DNA from: Thermoplasmata archaeon
GTDB lineage: Archaea > Thermoplasmatota > Thermoplasmata > Lutacidiplasmatales > UBA184
Assembly: GCA_035622275.1 (NCBI GenBank)
Contig: DASPVQ010000007.1
Location: 1 to 64,000, forward strand
Reading direction: 5' to 3'
Length of the DNA stretch: 64,000 nt
Both the position numbers and the translations under genes were made by a program. The notes under the pieces are model-generated. The model made no database searches and was not told the DNA's origin. It saw nothing but the letters and a program-made list of their open reading frames with translations. Shown here one piece after another: positions 1-64,000 of this stretch; position 1 is the stretch's first letter; every line of letters starts with the position of its first letter.

Positions 1-2
1 AG

Positions 3-106
3 TGTCGGAGGGGGGATTTGAACCCCCGACCCCAGGATCTCTCCCGGGCGGCGCGTCGCGCCTCCCGCTATGAGTCCCGTGCTCTACCGGGCTGAGCCAC
101 TCCGAC
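3..106 (-). tRNA. tRNA-Met (CAT), elongator type, with intron
   Basis: On the minus strand the sequence folds as a full cloverleaf. The acceptor GTCGGAG pairs with CTCCGAC, the D-stem is GCTC/GAGC, the anticodon stem CGGGA pairs with TCCTG, the T-stem is GGGGG/CCCCC with loop TTCAAAT, and A73 is the last base. CCA is not encoded. The anticodon CAT lies at 72-70. A 30-base intron (39-68) follows position 37, the usual archaeal site and typical of elongator tRNA-Met. An Ile2 tRNA with modified CAT is a less likely alternative, because the arm sequences resemble elongator Met. Confidence 0.93.
39..68 (-). other. intron of tRNA-Met
   Basis: These 30 bases separate anticodon-loop position 37 from position 38 of the tRNA-Met gene. 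Removing them restores a seven-base anticodon loop and the five-pair stem. Archaeal tRNA-splicing endonuclease cuts introns at this position by recognising a bulge-helix-bulge. The flanking GC-rich segments can pair to form such a structure, but I did not fold it rigorously. Confidence 0.85.
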
Positions 107-140
107 AGGGAACGGACGCGCCATATCGCGCCCTTCCGCG

Positions 141-857
141 CTAGGCGGTGCCCGCGTCCACGCCCGCCGAGGGCACGGAGAGCTCCGGGGGCGCGGGCGC
201 CTCGGCGGGGCTCGCCGGCTCCGCCGACGGGACGTCGTCCGAGATCGTGCCGAGCACCTCCGAGCGCCGGATCTCGATCTTCTTGAGCGGATAGAGGGTC
301 TTGAGACCGTGCGCGAGCACCTTCGACAGCTCGCCCTGCAGCATCTCGCGCACGAACTCTGGGCTCGTGCGGCGCGCGGCCTCCTCGGTGAGGATCGTGA
401 CGATCTGATGACGCAGCTCGGCGCGCAGGCGCGTCTGGAGGCGCTGCTCGCCCACGGCGACCGGCTTCAACACGAAGCCGACGCCGTCCTTCGTCGTGAC
501 GCGGAAGGAGGTGTCGATCTTCGAGCGCTTGCGCCGCGCGAGCCGGCGCACGAAGTCCGAGGTGAGCTCGTGTCCGATGAACCGCGCCTCGGCGACGCCG
601 TCGCCGCCCAGTCGCTCGATCCGGAAGCGGAGCTTCACGTGGGCCTTCGCGGCGTCCGCCGCTCCGGAGAGTTCCGGCAGGGTGGTCTCGAGCGTCCGGC
701 CGACCACCTGCTCGGGCTCGGTCGCGACGGTCTCGCCGAGCTCGACGTGCTGGAAGATCCCGGGCGCGCGGACCTTGAACCAGTGTTTCGAGCGCCACTT
801 GTCCTTGACCGTGCGCGCCAGCGCCGGCTTCTTGGCCGGCGTCTCCTTTTCCGCCAT
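141..857 (-). CDS. rps3ae: 30S ribosomal protein S3Ae (eS1)
   Basis: This is the small-subunit ribosomal protein eS1/S3Ae, found in archaea and eukaryotes. The 238-residue protein starts MAEKETP at 857 and contains the family's W(F)KVRAPGIF-type N-terminal motif and a central region with 'DTSFRVTTKDG' and 'RRLARRKRSKID'. It ends in an acidic Ala/Pro-rich tail typical of GC-rich archaea. I chose this ATG because longer versions run into low-complexity Arg/Ser sequence. A TATA-like box (887-895, minus sense) lies about 34 bases upstream, implying a very short leader. The gene is divergent from the AAA ATPase gene and adjoins tRNA-Met. Confidence 0.95.
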   Translation of the reverse strand: MAEKETPAKKPALARTVKDKWRSKHWFKVRAPGIFQHVELGETVATEPEQVVGRTLETTLPELSGAADAAKAHVKLRFRIERLGGDGVAEARFIGHELTSDFVRRLARRKRSKIDTSFRVTTKDGVGFVLKPVAVGEQRLQTRLRAELRHQIVTILTEEAARRTSPEFVREMLQGELSKVLAHGLKTLYPLKKIEIRRSEVLGTISDDVPSAEPASPAEAPAPPELSVPSAGVDAGTA

Positions 858-978
858 CGACCGCGCGGCCGCCGAGCGGGGTTCGCTACTTAACCGTGTC
901 GCGCCGCGCCGAGGAGAAATTCCGCCCGCCGGGGGGCCGCGCGGCAAACTACATAACCCGAACCCAGTTGCGCGCGCC
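858..978. promoter_or_regulatory. divergent promoter region, eS1 and AAA ATPase
   Basis: This 121-base gap separates two divergent genes and holds two AT-rich elements in otherwise GC-rich DNA. Minus-sense TTAAGTA at 887-895 serves eS1. Plus-sense 'aaactacataa' at 946-956 is centred 28 bases before the GTG at 979. The second spacing equals the usual archaeal TATA-to-transcription-start distance, so the ATPase mRNA is probably leaderless. Confidence 0.6.
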
Positions 979-2514
979 GTGGCGACCCCGGGCCTCTCTC
1001 CTCCGTCGCCGGGGACGCACGCGAGCGCCCAGCAGCTGCAGCATGCCCGCGCCAGCGTCGAGAGCCCGGGCGAGCGGTTCCGGCGCGAGATCCTGCGTCG
1101 CCTCGATGAATTTCGCCAGCAGGGGCTCGACCGGAGCGAGGCGATCCGCGAGCTGTTCCCCCGCACCGTGCTGCCCGCGGGCACCTACGACGACCTGATC
1201 ACCGCGCTCGTCTCGGGCGCCCACGTCCTGTTCTTCGGTCCCTCGGGCGCGGGGAAGACGAGCCTCGCCCGGGACCTGTGGGGGATCTTCCCGAAGGAGG
1301 TGTGGGCGATCGACGGCTGCCCGGTCCTCGACCACCCGCTCAGCGTGGTCGATGCCGCGGTCGCCGCGCGCTACCCCCCGTGCCCGATCTGCGAGCGACG
1401 GTTCGCACCGGGAGGCGATCCCGCCCAGTTCCGCCCGGCGGCCGTCGACCCGGCCAAGGTCCCGGCCACGTACGTGACGCTGCGCGAGGGCTTCGGCTAC
1501 GCCCGGCTCCAGGGCTCGAGCGAGGTGTTCCCGGACCACCTGACGGGCAACATCAACCTGCGCAAGCTCGAGGAGGTCGGGGACCCGATGAGCCCGCTCG
1601 TGCTCGAGCCGGGCAAGCTGCTCCAGGCCAACCGTGGCTTCCTGCTCGTCGACGAGATCGGCAAGCTGCCGCTCGGGACGCAGAACGTGCTCCTGCAGGC
1701 CTTGCAGGAGGGCACCGTGACGCCCGCGAAGTCGCGCGAGAGCTTCCCGGGGCTGTTCGTCGCGGTCTGCACGTCGAACCTCTCGGACCTCGACAACATC
1801 AACGACCCGCTCTCCGACCGCCTGACCAGCCTGCACGTCGGCTACAACGACCGCCACACGGACAACGTCCGGATCGTGGCGCTCGCCCGGGCCGACGAGC
1901 CGACCGGCTACCTGCCCGAGATCCTCGTCGACGCGGGGGTCCGGGTGATCGAGGCCTGGCGCCTGCGCATGAGCGAGGACAACCCGGACATCGGCGAGGT
2001 GGGATCGAACCGTACCCTGATCGACGTCGCGCAGCGGACCGCGGCGACCGCGCTGCTCGCGGGCCGGCCGCTCGCGACGAACGCCGACCTCAGGTCCGGC
2101 CTCGTGCACGCGATGCGCGGGCGCATCCGGGCGCGGAGCGGCGACTCGTTCCGCCAGAACGAGCGACGGGTCGGCGAGTTCATCGACCAGTATCTCGCCC
2201 CCGCGCTCAAGCGCAGCGCCGGCGTCTACTGGTGTCGCTTCTACCGCGGGGTCCTCCACGAGAACGGCGCGGACGCCCAGGCGCTGATCGGCGAGGGCCG
2301 TCGCCTCAAGGACGACGCCGAGATGCGCGGCCAGCTCGCCGCCGACGGGCCCCTGTTCCCGAAGTTCCGCCCGTTCGTCCGGTACGTCGCCGACCGCGAG
2401 CGTCCGCCGGCCTCCCTCGTGCCGAGCGACGTCGCCGTGCACGCCTTCCGTCTGCTCGAGGAGCACTCGCTCTTCACCTGCACGGACGAGGACGACGACG
2501 ACGCCCCCCTCTAG
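979..2514 (+). CDS. AAA+ ATPase, PrkA/ChlI-like
   Basis: This 511-residue protein is an AAA+ ATPase with Walker A GPSGAGKT (87-94) and Walker B LLVDE (222-226). Between them it has 'GCPVLDHP' (113-120) and a CPIC knuckle (135-138). The 'GCPxxxxP' block followed by a Cys-rich insert and an 'LTGNI..RKLEE' segment recalls the AAA module of PrkA/YeaG serine kinases. The Walker B region ('GFLLVDEIGKLP') is closer to ChlI/MoxR ATPases. No kinase domain was recognised. The C-terminus ends in an acidic run. The GTG at 979 is chosen because a TATA-like box lies 28 bases upstream and upstream sequence is antisense to eS1. It is followed by a VWA gene, the partner expected for such ATPases in remodelling or metal-insertion complexes. 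The substrate is unknown. Confidence 0.85.
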   Translation: MATPGLSPPSPGTHASAQQLQHARASVESPGERFRREILRRLDEFRQQGLDRSEAIRELFPRTVLPAGTYDDLITALVSGAHVLFFGPSGAGKTSLARDLWGIFPKEVWAIDGCPVLDHPLSVVDAAVAARYPPCPICERRFAPGGDPAQFRPAAVDPAKVPATYVTLREGFGYARLQGSSEVFPDHLTGNINLRKLEEVGDPMSPLVLEPGKLLQANRGFLLVDEIGKLPLGTQNVLLQALQEGTVTPAKSRESFPGLFVAVCTSNLSDLDNINDPLSDRLTSLHVGYNDRHTDNVRIVALARADEPTGYLPEILVDAGVRVIEAWRLRMSEDNPDIGEVGSNRTLIDVAQRTAATALLAGRPLATNADLRSGLVHAMRGRIRARSGDSFRQNERRVGEFIDQYLAPALKRSAGVYWCRFYRGVLHENGADAQALIGEGRRLKDDAEMRGQLAADGPLFPKFRPFVRYVADRERPPASLVPSDVAVHAFRLLEEHSLFTCTDEDDDDAPL

Positions 2515-2527
2515 CGACGCGATCGAG

Positions 2528-4303
2528 CTGCCCGACTGCTCCGCGTTCACCGACGACGTCCGCTCCGAGGACCTGCTCGACGCGATCGACCGCTCGCGCC
2601 TCATCCGGGCGCTCGCCGAGGAAGGCGTCGCCGGCGCCCAGCGGCTCGTGCGCGAGAATGCCGAGAGCGACCAGGAGCTCAAGTCCCGCCTCGCCCGCCT
2701 GCGCGAGCGCTTGGCGCAGCAGGCGCGGCGGCGCGTCGCGCGCCTCGTCGGCGACTACGACCGCCGCCTCGACGAGCTCGACGTGCGCTCGCAGCGCAGC
2801 GACGACGAGGTCGCCCGACGGATCGCGGAGCTCGAGGGTCGACTGAAGGCGGCGCGGTCGATCGATTGGTCCCGGCTGCCCGCGGACCTCTTCGACGAGG
2901 TCCAGACAGCCCTCCTTCTCCCGTCGGCGTCGTGGAACCAGCCCCCGCCGCGGCCCGGGATCTGGGCGAGGATCCGGGCCGCGTTCGCCCGCCTCGCCGC
3001 CTGGTTCGCCCGCCTGTTCGGCCGGGGTCGGACGGTCGCGCCGGCCCGCACCGAGCGACGGGTTCCGATCGCGATCGCGACCTCGGAGGGCCGCGCGCTC
3101 GGCGCCTCCGAGCTCGGGGAGGCGCTCGCGCACCTCTCCGGGCCCCAGAAGGAGGAGCTGAGCGGCGCGGTCAGCCGACACCTGGCGCAGGAGGAACGCG
3201 AACTGGCGCGCGCGGCCGAGGCGAAGCGCCGGGAGGCCGAGCGCCAGCGCCGGCAGCTCGAGGAAGAGCGACGCGAGGCGGCCCGCCGGGCGGAGGCCGA
3301 GACGGAGGCGCGGATCCGGGCGGCCGAGGAGGGGCGGGTCGAGCGGGAGCTCAAGGAGCGGGGGTTCGTCGCCGAGCGCGGAGGCGAGCTCGCGGTCACC
3401 TACGGCCTCGTGGAGCGCTTCGCGCGGCTCCTCCTCGAGGAGGAGAGCCACCGGCTCCCGGGCGACGTGCGGCTGAGCCTGCGCGGCGGCGCGTCGACCG
3501 GGGTCTACGAGAAGGCGCGGCTGTTGCGCGCCGAGGAGGTCGCCCACATCGACCTGCCGAGCTCGCTGCTCGCCGCCCGGCTCGCGGGCCAGCGCCACAT
3601 CGACGAGTCCACGAGCTACGTCTTCCGGGAGGTGACGAGCGAGCGGGTCCACGTCGTCCTCGCCTTCGACCGCTCGGGCAGCATGGAGGAAGGCGGCAAG
3701 CTCGAGGCCGCGAAGAAGGCGCTGCTCGCGCTCTACGTGGCGATCCGGCGGCGCTACCCGGACGCGACCGTGGACGTGTTCGCGTTCGACAACGAGGTCC
3801 GGGTGCTCGACCTGGTCGAGCTGTGGGAGTGCGGGGCGGGGGCGTTCACCAACACGGCCGAGGCGCTGCGGGCGGCCCACCTGCTCCTGCAGGCCTCGCG
3901 CGCGAGCCGGCGCGAGCTGTACCTGATCACCGACGGGCTGCCCGAAGCGTACACCGACGAGAGCGGCCGGGTCCGCTCGGGGCAGCTCGACGTCGCGATG
4001 GAGCACGCCCTCCAGCGCGCCCGGGAGCTATCGACCGTCGCCGCGCTGCGCTCGACGATGATCCTGTTGAAGAGCGAGCACCCGGAGTACGAAACGGCCG
4101 CCCGCGCGATCGCGCGGACGATGGGCGGCGAGCTGCTCGTCACGGACCCTGCCCGCCTCGGGGTCGAGCTCCTCGTGCGCTGGGCGCACGGGGTCGAGGT
4201 CGAGCGCCGGGTCGCCGCGCCCGCCCCGCCGGCCCCCCCGGCCGCGGCTCCCCCGGCGGGCACCAGGCGCCGTCGCCGCGCCGACCGGCGCATGGGCGGC
4301 TGA
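2528..4303 (+). CDS. VWA-domain protein, partner of the AAA ATPase
   Basis: The C-terminal half is a von Willebrand A domain with an intact MIDAS. DRSGS is at about residue 341 counted from the GTG at 2648, and a downstream Thr (FTNT) and 'LITDG' follow. A highly charged, probably coiled-coil stretch (about 175-240) precedes it, and the protein ends in a Pro/Ala-rich basic tail. The reading frame shows strong coding composition back to about 2513, but the first ATG/GTG/TTG is at 2648. I therefore place the start at CTG 2528 as a hypothesis (591 residues). Alternatives are GTG 2648 or a +1 frameshift from the ATPase at the C-run 2506-2511. AAA plus VWA pairs usually act together, with the VWA protein binding the target through a metal ion. 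Confidence 0.8.
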   Translation: MPDCSAFTDDVRSEDLLDAIDRSRLIRALAEEGVAGAQRLVRENAESDQELKSRLARLRERLAQQARRRVARLVGDYDRRLDELDVRSQRSDDEVARRIAELEGRLKAARSIDWSRLPADLFDEVQTALLLPSASWNQPPPRPGIWARIRAAFARLAAWFARLFGRGRTVAPARTERRVPIAIATSEGRALGASELGEALAHLSGPQKEELSGAVSRHLAQEERELARAAEAKRREAERQRRQLEEERREAARRAEAETEARIRAAEEGRVERELKERGFVAERGGELAVTYGLVERFARLLLEEESHRLPGDVRLSLRGGASTGVYEKARLLRAEEVAHIDLPSSLLAARLAGQRHIDESTSYVFREVTSERVHVVLAFDRSGSMEEGGKLEAAKKALLALYVAIRRRYPDATVDVFAFDNEVRVLDLVELWECGAGAFTNTAEALRAAHLLLQASRASRRELYLITDGLPEAYTDESGRVRSGQLDVAMEHALQRARELSTVAALRSTMILLKSEHPEYETAARAIARTMGGELLVTDPARLGVELLVRWAHGVEVERRVAAPAPPAPPAAAPPAGTRRRRRADRRMGG

Positions 4304-4368
4304 CCCCCTCTGCGCGTGGCGCTCAAAGTTTATCTCCCGACCGGACCGATGCTGCGCCGGTGGACCCC

Positions 4369-4800
4369 ATGTCGGACGGCCGGGACGAGGCCCAGTTCCG
4401 CCAGCACCTCGCCGAGATGCGACGCGCGGCGGGCGGGCTCGGACGAGACTTCGCGAGCGAGTTCAGCGAGCTGGACCGGAAGATCGAGCGCTTCGGACAT
4501 GCGACCTCGCGGGATGCCCGTGACCTCGCGGCCGACATCCAGGAGGACTTCGCGAACCTCGGCCGCCGCATGGATGCCGAGATGCGGGCGCTGCCCCAGC
4601 ACATCGCGAACGCCGGGATCGCGATCGGCGCCGGCGCCTCGCGCGCGGGCGCCGCGACGCGCGACGCGTTCGTGAGCGCCGGGAAGGCGGCCAAGACCGG
4701 GACGAAGAACGCCCTCGCGGCGGCCGCGGGCGTACGCCGCACGCCGATGCGCGAGTGGTCGCCGCCGTCGAGCGACGACAGCGCCCCGCGCGACGGGTAG
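4369..4800 (+). CDS. small amphipathic helical protein, unknown function
   Basis: I do not recognise the family. The 143-residue protein has an N-terminal charged heptad-like region ('LAEMRRAAGGLG', 'FSELDRKIERFG', 'LAADIQEDFANLGRRMD') suggesting long amphipathic helices. An Ala/Gly-rich stretch with weak hydrophobicity (about 85-120) and a Ser/Pro/Asp tail follow. A TATA-like box 'gtttatc' (4328-4334) sits 29 bases ahead of an in-frame GTG at 4360, so translation may begin there, three codons before the ATG used here. It has its own promoter yet lies directly after the AAA/VWA pair, so a functional link is possible but unproven. Confidence 0.7.
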   Translation: MSDGRDEAQFRQHLAEMRRAAGGLGRDFASEFSELDRKIERFGHATSRDARDLAADIQEDFANLGRRMDAEMRALPQHIANAGIAIGAGASRAGAATRDAFVSAGKAAKTGTKNALAAAAGVRRTPMREWSPPSSDDSAPRDG

Positions 4801-4836
4801 GCGCGCCGGCTCGATCCGGGGGCGCGGATCGCCCCG

Positions 4837-5760
4837 CTAGGTGCGCCGGGGCGCGCTCGCCCGCGCGGTCCCCGGCGCCGAATCGCGCCGGGCCGTCCGC
4901 TCGGCGCGGACCCGACGCAGCGCCTCCTGCAGGTAGTCGCGATCGACGTCGAACCCGACGAAGCCGACGCCCAGCCGCGCCGCGGCGACCGCCGAGGCGC
5001 CGATGCCGACGAACGGGTCGACCGCCCGACGGACCCGGCCGATGCCGTGGAGCTGGAGGCACCAGGCGGGCAGCTCGACCGGGAACGTCGCGGGATGGGG
5101 TCGGTCCCGCGCGCGCTCGCGGATCGTGGGGTACGGCAGGAACCAGGTGTTCCCCCGGCAGCGCAGGTCCCCGCGCGACGCGCGCCATCGCTCCACGTTC
5201 GACTTGTCCGCGAACGGAACGCCGATCGCGAGCCGATCGATCGGGACGTCGCCGCGGCGGGTGAACTGGAAGATGTACTCGTGGGCCCCGTGCAGGTAGC
5301 GGGCGGAGAGGAGCGGCTTGTAGTGTCCCAGGGCGAGGTCGCGCCGAACGCCGCTATCCCGACCCGCGCTCGCCCGGTCGATCGCGATCGACTTCACCCA
5401 GTGGATCACGTTCTGCAGGCGAAAGCGCTCGGCGACCGCCCGGGCGACGTCCCACGGCAGCCACGGATCGCTCGGGCGCCCCCCAACGTTCAGGAAGAAG
5501 GAGCCCGCGTCCGATAGGACCCGGTCCACCGCGGCCGAGACCGCGCGCAGCCAGTCGATGTACTCCGCCCGGGGCCGGTCGTCGGCGTAGCGACCGTACG
5601 GGGCGCCGACGTTGTAGGGGGGGCTCGTGACCACGACGTCCGCGCCGCCGGCCGGGATCCGCCGGGCGAGGCCGCGCACGGCGTCCTCGTTCCACAGCTC
5701 GATCGCGCGGCCCCGATCGAGCGCGACGCGCGCGAACGGGACGGAGGACGGGCGCGCCAT
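4837..5760 (-). CDS. DNA methyltransferase (N4-cytosine/N6-adenine, beta-type)
   Basis: This is an SAM-dependent DNA amino-methyltransferase of 307 residues. Motif IV is TSPPYN (45-50) and the SAM-binding motif DPFVGIGAS (248-256) comes after it, so the order is that of class beta enzymes. 'HPATFPVELP' precedes motif I as usual. TSPPY fits N4-cytosine methylation, although N6-adenine enzymes can share it. No restriction endonuclease gene is adjacent, so it looks like an orphan, perhaps regulatory or a defence remnant. A TATA-like element (minus sense, 5782-5793) is about 27 bases before the ATG, giving it its own leaderless transcript after the filament operon. Confidence 0.9.
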   Translation of the reverse strand: MARPSSVPFARVALDRGRAIELWNEDAVRGLARRIPAGGADVVVTSPPYNVGAPYGRYADDRPRAEYIDWLRAVSAAVDRVLSDAGSFFLNVGGRPSDPWLPWDVARAVAERFRLQNVIHWVKSIAIDRASAGRDSGVRRDLALGHYKPLLSARYLHGAHEYIFQFTRRGDVPIDRLAIGVPFADKSNVERWRASRGDLRCRGNTWFLPYPTIRERARDRPHPATFPVELPAWCLQLHGIGRVRRAVDPFVGIGASAVAAARLGVGFVGFDVDRDYLQEALRRVRAERTARRDSAPGTARASAPRRT

Positions 5761-5791
5761 CGCCGGCGACGAGGCCGGCCCGGCTAAACGC

Positions 5792-7555
5792 TTATCGCGC
5801 GGGCACCGGCGGAGCGGTGGGGGCCGGGGTGCGCCCCTTCGCGAGCTCGGCGCGGGCTTCGGCGAGCGCCTTGTCCGGCTCCTTGTAGTAGAAGGCGACG
5901 ACGCGCCCGACGTCCCGGTGCGTGAACGGCTTCAGGCGGGTCGCCTGGCTGTCGCGGAAGACGAGGTACTCGAGCAGCTCGACGCGGTTGCGCACCTCGC
6001 GCTCCATCTCCTTCATCGAGAGGTTCTTCATCAGCGCGACCCGCTCGTAGACGTAGGAGTGGCCGCTGTAGAGGAACGTGTCGTCCGCCGGGTTCCAGGA
6101 GTAGACCGAGTTCGTGATCAGCTCGTTCGTCTCGGGATCGAGCCCGACGATCTCGGTGAGCGACTGCACGCGGCGGGTCATCTTCGTCCCGACCTTGACC
6201 TGGCGCTGCAGCAGGACCAGGCTCAGCGCGCTCACGAGCGAGCGGGGCAGCGAGATCGGCGGGTTCTCCATGCGGTGGACCATCGCGCTCACGCTCTCGG
6301 CGTGGAAGGTCGTGTAGCAGGTCTTCCCCGTCGCCATCGCCTGGAAGACGATGAACGCCTCGGCCCCGCGGACCTCCCCGACCATGAGGTACTGGGGGCG
6401 CTGGCGCAGCGCCGCGGCGAGGAGGTCGAACATGTCGATCTCGCCCGGGGCCTTGCCGCTCGTGATGTTCTTCGCGCCGAAGCCGGCGCGCGTGAGCGAC
6501 GGCACCCAGTTCTCGTGCGGCAGGTTGAGCTCGCGGGTGTCCTCGATGCTGACGATCTTCATCTGGGGCGGGATGAACAGCAGCGTCGCGTTGAGCGTGG
6601 TGGTCTTGCCGCTCGCGGTCCCGCCGCAGACCATCATCGACTGGCCGTTCTCGATAGCGATCCAGAGGTAGGCCATCATCTCCGGGCTCATCGTCTTGAA
6701 CTTCAGCAGGTCGACCGGCGTGAACGGGTTGTCGCGGAACCGCCGGATCGTGAACGAGCTGCCGCGCTTGGTCACGTGCGTGCCCAGCGTCGCCTGCAGC
6801 CGGGAGCCGTCGGGGACGGTCGCGTCCAGGATCGGGCTCGCGACGCTGATGTGCTTGCCCGAGCGCTGGGCGAGCCAGACGACGTAGTCGTCGAGCTCCT
6901 TGGCCTCCTTGAACCGGAGGTTCGAGCGGATCGAGCCGTACTTGCGGTGGTAGATGTAGAGCGGGATCCCGACCCCGTCGCAGGAGATGTCCTCGACCTC
7001 GGTGTCGGTCATCGGGACGTCGACGATCCCGTAGCCGATGAAGTCCCGTTCCAGGTAGTACAGGATCCGGCCCTTCGTCGTCGGGCCCGGCCCGAGCTCC
7101 CACTGCTGGAGCTTGTTGTCGACCATCTTGCGCAGCTCCCGGCGCTTGGTCTCGGGGTCGATCTCGGGCAGGGGCTCGAACTCGTCGATCAGGACCGTGC
7201 GCAGGCGCTCGGTGAGGTCCCGCTCGATCGGCGAGAGCGGCGGCTCGATGACCTCGTAGAGGTACTCGCTGCGGACGTTGTGGTAGGTGATGCGCACGTA
7301 GGAGAAGCCCGGGCGGATCGGCGCGAGGTCGAGCTCCTTCAGCGCGGGATCGTTGAGCGGGGGGACCGGCGTGACCTCGCCCACGCTGCCCTGGCCGCTG
7401 ACGCCGAGCCGGGCGAGCTTGACGGGCCGTGGCTCGCTCGAGCCCTTGCGCAACGACGCCCCCAGGCGCAGCCAGCTCGACGAGCTAGCGCGCTTGCGGC
7501 CGGTCCCGCCGTCCGTCGCCTCGGTCGCGGTGTCGTCCTCGACCTCGCCCGCCAT
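5792..7555 (-). CDS. type II/IV secretion ATPase (GspE/FlaI/TadA family), copy 1
   Basis: This hexameric motor ATPase of a type IV filament has 587 residues. The Walker A is GGTASGKT (311-318), with the Asp box 'SIEDTREL', the family motif 'GEVRGAE', and the His box 'TTFHAES'. A long N-terminal domain (about 1-200) with 'YEVIEPPLS' is shared with the second ATPase of the cluster and is typical of archaeal filament ATPases. It is the last gene of the operon, 12 bases after the second platform gene. Two non-identical ATPases suggest division of labour such as assembly versus disassembly, or two subcomplexes. This is inference. Confidence 0.93.
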   Translation of the reverse strand: MAGEVEDDTATEATDGGTGRKRASSSSWLRLGASLRKGSSEPRPVKLARLGVSGQGSVGEVTPVPPLNDPALKELDLAPIRPGFSYVRITYHNVRSEYLYEVIEPPLSPIERDLTERLRTVLIDEFEPLPEIDPETKRRELRKMVDNKLQQWELGPGPTTKGRILYYLERDFIGYGIVDVPMTDTEVEDISCDGVGIPLYIYHRKYGSIRSNLRFKEAKELDDYVVWLAQRSGKHISVASPILDATVPDGSRLQATLGTHVTKRGSSFTIRRFRDNPFTPVDLLKFKTMSPEMMAYLWIAIENGQSMMVCGGTASGKTTTLNATLLFIPPQMKIVSIEDTRELNLPHENWVPSLTRAGFGAKNITSGKAPGEIDMFDLLAAALRQRPQYLMVGEVRGAEAFIVFQAMATGKTCYTTFHAESVSAMVHRMENPPISLPRSLVSALSLVLLQRQVKVGTKMTRRVQSLTEIVGLDPETNELITNSVYSWNPADDTFLYSGHSYVYERVALMKNLSMKEMEREVRNRVELLEYLVFRDSQATRLKPFTHRDVGRVVAFYYKEPDKALAEARAELAKGRTPAPTAPPVPAR

Positions 7556-7567
7556 CGTTGACCTCGT

Positions 7568-8551
7568 TCAGCCCACGTTGAGGATCGGCACGACGAAGCG
7601 CATCAGGGCCCAGCCGACCGCGAGCATCACGGTGGCGTGCTGCATGCCCTCGGAGATGCGGCCGTTGTAGAGAACGCCCGCCATGATCCCGTCGCCGACC
7701 GCGTGCACGATCACCGCGACCATGAACGCGAGGAACAGCACGGGCACGAGCGTGAAGCTGAGGCTGATCGCGCCGGCGCCCGAGAGGCTCGAGGTCGAGA
7801 CCGCCTGGCCCGCCGTGATCATCTGCGGCAGGAAGACCGCCGCCATGATGTAGATCGTGACGAGGAAGACGAAGAACGCGATGTAGATCACCGTCACGTA
7901 GGTGAGCATCGAGATCTGGCGCGCCTGGGCCGCGAGCTGGCTCTCGCGGGTGTCGTGGGCGACCATCGTCAGCACGTCCGCGACGTTCCCGCCGGCCTCG
8001 TTGGCCCGCGTGACGATCGAGACGACCCGCTGGACGAGCGGGGTCGGCACGCGCTCCTCGAAGAGCCGCAGCGCGGTCGCGACCGGCACGCCCCACTCGA
8101 GCTGGCTGGCCATCTTCTTGATCTCGTCGGTGAGCAGGCCGTAGCGCCCGCCGCTCGCCACGACGATCGCGTCCGGCAGCGTCATCCCGAAGCGGCCGGC
8201 TTCCGCGACGTCGCGCAGGAAGTCGGGCAGGCGCTCCTCGATCTTGGAGATGCGGCGCATCTTGGCGCTCATCGCGAAGCCGTAGGGCGCGAGCAGGGCG
8301 AGCAGGCCGAGGACGAGGAAATCGATCGCCGGGTTGGCCCCGGCCCCCTCGCCGGGCCGGAAGATGATCGTGAGCGTCCCGACGTAGTTGAGCGCCGCCA
8401 GCACCCACATCACGATCGCGACGCCGGTGCCCGCGTAGAGGAGCAGCATCTCGCGGCTGAGCGCGGTCTCCTCCGCGGCCGACGCCTCGACCCCGGTGAG
8501 CGCCTTCATCCGCCGCACGCTCGCGGTGCCCGTCGCCGCCTGCGTCGCCAT
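7568..8551 (-). CDS. type II secretion F-domain membrane protein (TadC-like)
   Basis: This 327-residue inner-membrane platform protein has two membrane segments near the N-terminus, a cytoplasmic helical T2SSF domain ('LPDFLRDVAEAGRFGMTLPDAI', here shortened) and two or three C-terminal membrane segments. Canonical archaeal platform proteins (FlaJ/ArlJ) carry two such domains in one chain of about 550 residues. Here each gene carries one, as in bacterial TadB/TadC and methanogen Epd systems. Its ATG directly follows the stop codon of the upstream gene (TAG then ATG), so translation is coupled. Confidence 0.88.
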   Translation of the reverse strand: MATQAATGTASVRRMKALTGVEASAAEETALSREMLLLYAGTGVAIVMWVLAALNYVGTLTIIFRPGEGAGANPAIDFLVLGLLALLAPYGFAMSAKMRRISKIEERLPDFLRDVAEAGRFGMTLPDAIVVASGGRYGLLTDEIKKMASQLEWGVPVATALRLFEERVPTPLVQRVVSIVTRANEAGGNVADVLTMVAHDTRESQLAAQARQISMLTYVTVIYIAFFVFLVTIYIMAAVFLPQMITAGQAVSTSSLSGAGAISLSFTLVPVLFLAFMVAVIVHAVGDGIMAGVLYNGRISEGMQHATVMLAVGWALMRFVVPILNVG

Positions 8552-9508
8552 CTACACCATCTCCTGCGCCAGCGTGTACATGAAGAAGATGAACCCGAAC
8601 TGCGAGAGCGGGATCATCGCGCCCACGATCCCCCACAGGACGTCGATCATGAACGTCCCGCCGCCGCCGATCACCGCGAAGATCGCGATGATGATGACGA
8701 GGAAGAGCGGGAAGGCGACCACGACCGTCACGAACGTCTCGGCGAGCAGGCCCATCGTCTCGACGCGCTGCAGCTGCGCGAGCTTGTTCTCGCGCTCGTA
8801 CTGCTCGGCCTTCAACAGGAAGTACGGCTTGAGCTGGCCGCCGCTGGTCGCCGTCGTGACGACGCCCTGCAGGAAGTCCTGGAAGCGCTTGGAGGGACTG
8901 CGCTGCGCGCCGTTGCGGATCGCGGTCAGGATGTCGACGCCGAGCAGCTCGGTGTCGCGCGTGATCCAGGCCGCCTCCTCGGCGACCTCGCCGTAGATCT
9001 TCTGCCGGCCGAGCTCCTTGAAGATCTGGTCGACGTTCACGTCGGCCGACGCCATCGCGCTGACGAAGCTCATCGCGGGGCTGATCTTCTGGTCGATCTT
9101 GCGCCCCCGGGCCTTCGCCGTCGAGCCCGGCGTGCTCGGCATCGCGAAGAACGTGCCGATCGGGGCGAGGAGCGGCAGCGCGATGCCGATGAGCAGCGCG
9201 AAGATCAGCTGGCCCGAGAGGTAGAAGAGGAAGCCGACGGCGACGCCGACCACGATCGCGACCGCGGCGACCACGACCGTCGTCGCGTAGACGGTCGCCA
9301 TGTACTCGTCGGCGCGGATGCGCATGTGCGCCTTGACCAGGTTCTCCTCGAGCGTCGGGTCCGGCGGGTGGGCGAGCACCCGGTTGCGGAAGGTGCGCCA
9401 GGCCCAGCGCTGGAACGGCGAGAGCGTCGAGTGCGCCGGCTGCTCGCCCCGCTTGAGGCGCACCGTCCGCGCGGCGGCCTCCGGCGCGTCGGCGTCCCGG
9501 GCGGCCAC
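8552..9508 (-). CDS. type II secretion F-domain membrane protein (TadB-like)
   Basis: The 318-residue membrane protein is the first of two half-size platform subunits. It has a basic N-terminal region, two close hydrophobic segments (about residues 75-125: 'VVVAAVAIVVGVAVGFLFYL' region), a cytoplasmic helical T2SSF domain with 'LGRQKIYGEVAEEAAWI', and two C-terminal hydrophobic segments. The GTG start at 9508 overlaps the TAG of the upstream ATPase by one base (TAGTG). The pair probably forms a heteromeric platform through which the ATPase acts on pilins. Confidence 0.88.
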   Translation of the reverse strand: MAARDADAPEAAARTVRLKRGEQPAHSTLSPFQRWAWRTFRNRVLAHPPDPTLEENLVKAHMRIRADEYMATVYATTVVVAAVAIVVGVAVGFLFYLSGQLIFALLIGIALPLLAPIGTFFAMPSTPGSTAKARGRKIDQKISPAMSFVSAMASADVNVDQIFKELGRQKIYGEVAEEAAWITRDTELLGVDILTAIRNGAQRSPSKRFQDFLQGVVTTATSGGQLKPYFLLKAEQYERENKLAQLQRVETMGLLAETFVTVVVAFPLFLVIIIAIFAVIGGGGTFMIDVLWGIVGAMIPLSQFGFIFFMYTLAQEMV

Positions 9509-11178
9509 TAGCTCGCCTCCTCCGCGGCCGGCGGCGCCCCGGCCGAGACCCGCTGGAGGACCTCGTTCGGGTCGCGGTAGTACTGCGCGATCGTCCTCCA
9601 GAGCTGACGGTAGTCGGTGATCTGGTTCTGGACGAGGTAGCGGATCACCGCGGTCCGCCGCTGGAACTCGGCATCCATCTCGTCCGGCGTGTAGTTCTTG
9701 AGTTCCATGATCTTGTCAAAGAGGAACGAGTGGCCCTTGAACACGAAGCCGTCGGTGGACGGGTCCCACTCGTAGACGGTGTTGGTGATCAGCTCGTTCG
9801 TCTCGGGCTCGAAGCCGACGATCTCGAGCACCTGCTTGAGCCGACGGACGACGCCCTTGTCGGTACGCGTCTGGATCTGGATGATGACGTTGTTGAGCGC
9901 GCTCAGCAGGATGCGGGGCGTGTTGATCGGCGGGTTCTCGAGGCGGTTGACCATCGACTTCACGCTGTCGGCGTGCATCGTCGAGTAGGTCGTGTGGCCC
10001 GTGGCCATCGCCTGGAACATCGTGTAGGTCTCCTTGCCGCGGACCTCGCCGACGATGATGTAGTTCGGGCGCTGGCGCAGGGCCGCGCGCACGAGGTCGA
10101 ACATGTCGACCTCCCCCGCGGCCTTGCCGTCCGGGCCCCGGTCGCCCGTCCCGCTGCGGGTCGCGCCGGGGATCCAGTTCTCGTGCGGCAGGTTGACCTC
10201 GCGGGTGTCCTCGATGCTGACGATCTTCGCCGTCGGCGGGATGAACAGCGCGACCGCGTTGAGGGTGCTCGTCTTGCCGGCGGCCGGGCCGCCGCAGATG
10301 ATCACCGACTCCCCCTGCTCAGCCGCGAGCCAGAAGTAGGCGACCATCTCCTCGTTCGCGCTGCCCATGAGGACGAGGTCGACCGGGGTGAACGGCCGTT
10401 CCTTGAACCGCCGGATCGTGAAGCTCGCGCCGCGCGTGGTGACCTCGCGCGCGTACGTCGCCTGGACGCGGTGGCCCTCGGGCGTCGTGCCGTCGAGGAT
10501 CGGCGCGCTCACGCTGACCGCCTTCGAGCAGCGCTGCCCGAGCATGACGATGAACGAGTTCGTGGACTCCTCGTCGGGGAAGACGACGTTCGTCTTCACC
10601 GACTCGTACTTCGAGTGGAAGATGAACAGCGGCACGTCCACGCCGTCGCAGGAGATGTCCTCGACCTCGGGGTCGCGGATCAGCGCGTCGACCGGCCCGT
10701 AGCCGACGAAGTCGCGCAGGACGTAGTAGATGATGCGCTCGGTCGAGATCGGGCTCAGCGAGATGCCGCGGCTGGCGAAGTACGCCTCCGCCTCCCCGCG
10801 CAGGTAGGCGCGCTTGTCGGCGCCCGAGAGGTTGTTGACCTCGCTCCCGAGGATCATCGCCAGCGTCGCCTTCACGTGCTCGACCAGCTCCTTTTCGCGG
10901 GGCGTCAGCTGCGGCTCGATGACCTCGTAGAGGTACTCCTTCGAGCGGTCGTTGTAGCTCACGCGGGAGTAGGAGTACGGCGGGTTCACCGCGCTGATCT
11001 CGAGCTCCTTCATCGACGGCTCGGCCAGCGGCGGCATCGCCGTGATGAACGTCCCCGGCACGTCGGTCGGGGTCTCGAGCGGCCGCGCGCCGCCCGCGAG
11101 CGGCGGGGCCTCCGCACCGGTCCCGCCGGCGCGGGGGATCTTGACCCGGACGGAATCGCTCGCCACGGCGCTAGGCAC
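9508..11178 (-). CDS. type II/IV secretion ATPase (GspE/FlaI/TadA family), copy 2
   Basis: The 556-residue motor ATPase is clearly homologous to the one at the operon's end. Walker A is GGPAAGKT (296-303), followed by 'SIEDTREV', 'GEVRGKE' and a 'STMHADS' His box. It shares the N-terminal 'YEVIEP.LTP' segment. It starts at GTG 11178, overlapping the pilin gene by eight bases. A second in-frame GTG at 11166 is possible. Its position between pilin and platform genes suggests it is the primary assembly motor, with the more distal copy as a second motor. That assignment is inferred from gene order only. Confidence 0.93.
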   Translation of the reverse strand: MPSAVASDSVRVKIPRAGGTGAEAPPLAGGARPLETPTDVPGTFITAMPPLAEPSMKELEISAVNPPYSYSRVSYNDRSKEYLYEVIEPQLTPREKELVEHVKATLAMILGSEVNNLSGADKRAYLRGEAEAYFASRGISLSPISTERIIYYVLRDFVGYGPVDALIRDPEVEDISCDGVDVPLFIFHSKYESVKTNVVFPDEESTNSFIVMLGQRCSKAVSVSAPILDGTTPEGHRVQATYAREVTTRGASFTIRRFKERPFTPVDLVLMGSANEEMVAYFWLAAEQGESVIICGGPAAGKTSTLNAVALFIPPTAKIVSIEDTREVNLPHENWIPGATRSGTGDRGPDGKAAGEVDMFDLVRAALRQRPNYIIVGEVRGKETYTMFQAMATGHTTYSTMHADSVKSMVNRLENPPINTPRILLSALNNVIIQIQTRTDKGVVRRLKQVLEIVGFEPETNELITNTVYEWDPSTDGFVFKGHSFLFDKIMELKNYTPDEMDAEFQRRTAVIRYLVQNQITDYRQLWRTIAQYYRDPNEVLQRVSAGAPPAAEEAS

Positions 11179-12268
11179 CTCCGACCCCGATCCCCATCTG
11201 GACGCCGGCCTGATAGAAGACCGCGTAGTTGACGTTGGTCACGGTCAGGATCAGGACCGTCGTCCCCCCGTTGGCGAGGTTGCAACCGGTCCCCTGGGTC
11301 GTGTAGTTGCCGACCGCCGTCCCGGGGTAGGCGGGGGCCCACGGCTTGCCCGAGACGGTCCAGGAGTACTGGGCGTGGTCGCCGAGCGGCAGCCCGCTCT
11401 GGTTCCAGACCAGGTTGTTGAGCATCGAGCCCCAGGCGCACGGGTTCTGGGTCCCGATCTCGAAGGTGTAGGTGAAGCGCGCGTAGGTGAAGGTGGTCCG
11501 GCTGTAGCCGTTGGAGACGATCTGGTTGGAGTAGCGCAGGTGGCTGTAGATCTCCTGCGAGCCCGTTCCGATGACGCTCGTCGAGTTGCCGTAGAGCTGC
11601 AGCAGGCTGTCCCAGACGGTGATGTTGCCGGCGATGTTGGTGACGTTCAGGGGCGGCGGGACCGCCATCACCTCGTGGCCCCCGCCCTGGCTCTGGATCA
11701 CCGCGTCGTCCTCGAAGAAGAACGTCTGCGGCGAGTAGTAGCGGTTCGGCAGCGCGAACTCGAGCACGCCGGTCGGGATCTCGGCGTAGTACGGGCCCGA
11801 TCCGCCCGGGCCGCTCGAGAGCGTGATGTTGGAGAAGACGCAGTAGTTGGGCGTCTCGGGCTGCCCGACCGGGATCGTGGCGTTCGCGCTCGTCGCGGTG
11901 GCGAACCCCTTCGGGCAGATCTGCGGCAGGAACGTCAGCGTGCCCTGCGTCGGCTGGGCGAGGAGCGGCACGGAGTCGGAGCTGATCTGGACGGGCAGCC
12001 CGTAGGTCTGCGGCGCCCCGAGGACGTACTGGGAGTCGATCGAGGACTTGAGCAGCCCGAAGCTCGCCGCGGCGTTCGCCGTGAACTGCGCCTCGTTGTC
12101 GCTCATCCAGAGCGGCACGTACTGGGTGAGGAAGATGCCGAAGAGCGCGAAGAAGACCAGGAGGGCGAGCAGGGTGCCGATCACCGCGACGACGCCGCGG
12201 CGGCTCTCCCGCAGCCGGCGGGCCCGACGGAATCTCCGCCGAGCGGTCGCGCTGCTCGCTCCCCCCAT
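11171..12268 (-). CDS. large archaeal type IV pilin-like protein
   Basis: The 365-residue protein has an Arg-rich N-terminus and then 'SRRGVVAVIGTLLALLVFF', the pattern of archaeal pilins with prepilin peptidase cleavage after Gly and a hydrophobic assembly helix. The rest (about 55-365) is an extracellular domain rich in Tyr, Asn, Ser and Thr with seven N-x-S/T sequons (for example NATI, NITL, NVTN, NYTT), consistent with N-glycosylation on the cell surface. It is much larger than typical major pilins, so it may be a minor or tip pilin or an adhesin. It is the first gene of the filament operon and overlaps the ATPase that follows. Confidence 0.85.
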   Translation of the reverse strand: MGGASSATARRRFRRARRLRESRRGVVAVIGTLLALLVFFALFGIFLTQYVPLWMSDNEAQFTANAAASFGLLKSSIDSQYVLGAPQTYGLPVQISSDSVPLLAQPTQGTLTFLPQICPKGFATATSANATIPVGQPETPNYCVFSNITLSSGPGGSGPYYAEIPTGVLEFALPNRYYSPQTFFFEDDAVIQSQGGGHEVMAVPPPLNVTNIAGNITVWDSLLQLYGNSTSVIGTGSQEIYSHLRYSNQIVSNGYSRTTFTYARFTYTFEIGTQNPCAWGSMLNNLVWNQSGLPLGDHAQYSWTVSGKPWAPAYPGTAVGNYTTQGTGCNLANGGTTVLILTVTNVNYAVFYQAGVQMGIGVGGA

Positions 12269-12409
12269 TCGACGAACCGGCCGGTGCCCGAAGGCCCGGG
12301 CATCGGGAATTTAGCCCGGTCCGACTATAAATATATGCCCGAACGCGAGCGCGCGCACGAGCGCGTAGGCCGTCGAACCTTTACGCGCGCGTCCCTTCTC
12401 GGGACCCGG
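12269..12409. promoter_or_regulatory. divergent promoter region, pilin operon and ACT gene
   Basis: Three AT-rich elements lie between the two divergent genes. 'aatttag' (12308-12314) and the strong 'tataaatatat' (12326-12336) can act on the minus strand for the pilin operon, giving leaders of roughly 15-35 bases. 'acctttacg' (12377-12385) is centred 29 bases before the ATG of the ACT-domain gene. The 12326-12336 box is the most AT-rich stretch seen between genes in this window, which suggests a strong or regulated promoter. Confidence 0.55.
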
Positions 12410-12898
12410 ATGGCGCTCCGCGAGATCTCGCTGACCCTGACCAACCGGCCGGGGGCGCTCGCGGGGGTCGCCCGGATGCTCGCCGCGGAACGGATCAACC
12501 TCGCCGCCGTGAGCGTCGACTCGACCGCGGGGCGCGGGCGGGTCCGCCTGATCGTCAGCGCGCCGGAGCGCGCGCTCGAGCTGCTCCAGCGGGCCGGCTT
12601 CGAGCCGGAGGTCCGAGAGATGATCGCGGTCCGGCTCGAGGACCGCGCCGGCAGCTTCCTCAAGGTCCTCGAGGTGCTCGCCCGGGCCCGCGTGAACCTG
12701 GTGAGCGCGGCGATCCTGGTCGCCCGCGAGGGGAACCAGCCGCTCGTCGCGCTCGGGACGAGCAATCCGGCCCGGGCCCGCACCATACTGGCGCGGGCGG
12801 GCTTCGCGAGCGAGATCGCGGAGGGCGTCGTGTCGAACTCCGATCTCCTCGCCGGCGCGGCGAGCGTGCCGGACGAATCGGTCGGCCTTCTGCTGTAG
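12410..12898 (+). CDS. tandem ACT-domain regulatory protein
   Basis: The 162-residue protein has two ACT-like domains, at about 1-70 ('ISLTLTNRPGALAGVARML..ERINLAAVSV') and about 75-145 ('VRLEDRAGSFLKVLEVLARARVNLVSA'). Each shows the beta-alpha-beta pattern and the conserved Gly at the ligand site. Stand-alone double-ACT proteins bind amino acids and regulate enzymes or transcription. No enzymatic domain is present. The ATG at 12410 is chosen for its TATA-like box 29 bases upstream. An in-frame ATG at 12335 lies inside another AT-rich box and is unlikely. The ligand is unknown. Confidence 0.85.
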   Translation: MALREISLTLTNRPGALAGVARMLAAERINLAAVSVDSTAGRGRVRLIVSAPERALELLQRAGFEPEVREMIAVRLEDRAGSFLKVLEVLARARVNLVSAAILVAREGNQPLVALGTSNPARARTILARAGFASEIAEGVVSNSDLLAGAASVPDESVGLLL

Positions 12899-12953
12899 GG
12901 CCCGGGCCCGCCCCGACAAACCGTAAGAGCGCCGCGTCCTCCGAGGGGGTCGC

Positions 12954-13025
12954 GCGGTTGTGGTCTAGTGGTTAGGACGGTAGCTTCCCAAGCTACCTAC
13001 TCGGGTTCGAATCCCGACAACCGCA
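12954..13025 (+). tRNA. tRNA-Gly (CCC)
   Basis: This is a complete cloverleaf without an intron. The acceptor GCGGTTG pairs with CAACCGC, and the D-arm is GTC..GAC with TAGTGGTTAG. The anticodon stem GTAGC/GCTAC encloses loop TTCCCAA, giving anticodon CCC. The T-arm is TCGGG TTCGAAT CCCGA, and A73 is present. CCA is not encoded. A weak AT-containing stretch (12916-12926) may be its promoter. A second glycine tRNA (GCC) lies at 37854-37927. Confidence 0.96.
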
Positions 13026-13038
13026 TCGGGCCGCCGGT

Positions 13039-13407
13039 CTACCCCGGGCCGAACCAGAACAGGTTCCCATCGGGATCGACGAACTTCGCCTGCCAGCCCC
13101 AGGGCAGCTTCTTCGGCGGCATCGGGAAGCGGACGCCCTGGCGCTTCATGCGGGCGCACACCTTGCGGAACGGCTCGTTCGTGAGCAGCAGGATCCCCGT
13201 GTTGCCGACCTCGGATCGCGGCGGCTTCTTCCCCGGCCCGGCGACCTCGCACAGGTGCAGCTGGAAGCGGCCGGAACGGTCGCCGACCGTGGTCCAATGC
13301 TCGGGCGCGTCTTCGATGACCTTCCAGCCGAGGACCCTGGCATACCACTTCGCGGATCGGCGCCGGTCCTTCACCGCCACCGCCACGGACACGCCCCGGG
13401 TCGACAT
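13039..13407 (-). CDS. VOC (glyoxalase/bleomycin resistance) family protein
   Basis: The 122-residue single-domain protein has the vicinal-oxygen-chelate fold pattern. 'VAVAVKDRRRSAKWYARVLGWKV' (abbreviated here) is the first beta-alpha unit, and 'AKFVDPDGNLFWF' is the signature end of the second. Such proteins dimerise, bind a divalent metal and act as dioxygenases, isomerases or antibiotic-binding proteins. Function cannot be told from sequence. The ATG at 13407 is preferred over an upstream extension rich in Pro/Gly. A TATA-like box (minus sense, 13442-13449) lies about 38 bases upstream. It sits between two tRNA genes. Confidence 0.85.
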   Translation of the reverse strand: MSTRGVSVAVAVKDRRRSAKWYARVLGWKVIEDAPEHWTTVGDRSGRFQLHLCEVAGPGKKPPRSEVGNTGILLLTNEPFRKVCARMKRQGVRFPMPPKKLPWGWQAKFVDPDGNLFWFGPG

Positions 13408-13558
13408 CGCCGTCCCCTCCCGCGCGGGGAGACCCCCCGGCGATTTAGGTGTGCCGGGCACCCATCCGGGGAGGGGGGCGCCCGCGCCGGGGCGGGGGCG
13501 GCCCAGTGCGCCGCGGCAGGGACTCCCGGTCGATCGTGGCGGTCGGCCGGTCCCAAGG

Positions 13559-13665
13559 TCCCGGCTGCCTGACTCGAACAGGCGACCTGAGGATCTCCGC
13601 GGGGGCCGCCGGAGGTCCGGCAGTCTCGCCTACAGTCCCCCGCTCTACCACTGAGCTAAGCCGGG
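13559..13665 (-). tRNA. tRNA-Tyr (GTA) with intron
   Basis: On the minus strand the acceptor CCCGGCT pairs with AGCCGGG. C1-G72 is the identity pair of archaeal and eukaryotic tRNA-Tyr. The D-arm is GCTC/GAGC, the anticodon stem GGGGA pairs with TCCTC, the anticodon GTA lies at 13633-13631, and the T-arm is GCCTG TTCGAGT CAGGC. A 35-base intron (13595-13629) follows position 37. A TATA-like box (13691-13697) is centred 28 bases upstream of the first base. Confidence 0.95.
13595..13629 (-). other. intron of tRNA-Tyr
   Basis: The 35-base insertion lies between anticodon-loop positions 37 and 38. Its removal gives a normal seven-base loop and five-pair stem. It contains a self-complementary GC-rich segment (CCGG...CCGG) compatible with a bulge-helix-bulge splicing substrate. 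Confidence 0.85.
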
Positions 13666-13690
13666 ACGGCCCGAGGAGCGGTCGTCCCGC

Positions 13691-13697
13691 TATAAAC
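13691..13697. promoter_or_regulatory. TATA-like box shared by tRNA-Tyr and phosphatase genes
   Basis: 'tataaac' is centred 28 bases from the 5' end of the minus-strand tRNA-Tyr and 35 bases from the ATG of the plus-strand histidine phosphatase at 13729. It is the only AT-rich element between them, so it may initiate transcription in both directions or serve mainly the tRNA. Confidence 0.55.
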
Positions 13698-13728
13698 TTG
13701 CTGCGCTGCGAGGACGCGGGGCGCGCCG

Positions 13729-14301
13729 ATGCGGACGCTCGAGCACCGGCGGCACAGCCGCCGGGACCCGGCCGGCATCCACCTCAACGCCGCGGGGATC
13801 GCGCTCGCCCGGCGGGTCGCTCGCGATCTGCCGGCCTTTTCCCGCGTGCTGACCTCCCCGAAGCCGCGGGCCGTCGAGACCGCGGAGGCGATGGGCCTGT
13901 CCGTCGACGGTCGGCTGCCGGCGCTCGGCGAGATGCCGGACGACGTGGGGCCCGCGGTCGAGGAGATGGGACCGACGGGCTTCGCCTCGTACGTCGAGTT
14001 CGTGGAGAGGAGCGAGGCGATGCGCGCGTACGCCGAAGGCCAGGCCGATGCGTGGCGGCGCGAGCTCGAGCGGGTGCCCGAGGGCGGCGCCATGCTCCTG
14101 ATCTCGCACGGCGGCATCATCGAGTTCGGGGCGGCCGCCGCGGTGCCGGGGCTCGCGCGCGGCTGGGGCCCCCCGCTCGGCTACCTCGAAGGGATCCGCC
14201 TCGACTGGGACGGAGCGCGCTGGACGGGGGGCGAGATCGTCCGCGTCGGGCCCGCTCGGGCGCCCGCGGCTAGGGGAGGAGCGCGCGCAGGCGCGCCGTG
14301 A
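13729..14301 (+). CDS. histidine phosphatase (phosphoglycerate mutase-like) family
   Basis: The 190-residue protein fits the branch-2 histidine phosphatase pattern. An N-terminal RHS-R variant of the RHG catalytic motif ('EHRRHSRRDP') is followed by 'LTSPKPRAVETAE', where the second Arg binds phosphate, and 'LLISHGG', which carries the second catalytic His. Substrates in this family range from phosphoglycerate to phosphohistidine and small phosphoesters, so the exact role is open. The last 32 bases overlap the convergent adenylate kinase gene, and the C-terminal Ala/Arg/Gly-rich tail probably results from that overlap. Confidence 0.82.
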   Translation: MRTLEHRRHSRRDPAGIHLNAAGIALARRVARDLPAFSRVLTSPKPRAVETAEAMGLSVDGRLPALGEMPDDVGPAVEEMGPTGFASYVEFVERSEAMRAYAEGQADAWRRELERVPEGGAMLLISHGGIIEFGAAAAVPGLARGWGPPLGYLEGIRLDWDGARWTGGEIVRVGPARAPAARGGARAGAP

Positions 14302-14899
14302 CGTCCTCGGGGCGGCCGCGGGCATCGAGCGTGCGGAGGAGCCCGCGCTCGCGGTAGTAGAGGAGGAGCGGCGCCGTCTGTTCCGCGTACACCTTCAGTC
14401 GCGTCTGCACCGCCGCCGGCAGGTCGTCGGGGCGCTGGACGAGCTCGGCGCCCTCCCGATCGCACCGGCCCGGCACGCGGGGAGGCTGGGAGACGACGTT
14501 GTAGACCGACTGGCACGTCGGGCAGACCCGGCGTCCGCTCAGGCGCTCGACCAGCTCCGGGAACGGCAGGTCGAAGGCGATCACCGCGTCCAGGCGCGCG
14601 AAATCGGCGAGCTCCGTCGCCTGAGCAACGTTGCGGGGGAACCCGTCGAGGAGGAAGCCGGCGCGGGCGTCGGGCTGGGCGAGCCGTTCCCGCAGTACCC
14701 CGAGGACGATCGCGTCCGGGACCAGCGCGCCCGCGTCCATGTGACGCTGCGCATCGCGCCCGACCGGAGTTTGAGCGGCGACCGCGGCGCGCAGCATGTC
14801 ACCGGTGGACAGGTGCGGGAGTCCGAGCTCCCGCCCGAGGATCGCGGCCTGCGTGCCCTTGCCGGCGCCGGGCGGTCCGAGGAAGACGACCTGCGCCAT
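14270..14899 (-). CDS. adk: adenylate kinase
   Basis: Adenylate kinase converts ATP plus AMP to two ADP. The 209-residue protein begins 'VVFLGPPGAGKGTQA' (P-loop). It has the NMP-binding 'STGDMLR', the 'LLDGFPRN' motif, and a LID domain with a CPTC...RCD zinc-finger-like arrangement (about 125-150). This is the long bacterial-type form rather than the short trimeric archaeal AdkA, consistent with several Thermoplasmatota. It is read with UMP kinase on the same strand in a nucleotide-kinase pair with a 32-base gap. Confidence 0.95.
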   Translation of the reverse strand: MAQVVFLGPPGAGKGTQAAILGRELGLPHLSTGDMLRAAVAAQTPVGRDAQRHMDAGALVPDAIVLGVLRERLAQPDARAGFLLDGFPRNVAQATELADFARLDAVIAFDLPFPELVERLSGRRVCPTCQSVYNVVSQPPRVPGRCDREGAELVQRPDDLPAAVQTRLKVYAEQTAPLLLYYRERGLLRTLDARGRPEDVTARLRALLP

Positions 14900-14931
14900 C
14901 GGCGGACCCGAGGGGCGCTCGGGTAAAGGGA

Positions 14932-15657
14932 TTACGACGCGCGGCCCGCGTCCTCGACGCGCGAGCCGACGAAGGCGCGACCGCGCAGCGCGGCCTCGAG
15001 GTTGCCCAGATCGCGGCCGTCGACGATCCACAGCGGGATGTTCGCCCGCGCGAGCGTGTCGGCGCCGAGGCGGTCGAAGAGGAAGTTCTGCCCGGCCGCG
15101 CCCGACGTCGCGGCGTGCACGCGCTCGCGGAACTCGGGCCAGGAGAGCCGGTCGATCCGGGTCGCCGTCCGATCCTGGCGCGGGTCCCGCTCGTAGAGGC
15201 CGTCGACGTCGGTGGCGTTGACCAGGCGGGAGGCCCTCAGGCGGGCGGCCACGAGGGCCGCGACGCCGTCGGTCGTGTGGCCGGGCTCCGTGCCGCCCAG
15301 GATCACGGGCGACGCCCGGGCGAGCTCGTGGACGGCCTGGGCGATCGACGCGGGCGGGTGCGCAGGCGTCGGGGGTCCGATGCACGCGGCGAGGAGCCGC
15401 GCGTGCAGGCGCGTGACCTCGATCCCGATCTCGTCGAGCTCGACCTCGGTGAGCCCGAGCTCCCGGCCGAGGCCGATGTACACGCGCGCGGTCCGCCCCC
15501 CGCCGGTCGTCGCGACGATGGGGAACTCGGCGCCCAGCCGCCGCAAGAGGCCGGCGAGCGCGGTCTGGTACTCCCGGTCGCCGTGGCCGGTGAAGAGAAC
15601 GGACCCGCCGATCGAGACGACGACCGGTCGCGCGGCGACCGGGGAGCGGGACGGCAT
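14932..15657 (-). CDS. pyrH: UMP kinase, archaeal type
   Basis: This amino-acid-kinase-fold UMP kinase makes UDP from UMP and ATP. The 241-residue protein shows 'VVSIGGSVLF' (phosphate-binding N-terminus), 'VATTGGGRTARVYIGLGRELGL' (abbreviated), 'LGGTEPGHTTDGVAALVA' and 'NATDVDGLYERDP', all typical of archaeal PyrH. The ending 'NIPLWIVDGRDLGNLEAAL' is also characteristic. It is upstream of adk in a two-gene minus-strand unit and divergent from rpiA, with about 80 bases of promoter region between. Confidence 0.94.
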   Translation of the reverse strand: MPSRSPVAARPVVVSIGGSVLFTGHGDREYQTALAGLLRRLGAEFPIVATTGGGRTARVYIGLGRELGLTEVELDEIGIEVTRLHARLLAACIGPPTPAHPPASIAQAVHELARASPVILGGTEPGHTTDGVAALVAARLRASRLVNATDVDGLYERDPRQDRTATRIDRLSWPEFRERVHAATSGAAGQNFLFDRLGADTLARANIPLWIVDGRDLGNLEAALRGRAFVGSRVEDAGRAS

Positions 15658-15740
15658 CGGCGAGGGGAGGGGGACCGCGGCTTAGGCGTGTCGGCCGATC
15701 GGCCCGTGGGGTTGAATAACCGGGCCCGCTGCGGAGGAGC

Positions 15741-16448
15741 GTGCCCGACGACGCGGAGGCCGCGAAGATCGCCGCCGCGCGGCGGGGTATCGATCTCGTC
15801 CGGCCCGGGATGCGCCTCGCCCTCGGGACCGGATCCACGGCCGCCCACGCCGTTCGGGCGCTCGCCGCGCGGTTCCCTCCCGCGCGGATCGACTGCGTCG
15901 CGAGCTCGCGGGCGACGGAGGAACTCGCCCGGTCGCTCGGGCTCGGCGTGCGGCCCCTTGGTGACGACGACCGCTTCGACCTGATGATCGACGGCGCGGA
16001 CGAGGTCAGCCCGGCGGGCGACCTGACGAAGGGCGGGGGCGGCGCGCTCCTGCGCGAGAAGCTGCTCGCGGGCCTGTCGAAGGAGCTCGTCATCCTCGTC
16101 GACCCGTCGAAGCTCGTCGTCCACCTGGGCGATCGGGTCCCGATCCCCGTGGAGGTCGTGCCGTTCGCCCGGGGGGCGGTCGCCCAACGCCTCGCGTCGG
16201 ACGGCTACCGGGTGTCCGCCCGGCGGGGTCGGGACGGCCGGCCCTTCCTTACCGACAACGGCAACGAGATCCTCGACGTCGCACCCGCGCGCCCGATCGA
16301 CGATCCGGCCGCGACCGCGCGGGCGCTCCGGGCGCCGGTGGGGGTCGTCGAGACCGGGCTGTTCGTCGGCTTCGCGCCGCGCGTGCTCGTCGGCCACCCC
16401 GACGGGCGGGTCGAGGAACGACGCGCCGGCGGACCGGCGCGCGCCTAG
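15741..16448 (+). CDS. rpiA: ribose-5-phosphate isomerase A
   Basis: RpiA interconverts ribose 5-phosphate and ribulose 5-phosphate. The 235-residue protein has 'LALGTGSTAAHAVRAL' (phosphate loop), 'DLMIDGADEVSP' (catalytic Asp/Glu), 'DLTKGGGGALLREK' (catalytic Glu and Lys) and 'NGNEILDV'. The start is GTG at 15741, with a purine-rich GGAGGAG just before it and a TATA-like 'ttgaataac' at 15712-15720. Together with the transketolase/transaldolase operon at 26-28.6 kb it completes a non-oxidative pentose phosphate route. Confidence 0.95.
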   Translation: MPDDAEAAKIAAARRGIDLVRPGMRLALGTGSTAAHAVRALAARFPPARIDCVASSRATEELARSLGLGVRPLGDDDRFDLMIDGADEVSPAGDLTKGGGGALLREKLLAGLSKELVILVDPSKLVVHLGDRVPIPVEVVPFARGAVAQRLASDGYRVSARRGRDGRPFLTDNGNEILDVAPARPIDDPAATARALRAPVGVVETGLFVGFAPRVLVGHPDGRVEERRAGGPARA

Positions 16449-16525
16449 CGGCGCCCGGCGTCGGCGTTATCCGCCGGAGCGAATGGCGTGGAACGGCGCC
16501 GCTCCGCGGGGGCGGGCCGGGGACC

Positions 16526-17308
16526 ATGAAGGGCAAGTTCGTCCAGACCCGGATCGACGATCACGTCGGCTACATCGAGATCGGCAAGCCGAAGGCCAAC
16601 ACCTACGACCTCGAGATGATGCGCGAGCTCGACGCCGCGATCGACGAGTTCCGCTTCGACGAGAGCGCCCGGGTGATCGTGCTCGCGAGCACCCTCCCCG
16701 GCTTCTTCAGCGCGGGGGCGGACATCCAGATGCTCAAGCAGAGCACGCCGGATTACAAGGCGATGTTCTGCCTGTTCTGCCAGGAGACCCTGAACAAGCT
16801 CGCGGCGACCCCGAAGCTCGTGATCGCCGCCCTCAACGGCCACACGGTCGGCGGCGGGCTCGAGATCGCGCTCGCCTGCGACCTGCGGATGATGGCGAAG
16901 GACGGGGGCCAGATCGGACTTCCCGAGGTGACGCTGGGGGTGCTGCCCGGGACCGGCGGTACGCAGCGCCTGCCGCGTCTCATCGGAACGGCCCGGGCGC
17001 TCGATTTGATGGTGACGGGCAGGCGCATCTCGCCGGACGAGGCGCTCGCGATCGGCCTCGTGAACTACGTCTATCCGAAGGAGTCGTTCGCCGGCGACGT
17101 GCAGGCCTACGCGCGCACGCTCGCCCACGGCCCGTCCCGCGCGGTCAGCCTGATCAAGCGCTCGGTCGCCGAAGGCATCGAGATGCCGCTCGGCGCGGGG
17201 CTCGCCCTCGAGCGCGAGCTGCAGAACCGGCTGTTCGTCACCGAGGACGCGAAGGAGGGCCTGAGCGCGTTCACGGAGAAGCGGAGCCCCACCTTTAAGG
17301 GACGCTGA
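16526..17308 (+). CDS. enoyl-CoA hydratase/isomerase (crotonase family)
   Basis: The 260-residue crotonase-fold protein has the oxyanion-hole segments 'GFFSAGADIQML' and 'NGHTVGGGLEIALACDLR', and the catalytic-glutamate region 'IGLPEVTLGVLPGTGGTQRL'. Both active-site glutamates of true hydratases appear present. It probably hydrates or isomerises an enoyl-CoA. The next gene, 20 bases downstream, encodes a PaaA/BoxB-like diiron protein, so a role in aromatic-CoA breakdown (PaaF/PaaG/BoxC-like) is plausible beside ordinary beta-oxidation. The start is ATG 16526, preceded by 77 bases of intergenic DNA after rpiA. Confidence 0.92.
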   Translation: MKGKFVQTRIDDHVGYIEIGKPKANTYDLEMMRELDAAIDEFRFDESARVIVLASTLPGFFSAGADIQMLKQSTPDYKAMFCLFCQETLNKLAATPKLVIAALNGHTVGGGLEIALACDLRMMAKDGGQIGLPEVTLGVLPGTGGTQRLPRLIGTARALDLMVTGRRISPDEALAIGLVNYVYPKESFAGDVQAYARTLAHGPSRAVSLIKRSVAEGIEMPLGAGLALERELQNRLFVTEDAKEGLSAFTEKRSPTFKGR

Positions 17309-17328
17309 ACCCTCTAGCGCTCGCGATC

Positions 17329-18165
17329 ATGTCCGGCCCGAACCCCGCCCCCCCGCCCGCCGCCCGCGCCGGCGCCGGAAGCCTGAAGGACGGGGGCACG
17401 GTCGTGCCGGTCCGCGAGATCCTCTGGGGCGGTTCCACGGGCGTGCGCAAGTTCGAGAGCGCCGAAGAGCTCGACCACGACATGGCCAAGCTCATCGTCA
17501 AGCTGATGGTCGTTCAGGCGGACACCGAGTTCGCCTCGATCCAGCAGCACCGTCCGTGGCTCGACGCCGCGCCGACCCTGGAGGACCGCTGGATCGAGGC
17601 GCGGATCGTCGCGGACGAGGCGCGCCACGGGCTCCAGGCGTGTCGGATCCTCCGGGACTTCGGCGAGGCCGGGCAGCGGTACATCGACGAGCTGCTCGCC
17701 AAGCGCGAGGGCGAGCACAAGCTCGACGCGTTCAACATGAAGTTCGACGCCTGGTCGGACGTCGGCGCCTTCACCTGCTTCGTCGACCGGGTCGGCGTCT
17801 ATCAGCTGCGCGCGTTCCAGGAGTGCTCGTACGGGCCGCTCGCCCGCGCGATGCCGCTGATGCTCAGCGAGGAGCAGCTGCACCTCAACTTCGGGGCCAG
17901 CGTGCTCCGCCGGATGGTCCAGGACGGCCCGCGCTACGCCGGCTCGAAGGAGGAGGCGCAGGCCGCCGTGGCGAAGTGGTACCCGCGCGCGCTCGACATG
18001 TTCGGCCACTCGAACTCCGAGACGAGCCGCCGCGCCATCGAGTGGGGGCTCAAGCGCTGGACGAACGAGGAGGCCCGGGCGCGCTACATCCAGGAGGTCA
18101 GCGCGCTCACCCGCTCGATCGGGCTCGAGCTCCCCGCGCCCGACTTCGACCGCCGCGTGCTCTGA
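17329..18165 (+). CDS. PaaA/BoxB-like ferritin-fold diiron protein
   Basis: The 278-residue protein resembles the catalytic subunit of phenylacetyl-CoA epoxidase (PaaA) and related benzoyl-CoA epoxidase (BoxB). Candidate iron ligands are Glu67, EARH (97-100) and EQLH (182-185), giving two ExxH motifs spaced as in ferritin-like monooxygenases. 'SYGPLARAMPLML' and the C-terminal 'YIQEVSALTRSIGLELP' also fit. No PaaB, C, D or E reductase genes are nearby, so its electron donor and substrate are unknown. It lies after a crotonase gene. Its last 59 bases overlap the convergent mevalonate-decarboxylase-like gene. Confidence 0.8.
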   Translation: MSGPNPAPPPAARAGAGSLKDGGTVVPVREILWGGSTGVRKFESAEELDHDMAKLIVKLMVVQADTEFASIQQHRPWLDAAPTLEDRWIEARIVADEARHGLQACRILRDFGEAGQRYIDELLAKREGEHKLDAFNMKFDAWSDVGAFTCFVDRVGVYQLRAFQECSYGPLARAMPLMLSEEQLHLNFGASVLRRMVQDGPRYAGSKEEAQAAVAKWYPRALDMFGHSNSETSRRAIEWGLKRWTNEEARARYIQEVSALTRSIGLELPAPDFDRRVL

Positions 18166-19183
18166 GCGCTCGGTCATCGCCGACCCGTCGGGCCCCCGGA
18201 CCGGCTCGCAGCTCCAGCGTCCGCTCGACGCCCGGGACCTCGCCGAAGGAGCGGCGCAGCCGGTCCACGTGGCGACGGAGCGTGAAGACGTGGACGTGGG
18301 CGCCGGCGTCGTGCGTGTAGGCGCCGATCGGGCGGCCGGCGGCCCGGTTCTCGTCCTGGACGCGCGCGAGGACCGCGCGCGAGGTCGCCGTGAGGTAGTC
18401 GAGGCTCGGGCGCGTCGTCTCGCAGACCCAGCGGAAGCTGTCGCACTCCTGCATCACGAGCGGGAAGAGCCGCTCCGCGTCGCGCGCCCCGATCGCCGAG
18501 CGGATCCGAGCGATCCGGCCCGGCAGCTCGCGCTGGCGCTCGCCGAAGTAGGGGCTCGTCGCGACCGTCGCCTGCATCGCGTCCTGCGAGCGGACCGCCT
18601 TGGTCGGAGCCCCGCGGACCAGCACGACGACGTCGCGCAGCTCCGGCCAGTGCGTCGGTCCGAAGAGCGAGCGAGCGTAGCAGTCCTGTCCATCGGCCCG
18701 GGCACCGGCCCGCCACTCGACGAACCCGCCGAAGATCGAGCGGGACGCGCTCCCCGAGCCGAAGCGGGCGAGCCGCCCGAGGGACCGGTCGCTGAGCGTT
18801 AGGCCCGCCGCGCGCGTCGCGGCGCCCGCGAGCGCGGCGAACCCGCTCGCGCTCGAAGCGAGGCCGCTCGCCGTCGGGAAGTTGTTCTCGGAGCTGACGA
18901 CGGCATGCGCGCTCGTGCCGGCGAGGGAGCGGACCCGGTCGAGGAACTTCACCACCGCCTCGCGGGGTCCGCCCCCGGCCGGGCGGCCGTTGATCTCCAC
19001 CTCGTCCGCCTCGAGGCTCGGCTCGAAGGCGACGCGCGTGCGGGAGCGCAACCGGTCGAGGCTCACCGAGATCGACGAGTTGTACGGGAGCGCGAGCGCT
19101 CGGTCCCGCACGCCCCAGTACTTCACCAGCGCGATGTTCGGCGGCGCCTCGAACGTCGCCGCGCCCGGACGCGCGCGCGCCAT
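18107..19183 (-). CDS. diphosphomevalonate decarboxylase family (mevalonate pathway)
   Basis: This GHMP-family protein of 358 residues makes an isopentenyl precursor for archaeal lipids by ATP-dependent decarboxylation. It aligns well with eukaryotic-type decarboxylases: 'NIALVKYWG', 'LPYNSSISVSL', 'SSENNFPTASGLASSASGFA', 'GSGSASRSIFGGF' and 'HDAGAH'. The Lys of KYWG and the Asp of the DAG motif, lost in mevalonate 3-kinases, are both kept, though the Lys usually following KYWG is Val. It could act on mevalonate 5-diphosphate, 5-phosphate or 3,5-bisphosphate. ATG 19183 is chosen because the TATA-like box is 27 bases upstream. The C-terminal 25 residues overlap the diiron gene and look unlike the family. 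Confidence 0.88.
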   Translation of the reverse strand: MARARPGAATFEAPPNIALVKYWGVRDRALALPYNSSISVSLDRLRSRTRVAFEPSLEADEVEINGRPAGGGPREAVVKFLDRVRSLAGTSAHAVVSSENNFPTASGLASSASGFAALAGAATRAAGLTLSDRSLGRLARFGSGSASRSIFGGFVEWRAGARADGQDCYARSLFGPTHWPELRDVVVLVRGAPTKAVRSQDAMQATVATSPYFGERQRELPGRIARIRSAIGARDAERLFPLVMQECDSFRWVCETTRPSLDYLTATSRAVLARVQDENRAAGRPIGAYTHDAGAHVHVFTLRRHVDRLRRSFGEVPGVERTLELRAGPGARRVGDDRALRARGGRSRARGARARSSG

Positions 19184-19205
19184 CGGCCGTCGCACGGCCG
19201 CGCGC

Positions 19206-19216
19206 AGTACTTATCC
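19206..19216. promoter_or_regulatory. single AT-rich promoter box serving two divergent genes
   Basis: 'agtacttatcc' is the only AT-rich element in the 55 bases between two divergent starts. Its centre is 27 bases from the minus-strand ATG (19183) and 29 bases from the plus-strand GTG (19239). Both distances match the archaeal TATA-to-start spacing for leaderless messages, so one element appears to drive both genes. Confidence 0.55.
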
Positions 19217-19238
19217 GCGCCGACCCGCTGGGCGCGCC

Positions 19239-19718
19239 GTGCGGCGTCCGGCGAGGGCCCCCGAGCCGCGGCCGGTGCCCCCCGCGCCGGATCTGCTGCG
19301 CGCGGCCCGCCACGGCTTCCATGCGGTCGTCGGCTTCCGCATCGACCCGCGCCATAGCCGACGCGGCGTCGTCACCGTCACGGGCCGCGTCGAGCCCCGG
19401 CACCTCAACATCAACGGCGTCGTCCACGGCGGCGTCTACGCGACGATCCTCGACACGGCGATGGGCGCCGCCGTCGTCTCCCTGCTCGGCCCGGGCGAGA
19501 CCACGGCGACCACGAGCCTCTACGTCGAGTTCCTTCGGGCGGCCCGGGAGGGCGAGACCCTGAGCGCCCGCGGCGAGGTGCTGCGGCGGGGCCGGCACAT
19601 CGCGTTCGCCGAGGGCAACCTCGTCGGGGACGACGGCCAGCGCTTCAGTCAGGCCCGCGGTACCTGGTACATCTGGTCGCCCGAAGCCCCCCGCCCCCCG
19701 GCGGGGCCCGCCCGCTAG
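19239..19718 (+). CDS. hotdog-fold thioesterase, PaaI-like
   Basis: The 159-residue hotdog-fold acyl-CoA thioesterase has the PaaI-type signature 'NINGVVHGGVYATILDTAMG', where the Asn/His-Gly-Gly and Asp form the active site, plus 'TTSLYVEFLRAAREGE' and 'RHIAFAEGNLV'. PaaI proteins release free acids from stalled CoA intermediates of aromatic degradation, which fits the nearby PaaA-like and crotonase genes, although the family is broad. The GTG start is set by the promoter spacing. The stop codon TAG overlaps the stop of the convergent aminopeptidase through the palindrome CTAG. Confidence 0.88.
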   Translation: MRRPARAPEPRPVPPAPDLLRAARHGFHAVVGFRIDPRHSRRGVVTVTGRVEPRHLNINGVVHGGVYATILDTAMGAAVVSLLGPGETTATTSLYVEFLRAAREGETLSARGEVLRRGRHIAFAEGNLVGDDGQRFSQARGTWYIWSPEAPRPPAGPAR

Positions 19719-22144
19719 CGGCCGAGCGCGCGGAACACCGGGACCGCCCGCTCCAGGATCTCCAGGCGCTCGAGGCCGATCCCGAGGCCGCGGGCACCCT
19801 CGGGGAACGGATGGGCCGCGAAGAACCCCCGGACCTCCTCGGCGCGGCCGAGCCCGAGCATCGGGACGGTGAACTCGAGCGCCGGCGACAACAGGCCCGA
19901 GCCCCGCAGGAGCTCGTCGACGCGCCCGAGGTGCTCCGCGAGCCACGGCCACAGGACCGGGCGGCCGACCGGGTTCGCGGCGGCGTTGCGCAGCACGAGG
20001 TGGAGGAGGCCCCGGTTCACGGCGCCCGAGGCGAGCCGGTCGAGCGACGCGCGCACGAGGTCCGGCTCGCTCGACCAGACGAGCGCCTGCTCGATCGATG
20101 CGCGCTCGTCCTCGGAGGTGTCCCGCTCGAGCGCGCGTCGCAGCTCCTGGTAGCCCGGAGCCCCCTCGACGCGCGCGCGGGCCGCGGCGACGGCCGGCTT
20201 GAGGTCCGGGTCGAGGCGGTCCCACTCGACGAAGCGCTCGGAGAGCTCGCGCGCGAAGCCGAGGTCGATCCGCATGCGGCCGAAGGAGATGCGCTCGCGC
20301 AGGATCCCGGCGCTGTCGGCCTCCCCCGGTCGCCGGTGGGGGCCGAGCCGGGCGAACTGGCTCGAAAAGAACCACCGCGCGAGGTCCTGGACCGGCGCCG
20401 AGTCCGGGAAGAACAGCGACAGCGGGCCCAGCGTGCCGGCGAGCACGTCGACGACGAGCCGATCCGGCGACTCGCCCAGCGTGCGGACCGCGCGCTCATA
20501 GCTCGCCCAGTCGACGTCCCCCGAGAGCACGAAGGCGCCCAGGTCCTCGAGGAAGGTCCACCGGTCGGCCGGCGGCCGGCCGGGGAGCGCGGCGAGCAGG
20601 CGCTCGAACAGCACGGGGTCATAGAGCACTCGGTAGAACCCGACGGCCCCCGGGTTGAGGTGGACCACCGAGTCCGCGGGCACCGGGATCTGGCGCGTGG
20701 GCGTGTCGAAGCGGACCCGATCGCGCTTGCCGTCGACCTCGACCACGAGCGGGATCGGCCAGGGCGGCGCCTCGACCGGGCCGTGGTAGCCAAAGCGGCG
20801 CTGGGCGATCGCGAGGCCGTGCGCCGACCGATGGGCGGTGATCAGCGGGAGCCCCGGCCGGTCGAGCCACGGGTCCATGAGCGGCCCGATCGGCTCGCCG
20901 CTCTCCTCCGAGAGCGCGGCCCACAGGTCGCTCGTGCGCGCGTTGGCGTAGCGGAACCGCTCGAGGTAGCGCGCGACGCCGCGCCGGAAGACGTCCTCGC
21001 CGAGGTACGACTCGAGCATCGCGATCAGCGTCGCGCCCTTGCCGTAGCTGATCTCGTCGAAGATCTGGGCGATCTCCTCCGGCCGCTCGACGACCGCGCG
21101 CACCGGGTGCGTCGCGTTGAGCGAGTCCGCGTCGAGCGCCGCCCCGGTGCCCGCGACGCGCAGGAAGAAGTCCGAGCCGGTGTCGAGGCCCGGCTCGAGC
21201 CGCTCGGAGATCTTGGTCTCGAGGAACGAGGCGAGGCTCTCGCTCAGCCAGATGTCGGTCCAGCTGGACATCGTCACGAGGTTGCCGAACCACATGTGCG
21301 CGACCTCGTGGGCGATCGTCTCGAGCACGTCCCGGCGGGCGAACGAGCGGGTCGACGCGTCGAGGAGGAGCCGCGTGTCCCGGAACGTGATCGCGCCCCA
21401 GTTCTCCATCGCGCCGAAGCTCGTCTCCGAGATGCAGACGAGGTCGAGCTTGGGCAGCGGGTAGGGGATGCCGTAGTACGACTCGTAGGCGGCGAGGACG
21501 CGGGGGGTGGTCGACAGCCCGTAGCGGCCCATCTCCGCCTGGCCGGGGGGGGCGAAGACCCGGAAGCGGACCCGCCCGCTCGTGTCCTCGAGCAGGTCAA
21601 ACCGGCCGATCCCGAGGTAGAAGAGGTACGTCGCCATCGACGGCGTCGGGTAGAAGGTCCACTCGCGCCGGCCCTCGACCGTGCGGGTCGAGCGTTCCAT
21701 CGTGTTCGAGACGACGAGCAGCTCGGGTTCGGTGCGCACCTTCAGCAGGATCCGGCTCTTGCGGTCCGGCCGGTCGAGGCAGGGGAAGATCCGTCGCGCG
21801 CCGATCGGCTCGCACTGGGTCGTCAGCACGTACCGATCGCCCTGGCGCGAGCGGTAGAGGCCGAGGAGGCCGGTCTCGAGGACCCGGCCCCGGAAGCTCA
21901 CCCGGACCGGGCCGGCCCCGAGCGCCGGGAGCTCGAGCCGGTGGGCGCCCGCGTCGCGCCGGAAGTCCACCGACGCCCCCCCGCTCCGCACCTCCGTGAT
22001 CTCGATCCCGTCGGCGTCGAGGGCGAACGGGGCCGCGCCGTCCGGCAGATCGAACTCGACCGCCCCGTTCCAGGCGAGTCCCGCGAAGTCGACGTCGAGG
22101 TCGAGGCGGTACTCGGGAACGAAGGGGGGTTCCCCCGAATCCAA
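19715..22144 (-). CDS. M1-family aminopeptidase (tricorn interacting factor F2/F3-like)
   Basis: This zinc aminopeptidase of 809 residues trims peptides, downstream of tricorn or proteasome in Thermoplasma. The exopeptidase motif GAMENWG and the zinc motif HEVAH...18 residues...E ('ETIAHEVAHMWFGN', 'WLSESLASF') are intact. N-terminal beta domain, catalytic domain and a long helical C-terminal domain (about 480-809) match the F2/F3 layout. It starts at TTG 22144 with a Shine-Dalgarno-like AGGTGG 8-13 bases ahead, unlike most neighbours. No tricorn core gene is present in this window. Confidence 0.93.
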   Translation of the reverse strand: MDSGEPPFVPEYRLDLDVDFAGLAWNGAVEFDLPDGAAPFALDADGIEITEVRSGGASVDFRRDAGAHRLELPALGAGPVRVSFRGRVLETGLLGLYRSRQGDRYVLTTQCEPIGARRIFPCLDRPDRKSRILLKVRTEPELLVVSNTMERSTRTVEGRREWTFYPTPSMATYLFYLGIGRFDLLEDTSGRVRFRVFAPPGQAEMGRYGLSTTPRVLAAYESYYGIPYPLPKLDLVCISETSFGAMENWGAITFRDTRLLLDASTRSFARRDVLETIAHEVAHMWFGNLVTMSSWTDIWLSESLASFLETKISERLEPGLDTGSDFFLRVAGTGAALDADSLNATHPVRAVVERPEEIAQIFDEISYGKGATLIAMLESYLGEDVFRRGVARYLERFRYANARTSDLWAALSEESGEPIGPLMDPWLDRPGLPLITAHRSAHGLAIAQRRFGYHGPVEAPPWPIPLVVEVDGKRDRVRFDTPTRQIPVPADSVVHLNPGAVGFYRVLYDPVLFERLLAALPGRPPADRWTFLEDLGAFVLSGDVDWASYERAVRTLGESPDRLVVDVLAGTLGPLSLFFPDSAPVQDLARWFFSSQFARLGPHRRPGEADSAGILRERISFGRMRIDLGFARELSERFVEWDRLDPDLKPAVAAARARVEGAPGYQELRRALERDTSEDERASIEQALVWSSEPDLVRASLDRLASGAVNRGLLHLVLRNAAANPVGRPVLWPWLAEHLGRVDELLRGSGLLSPALEFTVPMLGLGRAEEVRGFFAAHPFPEGARGLGIGLERLEILERAVPVFRALGR

Positions 22145-22235
22145 CTTGTTCCACCTACCCCGAGAGAGCTAGGACGACCGGTCGGTCGAGATGAACCTTT
22201 GGACCGCGCGCGTCGCGGCGCCGCCTCCGTGCCAA

Positions 22236-22245
22236 GGTTAAATAT
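22236..22245 (+). promoter_or_regulatory. TATA box of 5S rRNA gene
   Basis: 'ggttaaatat' is centred 26 bases before the first base of the 5S rRNA, the standard archaeal spacing. This supports both the 5S boundary and independent transcription of this gene. Confidence 0.7.
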
Positions 22246-22266
22246 CGCGCATCGGTCGCACCCTTC

Positions 22267-22390
22267 GGCTGACGGCCAAAGCGGCGGGGAAACACCCGGT
22301 CCCATTCCGAACCCGGCAGTTAAGCCCGCTGGCGTTCCGCGCGGTACTGAAGTGCGCGAGCCTACGGGAAACGCGGAAAGCTGTCAGCCT
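22267..22390 (+). rRNA. rrf: 5S ribosomal RNA
   Basis: The sequence has the archaeal 5S core ('GCGGCGGGGAAACACCCGGTCCCAT' region, then 'CCGAACCCGGCAGTTAAGCCCGC'), and terminal GGCTGAC (22267-22273) pairs with GTCAGCC (22383-22389) as helix I. No 16S or 23S genes adjoin it, so the 5S stands alone, as in Thermoplasma and relatives. Its 3' end overlaps the stop codon region of the convergent DUF1697 gene by a few bases. Confidence 0.95.
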
Positions 22391-22956
22391 CCCTCTCCGG
22401 TCGAGGAAGACGCGTCCGGAGCTCCTGCCATCGCCTCGAGCCGGCGCAGCGTGTTCCAGTTGCGCGCCGTCCCCCGGACGCCGAGGCCCGTCTCGATGCG
22501 CTCGAGCGTGAGGTGCGAGCGCCCGATCCCCGCGGGGTACGTCACGTAGGCGTGAGCCCCGATCGCCCCCAGCGCCTCCGGACCGGCGAGGCTCGCGGCG
22601 AACCGGGCCGCGACCGCCGCGGGAGGCGCCGACTTGAGGAAGACGACCAAGAGGTGGGACGGATCGCGCGCGGCGAACTCCGCAAACGGGTTCCGGGCGC
22701 GGATCCCGGGGAGCTCTTCCGCGCCGCGCACCACGACCGGCGCATCGAGGCCGAGGCCCGCACGGCACGCCGCCTCGAGCCGGGACTCGAGCTCGCGGGG
22801 CGCGAGGGCGTCCGCGCGGAAGACGAGGTTGCCGGTGCGAAGGAGCGAGCGGACGTCGGCGAAGCCGCAGCGCGTGGCGACCGCGCGCAGCTGCGCCATG
22901 TCGAGAAGACGGCCGCCGACGTTGACCGCCCGCCAGAGCGCGACGAAGGTGGGCAT
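22384..22956 (-). CDS. DUF1697 family protein
   Basis: The 190-residue protein matches the DUF1697 pattern: an N-terminal 'ALWRAVNVGGRLLDMAQLRAV' (family: RGINVGG..M..L), 'SLLRTGNLVF', 'NPFAEFAARDPSHLLVVFL' and a C-terminal 'TARNWNTLRRLEAM' (family: RNW.T...L). The family is widespread but uncharacterised and has a ferredoxin-like fold. The final seven bases coincide with the 3' end of the 5S rRNA gene on the opposite strand. The C-terminal Ser/Thr/Glu/Gly tail is probably not conserved. Confidence 0.88.
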   Translation of the reverse strand: MPTFVALWRAVNVGGRLLDMAQLRAVATRCGFADVRSLLRTGNLVFRADALAPRELESRLEAACRAGLGLDAPVVVRGAEELPGIRARNPFAEFAARDPSHLLVVFLKSAPPAAVAARFAASLAGPEALGAIGAHAYVTYPAGIGRSHLTLERIETGLGVRGTARNWNTLRRLEAMAGAPDASSSTGEGG

Positions 22957-23001
22957 CGGTCCTCGCGCGCTCCCCCGCCGCGGCCCCGATCCGCCGGCGC
23001 G

Positions 23002-24177
23002 CTAGGCGCCCCGGCTCGCCCGGGGGCGCTCGGCCGCCGCCGCGACCCCGGGGGCCTCGACGCTCGCCGGGCGGTCCTTCGCGACGAAGTCGCCGAGCGA
23101 CGGTCGCGTGGCGAGCGCGTACCACGGTGCGAGGATGTCGATGAGCGCGCCGACGAGGGCGTGCGCCAGGAAGCGGCCGCGCGAGATCGAGCGGGGCAGG
23201 TACTCGCGGTGGAGCCGGTACCCCTCGAGGTAGCCGGTCGCCATCGAGACCCACACGAACCCCGTGAAGATCCCCGTGACGATGAGCAGCGGGCCGTAGC
23301 GGAACTGTAGGCTCAACGCGAGGACCAGGGTCGACGGCAGCGCGCTGAACCAGGTGAGGGCGGAGTAGAGCAGCGTGAGCCGACGGCGGGCCGGCAGCTC
23401 GCGCGAGCGATGGAGCGCGAAGAGGATCCCGTGGACCCAGCGGCGGCGCTGGCGGAGTTGGTCGGCCAGCGAGAACGCCCCCTTCTCGTAGGCGAAGCCC
23501 TTGAGCACCCCGAAGACGGCGCCGAAGCGGGCGCGCGCCCGGATCTCGAACGTGAGGTCCTCGGCGGGCGCGTAGCCGACCGCGTCCCATCCGACCTCGT
23601 CCTCGACGTCCGAGCGGATGAGGATGTGCGAGCCGTGGAAGCCGGCGGTCGGGTTGGCGGGCAGGGTCATCGAGTCGAGGACGCGAAAGTCATCGTAGGT
23701 GCGCGTCAGCTCCTGGATGTGGCTCGGGGTCCCGGCCCAGTCGATCGGGTAGAGGATCACGCCGACGCCGACCTTTAGCCGGTCCTGCTGGACGAAGTCG
23801 GAGATCCCGAGGAGGGTATCCTGGCCGACGCACGTCTCCTCGTCCTGGTGGTACACCCAGGTGGCCGGGCCCGAGAGGCCCAGCGCCTGGCGGCGCTCGA
23901 CGGCGAACTGGAGCGCGCGGGCCTTGCCCGACGTGCCGAGCGGCGTCGCGTAGCTACGGGGCACGACCAGGATCCGCACGCCGTCGCGGCGCAGCGCCTC
24001 ATAGACGGCCGGGGACGTCGCGTAGCCCTCGGGCTCGACGACCAGCCACACCTCGATCCGGTAGGCGAGCCGGGCCGTGTGGCGCGCCCAGTAGAGGACG
24101 GAGCGGGCGCTCTCCTCGAGCGCGCCGACGTTCTTCCCGATCGCGGTGATCTGGAAGAGGACCGTGGTCGACCTCAC
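23002..24177 (-). CDS. family 2 glycosyltransferase, egghead-like, membrane-bound
   Basis: The 391-residue protein resembles the beta-1,4-mannosyltransferase Egghead group of processive GT2 enzymes. It has a GT-A domain with 'YHQDEETCVG' (metal-binding DxE-type motif), 'HGSHILIRSDVEDEVGW', 'PAEDLTFEIRAR' (general-base ED) and the QRRRWVHG motif, then three or four C-terminal membrane segments. It probably transfers sugars to a lipid or builds a polysaccharide at the membrane. Its GTG start overlaps the TGA of the upstream membrane-protein gene (GTGA), so the two are co-translated. Confidence 0.87.
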   Translation of the reverse strand: MRSTTVLFQITAIGKNVGALEESARSVLYWARHTARLAYRIEVWLVVEPEGYATSPAVYEALRRDGVRILVVPRSYATPLGTSGKARALQFAVERRQALGLSGPATWVYHQDEETCVGQDTLLGISDFVQQDRLKVGVGVILYPIDWAGTPSHIQELTRTYDDFRVLDSMTLPANPTAGFHGSHILIRSDVEDEVGWDAVGYAPAEDLTFEIRARARFGAVFGVLKGFAYEKGAFSLADQLRQRRRWVHGILFALHRSRELPARRRLTLLYSALTWFSALPSTLVLALSLQFRYGPLLIVTGIFTGFVWVSMATGYLEGYRLHREYLPRSISRGRFLAHALVGALIDILAPWYALATRPSLGDFVAKDRPASVEAPGVAAAAERPRASRGA

Positions 24178-25073
24178 GGCTCCCCCGTCGCCACGTTGAG
24201 GTGGTTGCGGCGCAGGACCCGCTGGGTCGCGAGGAACGACACGACGAAGAACGGCACGGGGACGAGCCAGACGCCCGGGAGCGCCGCCAGCCAGATCGGC
24301 GGGGTCGGTTCGCGTGCGATGATCGACAGCGCCACGAGAACGCCGCTGATGCCGGCCGCGATGGCGACCGTCCAGGCCACGATCGCCCGGCGGCGCGCCT
24401 TCAGGTCGTCGATCGTCCGATTGTAGCGCTCGGCGGTGAAATTACCGTACTGCGCGGCGGTCGGAGCGCGGACGCTCGCGGGCCCGCGGCGCGCGTCGGT
24501 CGCGCTCGCGGCAAGACCCGGCGAGTCCGCCGGGTCCGGCGTCGGGCCACGGTGGAGGAAATCGATCTCGCGCGCGGCCTTTCCGAGCTCCGCCTCGAGC
24601 CGTTCGGCGGCCTGGTGGAGGTCGTGCCAGCGCTCGTCCATCTCCCGCAAGCCCTCGCCGATCTCGCTCACCGAGGCGCTTGCGTAGTCGATCCGCTGGG
24701 CGAGGTACGGGCTCACGTCCCCCGCCGGAGTCGTCCCGGCCGCCGAGCCGGGCGCGGGCGTTCGGCCGCCGTCCTGCGCCGTCGGAACCGGTGCGGTGGG
24801 CGAGGCCTTCCCCGTGGCGCCGGGGCCCCGTCGGGGTCGAAGCTCCTCGTCCATCTCGGCGATCTGCGCGAGGACCTCGCTCGGGTCCGCCCAGGCGATC
24901 GCGTCGGGGGCGCTCGCAGGCGGTGCCTCGTCGATGGGGGGCTCCGCGCGACGTGGGGGAGCGCGCGTGCGAGACGCCTTCTCCGTCGTCACCATCACGT
25001 CCCGCGCCGGTTCGATGCCGTTCATCGGAAGCGGAGGTCCCGGAACCTCCTCGTCGGCCCGATGCCCGTGCAC
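24174..25073 (-). CDS. membrane protein with coiled-coil region, glycosyltransferase partner
   Basis: I do not recognise a family. The 299-residue protein has a long Pro/Ala-rich, probably disordered N-terminal region (to about 150), a helical segment ('EIGEGLREMDERWHDLHQAAERL', abbreviated) likely to form a coiled coil, and two C-terminal membrane segments (about 230-252 and 260-282). The GTG at 25073 is placed by a TATA-like element (minus sense, 25098-25106) 29 bases upstream. ATG 25025 is an alternative start. The GTGA overlap with the glycosyltransferase suggests the protein anchors or regulates that enzyme. This is inferred from context. Confidence 0.7.
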   Translation of the reverse strand: MHGHRADEEVPGPPLPMNGIEPARDVMVTTEKASRTRAPPRRAEPPIDEAPPASAPDAIAWADPSEVLAQIAEMDEELRPRRGPGATGKASPTAPVPTAQDGGRTPAPGSAAGTTPAGDVSPYLAQRIDYASASVSEIGEGLREMDERWHDLHQAAERLEAELGKAAREIDFLHRGPTPDPADSPGLAASATDARRGPASVRAPTAAQYGNFTAERYNRTIDDLKARRRAIVAWTVAIAAGISGVLVALSIIAREPTPPIWLAALPGVWLVPVPFFVVSFLATQRVLRRNHLNVATGEP

Positions 25074-25217
25074 TTGAGCATTCTCGCGGTTTGGGGAACT
25101 TAATACTTTGCGCGGTTCCGCCGCGGGGCCGTCGTCGCGGCGGCCCCGGCGAGACGATCGACCGCGGCCGCCGAGCCGGGGCGATAGCCTAATCGTCCGC
25201 GCCCGGTCGCACCGCCG

Positions 25218-26135
25218 ATGTACCTCGGGGCCCACATCGGCATCGCCGAGGGGCTTCCCGAGGCCGTGCGCGAGCTCCGACGGATCGGGGGCGAGTCGCT
25301 CCAAATCTTCTCCAAGAGCCCTCAGATGTGGAGCGGGCCGCCGCTCTCGCCCGACGCGGCGACGGCATTCCGGGGGGCGGTCGTCGCCGAGGGAATCCGC
25401 GCCACCGCGGTCCACCACGGCTACCTCATCAACCTCGCGAGCCCGAAATCCGCGACGCTCAAGCGATCGCGCCGCGCGTTCTGGGACGAGATCGGCCGGG
25501 CGGAGATGCTCGGGGTGAACGGCCTGATCTTCCACCCCGGCGCCCATCTCGGCTCGGGGATCGACGCGGGCCTCGCGACGATCGCCGAGAGCCTCGCCGA
25601 CGCCGTCGCGCGGCTCCCCGACGTGCGCGTTCACCTGCTCCTCGAGAACGCGGCGGGCCAGGGGACCGCGCTCTGCTCGACGCTCGAAGAGCTGGCGCGC
25701 GTCCTCGCCGCCGTGGACGCACCGGGCCGGCTCGGGGTGACGCTGGACACCTGCCACCTCTTCGCCGCGGGCAACGACTTCCGGGACGAGGCCGGCTACG
25801 GTCGCCTGCGCGATCGGATCGACGCGACGATCGGCCGGACGGCGGTGCGGGCATTCCACCTCAACGACGCGAAGTCGCCGTTGGGCTCGCATCTCGACCG
25901 CCACGAGAACATCGGCCGCGGGGAGATCGGGGTCGAGGGGTTCCGTCAGCTCGTCAACGACCCGGCGTGGGCCGAGGTCCCGGGATATCTCGAGACCCCG
26001 CTCGACGGCGACGACTACGCACGCTACGCCGCCGACCTCGCGACCCTGCGCTCCCTCCTCGCCGGCGCCGCGCGACCCGCGACGGCGCGCCCCCGGGGGC
26101 GGCGTCGCTCGACGAGTTCCTCAACCGTCAAATAG
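25218..26135 (+). CDS. nfo: endonuclease IV (AP endonuclease)
   Basis: Endonuclease IV cuts DNA at abasic sites in base-excision repair. The 305-residue TIM-barrel protein has the zinc-ligand motifs 'VHHGYLINLASP', 'IFHPGAHLG', 'LLLENAAGQG', 'TLDTCHLFAAG', 'HLNDAKSPLGSHLDRHENIG' (in full 20 residues) and the final 'YLETPL'. A TATA-like 'cctaatcg' (25188-25195) is centred 27 bases before the ATG, implying a leaderless message. The C-terminal tail beyond about 285 is Arg/Ser/Thr-rich and probably unstructured. Confidence 0.95.
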   Translation: MYLGAHIGIAEGLPEAVRELRRIGGESLQIFSKSPQMWSGPPLSPDAATAFRGAVVAEGIRATAVHHGYLINLASPKSATLKRSRRAFWDEIGRAEMLGVNGLIFHPGAHLGSGIDAGLATIAESLADAVARLPDVRVHLLLENAAGQGTALCSTLEELARVLAAVDAPGRLGVTLDTCHLFAAGNDFRDEAGYGRLRDRIDATIGRTAVRAFHLNDAKSPLGSHLDRHENIGRGEIGVEGFRQLVNDPAWAEVPGYLETPLDGDDYARYAADLATLRSLLAGAARPATARPRGRRRSTSSSTVK

Positions 26136-26160
26136 CTCGCCCCTCCTCGCGCGGCCGCGC

Positions 26161-27015
26161 ATGGGGGAGGACGTTCCGGCGACCCTTCTGGAGACCCTCC
26201 AATCGACCGCGCTCGAGATCCGCCGCGACATCATCCGGATGACGTACGCCGCGGGGAGCGGTCACCCCGGCGGAAGCCTCTCGGTCACGGACCTGCTGAC
26301 GGCGCTCGTCTTCCACGAGCTGCGGATCGACCCCGCCCATCCGGACGACCCGGACCGCGACCGCCTGGTGCTCTCGAAGGGGCACGCCGCCCCGGCGCTC
26401 TATGCGGCCCTCAGCCTTCGCGGCTACCTGCCGCGGGAAGAGCTCCTGACCCTGCGCCGGCTCGGGAGCCGGCTCCAGGGTCACGTCGACCGGACGAAGC
26501 TGCCGGCGATCGAGGTCGCGACCGGTTGCCTCGGGCAGGGGGTCGGGATGGCGGTCGGGATGGCGCTCGGCGCGCGGCTCGACAACCGACCGAGCCGGGT
26601 CTACGCCGTCCTGGGGGACGGCGAGTGCCAGGCCGGTCCGACCTGGGAGGCGCTGATGGCCGGCGGCCACTACCGTCTCGGGAACCTCTGCGTGATCCTC
26701 GACCGCAACGGCTACGAGACCGACGGGTCGACCGAGGCGATCCTCGGCATCGAGCCGATCGCCGACAAGTTCCGGGCCTTCCGCTATCGCACGGTCGAGA
26801 TCGACGGCCACGACTTCCGCCAGATCCTCGGCGCGCTGGCGGACGCGCGGCGATACAGCGAGGGCCCGACCGCGATCGTCGCGCGGACGGTCAAGGGCAA
26901 AGGCGTCTCGTTCATGGAGAACACCCACACCTGGCACGGCAAGGCGCCCAACCAGGCCGAGGCGGAGCGGGCGCTCTCGGAGCTCGGGGTCGTCGCGCCG
27001 CAGGTGCGCCGATGA
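26161..27015 (+). CDS. transketolase, N-terminal subunit
   Basis: This is the thiamine-diphosphate-binding half of a split transketolase, 284 residues long. It contains 'GSGHPGGSLS', 'DRLVLSKGHAAPALYAAL' and the ThDP/Mg motif 'VLGDGECQAGPTWEALM' ending near 'DRNGYETDG', plus 'TVKGKGVSFMENTHTWHGK'. With the C-terminal subunit it transfers two-carbon units in the pentose phosphate pathway. The ATG is preceded by 'caaatagctc' centred 28 bases upstream. The stop overlaps the next start as ATGA. Confidence 0.95.
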   Translation: MGEDVPATLLETLQSTALEIRRDIIRMTYAAGSGHPGGSLSVTDLLTALVFHELRIDPAHPDDPDRDRLVLSKGHAAPALYAALSLRGYLPREELLTLRRLGSRLQGHVDRTKLPAIEVATGCLGQGVGMAVGMALGARLDNRPSRVYAVLGDGECQAGPTWEALMAGGHYRLGNLCVILDRNGYETDGSTEAILGIEPIADKFRAFRYRTVEIDGHDFRQILGALADARRYSEGPTAIVARTVKGKGVSFMENTHTWHGKAPNQAEAERALSELGVVAPQVRR

Positions 27016-27965
27016 GCGGCGCCGCCAAGCCTGAGAGCCTGCGCGACGCCTACGGCAGGGCGCTCGTCGAGCTCGGCGAGCGCGATCCGAGGCTCGTCGT
27101 CTTCGATGCCGACCTCTCCGGCTCGACGCGCACGATGCTCTTCGGCCAGAAGTTTCCCGAGCGCTTCTACAACGTCGGCGTGATGGAGCCAACGATGATG
27201 AGCATGGCCGCCGGCATAAGCCTCGGCGGCCGGACGGTCTATGCGAGCACCTTCGCGGTGTTCGCCGCCGGCCAGGCCTACAACTTCGTGCGCCAGTCGA
27301 TCTGCTACAACCGGGCGAACGTCAAGATCGTCGCCACCCACGGCGGCCTCCTCGTTGGCGCCGACGGCGGGACCCATCAGATCGTCGAGGACATCGGCCT
27401 CATGCGCGGCCTCCCCGGCATGACCGTGATCGTGCCCGCGGACGCGCCGACCAGCCGGGCCGCGACGTTCGCGGTCGCCGAGCGGGACGGACCAGCGTAC
27501 GTACGTCTGACCCGGGAGAACCTGCCGACCGTCACCGACGGGACGTTCGCGATCGGACGCGCGGCCGAGCTGCGCGCGGGGACCGACCTCACGATCGTGG
27601 CGGTGGGCGCCCTGGTCGCGCGCGGGCTCGAGGTCGCCGCCGAGCTCGCCCAGGTCGGCGTCTCGACCCGCGTGCTCGACTTCGCCTCCGTCAAGCCGTT
27701 CGACGAGCCGGCGCTCCTGCGCGCCGCGCGCGACACCGGCGCGATCCTGGTCCTCGAGGAGCACACGGTCCTCACGGGCGTCGGGGCGCTCGTCGCCGCG
27801 ACGACGTCGGAGAACTACCCGGTCCCGGTCCGCCGCGTCGGGGTCCCCGACGTCTTCGGGGAGTCCGGGGAGCCCTGGGCGCTGCTCGACCGCTACGGCA
27901 TGTCCCGCGAGCGCATCCGGGACGAGGCGTGGGAGCTCCTCCGGCTGCGGGGCAAGGTACAATGA
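27012..27965 (+). CDS. transketolase, C-terminal subunit
   Basis: This is the pyrimidine-binding and C-terminal half of the split transketolase, 317 residues long. 'RFYNVGVMEPTMMSMAAGIS' carries the catalytic glutamate, 'YASTFAVFAAGQAYNFVRQS' follows, and 'GGLLVGADGGTHQIVEDIGL' and the C-terminal Rossmann-like domain ('LDFASVKPFDEPALLRAA') complete it. The ATGA overlap with the N-terminal subunit gene and the transaldolase gene 27 bases downstream define one operon. Split transketolases are common in archaea. Confidence 0.95.
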   Translation: MSGAAKPESLRDAYGRALVELGERDPRLVVFDADLSGSTRTMLFGQKFPERFYNVGVMEPTMMSMAAGISLGGRTVYASTFAVFAAGQAYNFVRQSICYNRANVKIVATHGGLLVGADGGTHQIVEDIGLMRGLPGMTVIVPADAPTSRAATFAVAERDGPAYVRLTRENLPTVTDGTFAIGRAAELRAGTDLTIVAVGALVARGLEVAAELAQVGVSTRVLDFASVKPFDEPALLRAARDTGAILVLEEHTVLTGVGALVAATTSENYPVPVRRVGVPDVFGESGEPWALLDRYGMSRERIRDEAWELLRLRGKVQ

Positions 27966-27992
27966 GAGGGAGCGCCTGACGGCCGGCGGACG

Positions 27993-28640
27993 ATGCAGCT
28001 GTTCCTCGACACGGCGAGCGTGACCGAGATCCGGACGATGTGGGAGATCGGGATCCTGGACGGGGTCACCACGAACCCGAGCCTCGTCGCGAAGGAGGGC
28101 CGCCGGTTCGAGGACGTGCTGCGCGAGGTCTGCGCGCTCGGCGTCCCGAGCGTCTCGGCCGAGGTCGTGGCCACCGACACGGACGGCATGCTCCGGGAGG
28201 GCCGCCACCTGCGGACGATCCACCCGTCGATCTACGTGAAGGTGCCGATGACGCCGGCGGGCCTGCGCGCGACCAAGGTCCTCTCGAGCGAGGGGACGCG
28301 GGTCAACATGACCCTCGTCTTCAGCGCGAACCAGGCGCTGCTGGCGGCCAAGGTCGGCGCGGCCTACGTCAGCCCGTTCATCGGGCGGCTCGACGACCAG
28401 GGCCAGGTCGGCATGGACCTGATCCGGGAGATCGTCACCATCTACCGCAACTACGCGTTCGGGACGAAGGTCCTGGTCGCGAGCGTCCGGCATCCGATCC
28501 ACGTCCTCGAGGCGGCGAAGATCGGCGCCGACATCGCGACGATGCCCTATTCCGTCATGGAAAAGCTCGTCCAGCATCCGCTGACCGACCTCGGGCTCGC
28601 GCGCTTCCTCAAGGACTGGGAGAAGGTGCCGAAGGGCTGA
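27993..28640 (+). CDS. tal: transaldolase (short FSA/TalC type)
   Basis: The 215-residue protein of the small transaldolase/fructose-6-phosphate aldolase group has '[12 protein letters not shown]', '[14 protein letters not shown]', the Schiff-base lysine in '[12 protein letters not shown]', '[19 protein letters not shown]' and '[13 protein letters not shown]'. It transfers dihydroxyacetone units between pentose-pathway sugars. The short form could also act as a fructose-6-phosphate aldolase. Operon position after transketolase favours transaldolase. Confidence 0.94.
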
Positions 28641-28688
28641 GGGGCGGGCCCCCACGGATTATACGGCCCGCGCCCTTGCCCGGCGCCG

Positions 28689-28973
28689 GTGTCGGACCCG
28701 TCGCTCCTCGAGAAGTACCTCCGGCTCACGCGCGAGGCCCTCGAGCGGGTCTCGGCCGCCCCCCCGGCCCGGTCGTTCCTGCGCGGGGCCTCCGACGACG
28801 TCCTGCAGATGGCGCGCGCCTACCTGTCCGACGCGGAGCACTTCTCGGCGGCCGGCGACGCCGACCGCGCCCTCGCGGCCGCGAGCTACGCCCACGGCTG
28901 GCTCGACGCCGGGGTGCGCCTCGGCCTCCTGGACGGAGGTGACGATGACCGACGGTTCACCCTCTTCCGGTAG
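28689..28973 (+). CDS. DUF357 family protein
   Basis: The 94-residue helical protein matches archaeal DUF357: 'LLEKYLRLTREALERV', 'MARAYLSDAEHFSAAGDADRALAAASYAHGWLDAGVRLGLL' (given here only as the family signature in two parts: a YxxDAxxFxxxGDxxxALAAxxYAxGWLDAG pattern). The family is of unknown function and is often near nucleic-acid genes. The GTG start is supported by 'gattatacgg' centred 29 bases upstream. The last 29 bases overlap the translin gene, so the two are coupled. Confidence 0.88.
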   Translation: MSDPSLLEKYLRLTREALERVSAAPPARSFLRGASDDVLQMARAYLSDAEHFSAAGDADRALAAASYAHGWLDAGVRLGLLDGGDDDRRFTLFR

Positions 28974-29601
28974 CGAGGCCCCGGCGCGGTCGACCGGCGT
29001 TCCGGAGCCGGTCCTCGCCACGATCGAGGCGCACCTGCGCCAGCGCGAGCTGCGCCGCGAGGACCTCTACGAACGGGCGCGGCGCCTGCGCCGGCTGGCC
29101 CAGGGCACGATGGTGCGCCTCCACGCGAACGGGGCCGCGAGCGTCGAGCTGAGCGAGGTCCGCCGCGGCATGGCCGACCTCGCCGACTGGCTGCACCGCG
29201 AGGGCCGGGGCGACGAGCCCCTCGCGCTCGACGCCTTCCAGGAGGCGGTCGAGGCGGTGCTCCTCGGCTCGATCGCGGCAGGACAGACGCTGCCGGGCCC
29301 CAGCGAGCTCGGCGTCGATCCCGAGCCCTACCTGCTCGGGCTCGGCGACGTCGTCGGGGAGGTGCGCCGCCGCGTGCTGGACCGCCTCGGCCGCGACGAC
29401 GTCGCCGGCGCGGAGGCGGACCTCGCCCTGATGGAGCGGCTCACGCGCTCGCTGCTGCGCTTCGACACGACCCGCGCGATCGTCCCGCTCAAGCCGAAGC
29501 AGGACACCGCGCGCGCGCTGCTCGAGCGGACGCGGGGCGAGGTCGTCATGGCCCGCTTCCTCGCCCGCGCCCGTCCGTCGGACGGCGCGGGGGCGCCGTG
29601 A
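28945..29601 (+). CDS. translin family protein
   Basis: The 218-residue all-helical protein resembles archaeal translin-like proteins, which form ring-shaped oligomers binding single-stranded DNA or RNA. 'LYERARRLRRLAQGTMVRLHANG', 'DLADWLHREGRGDEPLALDAFQEAVEAVLLG' (patterns abbreviated) and 'PYLLGLGDVVGEVRRRVLDRL' correspond to the family helices. ATG 28945 is chosen because GGAGGTGA lies immediately ahead, inside the DUF357 gene. Its TGA overlaps the GTG of the phosphorylase gene. Confidence is moderate because translins diverge strongly. Confidence 0.78.
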   Translation: MTDGSPSSGSEAPARSTGVPEPVLATIEAHLRQRELRREDLYERARRLRRLAQGTMVRLHANGAASVELSEVRRGMADLADWLHREGRGDEPLALDAFQEAVEAVLLGSIAAGQTLPGPSELGVDPEPYLLGLGDVVGEVRRRVLDRLGRDDVAGAEADLALMERLTRSLLRFDTTRAIVPLKPKQDTARALLERTRGEVVMARFLARARPSDGAGAP

Positions 29602-30392
29602 GCGTCGCGCCCCGGGGCACGATCGCCGTCATCGGCGGCTCCGGGATCCGCGGGATCTTCGGGGACGGGCCCACGACGACCCACCGCCTCGCCACCCCGT
29701 GGGGCGCCCCCAGCGATGCGATCGAGGAGGGGATGATCGGCGGTCTGCGCGTCCTCTTCCTCGCCCGCCACGGCCCCGATCACACGATCCCTCCGCACCG
29801 CGTGAACTACCGCGCGAACGTCGACGCCCTGCGGGCCCTCGGCGCCGACGCGATCCTCGCGATCAACAGCGTCGGCTCGCTGTCGGAGGCGCTCCCGCCC
29901 GGAACGTTCGTGCTGCCGAGCCAGTTCGTCGACTTCACGAGGTCGCGGCCGACCACGTTCTTCGAGGGGGGCCGGGTCTTCCACGTCTCGCTCGCCGACC
30001 CGTTCTGCCCGGACCTCGGCGCGGCCGCCGTCCGCGCCGGCGAGGAGGTCGGGGTGCCGTTCGCCTCGGGCAAGACCTACGTGTGCGTCGAGGGCCCGCG
30101 CTTCAGCACGCGGGCGGAGTCGTCGTTCTTCCGCACGCTCGCCGACGTGATCGGCATGACGCTCGTCCCCGAGGTCACGCTCGCGCGGGAGCGGGCGATC
30201 TGCTACGTCTGCCTGGCGATGGTCACCGACTTCGACGTCTGGGCGGAGCGTCCGGTCGCCGCCCAGGAGATCGTGGCGGTGATGCGCCGCAACGCCGAGA
30301 GGATGGGACGCCTCCTCGCCCGGCTGCTGCCCGAGACCGCGCACGCGCCGACGTGCCGGTGCGCCCGATCGCTCGATGACGCCGCGATCTAG
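29598..30392 (+). CDS. mtnP: S-methyl-5'-thioadenosine (or 6-oxopurine) phosphorylase
   Basis: The 264-residue PNP/MTAP-family protein has 'IAVIGGSGI', '[27 protein letters not shown]' (in part), 'INSVGSL', '[14 protein letters not shown]' and '[13 protein letters not shown]'. It cleaves nucleosides with phosphate, recycling methylthioadenosine from polyamine synthesis or methylthioinosine/purine nucleosides. Archaeal members vary in base preference, so MTA specificity is not certain. The GTGA overlap places it as third gene after DUF357 and translin. The stop TAG overlaps the convergent rpoK stop. Confidence 0.9.
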
Positions 30393-30637
30393 CTCGAGCG
30401 CGGTCCGCGCCGCACGGTGATCGGGATCCGGTCGGCCGCGAACTCGAGCTCGGCGATCTCGACCGGATCGACGAGGGTCGGGGCGACGTCGATGAGGATC
30501 GGCGCCCCGAGCGAGATCTGCAGGGCACGGGCTCCGAGGATGCGCGCGCGCTCGAAGCGAGTGAACTCGGCCGCGGCGAGGGGAGCCGGTACCGGTTGCT
30601 CGGGCAAGGGTCCACTCCCCGAAATCGCGGGAACCAC
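30389..30637 (-). CDS. rpoK: DNA-directed RNA polymerase subunit K (Rpb6/omega)
   Basis: RpoK is the archaeal Rpb6/omega homologue that stabilises RNA polymerase. The conserved block '[19 protein letters not shown]', 'GAPILIDV', '[21 protein letters not shown]' is unmistakable. The frame is open up to an ATG at 30730, but a TATA-like box at 30671-30679 (minus sense GTAAATACG) would place the transcript start near 30649, so GTG 30637 is the likely start (82 residues). The region around 30730 belongs to the promoter of the divergent channel gene. Confidence 0.9.
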
Positions 30638-30757
30638 CGACGCGCTCAGGGGCTCGGCCACTCGGGGCACCGTATTTACGCCTTGCGGCGCGCGCGCACG
30701 CGCCCGCGACCTCGCGCGGCCGCAAAGCATTAGGCGGCCGGGCGGGCTGCGCCGCCG

Positions 30758-31816
30758 GTGCCGTCGCTACGGTTCGCCTACGCCGCCCGGCTCCTGCGGC
30801 GACTGTGGAAGTTCCTGGCGGCGTACGTCGCCGTCTTCGTCGGGGCCGCGCTCGGCTTCTACCTGCTCGAGGGCTACCAGCCGGGCCAGCTGCTGACCTC
30901 GTTCTACTGGGCGATGGTCACGCTCTCCACGATCGGCTACGGCGACGTCGTCCCGACGAACGCCGACGCCCGCCTCTTCACGATCGGGGTCGCGGCGATC
31001 GAGGTGTTCCTCGGCGCCTACCTCGTCTCGATCGTGATCGCGACGGTGTCGGAGGAGTCGCAGCACCGCGTGCTCGGCACGTTCGGCACCGACTTCGCCG
31101 ACCACATCATCGTCCTCGGCTACTCGGCGGTGGGTCGCGCCGCGATCCGCGAGCTCCTCGCCCAGGGCGAGAAGGTGGCGGTCGTCGCGGAGAGCTCGGC
31201 CGACGTCACGACGCTCCGCTCGCTCGCGAGCGACAAGCAGCTGTTCGCGACCTTCGGGGCGCCCGGGGACGTGGACATCCTCAAGCGGGTCAACGTCGCC
31301 GGGGCGCACTCGGTCGTCGTGGCGACCGGCGACGACACGACCACGCTCATCGCCGCGCTGAACGCTCGGGCGCTGAACCCGCGCATCCGCATCGTGGTCT
31401 CGGTCGGCCGTCCCGAGCTCAAGCAGACGCTCAAGGCGGCCGGGGTCACCTACGTCGCCTCGCCGAGCGAGATGGCGGGCCGGCTGTGCGCCGACGCGGC
31501 GTTCCGCCCCGAGGTCGCGAACATGGTCGAGGACCTGACGACGACCGAGTACGGGGCCGACATGGAGGAGTTCGTCCTGAGCGAGCGGACCCCGATCTCG
31601 ACCCAGGGTCTCGCCGAGGCCGAGGCGCTCGTGCGGCGGGCCTCGGACTGCCTCGTCATCGGCTACGCCCGTGCGACGGCGGACGGGGAGTTCACGACCG
31701 TGCTGAACCCGCCGAGCAGCTTCCGCTTCCAGCCGGGCGACGCGCTGATCGTCGTCGGGACGATCCCGAACCTGCACCGGCTCCAGCGCTGGATCGGCGT
31801 GCCGCAGGGCCGGTAG
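30758..31816 (+). CDS. MthK-like potassium channel with RCK (TrkA-N/TrkA-C) domain
   Basis: The 352-residue ion channel has two membrane helices (about 20-40 and 75-97) flanking the pore loop with selectivity filter TIGYGDV (about 59-65). A cytoplasmic RCK domain follows: a TrkA-N Rossmann fold ('[19 protein letters not shown]', from about 115) and a TrkA-C region ('[19 protein letters not shown]', about 280-345). This matches ligand-gated channels like MthK that open on binding Ca2+ or nucleotides. The GTG start is 27 bases after 'gcattaggc' (30727-30735), suggesting a leaderless mRNA. Confidence 0.95.
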
Positions 31817-31847
31817 GCGCCGGGCGGCCCGGTCCGGGCGCGTCGGC

Positions 31848-32255
31848 TCAGGCGGGCGCCGCGGCCCGCCCCTTGACGATCGGTCCCCGGTCGAGGAACG
31901 ACTGCCACTGGACGATCTGCCGGTCCCGGACGACCGCGCGCCAGGCCGCGGGCACGCGCCAGCGGTTCTCGGCCGGCAGCTGCTCGCCGACGGCGGTGGT
32001 CCCGCTCGCGGTGCCGAACATCGCGACGACCCGTCCGTTCTGGAACCACTCCTTGACCCCGAGGTGGTAGTCGGGGCACTCGCGGAAGCGGGCGCGCCAT
32101 GCCTCCGCGATCCGCTCCCGGCCCCGGACCTCCTGGCCGTCGGCGTCGACGAGCAGGTGGTCGTCGGAGAGCAGGGCGAGCAGGCTCTCGACGTCGTGGC
32201 GGTTGATCTCGTTCACGAACTTGAGGGCGATGCGGGCCGTGTCGGACTCGACCAC
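31848..32255 (-). CDS. SnoaL/NTF2-like protein
   Basis: The 135-residue cone-shaped NTF2-fold protein has 'ALKFVNEINRHDVESLLALLSDDH' (abbreviated), 'GRERIAEAWRARFRECPDYHL' and a C-terminal 'VVRDRQIVQWQSFLDRGPIVKG', characteristic of SnoaL-like polyketide-cyclase/ketosteroid-isomerase relatives. Many such proteins are small-molecule enzymes or ligand-binding proteins of unknown role. GTG 32255 is the preferred start, with an in-frame GTG at 32270 also possible. A TATA-like element (32325-32337, minus sense) lies farther upstream. Confidence 0.8.
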   Translation of the reverse strand: MVESDTARIALKFVNEINRHDVESLLALLSDDHLLVDADGQEVRGRERIAEAWRARFRECPDYHLGVKEWFQNGRVVAMFGTASGTTAVGEQLPAENRWRVPAAWRAVVRDRQIVQWQSFLDRGPIVKGRAAAPA

Positions 32256-32322
32256 CGCCGTCCCCCCCACCCCCGACGCGGCCCGGCGAGCCTGTGCCGC
32301 GCAGAGGGGACATCGCGTTCGG

Positions 32323-33042
32323 CTAGATTCTACTTTCCCGCGTCCCCGCCGAGGGCGGCGCGAGCGCGCTCGCGCGGGCGCCGGGCCCCGCGGGGCCTCC
32401 CGCGTCCTTTTGGGCGAGGAACAGGGCTTGGCGGCCGCGACCGGCGTCGACGAGCTCGCGCCGAAGGACGCGGAAGCCCGCGTCCTCGAGCCAGGCGGCG
32501 TACGTCGTCGCGTCGGCCTGGCTCCAGTACATCGGCGCATTCGAGCCCAGCCAGCCCTCCTCGATGCCCGTCCAGGCGGTCGCGCCGGTCGTGACGAGGA
32601 AGAGGCCCTCCTCCTCGAGCCACCGGTGGACCTTGGCGAGGAGGCGGGGCTGCTCGTCGACGGGGACGTGGACGAGCGCGTAGAGGCAGACGACGCCGCC
32701 GAACGTCCCGGTCGGCAGCACGACCTCGGTCATGTCCGCGCGCAGGAACCGCGCGCCCGGGACGAGCCGACGGGCCCGGGCGATCTGCACGTCCGAGATG
32801 TCGACGCCCGTGACGCGGAAGCGCTCCGAGAGCAGCTGGGCGTCCGGCACCCCGCAGCCACAGCCCAGGTCGAGCACCGCGGCGCCCCGGCGGAGCCGGC
32901 GGACGAGCGGCTCGAGCCAGTCGCGGTGCATCCGAAGCGTGTGGCCGAACGCGTCGCTCGGCGCGCCCGAGGGCCAGTAGGTCCTCGAGACGACGTTGAA
33001 CCCGGTCCGCACGATCGTCTTCGGGTCGCGGCTCGGGGCCAT
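32323..33042 (-). CDS. class I SAM-dependent methyltransferase
   Basis: The 239-residue Rossmann-fold methyltransferase has motif I 'VLDLGCGCGVPDAQLL', acidic post-I 'VTGVDISDVQIARAR', 'ADMTEVVLPTGTFGGVVCLYALVHVP' (in part) and 'TGATAWTGIEEGWLG'. It resembles small-molecule methyltransferases, and the substrate is unknown. ATG 33042 is preferred over the upstream ATG 33061-33063 because the TATA-like 'ccatatgg' (33065-33072) is about 27 bases upstream of it. The C-terminal Gly/Ala/Pro tail is likely disordered. Confidence 0.87.
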   Translation of the reverse strand: MAPSRDPKTIVRTGFNVVSRTYWPSGAPSDAFGHTLRMHRDWLEPLVRRLRRGAAVLDLGCGCGVPDAQLLSERFRVTGVDISDVQIARARRLVPGARFLRADMTEVVLPTGTFGGVVCLYALVHVPVDEQPRLLAKVHRWLEEEGLFLVTTGATAWTGIEEGWLGSNAPMYWSQADATTYAAWLEDAGFRVLRRELVDAGRGRQALFLAQKDAGGPAGPGARASALAPPSAGTRESRI

Positions 33043-33168
33043 CGCATGCGGATGAGTGCGCATACCATATGGACCCCTCGCCTCCCCGGGTCCCCCATCG
33101 CGAGCCGGGGGCGAGGCCGGGCCAGTTTCATGAAGAGCACGGGCTACGGGGCACCGGACGGTGACCCC

Positions 33169-33882
33169 ATGCCGGACGCGCCGATCGCACCCGCGCCCCC
33201 GGAGCCGGACGGGCCCGTGGTCATCGGCAAGGACGTCTGGAAGGTCTACGGGAGCGGCGAGACCGAGGTGGTCGCGCTGCGGGCGATCAACATCTCGATC
33301 CCCCGCGGCAAGATGCTCGCCGTCATGGGCCCGAGCGGCTCGGGCAAGACGACCTTCCTCAACTGCTTCTCGGGGCTCGACGACGTGAGCCGGGGCCAGA
33401 TCACCCTGGAGGGCGTCGACCTCCAGTCGATGGACGACCGGACGAAGAGCGAGTATCGCGCGCGCCGGGTGGGGTTCGTCTTCCAGTCGTACAACCTCCT
33501 CCCCGTGCTCACCGCGACCGAGAACGTCGAGATGCCCCTGTTGATCGCGGGCGTCCCCGGTCGGGAGGCGCGCGAGCGCGCCCGCACGATCCTGGGCGAG
33601 CTCGGCCTCGGCGAGCGGCTCGACCGCCGTCCCGCCGAGCTATCGGGCGGGCAGCAGCAGCGCGTCTCGCTCGCGCGGGCGCTCGTCGGACGGCCGGCGA
33701 TCGTCTGGGCGGACGAGCCGACCGGCAACCTCGACGAGGAGGACTCCCACCAGGTCACGCGGCTCCTGCGGGAGCTCAACCAGACCCACCACCAGACGAT
33801 CGTCATCGTGACCCACGACCCGTCGGTCGCGAGCGCGTGCGACCGCACCGTGCGGATGCGCGACGGGCGCCTCGAGTCGTAG
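33169..33882 (+). CDS. ABC transporter ATP-binding protein (MacB/LolD type)
   Basis: The 237-residue ATPase of the LolD/MacB family has Walker A GPSGSGKT, Q-loop 'FVFQSYNLLPVLTATENVEMPL' (abbreviated), signature LSGGQQQR, Walker B 'IVWADEPTGNLD' and switch 'VIVTHDP'. It pairs with the FtsX-type permease that follows after six bases. ATG 33169 fits a transcript start after the TATA-like 'cagtttcat'. ATG 33130 overlaps that box. The pair is likely an exporter or mechanotransmission system acting on cell-surface lipids or proteins. Confidence 0.94.
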   Translation: MPDAPIAPAPPEPDGPVVIGKDVWKVYGSGETEVVALRAINISIPRGKMLAVMGPSGSGKTTFLNCFSGLDDVSRGQITLEGVDLQSMDDRTKSEYRARRVGFVFQSYNLLPVLTATENVEMPLLIAGVPGREARERARTILGELGLGERLDRRPAELSGGQQQRVSLARALVGRPAIVWADEPTGNLDEEDSHQVTRLLRELNQTHHQTIVIVTHDPSVASACDRTVRMRDGRLES

Positions 33883-33888
33883 GGGCCG

Positions 33889-36855
33889 ATGGCGCTCGCT
33901 CCGGTCGTGGGCTTGCTCGTCCTCGTGCTGCTCGCGATCGTCGCGATCGCGATCGGCCTCGCGCTACGCCACCGGCTCGCCTTCCGCATCGGGATGCGCA
34001 ACGTCGCGCGGGCGCGGGGCCGGACCGTCCTGCTCGTGCTGGGCCTCCTCGTGGCGACCACGATCGTCTCGGGCAGCCTCGTGGTCGGCGACACGGTCAC
34101 GCAGGTCACGGTCCATTACACGGTCCTCGCCGTCGGCTATAACGACGAGATCGTCGGCAACCAGTCGCCGTCCGGGGCCTACGTGCCGTTCCCCTACTCC
34201 GTCTACTCGGACGTGGCCCTTGCGACCGCGGGCAACCCCGACATCGCCGGCATGGCGCCGGAGATCGTCAGCTCGGTCTCGGTCTTCGATCGGACCTCCG
34301 GCGTCCCGCAGACCAACCTCAACCTCATCGGCGTGAACGCGAACCAGAGCACCCAGCTCGGCGACTACGTGGCCGACAACGGCTCGGTCGTGATCGGCCC
34401 GGCGCCCGGCGAGGTCCTCCTCGACGATCTCGCCGCGTCGGAGATGAACGCCTCGACCGGCGACACGGTCGTCCTCTACGGGGCGAGCGGCACGCCGATC
34501 CCGTCGGTCGTCCAGGCCGTCGTGCAGGACAACCTGCGGGGCGCCTTCCCGACCGGCGGCCTCGGCAACTTCGGGAGCGTCTTCACCGACCTATCGACCG
34601 CGCAGCGCCTGGAGAACCTGTCCGGGGCCATCAACTTCCTCTCGGTCACGAACGTCGGCGACCAGGCGAACCGCCTCGCCCTCGCGCCGACGGTCAGCGC
34701 CACGCTCAACACGACGCTCGCGACGATCCCCGCGGCCGCGGGGCTCGCCGTCACCCAGCTGCTCGTCGACTCGCTGGCGAGCGCGAACGCGTCGGGGAGC
34801 AGCCTCGTGACCCTGTTCCTCGTCCTCGGGCTGTTCTCGATCGTCGCGGGCGCGCTATTGATCGTCGGGATCTTCGTCCTGCTCGCCGAGGAGCGCAAGG
34901 GCGAGATGGGGGTGCTGCGGGCGATCGGCCTGAAGGGCCGCGAGCTCGTGTACGCGTTCTTCTTCGAGGGGATCGCCTACGCGGCCGGCAGCGCGCTCGC
35001 CGGCGCGCTCCTCGGGGTCGGGGTCGGCTACGGGCTCGTCTACGCCTTCAGCGTGCTGTACCGGATCCCCGGCCTGCCCCCGAACGCGATCCTCCAGTCG
35101 TTCACGTTCACGACCGGCTCCCTGCTCGAGGCCTACGTCATCGGCTTCGTGCTCACACTCGTCACGGTCGTGATCGCGAGCCGCCGGGCGAGCCGCCTCA
35201 ACATCGTCCGCGCGATCCGCGACCTCCCCGAGCCACCACCGACCGTGCGCACGTACACCTACCTCGCCTACCTCGGCGCCGCGCTGTTCGCCCTCGGCGC
35301 CCTGCTCTACGCCACCACCCACGCCGGCACGGGCGACGAGTCGTACCCGATCCTCGGGGGCGCGATGGCGATCGCCGGGCTCGCGCTCGTCGCCTCGCGC
35401 TTCGTGCGCAACCGTCTCGCCTTCTCGCTCGCGGGGGCGGCGCTCCTCGTCTGGGCCGGCGACAGTTCGCTCCACGTCGCGCTCCTCGGCGCCTCGCACG
35501 GCGGGGGGATCTTCGTGTTGTTCACCGTCGGGGTGATCCTGGTCGCCGGCGCCCTCCTGCTGTTCGCGTTCAACGCCTCCGCGCTCGCGGCCGGCCTCCT
35601 GCGCCTCGCGGGCGGGCGCGCCCGCCGGGCGCCGGTCGCCCAGATCGCGCTGTCGTATCCCACCCGCCGCACCTCCCGCACGACGATCAGCCTCGCGATC
35701 TTCGCGCTCGTGGTGTTCGTCCTCGTGACGATCGCGACCGCGGGGGCGACCGTCGACGCGAGCCTCGGCAACACGCTCGAGGCGCAGTCCGGCGGCTACA
35801 CGTTCGTCGCGTACTCCTCCGTCCCGGTCCCCGACCTGCCCGGGCTCGTCGCCAACAACTCGAGCGTCGCGCCGTTCTTCGACGAGGTCGTACCGCTCGC
35901 CTACGCGGGCCTCTACGTGAACGTCAGCGGGTTCGCCGGCAATCCCTACTCGGACTCGGTCTACTCCGCGCCGGCGTCGGCACCGGCGTCCTCGAACTTC
36001 TACAGCACCAACCACTACACGTTCACCGCGACCGAGGGCGGTATCTCCGCCGCCCAGGTGATGTCGGAGCTCGCCTCCGTGCCCGACGTCGCGATCGTCG
36101 ACCAGAGCTACTCGCCGATCGCCAACAACCTCGGCGGCGGCTCGACCGCCGCGCACCCGAAGGTGGACGTCGGCGGCACGCTCGGGCTGTCGAACCCCGC
36201 GAACGGGAACCGCACGACCGTCACCGTGATCGGGGTCATGACCCAGTCGCTCGTCACCGGGGTCTTCGTGAGCCCCCCGACCGCGGCCGCGCTCGGCATC
36301 CGCGCGCCCCAGCTGTTCTTCCTCTCGCTGACGGCCGGCCAGTCGGCGGTCCGGGCCGCCCAGCTCGCCAAGGCGGCGTTCTTCCCGTACGGGCTCGTCG
36401 TGCTGAACATCGCCGCGATCCTCGCCTCCTCGATCGCCCCGACCGAGGGGATCATCGGCCTCCTCCAGGTGTTCGTCGGGCTCGGCCTCGCGGTCGGGAT
36501 CGCCGCGCTCGGCATCGTCGCGCTGCGCGCGGTCGTCGAGCGACGCCGCGAGATCGGGATGCTGCGGGCGAACGGCTTCACCCGCGCGATGGTCCTGCGC
36601 GCCTTCTTCCTGGAGTACTCGTTCGTGACCCTCGTCGGCATCGCGATCGGGACCGCCCTCGGCCTGCTGGTCGTATGGAACCTGACGCAGGGCCCCTCCG
36701 CGAGCGCGGCCGGGGCCACCGTCTTCGCGATCCCGCTGGTCAACCTCGCGCTGATCCTCGGGGCCGCCTTCGGCCTCTCCATGGCCGCGGTCGCCCAGCC
36801 GTCGCTGCGGGCCGCGCGACTGCCGCCGGCGGAGGCGGTGCGCCCCACCGAGTGA
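33889..36855 (+). CDS. ABC transporter permease, double FtsX domain
   Basis: The 988-residue membrane protein has an N-terminal signal-like helix, then 'FRIGMRNVARARGRTVLLVLGLL' (abbreviated). A large extracellular domain (about 55-300) is followed by three membrane helices with 'EERKGEMGVLRAIGLKGREL', the conserved FtsX cytoplasmic motif. Extra central helices and a second extracellular domain (about 625-820) precede three final helices with 'ERRREIGMLRANGFTRAMV'. Two FtsX units in one chain make a full permease. The extracellular parts are rich in Asn/Ser/Thr with glycosylation sequons. Confidence 0.92.
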   Translation: MALAPVVGLLVLVLLAIVAIAIGLALRHRLAFRIGMRNVARARGRTVLLVLGLLVATTIVSGSLVVGDTVTQVTVHYTVLAVGYNDEIVGNQSPSGAYVPFPYSVYSDVALATAGNPDIAGMAPEIVSSVSVFDRTSGVPQTNLNLIGVNANQSTQLGDYVADNGSVVIGPAPGEVLLDDLAASEMNASTGDTVVLYGASGTPIPSVVQAVVQDNLRGAFPTGGLGNFGSVFTDLSTAQRLENLSGAINFLSVTNVGDQANRLALAPTVSATLNTTLATIPAAAGLAVTQLLVDSLASANASGSSLVTLFLVLGLFSIVAGALLIVGIFVLLAEERKGEMGVLRAIGLKGRELVYAFFFEGIAYAAGSALAGALLGVGVGYGLVYAFSVLYRIPGLPPNAILQSFTFTTGSLLEAYVIGFVLTLVTVVIASRRASRLNIVRAIRDLPEPPPTVRTYTYLAYLGAALFALGALLYATTHAGTGDESYPILGGAMAIAGLALVASRFVRNRLAFSLAGAALLVWAGDSSLHVALLGASHGGGIFVLFTVGVILVAGALLLFAFNASALAAGLLRLAGGRARRAPVAQIALSYPTRRTSRTTISLAIFALVVFVLVTIATAGATVDASLGNTLEAQSGGYTFVAYSSVPVPDLPGLVANNSSVAPFFDEVVPLAYAGLYVNVSGFAGNPYSDSVYSAPASAPASSNFYSTNHYTFTATEGGISAAQVMSELASVPDVAIVDQSYSPIANNLGGGSTAAHPKVDVGGTLGLSNPANGNRTTVTVIGVMTQSLVTGVFVSPPTAAALGIRAPQLFFLSLTAGQSAVRAAQLAKAAFFPYGLVVLNIAAILASSIAPTEGIIGLLQVFVGLGLAVGIAALGIVALRAVVERRREIGMLRANGFTRAMVLRAFFLEYSFVTLVGIAIGTALGLLVVWNLTQGPSASAAGATVFAIPLVNLALILGAAFGLSMAAVAQPSLRAARLPPAEAVRPTE

Positions 36856-36868
36856 GCGCGGGCGACGC

Positions 36869-37741
36869 CTAGCCGCCGGTGACGTCCTCGAGGAACTCGC
36901 GGATCGTCCCGAGGAACTCCTTGGGCTGCTCCAGGATCATGCGGTGGCTGCTGTGCTGCAGCACGCGCAGGTGCGCCGGCTCGATCCGCTCGGCCATCTC
37001 GACCGACGGATTGAGGAAGGTGTCGTAGCGGCCGACGACGACCAGGGTCGGCACCTCGATCTTCGAGTAGTAGCGACGGCCGTCCCACCGCGAGAGCGTG
37101 CCGTCGACCGCGAACTCGTCGCCCGAGCGGGTCATCATCGTGCGGTACACGTCGGTCGCGAGGCGCGTCGCCTTCCAGTCCTTGCTCGTCCCCTTGAAGA
37201 AGCGGGTCTGGAACGGCCCGAACACCTCCTCGACCAGGCGCTGGTACTCGCTCGAGTCGAACGCGCGCGCCCGGGTCAGCTCGCGCAGGAGCGCCCGCTG
37301 CTTCCGCGAGGCGACGGCGAGCGCGGTCCGGTTCGACTGGCGCACCTCCTCGGCACTGCCGGCGGTCGCGCAGAGCAGGAGCGAGGTGAGGTGGCGCTCG
37401 TAGCGGTGCGCGTACTCGAGGGCCACGAACCCGCCGGCCGAGTAGCCGAGCAGGTGGAGCTCGGTGATCCGCAGCGCCTTGCGGATCGCCTCGACGTCCT
37501 CGGCCATCGCGGCGAGCGTGTACTCCCGACGGGACCCCGGCCGCCAGCTGTGGCCCACGCCCCGCGGATTGAACAGGATCACCCGCAGGTGGGCGTTCGC
37601 GAGCCGCAAGAGGCCGCGCAGGTAGTGGTAGGTGAGGCCGGGACCGCCGGGGTGGACGACGAGGGTCGCCGGCCCCTTCCCCCGGGAGACGTACTCGAAG
37701 AAACGGCCGTTCGGGGTGCGGATCGTGCGAACGCGGGCCAT
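36869..37741 (-). CDS. alpha/beta hydrolase (proline iminopeptidase-like)
   Basis: The 290-residue alpha/beta hydrolase has the oxyanion motif 'VVHPGGPGLTYHYL', 'FNPRGVGHS', the nucleophile elbow 'LLGYSAGGFVALEYA' and the catalytic His in 'LQHSSHRMILEQP'. HPGGPG and DxRGxGxS-like motifs match proline iminopeptidases and related esterases. A peptidase role is plausible but not proven. The ATG at 37741 has a TATA-like AAACGTTTGA (minus sense, 37764-37773) 28 bases upstream. Confidence 0.88.
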   Translation of the reverse strand: MARVRTIRTPNGRFFEYVSRGKGPATLVVHPGGPGLTYHYLRGLLRLANAHLRVILFNPRGVGHSWRPGSRREYTLAAMAEDVEAIRKALRITELHLLGYSAGGFVALEYAHRYERHLTSLLLCATAGSAEEVRQSNRTALAVASRKQRALLRELTRARAFDSSEYQRLVEEVFGPFQTRFFKGTSKDWKATRLATDVYRTMMTRSGDEFAVDGTLSRWDGRRYYSKIEVPTLVVVGRYDTFLNPSVEMAERIEPAHLRVLQHSSHRMILEQPKEFLGTIREFLEDVTGG

Positions 37742-37853
37742 CGCCCCGGTATCGCACCCCGCTCTCAAACGTTTCCGTACGGGCCCGCGCCGATCGCACC
37801 CGCGCTCGAGCCCCGCGCCGGAGGAGTTCGGGCCGAACCGGCGAGGAGAAGGG

Positions 37854-37927
37854 TGCGGGCACCGGGATTTGAACCCGGGTTATAGGCTTGGCAAGCCTAT
37901 GTGATAACCAGACTACACTATGCCCGC
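37854..37927 (-). tRNA. tRNA-Gly (GCC)
   Basis: The cloverleaf is on the minus strand without an intron. The acceptor GCGGGCA pairs with TGCCCGC, and the D-arm contains GTC..GAT-type pairing with TCTGGTTA. The anticodon stem TAGGC/GCCTA encloses loop TTGCCAA, giving anticodon GCC. The T-arm is CCGGG TTCAAAT CCCGG, and A73 is present. CCA is not encoded. A TATA-like TTTATCT (minus sense, near 37968-37975) lies upstream. Confidence 0.95.
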
Positions 37928-38068
37928 ATCCGCGCGCCCGAGCGCGCGCGCGCTCGGACAATCGTCCGCGAGATAAAGACCACCGCTCCGGCGGCGGTCG
38001 CGGGCGCTCGAAGCCGCCGGGTTATTACCGCGTCGGGGACCTGCCGACCTCTGGAGGGTGGGGCGGCC

Positions 38069-38845
38069 GTGGTCGAGGTCTGGCGGGAGGGCGAGGTCGT
38101 CGCGCTCAAGGCGCGCGGGGCCCCCGCGCTGCTCGTCCCGCTCGCCCGCGGGTCGGTCCGGATCGGGGACCGAGGGGTGATCGACCTGTCGGAGCAGCTC
38201 GGCGCGGCGCCCGGGGCGGCGATCACCTGGCTCGGCACCCCGTACCGCGTGCTCCGCCCGTCGCTCTCCGACCTGTTCGCCGGCCTCGCCCGTCGGGCCC
38301 AGATCGTCACGCCCAAGGACGTCCCGCAGCTGCTCTACCTCGCCGGGGTCGCGCCGGGATCGCGCGTCGCGGAGGCCGGATCCGGGAGCGGCGCGCTCAC
38401 GCTCGCGCTCGCCTTCGCGGTGGGTCCGAGCGGCCACGTCGCCTCGTTCGACCGACGCGCGGATTTCCTCGAGGCCGCGCGCGCGAACGTCGCCCGGGCC
38501 GGCCTCTCCGGGCGCGTGACGTTCACCGAGCGGGACGTCGTGCAGGACGGATTCGACGTGCGGGAGGTCGACAGCGTGCTGCTCGACCTCGCCACGCCGT
38601 GGGACGTCCTCGCCTCGGCGCACGGGGCCCTCGCGGTCGGCGGCTTCGTCGCGACGTACTCCCCGACGTACAACCAGCTCGAGCGTACCGTCCAGCGCCT
38701 GCGCGCGCTCGGCTTTGACGAGGTCCGGGCGCTCGAGCTGATCGAGCGGGGCATCCAGGTCGGCGAGGGCGGCACCCGGCCCGACTTCGAGATGCTCGGG
38801 CACACGGGGTTCCTCGCCGTCGGGCGGAAGGTCGACGAGCGGTGA
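38069..38845 (+). CDS. trmI: tRNA (adenine-N1)-methyltransferase TrmI
   Basis: TrmI methylates A57/A58 in the T-loop of tRNA. The 258-residue protein has an N-terminal small beta domain, 'AQIVTPKDVPQLLYLAGVAPG' (abbreviated), SAM motif 'VAEAGSGSGALTLALA', 'VASFDRRADFLEAARANV' and 'VDSVLLDLATPWDVL', all characteristic of the family. GTG 38069 has a GGAGG sequence 11 bases ahead. A TATA-like 'gttattacc' lies at 38020-38028. It is transcribed divergently from tRNA-Gly and couples to the next gene by a GTGA overlap. Confidence 0.94.
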   Translation: MVEVWREGEVVALKARGAPALLVPLARGSVRIGDRGVIDLSEQLGAAPGAAITWLGTPYRVLRPSLSDLFAGLARRAQIVTPKDVPQLLYLAGVAPGSRVAEAGSGSGALTLALAFAVGPSGHVASFDRRADFLEAARANVARAGLSGRVTFTERDVVQDGFDVREVDSVLLDLATPWDVLASAHGALAVGGFVATYSPTYNQLERTVQRLRALGFDEVRALELIERGIQVGEGGTRPDFEMLGHTGFLAVGRKVDER

Positions 38846-39627
38846 CCGACCTGCCGCTCACCTTCGGCGCGATCGTCGGCATCCTGCTGTCGGCCGGCTT
38901 CGTCTACGTGGAGGTCGGCCGGTTCGCGACGCCCCAGGTGGCCGAGACGCTCTTCGACGAGCGCCGGGAGGTGTTCGGCTACACCGCCGGGCTGTTCGTC
39001 GGGGTCCCGCTCGCCATCGCCTTCCTCTTCTTCTTCGACTCGATGGCCAACGGGGCGATCCCGGGGGCGCTGCTGTTCCTCGCCCTGCTCGTCGGCGGGA
39101 CCGAGGTCGCCCAGTGGGCGCTCCTGCGGACCCGCTACTGGGGGGAAGGCGAGAGCGGGCCGTTCTACGCGCTCGGCTACCGCGCGGGGATCGGCGGGAT
39201 CTTCGGACTGACGATCGTCGCGCAGTACTTCAGCGGACCTGCGGTCTCGGCAGCCGGGATCGCGGTCGTCGTCGCCGAGTCGGCGGCGGTCGTCGGCCTC
39301 GAGGTCACGGGCGCGCTGCTCTCCCTGCCGCCGTCGGAGACGGCCGGCCGCCGGGGCGGTGGCCCGCTCCCGGGCGCCGTCTTCGCGGCCGTCGGGTTCT
39401 TCCTGATCGGTCTCGGCCCGCTCGCCGACCCGTCGACGCTCTCGGGGCAGGAGGTCGCCGTCGCCGGGGTCCTCGTCGCGCTGTTCGGCTCGCTGCTCGT
39501 CTACCGTCGACTGCGGCCGATGCTCGCCACGATCCCGGCGCCGAGCAGCGGTCCGCGCGTCGTGGCCCCTCGGCCGCCCGGCGCCTATGGTCGCACGGAC
39601 CGCTCGAAGGGGGGCGCCCGCCCGTAG
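38842..39627 (+). CDS. polytopic membrane protein, unknown function
   Basis: The 261-residue protein has seven or so hydrophobic segments, starting with 'TFGAIVGILLSAGFVYVEVG', and a conserved-looking loop 'FATPQVAETLFDERREVFGYTAG'. I recognise no characterised family. Start GTG 38842 overlaps the TGA of trmI. The basic Pro/Gly/Arg tail (about 225-261) is probably cytoplasmic. Coupling with trmI suggests only co-expression. Confidence 0.75.
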   Translation: MTDLPLTFGAIVGILLSAGFVYVEVGRFATPQVAETLFDERREVFGYTAGLFVGVPLAIAFLFFFDSMANGAIPGALLFLALLVGGTEVAQWALLRTRYWGEGESGPFYALGYRAGIGGIFGLTIVAQYFSGPAVSAAGIAVVVAESAAVVGLEVTGALLSLPPSETAGRRGGGPLPGAVFAAVGFFLIGLGPLADPSTLSGQEVAVAGVLVALFGSLLVYRRLRPMLATIPAPSSGPRVVAPRPPGAYGRTDRSKGGARP

Positions 39628-39683
39628 GGCGCCGCGATCGCCGTCAGCAGGTTGATAAGCCAAGCCGCCTCCCGCCGGGCCGC

Positions 39684-40106
39684 ATGAGCCCGGCCTCGGA
39701 CCCGTCGTTCGGCCGCCGCCTGCGCCGCGGGCTGCGCACGTACCGGGCGGCGATCTCGATCTTCATCCTCGGGGTCGGGATCGTGCTCACGATCCTCGCG
39801 CTCGGATTCTTCACGCCGCTCAGCGGCTGGGGCCCGTTCCCGACGATCAACGCCGCCACGAGCACCCCCGGCGCGAATTACAACCTCGTTTTCATCGTGA
39901 TCGGCCCGATCGTCGTCATCGCCGGAGCCTACCTCGTCGGCGCCTACTTCGTCGCGCGCGCCAAGTTCGAGCACCTCATGGTCACCAAGAGCAAGGCAGA
40001 GTTCCTCCGCAACATCCCCGAGCTCGAGGACCTGCTCTGGGAGCTCACGCCGGCGGACGAGCAGCGCTACGAGGAGAAGAAGGCGGAGCTGCGGGTGCGC
40101 CGCTAG
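39684..40106 (+). CDS. two-helix membrane protein, unknown function
   Basis: The 140-residue protein has a basic N-terminus, two membrane segments (about 22-44 and 66-90) and a C-terminal soluble tail of about 45 residues with 'FLRNIPELEDLLWELTPADEQRYEEKKAEL'-like charged helices (abbreviated pattern). This layout recurs in small Thermoplasmatota membrane proteins of unknown function. The ATG is 28 bases after the TATA-like 'ttgataag' (39652-39659), so it has its own leaderless transcript. Confidence 0.75.
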   Translation: MSPASDPSFGRRLRRGLRTYRAAISIFILGVGIVLTILALGFFTPLSGWGPFPTINAATSTPGANYNLVFIVIGPIVVIAGAYLVGAYFVARAKFEHLMVTKSKAEFLRNIPELEDLLWELTPADEQRYEEKKAELRVRR

Positions 40107-40162
40107 CCCCGGGGCCGGCGGCCGCGGCCGAGGTTAAGTAGAGCCTCCCGGTCCACGGGCGC

Positions 40163-41062
40163 GTGGCGGGCGCCGGGGTCAGCGAGAAGGTCGAGGGGTT
40201 CCGCTTCCGCCGCCTCGATAAGCCCGAGGAGTTCCGCCAGGTCGCCGAGGTCGAGCGGTCGATCGGCGGGGCCGACGGGGGCGGCCACGCGCCCTCGGTG
40301 CCCCTGCTACGGGCGATCCAGGACAACGGGGGCCTCGCCATCGGCGCCTTTGCGGACATCTACCTCGCCGGCGTCTGCGCGTCGATCCTCGGCTGGGACG
40401 GGACGACGCTCTACCACTACTCGCTGCTGACGGCGGTGCGCCCCGAGTACCAGAACCACCGGCTCGGCCTCGGCCTCAAGCTCGCCCAGCGGGACGAGGT
40501 GCTGCGCCTCGGCCTCCACGAGGTCCGCTGGGTGTTCGACCCGCTGCAGAGCCGCGGCGCCCACCTCCAGGTGCGCCGGCTCGGCGCCCGGCCCGACCGC
40601 TACTATCCGCACTACTACGGCCAGCTGTCCGACGCCGCCAACCAGGGCCTCGAGACCGACCGGATGCGCGCCGTCTGGGCGCTCGATTCCCCCGACGTCG
40701 AGCGCCGCCTCGCCGCCGGACCCCGGCCGCCCGAGGACGACCAGCGCCGCTGGTCGAGCGCCGCGGCGATCGTCGAGACCGAGCCGGGCGAGAGCGGGAT
40801 CCGCCTCCCGACGGCCGTGAGCGAGCCGAGCGGCCCGCTCGCGCACCTGGAGATCCCGTTCGATCTCGCGCTCGTCCGCCAGCACGAGCCGGCGGGGCTG
40901 CGCCGCTGGCGCCACGCGGTCCGCGACGCCTTCCGGCTCGCCGCCGACCTCGGCTACGTGGTCGACGATTTCGTGGTGGTCGCCCCGGAGCACGAGCGCC
41001 GCAGCTTCTACCTGCTCGCGCGGGCGCCGGCGGCGCCCGGAGCCTCGGCGAGCGCGACCTGA
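40163..41062 (+). CDS. GNAT-family acetyltransferase (COG3375-like)
   Basis: The 299-residue protein has an N-terminal GNAT domain: 'FRFRRLDKPEEFRQVAEVERS', 'GAFADIYLAGVCASILGW', 'HYSLLTAVRPEYQNHRLGLGLKLAQRDEVL' (read in two parts) with the RxxGxG/L acetyl-CoA loop region. It then has 'EVRWVFDPLQSRGAHLQVRRLGA'-type sequence (abbreviated), typical of a conserved but uncharacterised acetyltransferase group. The substrate is unknown. GTG 40163 lies 27 bases after 'gaggttaagtag' (40130-40141). Confidence 0.82.
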   Translation: MAGAGVSEKVEGFRFRRLDKPEEFRQVAEVERSIGGADGGGHAPSVPLLRAIQDNGGLAIGAFADIYLAGVCASILGWDGTTLYHYSLLTAVRPEYQNHRLGLGLKLAQRDEVLRLGLHEVRWVFDPLQSRGAHLQVRRLGARPDRYYPHYYGQLSDAANQGLETDRMRAVWALDSPDVERRLAAGPRPPEDDQRRWSSAAAIVETEPGESGIRLPTAVSEPSGPLAHLEIPFDLALVRQHEPAGLRRWRHAVRDAFRLAADLGYVVDDFVVVAPEHERRSFYLLARAPAAPGASASAT

Positions 41063-41113
41063 GGCCGGGAAGGGTATAAGGCGGGCCGACCCGGTCGTCC
41101 GGCGGGCGGTTCC

Positions 41114-42025
41114 ATGTCGAACGCGCGGCCGCGCTCGCGAGGCAGCCCCACGATCCTGTTCCTCGTGCTCGTCGCCCTCGCCTTCGGCGCGGCGGCCAGC
41201 GTCGTCGCCGGCGCCGCGGTGGCCCCCCCGTTCCGCTCGTCGAGCACCCCCGCGGACGTGCTGCCGACCTGGTTCTTCGACCTGCTCGTGCTCGCGATCT
41301 TCGGTAGCGGCATCGGCTTCTTCGTCTACCTGCGCCTGTCGCGCGGGGCCGCGGTCGTGCCCACGCAGTGGGTCGCGAGCATCGCGATCGCGCTCCTGGT
41401 CGGGGTCGCCTTCGTCTTCCTCGCGCAGCTGTTCGCCGGTTCGGCCGCGGTCGGGTCCGGGACCCCGGGCCACTCCACCGGACCCGGGCTCAACCTGACC
41501 GGCGGCAACGCGACGGGCAACGGGACGCTCGCCGGCGGCGGCACCTCGGCGCCCTCCTTCCACCTTCCCCTGCCACCGTGGCTACTGTTCGTCGCGCTCA
41601 GCGCGCTCGTCGTTGGTCTCGCGCTCGTCGCGACCACCCCCCTGTGGTCCGCCGTCGTCGGGCGCGCCCGTTCCTCCGCGACGCGTCGGATCCCGGGGGC
41701 CGAGCGGGACCGGGTGCGGGGAGCGCTCGCCTCGGCGGCGGAGGCGCTGGACGCGGGCGGGGATCCGCGGGCCACGATCGAGGCGCTCTACGGGGCGATC
41801 CTCGCCCGGGTCGGGACGATGGCCATCGGTCTCGAGGGAGCGACCCCGGAGGAGATCCGCGCCGAGCACCTGATCCGGCTCGGCGTGCGCCCGGCCGCCG
41901 CGGAGACCCTCACGCGGCTGTTCGAGGAGGCGCGCTACTCGACCCATCCGCTCGGCCCGGGCGAGGTGGACCGCGCCGCCCGGGCGATCCGGGAGGCGAG
42001 CGAGGACCTCGATCGCGCGCCATGA
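41114..42025 (+). CDS. membrane protein with DUF4129 domain
   Basis: The 303-residue protein has four membrane helices in its N-terminal two thirds, separated by a Gly/Asn/Thr-rich extracytoplasmic loop (about 112-150) with sequons. A cytoplasmic C-terminal domain follows with 'ALYGAILARVG', 'EEIRAEHLIRLGVRPAAAETLTRLFEEARYS' (in parts), the DUF4129 signature. DUF4129 proteins occur with transglutaminase-like, DUF58 and MoxR proteins, here the following genes and 44497-45447. A membrane-surface remodelling function is suspected. Confidence 0.87.
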   Translation: MSNARPRSRGSPTILFLVLVALAFGAAASVVAGAAVAPPFRSSSTPADVLPTWFFDLLVLAIFGSGIGFFVYLRLSRGAAVVPTQWVASIAIALLVGVAFVFLAQLFAGSAAVGSGTPGHSTGPGLNLTGGNATGNGTLAGGGTSAPSFHLPLPPWLLFVALSALVVGLALVATTPLWSAVVGRARSSATRRIPGAERDRVRGALASAAEALDAGGDPRATIEALYGAILARVGTMAIGLEGATPEEIRAEHLIRLGVRPAAAETLTRLFEEARYSTHPLGPGEVDRAARAIREASEDLDRAP

Positions 42026-42423
42026 ACTGGCCGTTCGGCTGGGAGCTGCCGGCGCTGATCGTCGGCGCCACGATCGTCGCGCTGCTCGCCGGTCCGAACC
42101 TCGCGATCGCCGTCCCGGCGGCGGCGCTCGCGGTCCTCGCGGCCGGACTTCTGTTCGCCGGCGCCTTCTTCGAGCGCGGCGCCGGGTCCCGGGGGCCCGA
42201 GCCGCCGGCGCTCCCCGTCCAACCCCGTTTCCCCAACGGGATCGCGGGTAGCCGGCTCGTCCGGGCCGAGGTCCTCAGGCGGCTCGAGGGGCTCGAGCGC
42301 GCGGGAGCCCTCACCGGGCCATCGACCCCGCCGGAGGAGCAGGAGCGGCTGCTGCGCCTGCCGCCGGAGGAGTTCCGCCGCCACGTGCGCGAGCGGCTCG
42401 ACCGTCTCGAGGCGGGCGGATGA
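42022..42423 (+). CDS. small membrane protein in DUF58/MoxR cluster
   Basis: The 133-residue protein has two N-terminal membrane segments (about 8-28 and 31-50) followed by a soluble, charged helical domain ('RLVRAEVLRRLEGLERAGAL', 'LRLPPEEFRRHVRERLDRLE'). No known family is recognised. Start and stop overlap neighbours as ATGA on both sides, so it is tightly co-translated with DUF4129 and DUF58 proteins and probably belongs to the same membrane complex. Confidence 0.8.
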   Translation: MNWPFGWELPALIVGATIVALLAGPNLAIAVPAAALAVLAAGLLFAGAFFERGAGSRGPEPPALPVQPRFPNGIAGSRLVRAEVLRRLEGLERAGALTGPSTPPEEQERLLRLPPEEFRRHVRERLDRLEAGG

Positions 42424-43718
42424 GCGGCCGAGCCGCGGACGAGCCTCCCGTGCGCTGGCGCGCGCTTGCGTTCCTGCTCTTCTCCAGCGGCATCGCGTCG
42501 ATCGCGGCCGGAGTGCTGCTGACGGCCCCGGCGCTCCTGTTCCTCGGGCTTCCGCTGCTCTTCGGCCCCATCGCCGCGACGCTCTACGGGCCGCGATCGG
42601 TCCCCCGGGCCCGTCTCGAATGGCGCTCGGAGGGGACCGGAGCTACCGTCGATATCCTCGGGCGGTTCGTGCCGGAACCGCCGACGCGGACGGCGGACCT
42701 CGATCTCGAGTGCTCGCTGCCCTCGGGGCTGAGCGAGCGGGCCCCGCCCCGGATCGAGCGGACCCCGGAGGAGATCCGCTTCGCGCTCTCCGGGCGGGCG
42801 CCCCACCCGCTCGTCGTCCCCGTGCCGCCGCCCCGCCTCGCCTGGAGCGATCCGGCCGGGCTGGTGGCCCGCCCGGTGCACGGGCCGTCGCCACCGCTCG
42901 TCGTCGAACGGTACCCGCCCGAGCTCTGGCATCTCGGCGCCGTCCGCCTGGAGCGCACGATCCCGTGGCCCGGCGAGACGCCTTCGCGCCGGCTGGGCGC
43001 GAGCGGCGAGTTCGCCGGCATCCGGGAGGCCCGCCCGACCGACCCGGCCCGCCGCATCAACTGGCGCGCGAGCGCCCGGGCCGGCCGCCTCCTCGCGAAC
43101 GAGTACGAGCTCGACCGCACCGGCGACGTGCTGCTCCTGCTCGACGCGCGCCCGACCCCGCTCGGCCGGGCGCTCGACACGCACCTGCTCGCGCTGTCGG
43201 TAGCGGCGGCGGAGGGGATCGCGCAGTCGTTCCTGCGCGAGAAGGCCCGGGTCGGGCTGGGCGTCTTCGGCGAGTTCCTCGACGCGGTCCCGCTCGCCGG
43301 GGGTCGCCGGCAGGCGCTGCGGATCCGCCAGACCCTAGTGCGCGCGCGCGTCGCCGAGGTCGCCGGCATCCCCGAGCGCTGCGCGGTCTCGCTCGGACGC
43401 CAGTTCCCTCCCGGCGTGACGACCGTCCTCTTCTCGAGCCTCGCGGTCGAGGACGCCGATGCGCTCGTCGCGCACCTCGGACGTCGAGGGTTCCCGGCCC
43501 TCGTGCTCAGCCCCTCGCCGCTCCCGCTCCAGGACGGCACCGGCACCGCCTCGCGGCCCGACGCCGAGCTGGTCCGGCGTCTCGCTCGGCTCGAGCGGCG
43601 CGAGCGGCTCGCGCGGATCTGGGCGTTCGCGCCGGTCGTGGACTGGGAGGAGTTCTGGAGCCTGAGCGGCCTGGTCGCGCTGCTCCGCCGGCCGGTGCGA
43701 CGGGGGCGGCCCAGGTGA
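42420..43718 (+). CDS. DUF58 (VWA-like) protein
   Basis: The 432-residue protein has two N-terminal membrane helices, a beta-rich region and a C-terminal VWA-like DUF58 domain. The signature is 'EFAGIREARPTDPARRINWRASARAG' (in part), then 'LLANEYELDRTGDVLLLLDARP', where the Asp replaces the classical DxSxS motif. DUF58 proteins act with MoxR ATPases, here at 44497-45447. It overlaps both neighbours (ATGA and GTGA). Confidence 0.92.
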   Translation: MSGRAADEPPVRWRALAFLLFSSGIASIAAGVLLTAPALLFLGLPLLFGPIAATLYGPRSVPRARLEWRSEGTGATVDILGRFVPEPPTRTADLDLECSLPSGLSERAPPRIERTPEEIRFALSGRAPHPLVVPVPPPRLAWSDPAGLVARPVHGPSPPLVVERYPPELWHLGAVRLERTIPWPGETPSRRLGASGEFAGIREARPTDPARRINWRASARAGRLLANEYELDRTGDVLLLLDARPTPLGRALDTHLLALSVAAAEGIAQSFLREKARVGLGVFGEFLDAVPLAGGRRQALRIRQTLVRARVAEVAGIPERCAVSLGRQFPPGVTTVLFSSLAVEDADALVAHLGRRGFPALVLSPSPLPLQDGTGTASRPDAELVRRLARLERRERLARIWAFAPVVDWEEFWSLSGLVALLRRPVRRGRPR

Positions 43719-44242
43719 CCGGCCCCGGGGTCGGCCCCCACTGGCGGACCTGGATCGGTCCGAGCGCCCTGGTCCTCGCGGGGGCGGCCCTCCTGCTCGC
43801 CGTGGAGAGCGGCCTTCCCACGCTCCCGGCGGTCGTGCTCGGGCTGGCCGGCGTGTCCGCGGGGCTCGCGCTGCGGGCCCGCCGGGCATCGATCGAACAT
43901 CAGCTCGCCCCGGTGCCGGTCCTCGCCATGTTCGGGCTCCTCGCCGCCACGGCGCCGCTCGGCCCGCTGCCCGAGATCGCCGCCGGCGCGGCCGGCGTAT
44001 CCGTCCTCCTCTGGCTCGCGGACGACCCCGCGCGGCCGGTCGGAGGCATCGGTCGGGGGGCCATCGGCTGGGCGCTACCGGGCCTCGCGGTGGCGCTCGC
44101 CTGGCTCGGAGCCGCGGTCCTCCCCGGCGGCGCCCTGCCGCTCGGGACCGCGGCCGTGCTGCTCGCCGGCGCGCTCCTCGCGATCGCCTACTTCGTCCGT
44201 CGGCCCGAGGCGCTCGCGGGCGACGGCACGCAAGCGATTTAG
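43715..44242 (+). CDS. polytopic membrane protein, end of DUF58 cluster
   Basis: The 175-residue, almost entirely hydrophobic protein has about six membrane segments (for example 'GPSALVLAGAALLLAVESGL', 'AIGWALPGLAVALAWLGAAV'). It is of unknown family. GTG 43715 overlaps the DUF58 stop. As the last gene of the DUF4129 operon before the MoxR gene, it is likely a structural membrane subunit of the same system. Composition is very rich in Ala/Leu/Gly. Confidence 0.72.
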   Translation: MTGPGVGPHWRTWIGPSALVLAGAALLLAVESGLPTLPAVVLGLAGVSAGLALRARRASIEHQLAPVPVLAMFGLLAATAPLGPLPEIAAGAAGVSVLLWLADDPARPVGGIGRGAIGWALPGLAVALAWLGAAVLPGGALPLGTAAVLLAGALLAIAYFVRRPEALAGDGTQAI

Positions 44243-44496
44243 CCCGCCCGTCGCTCCGCGAGACGGCGCGGCCCCGCGCCGCGCCCGGGTACCGTCGAAG
44301 GGTCCCTCTCGACTCAACGCGGACGGGTCGTCCGCCGAGGATGACGTGAGGACAACCCCGGTGTCCGACACCCCGGTCCGGGTCAGACCGCCGAGAGGGC
44401 CTTGGCCTGCGATGACGCGGATCGTTAGGGCCGGGGCACAGGCCGCCGGCGGAGGGATATAGGGAGCCCGGCGCTCGGGGCTCCGAGGCGAGCGCG
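44243..44496 (+). other. 254-base noncoding gap before moxR
   Basis: No ORF with coding character is visible here. The stretch contains the structured segment described separately (44304-44399), a second GC-rich self-complementary part with GATGACG repeated (44340-44346 and 44411-44417), and a TATA-like 'gatatagg' (44456-44463) that probably promotes the moxR gene. Confidence 0.6.
44304..44399 (+). ncRNA. candidate structured RNA or leader element
   Basis: CCCTCTCG (44304-44311) pairs over eight bases with CGAGAGGG (44392-44399) and encloses three hairpins: GCGGAC/GTCCGC (44319-44335, five-base loop), GGTGT/ACACC (44360-44372) and GGTC/GACC (44375-44389). The result is a cloverleaf-like fold. 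It does not fit a tRNA, since no T-loop or anticodon arm is found. It could be a small RNA, the 3' region of the upstream operon or a leader of moxR. High GC makes chance pairing common, so confidence is low. Confidence 0.3.
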
Positions 44497-45447
44497 CTGA
44501 AGGTCGCGGAGGCGAAGGGCGTCGCGGACGCGGTCCGCCGCGCGGTCGCGACCGCCGTCGTCGGCCGCGCCGCCGTGCTCGACCAGGTCCTGACCGGCCT
44601 CGTCGCCGACGGGCACCTGCTGATCGAGGACCTGCCCGGCCTCGGCAAGACGCTGGTCGCCCGCTCGTTCGCCTCCGCGCTCGGACTCGGCTTCCAGCGC
44701 ATCCAGTTCACGGCCGACCTCCTGCCGCACGACATCACCGGCGGCGACGTCCTGGACCCGCGGCAGGGGGCCCTCGTCTTCCGGCCGGGGCCGATCTTCA
44801 CGAACGTGCTGCTCGCCGACGAGATCAACCGGGCGCCGCCGAAGGTCCAGTCCGCGCTGCTCGAAGCGATGCAGGAGTACCAGGTCACGAGCGAGCGGAC
44901 CACCTACCCGATCCCGAAGCCGTTCCTCGTGCTGGCGACCGAGAACCCGCTCGAGCTCGAGGGGACCTACCCGCTGCCCGAGGCCCAGGTCGACCGCTTC
45001 CTGATGCGCCTCGCCGTCGGCTACCCGACGACCGACGAGGAGCTCGGGATCCTGGAGCGGCGGCGGGCGCGCAAGGAGGACGCGGTGAGCGTCGCGGCCG
45101 CGACCACGCTCGAGCAGTTCCGGGACCTGCAGCGGACCGCGGAGGACGTGGAGCTCGAGGGCTCGCTGGCCGGCTACATCGTCGAGCTCGTCCGCGCCAC
45201 GCGCGCCGACGTGCGCGCCGAGATCGGCGCGTCGCCCCGGGGCTCGCTCGCGCTGCAGAAGCTCTCCCGGGCGCGGGCGCTGCTCGACGGCCGGGACTTC
45301 GTCCTGCCCGACGACGTCAAGGCGCTTGCCGTTCCCGCGCTCGCGCACCGGGTCCTCGTCAAGCCCGAGCCATGGGTCCGTGGCGTCCGGGGACCGGACA
45401 TCGTGCGCACCGCCCTGGAGCGCACCGCGGTCCCGAAGGTCCGCTAG
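44497..45447 (+). CDS. MoxR-family AAA+ ATPase
   Basis: The MoxR AAA+ chaperone has the N-terminal 'AVATAVVGRAAVLDQVL', Walker A 'LPGLGKTLVARSFA', 'DITGGDVLDP', Walker B 'NVLLADEINRAPPKVQSALLEAM' (abbreviated), sensor 'VLATENPLELEGTYPLPEAQ' and a lid domain with 'SPRGSLALQKLSRARALL'. The only standard start codon is GTG 44575, which would cut off the conserved VVGR element. I place the start at CTG 44497 (316 residues, usual family length), after a TATA-like box at 44456-44463. It probably remodels the DUF58/DUF4129 membrane complex encoded just upstream. Confidence 0.88.
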   Translation: MKVAEAKGVADAVRRAVATAVVGRAAVLDQVLTGLVADGHLLIEDLPGLGKTLVARSFASALGLGFQRIQFTADLLPHDITGGDVLDPRQGALVFRPGPIFTNVLLADEINRAPPKVQSALLEAMQEYQVTSERTTYPIPKPFLVLATENPLELEGTYPLPEAQVDRFLMRLAVGYPTTDEELGILERRRARKEDAVSVAAATTLEQFRDLQRTAEDVELEGSLAGYIVELVRATRADVRAEIGASPRGSLALQKLSRARALLDGRDFVLPDDVKALAVPALAHRVLVKPEPWVRGVRGPDIVRTALERTAVPKVR

Positions 45448-45492
45448 GCGGCGGGGACGCCTCGCGCCGGGGACCGTCGCGCGCCGGACGGC

Positions 45493-46158
45493 TCAGGGCG
45501 GGTTCGCGAGGTGGGCCCAGGCGGCCGTGAACCCGTAGACGACCGCGGCGATGCCGGCGAGCACGACCGCGACCAGGAACAGCACGACGAGCACCCGCCA
45601 GAGCCACGGGTAGCGCGGGTTCTCCTCGGACGGGAGCGGCGACGACCGCGGGTTAGTGGGTCCGGTGACGAACCAGTCAACGAACAGCGTCGCGGGGTAC
45701 GCGAGGATCGCGGCGCCGCCGAAGCCGAGGTAGAGCAGGAACGTCTCGAGCGGGTCGAGGGTGAGTCCGATCTCGTAGGCCCGCGCGCCGTAGTAGATGA
45801 TCCCCGAGCCGGCGACCGCGGCGACGATGCCGACGAAGTGGGTCGGCAGTCCCCAGCGGACCGAGATGCCGAAGCCGATCAGGACGATCGAGAGCAGGAA
45901 CAGCGGGTCGAAGAAGAACAGGTCGTAGGCACCGAAGGCGACCGGGATCGGCCAGGTGAGCTCGCCCCAGAGCGCCACGAGCCCGATCCCGGCGCCGACG
46001 AGCGCGAGGAGCACGGCGCCGGCCTGCAGGTGGCTCACGGCGCGCTCGTGGTCCTTGCGCCGGTACTGCACGAACACCGTGAACCCGGTGTAGAAGACGA
46101 TCACCGTCACGAGCACCAGCAGGTCGAGGATCAGGGTCAGGTCGTCGACAAACGCCAT
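45493..46158 (-). CDS. polytopic membrane protein (DUF981-like)
   Basis: The 221-residue protein has about six membrane helices. The segment 'FGAYDLFFFDPLFLLSIVL' resembles the archaeal DUF981 family of predicted membrane proteins, whose function is unknown. 'FYTGFTVFVQYRRKDHERAVSHLQAGAV' contains a basic cytoplasmic loop. The family assignment is tentative. It converges with moxR and diverges from the dehydrogenase gene. Confidence 0.75.
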   Translation of the reverse strand: MAFVDDLTLILDLLVLVTVIVFYTGFTVFVQYRRKDHERAVSHLQAGAVLLALVGAGIGLVALWGELTWPIPVAFGAYDLFFFDPLFLLSIVLIGFGISVRWGLPTHFVGIVAAVAGSGIIYYGARAYEIGLTLDPLETFLLYLGFGGAAILAYPATLFVDWFVTGPTNPRSSPLPSEENPRYPWLWRVLVVLFLVAVVLAGIAAVVYGFTAAWAHLANPP

Positions 46159-46371
46159 CGTGGTTCTCCGGACCGACGCTTCGGTCGCTTCGGCCGGTGG
46201 TTCGTCGTCGGACTACTAGTGCGCTTGGTGGAGCGCAGTTGACCTCGGCGGCCCGGTCGCCCGGCGGCCGGGGGTCCCGGCGCCGTCGGGGGACGCGACG
46301 GGGCGCCGACGGACGACCGGTCCGCTCGAACGAGCCAAACCGTTTTCCGTGCTGCCGGGGTCGGGCGCCCG

Positions 46372-47322
46372 ATGGCGGAGCTCCCGATCGTCGTCGTCGC
46401 CGATCCCATCGACCGCACGGCGCTCGAACGCCTGCGCGCCGGCCCCTGCCGGGTGCGGGACGCGAGCGCGGACCCTGCGTCGCTGCGGGCCCACCTCGCG
46501 GACGCCTGGGGGCTCGTGGTGCGCAGCCGCACGAAGGTGACGGCCGACCTGCTCGGCGCGGCGCCCCGGCTCGCGCTGGTCGCCCGGGCCGGTGTCGGCG
46601 TCGACAACATCGACATGTCGGCCGCGGGCGCGCGCGGCATCCGGGTCGTCAACGCTCCGGCCGCGGCGACCGCGAGCGTCGCGGAGCTCACGGTCGCCCT
46701 CTACCTCCTCCTCCTGCGGGGCCTCTACCCCGCGATCGCCGCGACCAAGGGTGGCCGCTGGGAGCGGGGCGGCCACGGCCGCGAGCTGGCCGGAAAGACC
46801 GTCGGGTTCGTCGGCTACGGCCGCATCGCGCGCGAGGTCGCGCGTCGCATCGGGGCGTTCGGCGCGAGCGCGATCGCCTTCGACCCGTTCGTGGCGACGG
46901 CGCCGGACCGAACGGAGATGCTGGCGCTCGACGCGCTGCTCGCCCGAGCGGACGTCGTGAGCCTCCACGCCGCCCTCACCGACTCGAACCGCCACCTGAT
47001 CGACGCCGCGGCGCTGGCCAAAATGCGCCCCGGCAGCTACCTGGTGAACGTCGCCCGGGGGCCCCTCGTCGACGAGCGCGCGCTTCTCGCGGCGCTGCGC
47101 GAGGGCCGGCTCGCGGGGGCGGCCCTCGACGTCTTCGAGGTCGAGCCGCCGACGGACCGAGAGCTGCTCGAGCGACCGGACGTGATCGCGACGCCGCACC
47201 TCGGGGCGATGACGACGGAGGGGCAGGCGCGCGCCGGGGCGGAGATCGTCGACGAGGTGCTGCGCGCGGCGCGCGGTGAGCCGCTGTCGAACCTCGTCGC
47301 GATGCCCGGAGGGCCCGCATGA
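46372..47322 (+). CDS. serA: D-3-phosphoglycerate dehydrogenase-like 2-hydroxyacid dehydrogenase
   Basis: The 316-residue NAD-dependent dehydrogenase oxidises 3-phosphoglycerate in the first step of serine synthesis, or reduces glyoxylate-like acids. It has the NAD motif 'GKTVGFVGYGRIAREVA', the catalytic Arg in 'LVNVARGPLVDE', the Glu in 'FEVEPP' and the His in 'ATPHLGAM'. It lacks the C-terminal ACT regulatory domain of long SerA. The TATA-like 'aaaccgtttt' (46338-46347) is 29 bases before the ATG. The next gene (ATGA overlap) encodes a class V aminotransferase, favouring serine or glycine metabolism. Confidence 0.9.
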   Translation: MAELPIVVVADPIDRTALERLRAGPCRVRDASADPASLRAHLADAWGLVVRSRTKVTADLLGAAPRLALVARAGVGVDNIDMSAAGARGIRVVNAPAAATASVAELTVALYLLLLRGLYPAIAATKGGRWERGGHGRELAGKTVGFVGYGRIAREVARRIGAFGASAIAFDPFVATAPDRTEMLALDALLARADVVSLHAALTDSNRHLIDAAALAKMRPGSYLVNVARGPLVDERALLAALREGRLAGAALDVFEVEPPTDRELLERPDVIATPHLGAMTTEGQARAGAEIVDEVLRAARGEPLSNLVAMPGGPA

Positions 47323-48455
47323 CGTTCGACCCCGAGACCACGACGTTCCTGATCGCCGGGCCGGTGCGCATCCACCCCCGCGTGCTGCGCGCGATGTCGA
47401 TGCCCTCGCTCAACCATCGGGGCGACTACTTCCACGGCATCGTCGGCGAAATCCGCGAGCTGATGCCGGTGCTGTTCGGCGCGAAGGGCCATCAGCTGGT
47501 CCTCTCCGGCAGCGGGACCGCCGGGCTCGAGGCGATGTACGCCGCGCTCGTCCCGAAGGACCGGCGCGCGCTGGTGCTGACCAACGGCAACTTCGGCGAG
47601 CGCTCCGAGGCGATCGTGCGCCGCTACGCGGGCGCGGTCAGCGTCCTCAGCGCCCCGTGGGGCCAGTCGATCCCGGCCGACGCGGTCCGGGCCGAGCTCG
47701 AGAAGGGGGACGTCGGCGCCGTCTGCGTCGTCCACAACGAGACGAGCGTGGGGCTGGCGAACGACCTCGCCGCGCTCGCACCCGCCGTGCGCGCCTCCGG
47801 CGCGCTGTTCCTGGTGGACGGGATCAGCGCCGTCGCCGGGATCCCCGTCGAGCTCGAGGCCTGGGGGATCGACGCGATCGTCGCGGGCAGCCAGAAGGGA
47901 CTCGCCGCGCCCGCCGGGCTCGCGCTCCTGCACCTGTCGGATCGCGCGGTCGCGGCGCTGCACCCGGGCACCTACTACCTCGACCTCGCCGCCCACCTCA
48001 AATCGCTCGAGAAGAACGACACCCCCTGGACCCCCGCGGTACCGCTGTTCCTCGCGCTCCGCGAGGCGCTCATCCTCCTGCGCGAGGAAGGGCTCGAGCG
48101 CCGGCTCGCCCGGACCCACCGGCTCGCCGAAGCGTCCCGCGCCGCGGTCGACGCGCTGGGCCTCGAGCTGTTCCCCGAGCGCCGCCATGCCTCCGACACC
48201 GTGACCGCGGTGCGCAACCCCGAGGGACTCGGGGACCCGCAGCTCCGCAAGGTCCTCGAGCGGGAGTACAACATCCTCGTCCAGGGGGGCCAGGGCACCC
48301 TGACCGGCAAGATCTTCCGGATCGGCCACATGGGGATCGCGGACTGGCCGGACCTGCTCGTCACGTTCGCGGCGCTCGAGCGGATCCTCGGCAAGGCCGG
48401 GCGCCTCCCGCGCCCCGGCGCGGCGCTGGCCGCGGTCGTCGAGCGGATGCCCTGA
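47319..48455 (+). CDS. class V aminotransferase (serine-glyoxylate/phosphoserine type)
   Basis: The 378-residue PLP enzyme of the serine-pyruvate/alanine-glyoxylate aminotransferase group has an N-terminal 'FLIAGPVRIHPRVLRAM', 'LNHRGDYF', 'LVLSGSGTAGLEA', 'VHNETSVG', 'LFLVDGISAVAGIP' (PLP Asp) and the Schiff-base lysine in 'VAGSQKGLAAPAGLALL'. Such enzymes make phosphoserine from phosphohydroxypyruvate in several archaea or interconvert serine, glycine, alanine and glyoxylate. Co-translation with the SerA-like gene supports serine biosynthesis. Confidence 0.92.
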   Translation: MTFDPETTTFLIAGPVRIHPRVLRAMSMPSLNHRGDYFHGIVGEIRELMPVLFGAKGHQLVLSGSGTAGLEAMYAALVPKDRRALVLTNGNFGERSEAIVRRYAGAVSVLSAPWGQSIPADAVRAELEKGDVGAVCVVHNETSVGLANDLAALAPAVRASGALFLVDGISAVAGIPVELEAWGIDAIVAGSQKGLAAPAGLALLHLSDRAVAALHPGTYYLDLAAHLKSLEKNDTPWTPAVPLFLALREALILLREEGLERRLARTHRLAEASRAAVDALGLELFPERRHASDTVTAVRNPEGLGDPQLRKVLEREYNILVQGGQGTLTGKIFRIGHMGIADWPDLLVTFAALERILGKAGRLPRPGAALAAVVERMP

Positions 48456-48462
48456 CCGCCGG

Positions 48463-48921
48463 CTAGATGTCCACGATCACGCGCGCCCGTCCCCGCTCGA
48501 GGTCGAGCACGAGGCCGTGGAACGTGACCGCCTTGACCTCGGTCCGGGCCGGGTGGCGAGCGGGATCGAACGCTTCGCCCCGCACGCTCGCGATGATCGC
48601 GGTCGGCGGCCGGCCGATCGGCCGCGCGTGGATCTCGCGGACCACGAACCGGTCGCGCGCCTCGAGCATCAGGAGCTCGGAGAGGTAGGCGACCACCAGC
48701 GCGGGCGGGTCGCTCGCCGAGGCGCTGACCGCGCGCTCCTCGGTCGGGCGCACGCGTCCGACCTCCGTGATCAGCGAGAACAGGCCCAGCCCGAGGGCCT
48801 CGAACAGCTCGGCGTCGGTCGGCCCCGTGGCCCAGATGCCGACGTCCGCGGTCGTGGGAAAGCGACCCCAGCGCCGGGCGCGCGCCCGGGGCCCGGCGGT
48901 GCGCGACGTGCCGGAGGGCAG
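48463..48921 (-). CDS. archease
   Basis: Archease is the cofactor protein that helps the RtcB RNA ligase turn over in tRNA splicing. The core is clear: 'RWGRFPTTADVGIWATGPT', 'ELFEALGLGLFSL' and 'VVAYLSELLMLEARDRFVV', then 'EAFDPARHPARTEVKAVTFHGL' (abbreviated) and the terminal 'ARVIVDI'. The metal-site Asp of TADVG is kept, while the usual preceding His is Thr. The frame is open back to a TAA at 48934-48936 but has no ATG, GTG or TTG before GTG 48753, which would remove half the protein. CTG 48921 is used here, and ACG 48909 is an alternative. Confidence 0.82.
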   Translation of the reverse strand: MPSGTSRTAGPRARARRWGRFPTTADVGIWATGPTDAELFEALGLGLFSLITEVGRVRPTEERAVSASASDPPALVVAYLSELLMLEARDRFVVREIHARPIGRPPTAIIASVRGEAFDPARHPARTEVKAVTFHGLVLDLERGRARVIVDI

Positions 48922-48929
48922 GGAGTGAG

Positions 48930-48940
48930 GCGTTTAAGCA
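48930..48940. promoter_or_regulatory. AT-rich promoter box shared by archease and glycosyltransferase
   Basis: 'gcgtttaagca' is a near-palindromic AT-rich element between the archease gene (minus) and the glycosyltransferase gene (plus, GTG 48967, 32 bases away). On the minus strand the expected transcript start falls near 48908. No other AT-rich box is present in the interval, so it probably serves both directions. Confidence 0.5.
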
Positions 48941-48966
48941 GCCGGCCGGTCCTATCGTCGGCTCCC

Positions 48967-49758
48967 GTGCGCGTCACCCTCGTCGTCCCCACGCTCAACG
49001 AAGCGGCCTCGATCGGCCACGTCCTGCGATCGTTCCGGGCGGCGAGCGAGGAGGCCGGCCGGACGCTGTTCGCCGGGCAGGCGGTCGCCTGGGAGACGAT
49101 CGTGGTCGACGGCGCCTCCTCGGACGGCACGGCGGCGATCGCCGCCGGGGAGGGCGCCCGGGTCCTGATCGAGCGCCGCCGGGGCTACGGCCGCGCCTAC
49201 CGCACGGGCTTCGCGGCGGCCAGCGGCGACATCCTCGCGACCGCCGACGGCGACGGGACGTACCCGGTCGAGACGGTCCCCGCGCTCGTCCAGAAGCTCG
49301 TGCACGAGCGGCTCGACTTCCTCTCGGGCAACCGGATGGCCTACCTCGACCGGCGCGCGATGACGACCGAGCACCGGATCGGGAACCGGGTCCTCAACGT
49401 CTTCCTGGGGCTCGCCTACCACCGGTACCTGCGCGAGCTGCCCGGCGGCCGGCTCGCGGACAGCCAGAGCGGCTTCTGGGTGTTCCGCCGCGAGATCCTC
49501 GAGCGGGTCCACCTGGGGCAGGACGGGATGGCGTTCAGCGAGGAGCTGAAGATCGAGGCGATCCTGCGGGGGCTGCGGGTCGCGGAGGTCCCGATCCGCT
49601 ACGGCGAGCGCTGGGGGCGCCCGAAGCTGTCGAGCTGGCGGGACGGCTACCGGAACCTGGTCTTCCTCGCGACGAAGCGGTTCCAGGTGGCGCGGGAGGC
49701 GCAGCGAGGGAGCCCCGTACCGTTCGCCTCGGAGCGGGAGCCGACCCCGCCACCCTGA
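48967..49758 (+). CDS. family 2 glycosyltransferase (dolichol-phosphate mannosyl/glucosyltransferase-like)
   Basis: The 263-residue soluble GT-A enzyme has 'LVVPTLNEAASIGHVLRSF', 'IVVDGASSDGTA', 'RRGYGRAYRTGFAAASGDI', the DxD-type 'TADGDGTYPVE', 'NRVLNVFLGLAY' and 'DSQSGFWVFRREILE'. It most resembles enzymes that charge polyprenyl phosphates with sugar for N-glycosylation. Consistent with that role, the surface pilin and permeases in this window carry many sequons. No C-terminal membrane helices are present. The Pro/Glu tail is short. Confidence 0.9.
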   Translation: MRVTLVVPTLNEAASIGHVLRSFRAASEEAGRTLFAGQAVAWETIVVDGASSDGTAAIAAGEGARVLIERRRGYGRAYRTGFAAASGDILATADGDGTYPVETVPALVQKLVHERLDFLSGNRMAYLDRRAMTTEHRIGNRVLNVFLGLAYHRYLRELPGGRLADSQSGFWVFRREILERVHLGQDGMAFSEELKIEAILRGLRVAEVPIRYGERWGRPKLSSWRDGYRNLVFLATKRFQVAREAQRGSPVPFASEREPTPPP

Positions 49759-49763
49759 GCGGT

Positions 49764-49916
49764 CTACTGCGTCTTGCCCGAGCGCTCGCGGGACTTGACC
49801 CGAAGTCCCTTGTAGCCGCACTTGCGGCACTGGACCGCGCGAGGTGGGTTCCGGGCGGAGCAGTTCATGCAGATCTTCTTGTTGAGCAGGCGCTCGACCG
49901 CCTCGGGGAACGGCAT
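49764..49916 (-). CDS. rpl40e: 50S ribosomal protein L40e (eL40)
   Basis: This 50-residue ribosomal zinc-ribbon protein reads [19 protein letters not shown], then [20 protein letters not shown], then KSRE-containing tail. The four cysteines (CMNC and CRKC) and '[16 protein letters not shown]' are diagnostic. The ATG is 28 bases from the TATA box 49941-49948 in minus sense. It is easily missed because of its size. Confidence 0.95.
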
Positions 49917-49940
49917 GGGCTCGCGCGGACGCCGCTCCGT

Positions 49941-49948
49941 CTATAAAG
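49941..49948. promoter_or_regulatory. TATA box shared by eL40 and AMMECR1 genes
   Basis: 'ctataaag' is centred about 28 bases from the eL40 ATG on the minus strand and about 24 bases from the TTG of the AMMECR1-like gene on the plus strand. It is the only AT-rich box in the 51-base interval, so both divergent genes seem to rely on it. Confidence 0.6.
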
Positions 49949-49967
49949 CCTCGGTGGCGGCGTCCTC

Positions 49968-50603
49968 TTGGCCGCGCCGCTCCTGACCTGCGGTATGCTC
50001 TCGCTCGAGGACGGCCGCTGGGCGATCGAGCTCGCCCGGGGCTCGATCGCCGCGCGTCTCGGCCGCGCGCCGAGCGCGGGTCGACGGATCGGGGACCGCG
50101 TCCCCCCGACGTTCCGTGAGCCGCGGGGGGCGTTCGTCACGCTCAAGCGCCACCCCTCCGGCGAGCTGCGCGGCTGCATCGGGTATCCGCTGCCGGTCCT
50201 GCCGCTCGCGGCGGCGATCGGGCAGGCCGCGGTCGCCGCGGCGACCGAGGATCCCCGCTTCTCCCCGGTACGGGCTGATGAGCTCGACCGGCTCACGCTC
50301 GAGGTCTCGGTCCTGTCGGTCCCGGTGCCGGTGCGGGGCCGCACGCCGGCCGAGATCGTCGCCGCGATCCGAGTTGGCCGGGATGGGCTCATCGTCGAGG
50401 GGGACGGGACGAGCGGCCTATTGCTGCCGCAGGTCGCCGCCGAGATGGGCTGGTCGGCGGAGGAGCTGCTCGACGGGACCTGCGAGAAGGCGGGGCTCGA
50501 CCCCGGCGCGTGGCGACGTCCCGGCCCGCTCGTCCGCAGCTTCGAGGCGGAGATCTTCGCGGAGCGGACGCCGGCCGGCGCGGTCGAGCGCGTTGGAGAG
50601 TAG
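49968..50603 (+). CDS. AMMECR1-domain protein
   Basis: The 211-residue protein has the conserved AMMECR1 core: 'GAFVTLKRHPSGELRGCIGYPLP' (abbreviated; the LRGCIG motif is the invariant signature), 'AAATEDPRFSPVRADELDRLTLEVSVL' (in part) and 'LLLPQVAAEMGW'. The family is universal in archaea and eukaryotes, and a catalytic role via the conserved Cys has been suggested but is unproven. TTG 49968 is the start closest to the shared TATA box. ATG 49995 is an alternative. Its stop abuts that of the convergent ileS gene. Confidence 0.93.
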   Translation: MAAPLLTCGMLSLEDGRWAIELARGSIAARLGRAPSAGRRIGDRVPPTFREPRGAFVTLKRHPSGELRGCIGYPLPVLPLAAAIGQAAVAAATEDPRFSPVRADELDRLTLEVSVLSVPVPVRGRTPAEIVAAIRVGRDGLIVEGDGTSGLLLPQVAAEMGWSAEELLDGTCEKAGLDPGAWRRPGPLVRSFEAEIFAERTPAGAVERVGE

Positions 50604-53564
50604 CTACGGGGCCCGCCGGACGAGCCGGGCCGAGAAGCCGACGCCGTCGACGTCGAACGAGCGGACCTCGGGTCCGGCGGGCAGCGGCTCGCGCGTGATC
50701 TCGAGCGGATCGGCGAGCAGGTCCTTCTCGAGCGCCTCCCGACGGGCGGCGATCGCCTCGTAGAGGGGCGCGGGCGCGCTCACCGTGATCGCGATCGGCT
50801 CCAGGTAGCGGAGCCCGAGCTCCTTGCGCGACTGCTGCAGCCGCCGGGCGACCTCCCGCGCGAGGCCCTCGGAGAGCAGCTCGGGGGTGGGCCGCCGCGG
50901 CAACGCCGCCACGACGCGTCCGTCCTGCTCCCGCACGACCCAGTCCGTCTCGGGAAAGGCGTCGCCCTCGCCGCGCGGCCTCCGGCGCACCGCGCGCACG
51001 TTCAGCTCCTCCGCGAGCAGCCGCGATCCCTCCTCCCCGAGGCCGGCGAGCGCGGGCGTCGGCTCGCCGACGACGACGAGCACCTCGAGCGGGATGCGGG
51101 CCCGCACCTGGGCGCGCTGGCGGAGCTCGCGGCCCACCTCGACGAGCGCGCGCACCTCGCGCATCCCCTCCTCGAGGGCGACGTCCCGGGCGGCGAGGCG
51201 CTCGGGCCAGGCGGAAAGATGGACCGAGCGCGCCGCGTCCCGGAAGCCGGCGTCGGCGACCTCCTGCTGGACCCACTCGGCCGTGAACGGAAGGAGGGGG
51301 GCCGCGATGCGGGCGATCCCTGCCAGCGCGTAGGAGAGCGTCGCGTGCGCGTCCCGGCGCTCGGGACTCTGCGCGTCGGCCCAGAAGCGGGGCCGCGAGC
51401 GACGGAGGTACCAGGTGGAGAGGTCGTCGACGAGCTCGCGCAGCGCGAGCGCGCCCGGTCGCGGATCGAAGCGATCGAGCGCGTCGTCGATCGCCTCCCG
51501 CGTCGCCTCGAGCCGGGAGAGGAGCCACCGATCGAGCGCCGACGCCGGCCGGGGCCGCTCGGCCGCCGGCGGCAGGCGGTCGGCGCGCGCGTTCTGGACG
51601 TGGAAGGCGACGACGTTGCGGAGCGTGCCGAGCGTGCGGTGGCTCGCCCGCTCGATCGCGGCGTCGCCGACGCGCATGTCCCCCGTGAAGTCCTGGACGA
51701 GGAACGTCCAGCGGACGGCGTCGCCGCCCAGCCGCTCCAGGAGCGCGAGCGGCTCGAGCACGTTGCCCTTCGACTTCGACATCTTGCGGCCGCTGTCGTC
51801 GAGCACCATCCCGTGGGTCAGGCAGACGCGGTAGGCCGGCCGGTCGAACAGCGCGGTCGCGATGACGTGCAGCGTGTAGAACCAGCCGCGGGTCTGATCA
51901 AGGCCCTCGCAGATGTAGTCGAGCGGCGCGCCCGCCTCGAACGGCCCGGAGTCGAACGGGTAGTGGAACTGCGCGAAGGGCGCCGAGCCGCTGTCGAACC
52001 AGACGTCGATCGTGTAGGGCTCCCGGCGGGCCGGCGCGCCGCAGTCGGGGCAGGCGAGCACGAGGCGGTCGACCGTGACCCGGTGGGGGTCGAACGGCTG
52101 CGGCAGCGGTCCACCCAGCCGGTCGGCGAGCTCCGAGAAGCTCCCGACGCACGTCGCGTGGCCGCCCTCGCACCGCCAGATCGGGAGCGGCGTCCCCCAG
52201 AAGCGGTTGCGCGAGAGCGCCCAGTCCTTCGCCTCGGTCAGGAAGTTCCCGAACCGGCCGTCGCGCACGTGCGACGGGATCCAGGTGATGCTCGCGTTCG
52301 CGCGCACGAGCGCCGGGGTGAACCGGCTCGTGCGCACGAACCAGGAGTCGATCGCGCGGTAGAGCAGCGCGGAGTCGCACCGCCAGCAGTACGGGTAGCT
52401 GTGGCGGAGCGATTCCGCCCGGAACACGAGGCCGCGCGCCCGCAGGTCCTCGAGGAGGGTCCGATCGGCGGCCTTGAACGCCTTGCCCGCGACGAGCGGC
52501 ACCGCGCGCCCGAAGACGCCGCGCGCGTCGAGCGGGTCGAAGACGCCGACGGCCTCGCGGGCCCCGATGCGATAGTCGTCCGGACCGAAGCTCGGCGCGA
52601 CGTGCACGAAGCCGGTGCCCTCCTCCGCGCTGACGAAGTCGTCGAGGACGACGCGGTAGCGGTTCGGACCAGGGCCGGGGGTATCGAACGGGGGACGGTA
52701 GGTCCGGCCCTCCAGCTCGCGACCGAGGAACCGGCGGACCACCTCGGCTCCCTCGGGAAAGTAGCGCGGGAGGGCGGCGCTCGCCAGGGCGATCTCGCCC
52801 TCGTCGGTCCGCACGACCGCGTACTCGAGGTCGGCGCGGGCCGCGACCAACAGGTTCGCGGGAAGGGTCCAGGGCGTGGTCGTCCAGACGAGGAGATCGA
52901 GCGCGTCGGACCCGCCGTCGATCGGGAAGCGGACCGTCACCGACGGGTCGGTCGTCTCGTGGTAGCCCTGCGCGACCTCGTGCGAGCTCAGCGGCGTCTC
53001 GCACCGCGGGCAGTACGGCAGCACGTAGTGACCCCGTTCGAGGAGACCGCGATCGAACAGGCTCTTGAGCGCCCACCAGACGCTCTCGATGTAGTCCGGG
53101 TCCATCGTCCGGTAGGCGTGCTCGTAGTCGAGCCAGTAGCCGAGCCGCCAGCTCATCTCCTGCCAGAGGGAGGCGACCTGGAGCGTCGAGGCCCGGCACT
53201 CGTCGCAGAACCGCTCGACCCCGAACGCCTCGATCTCCTTCACGGAGTGGATCCCGTGGCGCTTCTCGATCTCGAGCTCGACCGGCAGGCCGTGGCAGTC
53301 CCAGCCCGCCATCGAGCTGACGATCCGGTGCCCGCGCATGCGCCGGTAGCGCAGCTGGACGTCCTTGAGCGTCCGCTGGACGACGTGGCCCAGGTGCGGT
53401 GCGCCGTTCGCGGTCGGGGGTCCCTCGGTGAAGCGGAACGGCGGTCCGTCCGGGTGCTGCGCGAGGACGCGCGCGGGCACGCCCTCGACCTCCCAGAACT
53501 GGCGCACGCGCGCCTGCACGGCGGCCGGCGACGGCGCGCCGACGCCCGGTTCGTCCTCCGCCAT
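50604..53564 (-). CDS. ileS: isoleucyl-tRNA synthetase
   Basis: This class I aminoacyl-tRNA synthetase of 986 residues charges tRNA-Ile. It has the HIGH-type motif 'GAPHLGHVVQRTLKD', 'WDCHGLPVELEIEK', an editing (CP1) domain, 'RTRGWFYTLHVIATALF'-like sequence and the KMSKS loop 'RKMSKSKGNVLEP'. The C-terminal anticodon-binding region follows. ATG 53564 gives the usual start 'MAEDEPGVGAPSP'. A long N-terminal extension read in the same frame comes from the neighbouring gene's antisense and is not coding. TATA-like 'ggataaaaac' (53584-53593) lies upstream. Confidence 0.95.
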   Translation of the reverse strand: MAEDEPGVGAPSPAAVQARVRQFWEVEGVPARVLAQHPDGPPFRFTEGPPTANGAPHLGHVVQRTLKDVQLRYRRMRGHRIVSSMAGWDCHGLPVELEIEKRHGIHSVKEIEAFGVERFCDECRASTLQVASLWQEMSWRLGYWLDYEHAYRTMDPDYIESVWWALKSLFDRGLLERGHYVLPYCPRCETPLSSHEVAQGYHETTDPSVTVRFPIDGGSDALDLLVWTTTPWTLPANLLVAARADLEYAVVRTDEGEIALASAALPRYFPEGAEVVRRFLGRELEGRTYRPPFDTPGPGPNRYRVVLDDFVSAEEGTGFVHVAPSFGPDDYRIGAREAVGVFDPLDARGVFGRAVPLVAGKAFKAADRTLLEDLRARGLVFRAESLRHSYPYCWRCDSALLYRAIDSWFVRTSRFTPALVRANASITWIPSHVRDGRFGNFLTEAKDWALSRNRFWGTPLPIWRCEGGHATCVGSFSELADRLGGPLPQPFDPHRVTVDRLVLACPDCGAPARREPYTIDVWFDSGSAPFAQFHYPFDSGPFEAGAPLDYICEGLDQTRGWFYTLHVIATALFDRPAYRVCLTHGMVLDDSGRKMSKSKGNVLEPLALLERLGGDAVRWTFLVQDFTGDMRVGDAAIERASHRTLGTLRNVVAFHVQNARADRLPPAAERPRPASALDRWLLSRLEATREAIDDALDRFDPRPGALALRELVDDLSTWYLRRSRPRFWADAQSPERRDAHATLSYALAGIARIAAPLLPFTAEWVQQEVADAGFRDAARSVHLSAWPERLAARDVALEEGMREVRALVEVGRELRQRAQVRARIPLEVLVVVGEPTPALAGLGEEGSRLLAEELNVRAVRRRPRGEGDAFPETDWVVREQDGRVVAALPRRPTPELLSEGLAREVARRLQQSRKELGLRYLEPIAITVSAPAPLYEAIAARREALEKDLLADPLEITREPLPAGPEVRSFDVDGVGFSARLVRRAP

Positions 53565-53616
53565 CGCCGGCCGACGGGGCCGGGGGATAAAAACGTCCCG
53601 CGGGCGGCCGACCGCG

Positions 53617-54420
53617 CTACCGGGAGAGCCCGTGGGGCGGGGGGGTGCGCGAGACCGGCCCCACGTGCGCGCTCGGGTGCTGGCGGACGATCGTCCCCTC
53701 GACCGCCGTGACCTGGGCGCCCGCCCCCAGGACGATCTCGCCGGCGCGCAGGAACCCGACGTCGACCGCTTCGAGATCGGCCCGCTCGGCGTCGATCCGC
53801 TCGACGCGCACGCGCGCCGCGCCACCGAACACCTTGCGCAGCAGCTTCGGGACGAGCCCCGGTGGCGGCCCCTTGAGCTCGACCGTCGGGGCCCGGATCT
53901 CCCCGAGGGCGGAGTCGGAACGGAAGCGGCCCCTGACGGAGGTCCGCGAGACGATCTCACCGGGGATCGTCAGCCCGCCGTCGAGCTCGAGCAGACCGAC
54001 GCGCGCCGACGGGACCTCGCCCACTCCGGTGAGCCGCAGGTCCCGTTCGACCGCGAGCGCCGAGCTCGCGATCAGGGTGCCGCGGACCGCGACCGAGCCC
54101 GCGTGGAACGTCCCGCTCGCGCGGAGGGTGCCGACGACCGCGAGCGCATCGTGCACGTCGAGCGCTCCGGCGACCTCGAGCGCGCCGTCGGCGCTCACGC
54201 GGTCGGCGACGAGGCGGCCTCCGATGGAGAGGAGACCGGCGAACCGGCCCTCCCCGACGTCCACGTCCCCGGTGACCTTCGCCGTGCCCGAGGTCGTCCA
54301 GCGCGCCGCCCGCACCCGCTCGCGGCGGATCGCCCCGGCGTCGCGGTAGGCACCGGTCCGGGGCCGAGCCGGTGCCGTCGGCGCGGGCGCGACCGAGGGC
54401 GTCGGAGCGGCCGCCGACAT
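53617..54420 (-). CDS. bactofilin-like polymer-forming protein
   Basis: The 267-residue protein has a disordered Pro/Ala-rich N-terminus (1-30) and a long run of six-residue beta-helix repeats alternating Gly and hydrophobic residues ('GTAKVTGDVDVGEGRFAGLL', 'SIGGRLVADRVSADGALEVA', 'GTLIASSALAVERDL'). This is the pattern of bactofilins (polymer-forming cytoskeletal family). A second beta-helical part follows a gap near 180-200. Archaeal members are known but uncharacterised, and a scaffold at the membrane is the likely role. It is followed by genes for a CoA-binding protein and an intramembrane protease on the same strand. Confidence 0.8.
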   Translation of the reverse strand: MSAAAPTPSVAPAPTAPARPRTGAYRDAGAIRRERVRAARWTTSGTAKVTGDVDVGEGRFAGLLSIGGRLVADRVSADGALEVAGALDVHDALAVVGTLRASGTFHAGSVAVRGTLIASSALAVERDLRLTGVGEVPSARVGLLELDGGLTIPGEIVSRTSVRGRFRSDSALGEIRAPTVELKGPPPGLVPKLLRKVFGGAARVRVERIDAERADLEAVDVGFLRAGEIVLGAGAQVTAVEGTIVRQHPSAHVGPVSRTPPPHGLSR

Positions 54421-54426
54421 CGCGCC

Positions 54427-54861
54427 CTAGCCCTCCGGCGCGAGCGCGCCCAGGCCCAGGCGCCGGTGCTGCGTCATGATGCAGGCGTCCTCGATGGCGG
54501 TGCCGCCGGCCGCCCTCATGATCGCCGCGCCCTCGGGACTCTCGATGCCGAGCTGCATCCAGAGCACCGGGATCCCGCGGGCGACCGCGTCCCGGGCGAT
54601 CCCCGGCACGTCCTCGCGGCGGCGGAAGACGACGGCGAGATCGACCGGCCGCTCGGCCGGGATCGCCCGGAGCGACGGGTACGAGCGCTCGCCGAGCACC
54701 GCGGGAGCCGTCGGGTTCACGGGTACGATCTGGTAGCCGTGGCTGGCGAGGTACCGCGCGATCTCGTTCGAGTCCCGGTCCGGCTTGTCCGAGAGCCCCA
54801 CGATCGCGATCGTTCTCGCGCGCGAAAAGAGCGCGCGGAGATCCGTGTCGGACGGCCGCAT
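54427..54861 (-). CDS. CoA-binding domain protein (YccU-like)
   Basis: The 144-residue Rossmann-fold protein of the small CoA-binding family has 'IAIVGLSDKPDRDSNEIARYL', 'YQIVPVNPTAPAVLGERSYPSL', 'DLAVVFRRREDVPGI' and 'VLWMQLGIESPEGA', with a conserved Cys in 'IEDACIMTQHRR'. These proteins bind CoA (as in the N-terminal domain of acyl-CoA synthetases), and their physiological role is unknown. It lies six bases upstream of the bactofilin-like gene, in an operon. Confidence 0.92.
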   Translation of the reverse strand: MRPSDTDLRALFSRARTIAIVGLSDKPDRDSNEIARYLASHGYQIVPVNPTAPAVLGERSYPSLRAIPAERPVDLAVVFRRREDVPGIARDAVARGIPVLWMQLGIESPEGAAIMRAAGGTAIEDACIMTQHRRLGLGALAPEG

Positions 54862-54882
54862 CCGCCGCGCGACGCGGGCCGC

Positions 54883-55749
54883 TTACAAGACGGTTCCGCC
54901 GGCCGGAGCGCGGGCGTCCGGCCGGTAGGCGCGCGGCCGGAGCGGCGGGGGCGCGCCCCAGACGTAGTACACGAGGGCCACCGCGGCCCCCGCGAGGATG
55001 AGGCCCCAGCGGAGGCCGGTGGCCGCGGTCGCGTCGACGAGCGAGTAGAACGCGACCGCGTCGTAGGCCCCGTGCAGGAGGGCGATCACCACCAGGTTGC
55101 CGCCGCTGCGCGCGTAGGTCGCGGCGAAGGCGAACCCGAGCAGGAAGAGGGTCGGGAAGAGGATCGGCGCGGCGGCCCCGTAGGTCGTCCCGTAGTACAG
55201 GTGCACCGCCGCGAACAGGACGCTCGATCCGATCGCCGGCCCGATCCACGTGCCGGCGCGCGCCTGCCAGTAGCCGAAGATGAAGCCGCGGAAGATCGTC
55301 TCCTCGCACGCGCCGACCAGGAACGACAGGCCGATCCACAGCCACGGGTCGCCCGCCGCCTCGGTCAGCACCGGGTTCATCCGCTCCAGGAGCTGGAGGG
55401 CCGCCGGGTCGACGACCTCGTAGATCACCACGAGCAGCACCAGCACGAGGAAGCTCACGAGCGACAGCACCCCGTACCAGCCGAGGCCCTCGAGGGTGGC
55501 CCGCCGCAGCTGCCCAGCCCAGCCGCGCAGCGGCTCGATCCCGACGAGACCGAGGAAGGCGATCAGGGGCAGGCCGTAGACGAGGGCGAGGTCGCCGGGG
55601 ACGCTCGCATAGACGACGCGCGTGGCGGGCCAGTCCTGCGGCACGAAGTACTGGCTCAGGATGACGAAGACGGTCAGCACGACGCCGGCGACGTAGCGCG
55701 CGTCGCGGCCGGGCTTCGGGCTCGGGGCGGAGACCGCCGGTGCCGTCAT
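54883..55749 (-). CDS. CPBP-family intramembrane metalloprotease
   Basis: The 288-residue CAAX-protease and bacteriocin-processing (Abi) family protein has eight or so hydrophobic segments with the three motifs in order: EETIFRG (about 166-172), HLYYG near 'FAAVHLYYG', and HGAYD near 'IALLHGAYDAVAFY'. These form the zinc-type active site within the membrane. Substrates in archaea are mostly unknown. The next same-strand gene is the CoA-binding protein, 21 bases away. Confidence 0.92.
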   Translation of the reverse strand: MTAPAVSAPSPKPGRDARYVAGVVLTVFVILSQYFVPQDWPATRVVYASVPGDLALVYGLPLIAFLGLVGIEPLRGWAGQLRRATLEGLGWYGVLSLVSFLVLVLLVVIYEVVDPAALQLLERMNPVLTEAAGDPWLWIGLSFLVGACEETIFRGFIFGYWQARAGTWIGPAIGSSVLFAAVHLYYGTTYGAAAPILFPTLFLLGFAFAATYARSGGNLVVIALLHGAYDAVAFYSLVDATAATGLRWGLILAGAAVALVYYVWGAPPPLRPRAYRPDARAPAGGTVL

Positions 55750-55773
55750 GCGGTGCGAGGCGCCCCCGGCTAC

Positions 55774-56019
55774 TCAATCGCCCGCCGGCCGCCGCGCCGG
55801 AGCGGCGGTCGCGCCGGTCCGCTCGGCGGCGAGGAACGCCGCGAACAGGTCGTCGAGGCTCGCCCGGGCGCTCGCCGCCGAGCGCGCGCGTACGCGCACG
55901 ACGAGCTCGCGGCCCTCGGCCCGCACTCGGACGTAGTCGGGGTTGTCGGCCGCGACCGCCGCGGCGAGCCGCTCGGCCTCCCGGGAGCTCGCGCAGGCCC
56001 GCCGGGCCACGACGGTCAC
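55774..56019 (-). CDS. pcc1: KEOPS complex subunit Pcc1
   Basis: This 81-residue subunit of the KEOPS complex dimerises and binds Kae1 in making t6A in tRNA. The pattern 'SREAERLAAAVAADNPDYVRV' (abbreviated), 'RELVVRVRARSAASARASLDDLFAAFLAAE' (in part) matches Pcc1, with small N-terminal strand, 'DN' and the terminal SxRxxLDDLxxxxxxAE helix. GTG 56019 overlaps the TGA of the DUF1028 gene (GTGA), which fixes the start. The longer frame upstream is antisense-like Arg/Gly sequence. Confidence 0.85.
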   Translation of the reverse strand: MTVVARRACASSREAERLAAAVAADNPDYVRVRAEGRELVVRVRARSAASARASLDDLFAAFLAAERTGATAAPARRPAGD

Positions 56020-57014
56020 TTCGACGACCGGCGCCTCGCCTTCGTCGGCGGAGATGGGCTCCCTCCCTTCGGTGCGGCGCCCGGTCCGCGGCTCAGCGCG
56101 TTGGGCACGATCGGGGCCGTGGTCGTGCGGCGCGCGGTCTCCGTCGCCGCCTGCTCCCGGAGGTAGGCGACGATCGAGGGCCACACTCGGCCGTCCTCGC
56201 GCTCCTTGTTCTCGAAGTTGTGCTCGTGGACGAAGCGCGTGAACGCGGCGCGGCTCGCCGCGTCCCAGGTGCCGGTGAGGCGACCGGAGTAGTAGCCCAG
56301 CACGCCGAGATCGTGCTGAACGGCCTGGGCGAGCTCGCCCTCGATCGGGAGGAGGGTCGCCGGGTCCTCGCGGGAAAGGAACGTCAGGTCGTAGAGGCGG
56401 AAGACCCGCTTGAGTTCCTCGATCGGGGAGGGGTGGTCATCGACCCGCACGTCGATCCACCGCTCGCTGCCGCCGTAGCCGCCACCGGCCCGGACGACGA
56501 GCAGCGCGGCCGACTGCATGCCCCGCCGGTCGCCGCCCTCGCGCTGGCCGGCGCTCAGCGCCGCCAACAGCCGGTCGGGGAGGTCGCCGGGCGTCGTCTC
56601 GTAGGCCCGGGCCATCGCGCGCACGACCCCGGGTCCGAACAGGATGTTGCCCTGGCAGGCGAAGCCGTCCCCGACCTCGTGGCCCGCCCATTCCAGGCAC
56701 TCGGCGCCCGTGAACGCCGCCGCGCTCCCCTTCGCGTCCACGACCCCGAGCTGCCGCCGCTCTCGGCCGGGGTCGCTCGCCGTGAGGGCGCGCACGACGT
56801 CGGCCGCGCGGGCGCCGGAGCGCAGGCGCGCGAGGCCCTCGGGGCCGTAGGTCGGGTTCGCGTCGGCCTGGGTCGCGACGGCGCCGGCCTCGACCTCGGC
56901 CCACGGCACGACCGCGCCCACGCCGAGGAATCGCGACTGCACCGCGACGCCCCAGGCCCCCAGCTCCCGGTCGACGGCGACGATCGAGAACGTCCCGAAG
57001 CGCGGGCGCGCCAT
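56016..57014 (-). CDS. DUF1028 protein with C-terminal peptidoglycan-binding-like domain
   Basis: The 332-residue protein begins with the DUF1028 Ntn-hydrolase-like domain: 'FGTFSIVAVDRELGAWGVAVQSRFLGVGAVVPWA' (first part of family signature), 'QADANPTYGPEGLARL', 'GNILFGPGVVRAMA' and 'ERWIDVRVDDHPSPIEELKRV' (in parts). The C-terminal third (about 235-305: 'LAQAVQHDLGVLGYYSGRLTG', 'WDAASRAAFTRFV') resembles the putative peptidoglycan-binding fold often fused to DUF1028. Function is unknown. A TATA-like box (57038-57046) is 28 bases upstream. It is coupled to pcc1 by overlap. Confidence 0.9.
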   Translation of the reverse strand: MARPRFGTFSIVAVDRELGAWGVAVQSRFLGVGAVVPWAEVEAGAVATQADANPTYGPEGLARLRSGARAADVVRALTASDPGRERRQLGVVDAKGSAAAFTGAECLEWAGHEVGDGFACQGNILFGPGVVRAMARAYETTPGDLPDRLLAALSAGQREGGDRRGMQSAALLVVRAGGGYGGSERWIDVRVDDHPSPIEELKRVFRLYDLTFLSREDPATLLPIEGELAQAVQHDLGVLGYYSGRLTGTWDAASRAAFTRFVHEHNFENKEREDGRVWPSIVAYLREQAATETARRTTTAPIVPNALSRGPGAAPKGGSPSPPTKARRRSSK

Positions 57015-57041
57015 CGAGAGCGGGTCAGCACCGAGCGCGGC

Positions 57042-57383
57042 TTAAGCTCGCTCGCGCCGGGCCCCGGCGGAGGCGGCGCCCAGTGCCCCGAGCAGCGCAT
57101 CGACCTGCTGCGCGGCCGCCGCACGCTCCCCGGCGGCGAGGTGCCGGCGGGCCTCGGAGAGCCAGCCGATCTCGCGTTCGACCGCCTCCCCGCGCGCCCG
57201 CAGGGTCGCGAGGAGCCGGGCCGCGAGCGCGAGCCGGTTCGCGATCCGGTCCTCCTCGGGAGAGGGCGGAGCGTCGTCCGGGCCGGCCGGCACGTAGTCG
57301 ACGAGCCCGCGCGGCCACTGGGTGACCTCCCCCTCGCCGCGGCGCACGCGGCGTCGGCGCGGGGCCGGTTCGCTCTCGGCCAC
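57042..57383 (-). CDS. hypothetical helical protein
   Basis: I recognise no family. The 113-residue protein starts at GTG 57383, five bases after the stop of the upstream gene. It has a basic N-terminus, a Pro/Asp/Glu linker and two helices ('RIANRLALAARLLATLRARGEAVEREIGWLSEARRHL' in pattern) that may form a coiled coil. Coding character rests on consistent G/C third positions and its place between same-strand genes. It may interact with the protein encoded just upstream. Confidence 0.6.
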   Translation of the reverse strand: MAESEPAPRRRRVRRGEGEVTQWPRGLVDYVPAGPDDAPPSPEEDRIANRLALAARLLATLRARGEAVEREIGWLSEARRHLAAGERAAAAQQVDALLGALGAASAGARRERA

Positions 57384-57388
57384 GCGGC

Positions 57389-58033
57389 CTAGACCTCGCC
57401 GGCGGTGGGGCTCGCGGCAGCCGCGGCGGCGGGCGGTGCCCGTGCGGCCGCGACGCGCGGGCGGGGAGCGCGGGAGCGCACGGCGTCCCACACCGCGTCG
57501 ATCCGCTCGAAGAACGGCCCCCCGGCGCCCTCGGTCTCGAGGAGCGTCCGGGCCTCGGCGACGCGCGGGGCGAGGTCGGCGAGGTCCACCCCGTGCGTTC
57601 CGAGCCATTCGACGCTCGCGCGGGCGAGCGCGAGCTGCTCGTCGGCCGCCCGGCGGGCCCGTCGCGCCTCCTTGTCCGCCGGCGCGAGGCCGTGCTCGGG
57701 GTCCCAGTGGGGCGGCGTCGGGGCGGGGATCGGGACGCGCAGGGAGCGGAACGGCTCGGGCAGGGTCGGCCAGCGGGGCTCCGCGAAGCGGATGCTGAGG
57801 AGATCGAGCGCGCTCAGCGCGTTCGCGTAGTCACCGGCGGCATAGGCGGCCTCGGCCTTCTCGAACGGGGCAATGACCTCCGCGCTCGGCGCGCCCTTCC
57901 ACGCCTCCAGGAGCAGCGCCACCCGGCAGGGTGCGAGGCGACGGAGGACCTTGCGCTCGGGCGGTTCGGCGGCCGGTGGCGTCGCGCGCGGCTCGGGAGC
58001 GGGGTCGGGGGGGCGGTTCGGGGCGCCGGGCAC
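57389..58033 (-). CDS. hypothetical protein with TPR-like helical core
   Basis: The 214-residue protein has Pro-rich disordered ends. The core is helical: 'RRLAPCRVALLLEAWKG', 'EKAEAAYAAGDYANALSALD', which resembles a single TPR-type helix pair, and 'DEQLALARASVEWLGTHGVD'. I recognise no family. GTG 58033 is the likely start. It lies downstream of the reductase gene by 19 bases and upstream of another unknown by five bases, so it may be transcribed with both. Confidence 0.65.
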   Translation of the reverse strand: MPGAPNRPPDPAPEPRATPPAAEPPERKVLRRLAPCRVALLLEAWKGAPSAEVIAPFEKAEAAYAAGDYANALSALDLLSIRFAEPRWPTLPEPFRSLRVPIPAPTPPHWDPEHGLAPADKEARRARRAADEQLALARASVEWLGTHGVDLADLAPRVAEARTLLETEGAGGPFFERIDAVWDAVRSRAPRPRVAAARAPPAAAAAASPTAGEV

Positions 58034-58052
58034 GCTCGGGGGGATCGGGCGT

Positions 58053-59243
58053 TCAGAGGAACGCCTCGAACTCCTTGGTCACCTCGGGATACTTCTCGTG
58101 GACCGCCTTCAGGATGTTGTGGACGCTCAGCTTCTCCAGCCGGACGTCCTGGAGCGCGTCGATGATCTTGTCGAACGTCGCGTCCGAGATCGTGCAGAGC
58201 TTCTCCTTGGCGAGCCAGTTGCGGTACAGCTTCTCCTCGAGCCGGGCGCGCCATCCCTTCTCGTAGGCCTGCAGGAACGCCGCCGACGGGTCGCCGGCGC
58301 TCACCGCCCGCGCGGCGACCTCGCCGCAGATCTTGCCCGCGATGCAGCCGTTGGCGATGCCGCCGCCGGTGAGCGGGTCGATCATCCGCGCGGCGTCGCC
58401 CACGAGCATGAAGCCGTCCGTCACGGTCTGCTTGAGCGGCGCGGAGATCGAGACCCCGCCGCCGACCATGTCGATCTTCTTCCCCTTCGCGTAGCCGGGG
58501 TGCTTGTCGATCCACGCGTCGAGGTACGAGCGCGCCTCGGCCATCGACTTGATCTGGCTGACCTGGACCCCGATCCCGACGTTGGCGAGTCCCTCGTCCT
58601 TCGGGAACACCCAGACGTAGCCGCCCGGGGCGACCTTGCCCAGGTAGAAGTCGCAGTAGCGGGTGTCGCAGTCGACGTTCGTCATGCGGTACTGCAGGCA
58701 GGTGTCCATGTCGCGGAGCGCTAGGTTCGTCGGGAGCCCGGCCCACCGGCCGATCTGGCTCTCGAAGCCGTCGGCGCCGATGGTGACCGGGGCGCGGATC
58801 TCGAACGACTCGCCGAACTGCTTGGCCCGGACGCCGACGATGCGGCCGCCCTCCTTGAGGACGCCCACCGCCGAGGTCTTCAGGACGACCTCGGCGCCGG
58901 CGTTCGCCGCGTCGATCGCGAGCTGCTTGTCGAAGCCGTCCCGCTCGACGACGTAGCCGACCTCGTTGCCGGCATGTTTCTCGTTGATCTCGAAGACCTT
59001 CTCGCTGGGGGAGAAGATGCGGGCGCCCTCGACCTCGACGTTGATCCACTTGCCCGGCTTGATCCCGACCTCGCCGAGCCACTCCTTGCTCATCCCCTCG
59101 CCGCAGCGTACCGGGCTCCCGATCTCCTGGCGCTTCTCGATCATGAGCACGCGGGCGCCGCTCTTCGCGGCCCACTTCGCGGTCATGCTACCCGCCGGGC
59201 CGGCCCCGACGACGAGGACGTCGGTCTTCCGGTCCGCTACCAT
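58053..59243 (-). CDS. geranylgeranyl reductase family flavoprotein
   Basis: The 396-residue FAD-dependent reductase saturates the isoprenoid chains of archaeal membrane lipids. It has the N-terminal FAD motif 'VLVVGAGPAGSMTAKWAAKSG' (in part), 'IGSPVRCGEGMSKEWL' with the family's conserved Cys, 'VTIGADGFESQIGRWAGL', 'YVWVFPKDEGLANVGIGVQ' and 'FMLVGDAARMIDPLTGGGI'. It is closest to digeranylgeranylglycerophospholipid reductases. The ferredoxin gene immediately upstream on the same strand (24-base gap) is a likely electron donor. Confidence 0.94.
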   Translation of the reverse strand: MVADRKTDVLVVGAGPAGSMTAKWAAKSGARVLMIEKRQEIGSPVRCGEGMSKEWLGEVGIKPGKWINVEVEGARIFSPSEKVFEINEKHAGNEVGYVVERDGFDKQLAIDAANAGAEVVLKTSAVGVLKEGGRIVGVRAKQFGESFEIRAPVTIGADGFESQIGRWAGLPTNLALRDMDTCLQYRMTNVDCDTRYCDFYLGKVAPGGYVWVFPKDEGLANVGIGVQVSQIKSMAEARSYLDAWIDKHPGYAKGKKIDMVGGGVSISAPLKQTVTDGFMLVGDAARMIDPLTGGGIANGCIAGKICGEVAARAVSAGDPSAAFLQAYEKGWRARLEEKLYRNWLAKEKLCTISDATFDKIIDALQDVRLEKLSVHNILKAVHEKYPEVTKEFEAFL

Positions 59244-59267
59244 GGAGCCCCCGACCTCGCGGCGGCG

Positions 59268-59459
59268 CTAGCCGATCTCGATCGCCCCGACCGGGCACGC
59301 CCGGACGCAGATCTCGCACCGGGTGCAGATCCGCTCATCGAAGGTGATCCGGGTCTCGTCCAGATAGATGCAGTTCAGCGGGCAGATCCCGACGCAGGCC
59401 CCGCAGTAGATGCACAGCTGTCCGGACGACTCGATGTGCAGCGACTTCTTGCTCGGCAC
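59268..59459 (-). CDS. 2[4Fe-4S] ferredoxin
   Basis: The 63-residue ferredoxin has two cluster motifs, CIYCGACVGICP and CTRCEICVRACP, each CxxCxxCxxxCP, separated by 'LDETRITFDERI'. GTG 59459 is preferred since the TATA-like TTTAATA (minus sense, 59493-59499) lies 37 bases upstream. GTG 59480 would be too close to that box. It probably donates electrons to the geranylgeranyl reductase encoded next. Confidence 0.93.
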   Translation of the reverse strand: MPSKKSLHIESSGQLCIYCGACVGICPLNCIYLDETRITFDERICTRCEICVRACPVGAIEIG

Positions 59460-59501
59460 CGAACGCGCCTCGCTGCGCACCGGACCCTGCGCTATTAAAG
59501 G

Positions 59502-60494
59502 CTAGCGCGGAGGGGTGGCCCGAGCCGCTGGGCCGGCGAGCGCCTCGGGCGCCGGGGGCGGCGGCACGTGCTCCGCCAGCCAGCGCTCGGCGTCGATCGC
59601 GGCCATGCTGCCCGCGCCCGCCGCCGTGACCGCCTGGCGGTAGCGGTGGTCGTGCACGTCGCCGGCGGCGAAGACACCCTCCACGCTCGTGCGCGTGTGG
59701 TCGTGCACGTGGAGGTAGCCCTTCTCGTCGAGCTCGACCGCGTCGCGGAAGACGTCGGTCGCCGGGTCGTAGCCGATCGCGACGAAGAGGCCCCCCACCG
59801 CGAGCTCGCTCCTCCGGCCGCTCGGCCGGTGGACGAGCGCGAGGCCCTCGACGCGCTCGCGCCCGAGCACCTCGACGACCTCGGTGTCGAGCAGGAAGGA
59901 GATCTTGGGGTGCGCGCGCGCCCGCTCCTGCATGATCACGCTCGCCCGCAGCGCGTTGCGGCGGTGGATGATCGTGACGTGCGGCGAGAAGTTGGTCAGG
60001 AAGAGGGCCTCCTCCATCGCGGTGTCCCCGCCCCCGACAACGGCGAGCGGTTTGCCCTTGAAGAAGAAGCCATCGCAGGTCGCGCACGCCGAGACCCCGC
60101 GGCCCTTGTGGGCGGTCTCGGACGGAAGGCCGAGCCATCGCGCCGTCGCCCCGGTGGCGATGATCACCGCGTCCGCGAGCAGCGTCCCCCGGGTCCCCGT
60201 GGTCAGGCGGAAGGGCCGCGCGCGGAAGTCGACGGCCGTGACCGCATCGTCCACGAACTCCGCCCCGAACCGCGCGGCCTGACGGCGCATGCGATCGACC
60301 AGCTCCGGTCCCTGGATCCCCTCGGGAAAGCCCGGGTAGTTCTCGACCTCGGTCGTGATCAGGAGCTGTCCGCCGGCCGGGACGCCCGTGACGACGATCG
60401 GGCGGAGCTCGGCCCGCGCGGCGTACAGGGCGGCGGTCAGCCCGGCGGGGCCGCTGCCGACGATGACGAGGCGGGTGTGGGCGGCGGCGGCCAT
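59502..60494 (-). CDS. trxB: thioredoxin reductase
   Basis: The 330-residue flavoprotein disulfide reductase has an FAD-binding 'LVIVGSGPAGLTAALYAARA', 'GGQLLITTEVENYPGFPEGI', the redox-active ACATCDGFF (CxxC), the NADPH-type motif 'AVVGGGDTAMEEALFL' and the C-terminal 'GVFAAGDVHDHRYRQAVTAAG' (in part). It reduces thioredoxin or related proteins. The TATA-like TTTAA (minus sense, 60516-60521) is about 25 bases before the ATG. A longer upstream frame is rich in Arg/Pro and rejected. Confidence 0.95.
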   Translation of the reverse strand: MAAAAHTRLVIVGSGPAGLTAALYAARAELRPIVVTGVPAGGQLLITTEVENYPGFPEGIQGPELVDRMRRQAARFGAEFVDDAVTAVDFRARPFRLTTGTRGTLLADAVIIATGATARWLGLPSETAHKGRGVSACATCDGFFFKGKPLAVVGGGDTAMEEALFLTNFSPHVTIIHRRNALRASVIMQERARAHPKISFLLDTEVVEVLGRERVEGLALVHRPSGRRSELAVGGLFVAIGYDPATDVFRDAVELDEKGYLHVHDHTRTSVEGVFAAGDVHDHRYRQAVTAAGAGSMAAIDAERWLAEHVPPPPAPEALAGPAARATPPR

Positions 60495-60529
60495 CGTCCG
60501 ACGAGGGGGGCCGGGGTTAAAGCGGCCGC

Positions 60530-61060
60530 CTACGGCCTCGGGGGCGGCAGCCGGAGCCGCTCGGCGTCGACCGCCGCCCCGTAGTCCGATCGGAAGAAGA
60601 GGAGGGGCAGCGCGTCCGCGCCGGCTTCCGCGTGTTCGACGATCCCGATGAGGAGAACGTGGTCGAAGAGGGGCACCCGGCGCTCGACGCGGCACTCGAG
60701 CGCGCCGAGGCTGCCGTCGATCAGCGGCGAGCCGCCGGGCGCGCGCCGCAGCGGCACGTCGCGGAACTTCTCGCGCGGTGGGATCGTACGGGCGAACCGC
60801 TCGCTCAGCGCGCGCTGCTCGACCGACAGGAAGCTCGCCGCGAAGCGCCCGCTCTGCTCGATCACGGGCAGGGTGTCGGCGTCCCGGGTCAGGCTGACCA
60901 GCAGCGAGGGCGGGTCGAGAGCGATCGAGGTGAGAGCGTTGACCGTGAGGCCCGCGTCCCCGCCCGGGCCCGAGGCGGTCACGACGGCCACGCCGGTCGC
61001 CCAGCGGGACATCAGCGCGCGGAAGCGCGCGGGCGGGACGGTCGGCGGAGAGAGCGTCAC
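60530..61060 (-). CDS. flavin reductase domain protein
   Basis: The 176-residue FMN-binding flavin reductase-like protein has 'FRALMSRWATGVAVVTASGP', 'GLTVNALTSIALDPPSLLVSL' (abbreviated), 'ERFARTIPPREKF' and 'LGALECRVERRVPLFDHVLLIG'. Such proteins supply reduced flavin to two-component monooxygenases or act as oxidoreductases. GTG 61060 overlaps the TGA of the ABC permease gene. No partner oxygenase lies beside it, though a diiron oxygenase-like gene exists at 17329. Confidence 0.9.
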   Translation of the reverse strand: MTLSPPTVPPARFRALMSRWATGVAVVTASGPGGDAGLTVNALTSIALDPPSLLVSLTRDADTLPVIEQSGRFAASFLSVEQRALSERFARTIPPREKFRDVPLRRAPGGSPLIDGSLGALECRVERRVPLFDHVLLIGIVEHAEAGADALPLLFFRSDYGAAVDAERLRLPPPRP

Positions 61061-62157
61061 TCGTCCCGCCACTGGAAGAAGCGGACCGCGAGCAGGAAGA
61101 TCGCGATCGCGATCACGAAGACGATCAGCGCGTCGGTGAGGGCCCGCGCGGTGTTGGTGAACAGCATCACCTGGTTCATGCCGTCGATGACGTAGTAGAG
61201 CGGGAGGAGATGGGCGAACGCCTGCAGCGCGGGCGGGAATCCCGAGACCGGGAAGAACGTCCCCGAGAGGAACATCATCGGGAAAGTGATGATGTTGCCG
61301 ATCAGGGCCGCGCTCTCCGCCGTCTTCGCGACGGAGCCCGCGAGCATGCCCAGCGACACGAAGAGGAGCGGGCCCACGATCAGGAACGGGACGATCCCGA
61401 GGGTGAGATGGACGTGAGCTCCGAACAGTACGACGCCGGCCCCGATCATGATGCCGGCGGTGACGAACGTGAGCCCCATGTACCACAGGATGTGGGAGGT
61501 CAGCCACTCGGCCCGCGTGAGCGGGGTCAACGAGAGCTGGCGGAAGATCCCGTCCTTGCGGTAGGAGGCGGCGATGTCGACCATCGAGAACATCGGGCTC
61601 GTCAGGATCGTAAAGCCGATGAGCCCCGGGATCAGGTAGTCGATGTAGGTGTAGACCGGGCTCCCGACGTTGCGCATCTCGACTCCGAGGATCGCGGTGC
61701 CGTTCGCGGCGTACAGGTTGAAGGCGTTCGTGACGCCGGTCACCGCGTAGGTCACCTCGCCGGCGCTCGACGCGTCCTGGGGGTCGGTGTAGAGCGTCAC
61801 GTTGACCGGGCGATGGGCCGCGAAGTCGGCCCCGAAGCCGTCGGGGATCACGAGGCCGACCGGGTCGTCGGCCGCGCCGAGGTTCGACGCGAAGTTCGAT
61901 TCGTTCCAGCTGACGAACGAGAGCGAGACGACCGTGGTGTTGTTCAGCGCCCCCAGGAACTCCTGGCTCGCGGGGGAGTCGTGGTCCAGGTTCAGGACCG
62001 TCACCGGCACGACGACCGAGCTCGCGCCCGAGAAGATGAGGCCGAACAAGGCGATCAGGATGATCGGGAAGAACAGCGAGAAGAACAGGGCGACCGGGTT
62101 CCGCAGGTACGAGCGGACCACGACCTTGAGGTCGGCGGCGATGTGGCGCGGCCTCAC
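61057..62157 (-). CDS. ABC-2 type transporter permease
   Basis: The 366-residue membrane protein has one N-terminal membrane helix ('NPVALFFSLFFPIILIALFG'), a large extracytoplasmic domain (about 45-175) and five C-terminal helices. 'YLIPGLIGFTILTSPMFSMVD' and 'GTFFPVSGFPPALQAFAHLLPLYYVIDGM' (in parts) match ABC-2 permeases of the YhgE/drug-exporter type. GTG 62157 overlaps the ATPase stop (GTGA). Together they form an exporter for lipids, drugs or polysaccharide. Confidence 0.92.
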   Translation of the reverse strand: MRPRHIAADLKVVVRSYLRNPVALFFSLFFPIILIALFGLIFSGASSVVVPVTVLNLDHDSPASQEFLGALNNTTVVSLSFVSWNESNFASNLGAADDPVGLVIPDGFGADFAAHRPVNVTLYTDPQDASSAGEVTYAVTGVTNAFNLYAANGTAILGVEMRNVGSPVYTYIDYLIPGLIGFTILTSPMFSMVDIAASYRKDGIFRQLSLTPLTRAEWLTSHILWYMGLTFVTAGIMIGAGVVLFGAHVHLTLGIVPFLIVGPLLFVSLGMLAGSVAKTAESAALIGNIITFPMMFLSGTFFPVSGFPPALQAFAHLLPLYYVIDGMNQVMLFTNTARALTDALIVFVIAIAIFLLAVRFFQWRDE

Positions 62158-63086
62158 GCGGGCGCCTCCGACTTGAGCGTGCCATCGTCCATCGCGCCGA
62201 CCAGGCGCACGAACACGTCCTCGAGCGTGTCCTGTACCGTCGAGAACGTCGTCCAGGGGATCCCGCTCGCCTCGACCGCGCTGAGGACCCTCAGCGCGTC
62301 GGTCTTGGCGGCGAGCTCGACCTCCACGTGCCCGTCGACCGCGCTCGCGCTCACCCCGAGGTGGGCGCGCAGGTACTCGGCGAGCGCCGGACCGGCCTCG
62401 ATCCGCAGGCGCTCCGGGCGTCCCCGCGTCGCGATGATCTCGGCCGGCGCGCCCTCGGCGATGATCGAACCGTGGTGGATGATCGCGACGTGATCGGCGA
62501 GGAGCTGCGCCTCCTCTAGGTAGTGCGTCGTCAAGAAGACCGTCCGTCCCTGCGCCTTGAGCGAGCGGATCACCTGCCAGATCGTCCGCCGCGCGGTCGG
62601 GTCGAGGCCGGTCGTGGGCTCGTCGAGAAAGCAGATCTCGGGGTCGTTGGTCAGGGCGAGCGCCAGGCCGAGCTTCTGCTTCTGGCCCCCCGACAGGTTC
62701 TCGAATCGCGCGTCCGCCTTGTCGTCGAGCTGGACCTGGCGCAGGAGCGCCATCGGCTCCACGTCGCGATGGAACAGGCTCGCGTAGTACTCGACGCCCT
62801 CGCGCGGCGTGATCTTGTCGAAGAAGCGGAAGCCCTGCGGGATCACGCCGATCCGCCGGTGCAGCGCGGCGCTCTCGGTCCACGGGTCGAGGCCCAGGAC
62901 CTGGGCCTCGCCCTGGGAGCGACGCCGCAGCCCCTCGAGGATCTCGGTCGTCGTGGTCTTGCCGGCGCCGTTGGGCCCGAGGAACGCGAACACGGAGCCC
63001 GCGGCGACGCGGAAGTCGATGCCGGCGACCGCGACAACGTCGGCGTACCGCTTGACGAGGTTCGAGACCTCGATGGCGTCGGCCAT
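62154..63086 (-). CDS. ABC-2 type transporter ATP-binding protein
   Basis: The 310-residue ATPase has Walker A GPNGAGKT, 'IGVIPQGFRFFDKITPREGVEYYA' (Q-loop region), signature 'LSGGQKQKLGLALAL', Walker B 'ICFLDEPTTGLDPTARR' and H-switch 'TVFLTTHYLEEA'. The C-terminal domain (about 220-310) is typical of DrrA/ABC-2 exporters. The ATG is 25 bases after a TATA-like TTAACC element (63108-63114, minus sense). It is first in an operon with the permease and flavin reductase. Confidence 0.95.
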   Translation of the reverse strand: MADAIEVSNLVKRYADVVAVAGIDFRVAAGSVFAFLGPNGAGKTTTTEILEGLRRRSQGEAQVLGLDPWTESAALHRRIGVIPQGFRFFDKITPREGVEYYASLFHRDVEPMALLRQVQLDDKADARFENLSGGQKQKLGLALALTNDPEICFLDEPTTGLDPTARRTIWQVIRSLKAQGRTVFLTTHYLEEAQLLADHVAIIHHGSIIAEGAPAEIIATRGRPERLRIEAGPALAEYLRAHLGVSASAVDGHVEVELAAKTDALRVLSAVEASGIPWTTFSTVQDTLEDVFVRLVGAMDDGTLKSEAPA

Positions 63087-63118
63087 CGCCGCCGCTCTGA
63101 GCCGGGAGGTTAAGAAGG

Positions 63119-64000
63119 CTACCCGGCGGGCTCGGTGCGCAGCTCGGCCTCGGTCCCGGAAGCGACTCGGCGGGCGGGTCCGCCGGCATCCACGTCGAGC
63201 GCCCCCGGCCCCGACCAGCCGACCGTGAGCCGACCCCCCTCCCAGCGTACCGTCGCGGTGCCGGCCCCGACGCGCAGCCGTTCGATCGCGGCCGAGCGCC
63301 ACGCGGCCGGGAACGTGGGCCGGATCGACAGGCGGCCCGCGGGTGCGTCGACGCGCAGGCCCCACAGGCGCTCGAAGAGGACGGTGAGGAACGGCGCGAC
63401 GCTGAAGCCGAGCAGGAAGCAGGAGTCGAACGGCTCCGGCCGGTCCCCCCGGTAGCACTCGTTCGCATACCCTTCCTCCGCCGCCAGGCGGTCGGCGATC
63501 GTGCCGAGGTAGCGCGCGCCGGTCTCGGCCTCGCCCGCCACGAGCGCCGCGTCCGCGGCCCAGGCGGTCGCGATCGTCCAGACCTGGCCGCCGTGGTAGG
63601 CGATCGGGTCGAAGCTCGGATCGCGCGACGACAGCGTGCGCACCCCCCACGGCGTGGTGAGATCGTCGCGAAGGGCGCGCGCGACGTAGGCCCGCGCCTC
63701 GTCCCGGCCAAAGAGGCCGGCGCTGACCGCCCGCAGCGCGTTCGGCCGGATCTGCGCGACCGGACGGCCGTCGCGGATCGAATCGTAGAGGTAGCCCTCC
63801 TCGGCCCAGCGGTAGGCGCGGCGGAGGGTCGTCGCGAGCCGATCGGCCGCGCCCGCGCCCAGGGCCGTCCCGGGGTGCGACGCGCCGCCTGCCGACCGCC
63901 GTTCCATGAGGGCGAGGGTCTGCCACCAGAGCACCTGGACGTCGATCGCATGCGAGCGTCGATCGGCCGAGTCCCAGATCGTGGTGTCGGGCGCGTCGAT
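63119..64000 (-). CDS. glycogen debranching-type enzyme, C-terminal part (runs off window)
   Basis: The frame is open to the window end (64000), so only the last 293 residues of a larger protein are visible. 'RSHAIDVQVLWWQTLALM', 'GYLYDSIRDGRP', 'IRPNALRAVSAGLF', 'HGGQVWTIATAWAADAAL' and 'FDSCFLLGFSVAPFL' correspond to the (alpha/alpha)6-barrel C-terminal domain of amylo-alpha-1,6-glucosidase/GDE-type enzymes. A beta-sandwich-like tail follows. A catalytic Asp/Glu pair and the N-terminal domain would lie beyond the window. It probably trims glycogen or another glucan. Confidence 0.82.
   Translation of the reverse strand: MDAPDTTIWDSADRRSHAIDVQVLWWQTLALMERRSAGGASHPGTALGAGAADRLATTLRRAYRWAEEGYLYDSIRDGRPVAQIRPNALRAVSAGLFGRDEARAYVARALRDDLTTPWGVRTLSSRDPSFDPIAYHGGQVWTIATAWAADAALVAGEAETGARYLGTIADRLAAEEGYANECYRGDRPEPFDSCFLLGFSVAPFLTVLFERLWGLRVDAPAGRLSIRPTFPAAWRSAAIERLRVGAGTATVRWEGGRLTVGWSGPGALDVDAGGPARRVASGTEAELRTEPAG

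Follow-up and report, generated by a model that had tools for sequence, protein, structure and literature searches.

In the open reading frame list for the window—the full 64,000-nucleotide stretch of Thermoplasmata archaeon DNA analyzed here—five co-directional, nearly contiguous genes on the minus strand make up a pilus operon. Its first gene (11171–12268, 365 aa) encodes a large pilin-like protein, a probable minor pilin, with a class III signal peptide (SRRG/VVAVIGTLLALL). This is followed by ATP1 (9508–11178, 556 aa), an ArlI/GspE2-type secretion ATPase recognized by its T2SSE and PilB3_C domains (Pfam), a 409-bit match to FlaI (NCBIfam), and its motifs; by a CdiPFa-like gene for the N-terminal half of a platform protein (8552–9508, 318 aa; one T2SSF domain, E = 2.7e-14); by a CdiPFb-like gene for the C-terminal half (7568–8551, 327 aa; one T2SSF domain, E = 6.4e-19); and by ATP2 (5792–7555, 587 aa), a second secretion ATPase identified by its T2SSE domain (E = 8.7e-34), its identity to ATP1, and the signature residues discussed below. 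In gene order, the first two junctions are overlaps of 8 bases and 1 base, the two platform genes abut, and a 12-base gap precedes ATP2. The layout described in the original prediction—two full, divergent ATPases bracketing two half-size platform genes, with a large pilin-like gene first—is confirmed, and the core motifs of the ATPases are intact. No T2SSE or T2SSF proteins were detected beyond the operon in this 1.73 Mb genome, which is 97% complete.

The product of the N-half platform gene aligns to positions 4–242 of the ArlJ model and that of the C-half gene to positions 271–540 (NCBIfam); because the two genes match the N- and C-terminal halves of ArlJ, the pair is predicted to be one ordinary archaeal ArlJ/AapF-type platform cut in two. 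Just downstream of the operon (window positions 496–4303, plus strand), an AAA ATPase (PrkA/Mg-chelatase/MoxR-like) and a vWA protein are encoded; vWA and MoxR proteins have been described as possible modulators of type IV pili (T4P; PMC4858521). This linkage holds within the genus, including two congeners with divergent pilus proteins (G013 and G019), and the vWA and AAA genes were not found at operon loci of other families. Since the linkage is limited to the genus, these genes are probably only neighbors of the pilus machine and not part of it.

A FlaFind-like motif scan of the window identified a class III signal peptide in the operon's first gene only. An AlphaFold model of the encoded pilin-like protein (pLDDT 77) consists of a 61-residue N-terminal helix followed by an all-beta head, for which a fold search of the PDB returned no significant match. 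The gene is kept in first position across most of the class, at 28–58% identity. It had been called a sequon-rich pilin; the large pilin-like gene is indeed present, and the support for sequon richness is weak, with 7 sequons in the mature protein as compared with 3.6 expected from shuffling (p ~0.04). Two adjacent PilA-type (Pilin_N) genes, of 232 and 499 aa, are found in trans on another contig of the same genome (G000:C2), and matches to PF01917 in this genome all fall below the Pfam cut-off, so that no archaellin gene was identified. The operon protein is probably a minor pilin, with the genes in trans supplying the filament. The longer of the two (G000:C2:26778–28277, 499 aa) is very long for the PilA type, and might serve as a minor subunit or form an adhesive tip. 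At the corresponding locus of another genome (G053, L150), a 1631-aa protein (11401–16296, minus strand) is encoded directly upstream of the pilin-like gene; it combines a pilin-like N-terminal hydrophobic segment with long repetitive extracellular sequence, and is possibly a giant pilin-anchored adhesin.

The presence of distinct pilin types in one genome, together with the ability of archaeal ATPase/TadC modules to share pilins (PMC4858521), might suggest that the two ATPases serve two filaments on a shared platform, one built from the operon's pilin-like protein and one from the PilA-type pilins in trans. However, the genome contains only one platform pair, and in Cuniculiplasma, where both ATPases are retained, the sequence beside the machinery yielded no pilin-like gene; we regard a division of labor between two filaments as very improbable.

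The Pfam model for Peptidase_A24 (PF01478) misses the prepilin peptidase in this genome and hits those of relatives weakly. The resulting impression of a missing peptidase was overturned by a profile built from an alignment of class relatives with Arc_PepC_II and an invariant GGAD.KA motif, which recovered an A24 prepilin peptidase homolog at G000:C1:66461–67348 (E = 2e-96). The gene thus lies elsewhere in the genome, away from the operon, where it had been proposed that one be sought.

ATP1 and ATP2 share 49% identity across 508 aa. Both score ~404–409 bits against the archaellum FlaI model, as compared with 136–141 bits against TadA (NCBIfam), and the closest solved structures are A. fulgidus GspE2 and FlaI. 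On these scores we reject the kinship with Epd/Tad systems that was initially proposed; the operon also lacks a TadZ/FlaH-like gene. Walker A, the ASP box, the Walker B glutamate, and the second HIS-box histidine are intact in both proteins, as are both N-domain arginines and the trans arginine (FlaI R326); dN/dS is ~0.1–0.3 for each ATPase. Judged by these residues, both ATPases should bind and hydrolyze ATP. At two sites the proteins depart from the family consensus: ATP1 has a canonical HIS box (TGH...MHA) and contains PEGHR where PDGSR is expected, while ATP2 has a canonical PDGSR and carries Lys411 in place of the first HIS-box histidine (TGK...FHA).

Both ATPases are broadly distributed. 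An ATPase match at E ≤ 1e-80 was found in 291 of the 390 genomes of the phylum sample, and of the 88 matching genomes that belong to the class, 83 contain two or more, though other filament systems with a single ATPase contribute to some of these counts. The five-gene order is identical in all 80 Thermoplasmata loci recovered by scanning named genomes, as far as contigs reach, a recurrence that argues against chance; ATP2 is present in every locus whose contig extends past the platform genes (66/66). The four machinery genes are also found in class genomes of ~18 families, and families f8, f19, and f24 of the class show the four-gene layout as well. An apparent absence of ATP2 in G053 reflects a run of unread bases at the expected position, and loss of the gene in this genome was dismissed; in G314, ATP1 lies on a different contig from the pilin–platform–ATP2 cluster, with both ATPases retained. 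In phylogenetic trees, the ATP1 sequences of the class fall into one clade and the ATP2 sequences into another, both with near-full support. Co-conservation of the two ATPases, which the original prediction had singled out for testing, therefore holds in every intact class locus examined, none of which keeps only one of the pair. A recent tandem duplication with decay of one copy is likewise ruled out by the 49% identity, the divergent class-wide clades, and the intact core catalytic residues of both proteins.

Several features of this distribution are worth recording in their own right. Within family f8, many near-complete genomes (e.g., G044, G056, and G114) lack pilus ATPases, and two other members, G193 and G410, have the complete operon, in which the HIS box of ATP2 is unchanged. 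Congeners G013 (L173) and G019 (L174) share the operon and its genomic context, but their pilus proteins are only ~42–48% identical to those of the window, as compared with ~60–75% for the flanking genes; this could reflect either in-place replacement of the pilus genes or their sharply accelerated evolution. Several congeners (L156–L161) contain an extra T4P locus with one ATPase, canonical in both PDGSR and the HIS-box histidine; in L160, two platform genes follow the single ATPase. These loci represent a natural single-ATPase control.

Co-retention of ATP1 and ATP2 also fits two separate homo-hexamers, which could alternate on a single platform, one extending the filament and the other retracting it, as do PilB and PilT. 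Intact core catalytic residues in both ATPases, the class-wide maintenance of two divergent clades, and the bacterial precedent are consistent with such antagonists. However, neither ATPase is PilT-like, with scores of only ~39–44 bits against the pilT_fam model (cut-off 319). A second motor is also not required for retraction, as Sulfolobus retracts its Aap pili without a PilT homolog (PMC11178785), and CpaF alone performs both extension and retraction (PMC11300603). Additionally, C. divulgatum, which has the same machinery, did not twitch (PMC12448462), and loss is common among dedicated retraction motors, whereas no intact class locus examined lacked ATP2. Active retraction of the PilT type, one of the functions first suggested for the second ATPase, is therefore not indicated; we consider alternating motors unlikely, and for the same reasons prefer a motor in which the two ATPases are paired.

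The sequence differences between the paralogs are systematic. In an alignment of 103 ATP1 and 83 ATP2 sequences, 21 positions are at least 93% fixed within each paralog yet different between them, and several of these cluster at the HIS box and PDGSR motif, at the nucleotide site. The first HIS-box site reads TGH in all ATP1 sequences (103/103) and TGK in 80 of the 83 ATP2 sequences; PDGSR is kept in ATP2 and replaced by xEGHR or a close variant in ATP1. Among paired loci, the combination of histidine in the ATP1 HIS box and lysine in that of ATP2 occurs in 79 of 82, and that of xxGHR in ATP1 and xxGSR in ATP2 in 82 of 82. Canonical residues are present at both sites in FlaI, A. fulgidus GspE2, CpaF, halobacterial PilB, and the extra single-ATPase loci of congeners, and also in most single-ATPase relatives in the phylum. 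The HIS-box site varies in some lineages: Cuniculiplasma divulgatum and its family have arginine in ATP2 (with mostly PQGHR in ATP1), f8 ATP2 keeps histidine, G013 and G019 ATP2 have glutamine, and f24 shows mixtures of glutamine and histidine, with glutamine in ATP1 in one genus. We found no previous report of these reciprocal signatures.

Comparison with solved relatives suggests where these substitutions may act. The spacing of T393, H395, and H402 in ATP1 equals that of T411, H413, and H420 in PilB, where H413 and H420 hold T411 between them at the interface with the next packing unit and H420 contacts the gamma-phosphate (PMC5424180); by this correspondence, ATP2 would lose the interface histidine and not the gamma-phosphate histidine. 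Counting along the sequence, the PDGSR arginine corresponds to CpaF R223, which contacts nucleotide phosphates in the closed state (PMC11300603). This arginine is kept in both paralogs, and the signature histidine of ATP1 adjoins it. The two paralogs may differ in how neighboring subunits sense each other, though the lysine at the ATP2 HIS-box site may also be a neutral fixed change.

The same site bears on whether ATP2 does mechanical work. All single-ATPase relatives examined have the first HIS-box histidine, which is replaced in most ATP2 sequences, and HIS-box mutations disrupt activity in this ATPase family (PMC5424180); ATP2 might on these grounds be a weak or regulatory, damped paralog, seated on the platform and modulating ATP1 but performing no mechanical work itself. 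All other catalytic residues of ATP2 are kept, however, and its conservation is as strong as that of ATP1, making a purely regulatory role improbable.

The signatures also make the earlier suggestion of a hetero-hexameric motor more specific. ATP1 and ATP2 could assemble into a single hetero-oligomeric ring whose two subunit types cannot replace one another. ATP1 would supply a histidine next to the arginine finger (PEGHR), and ATP2 would swap the interface HIS-box histidine for lysine or arginine, creating two kinds of nucleotide site. We advance this arrangement only tentatively. If true, the PilT/VirB11 ATPase superfamily would include a two-subunit motor that has become fixed throughout an archaeal class.

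Single-ATPase relatives in other families of the phylum already have a split platform, and in the ATPase tree the two-ATPase systems are nested inside these single-ATPase, split-platform systems; the platform therefore split before the ATPase was duplicated. The duplication probably occurred once in the phylum. The ATPases lie directly side by side, ahead of the platform genes, in G079 and G070; G083, G064, and the class have one ATPase on either side of the platform pair. In single-ATPase loci outside the class (L214–L225), the C-half platform gene has an extra N-terminal region of ~230–550 aa. Two-ATPase genomes outside the class have lysine in ATP2, yet retain PDGSR or PEGSR in ATP1. The ATP1 change is therefore not needed for a paired system, and the HIS-box change appears to be the older of the two. 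The lysine HIS box may have arisen once in the phylum: the AU test does not reject this (p = 0.13), although p drops to 0.04 when the L226 single-ATPase row is included. Sampling outside Thermoplasmatota comprised four halobacterial plasmid hits and PDB chains, providing few outgroups for deep branching; an ancestral duplication giving PilB3 and PilB4 has been described previously (PMC4858521). Taken in order, a split platform, an ATPase duplication, a HIS-box change, and a PDGSR change form an evolutionary series that bears on the rise of two-motor systems.

We propose that this operon specifies the machinery that assembles a CdiP-type archaeal type IV adhesion pilus. The A24 peptidase would trim the pilins, the two platform halves would form one platform, and ATP hydrolysis would drive pilin insertion, with both ATPases acting together on the shared platform. 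ATP1, with its canonical HIS box, would be the principal motor; ATP2 would work only with ATP1 on the same platform, whether by sharing mixed rings with it or by acting as a PilU-like partner, and might tune the power, direction, or stability of the filament. The reciprocal signatures favor obligately paired, specialized motors, and PilU provides a precedent for a motor that acts only through its paralog (PMC6762196). On the sequence data, we lean modestly toward a CdiP-type adhesion pilus machine with an obligately paired ATP1/ATP2 motor. Accounts of archaeal pili usually name a single ATPase as the motor, and retraction in Sulfolobus needs no PilT; a lineage-wide two-motor machine with paralog-specific changes at the nucleotide site poses the question of whether the second ATPase is part of a mixed ring, a partner, or an antagonist. 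This question bears directly on cultured C. divulgatum, in which the second ATPase has been found enigmatic by the authors who described CdiP (PMC12448462).

The architecture itself is not new, and its supposed rarity did not withstand comparison: it is general in the class, was previously published for Cuniculiplasma, and a two-ATPase locus is known in Aciduliprofundum. The archaellum (ArlI/ArlJ) and Aap (AapE/AapF) systems share homologous ATPase and platform proteins with the window operon, but have one ATPase and one fused platform. Bacterial PilT/PilU offer a functional parallel, as two paralogous motors of which one acts only with the other (PMC6762196), but belong to the bacterial PilT subfamily and accompany a separate PilB assembly motor. 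Epd/Tad systems likewise have a platform of two single-T2SSF proteins (PMC6668835); they differ in having one ATPase of another branch, an adjacent TadZ/FlaH-type secondary ATPase, and short pilins. No such secondary ATPase is present in the window operon, and its downstream neighbor is a DNA methylase. The Aciduliprofundum locus, known here only from the descriptions in PMC4858521 and PMC5155288, has two distinct ATPases, a TadC-type platform, and placement in euryarchaeal Clade 2; two ATPases in one locus were reported for Aciduliprofundum boonei (PMC4858521).

The closest counterpart is that of C. divulgatum, and the window operon is a member of this CdiP-type machinery. In strain S5, the secretion ATPases CSP5_0712 and CSP5_0715 were described as flanking CSP5_0713–0714, homologs of FlaJ2 and FlaJ1, and were compared with Aciduliprofundum (PMC5155288, 2016); subsequent work named CdiPE1/E2 and CdiPFa/Fb, solved the pilus, and observed no twitching (PMC12448462, 2025). 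We confirmed the ATPase–platform–platform–ATPase order in S5 (G149, L233). The S5 ATP1 scores 551 bits against the ATP1 profile versus 503 against that of ATP2, the S5 ATP2 scores 538 bits against its own profile versus 470 against the other, and the signature sites read PQGHR in ATP1 and IGR in ATP2; both ATPases are therefore one-to-one orthologous to CdiPE1 and CdiPE2. The two systems share four machinery genes in the same order, a platform split at the same point, and pilins in trans as an adjacent pair. The CdiP type is further characterized by an operon free of an AapX homolog; the window operon consists of its five genes only. They differ in that the window operon is headed by a large pilin-like gene, and in that its ATP2 has lysine where Cuniculiplasma has arginine.
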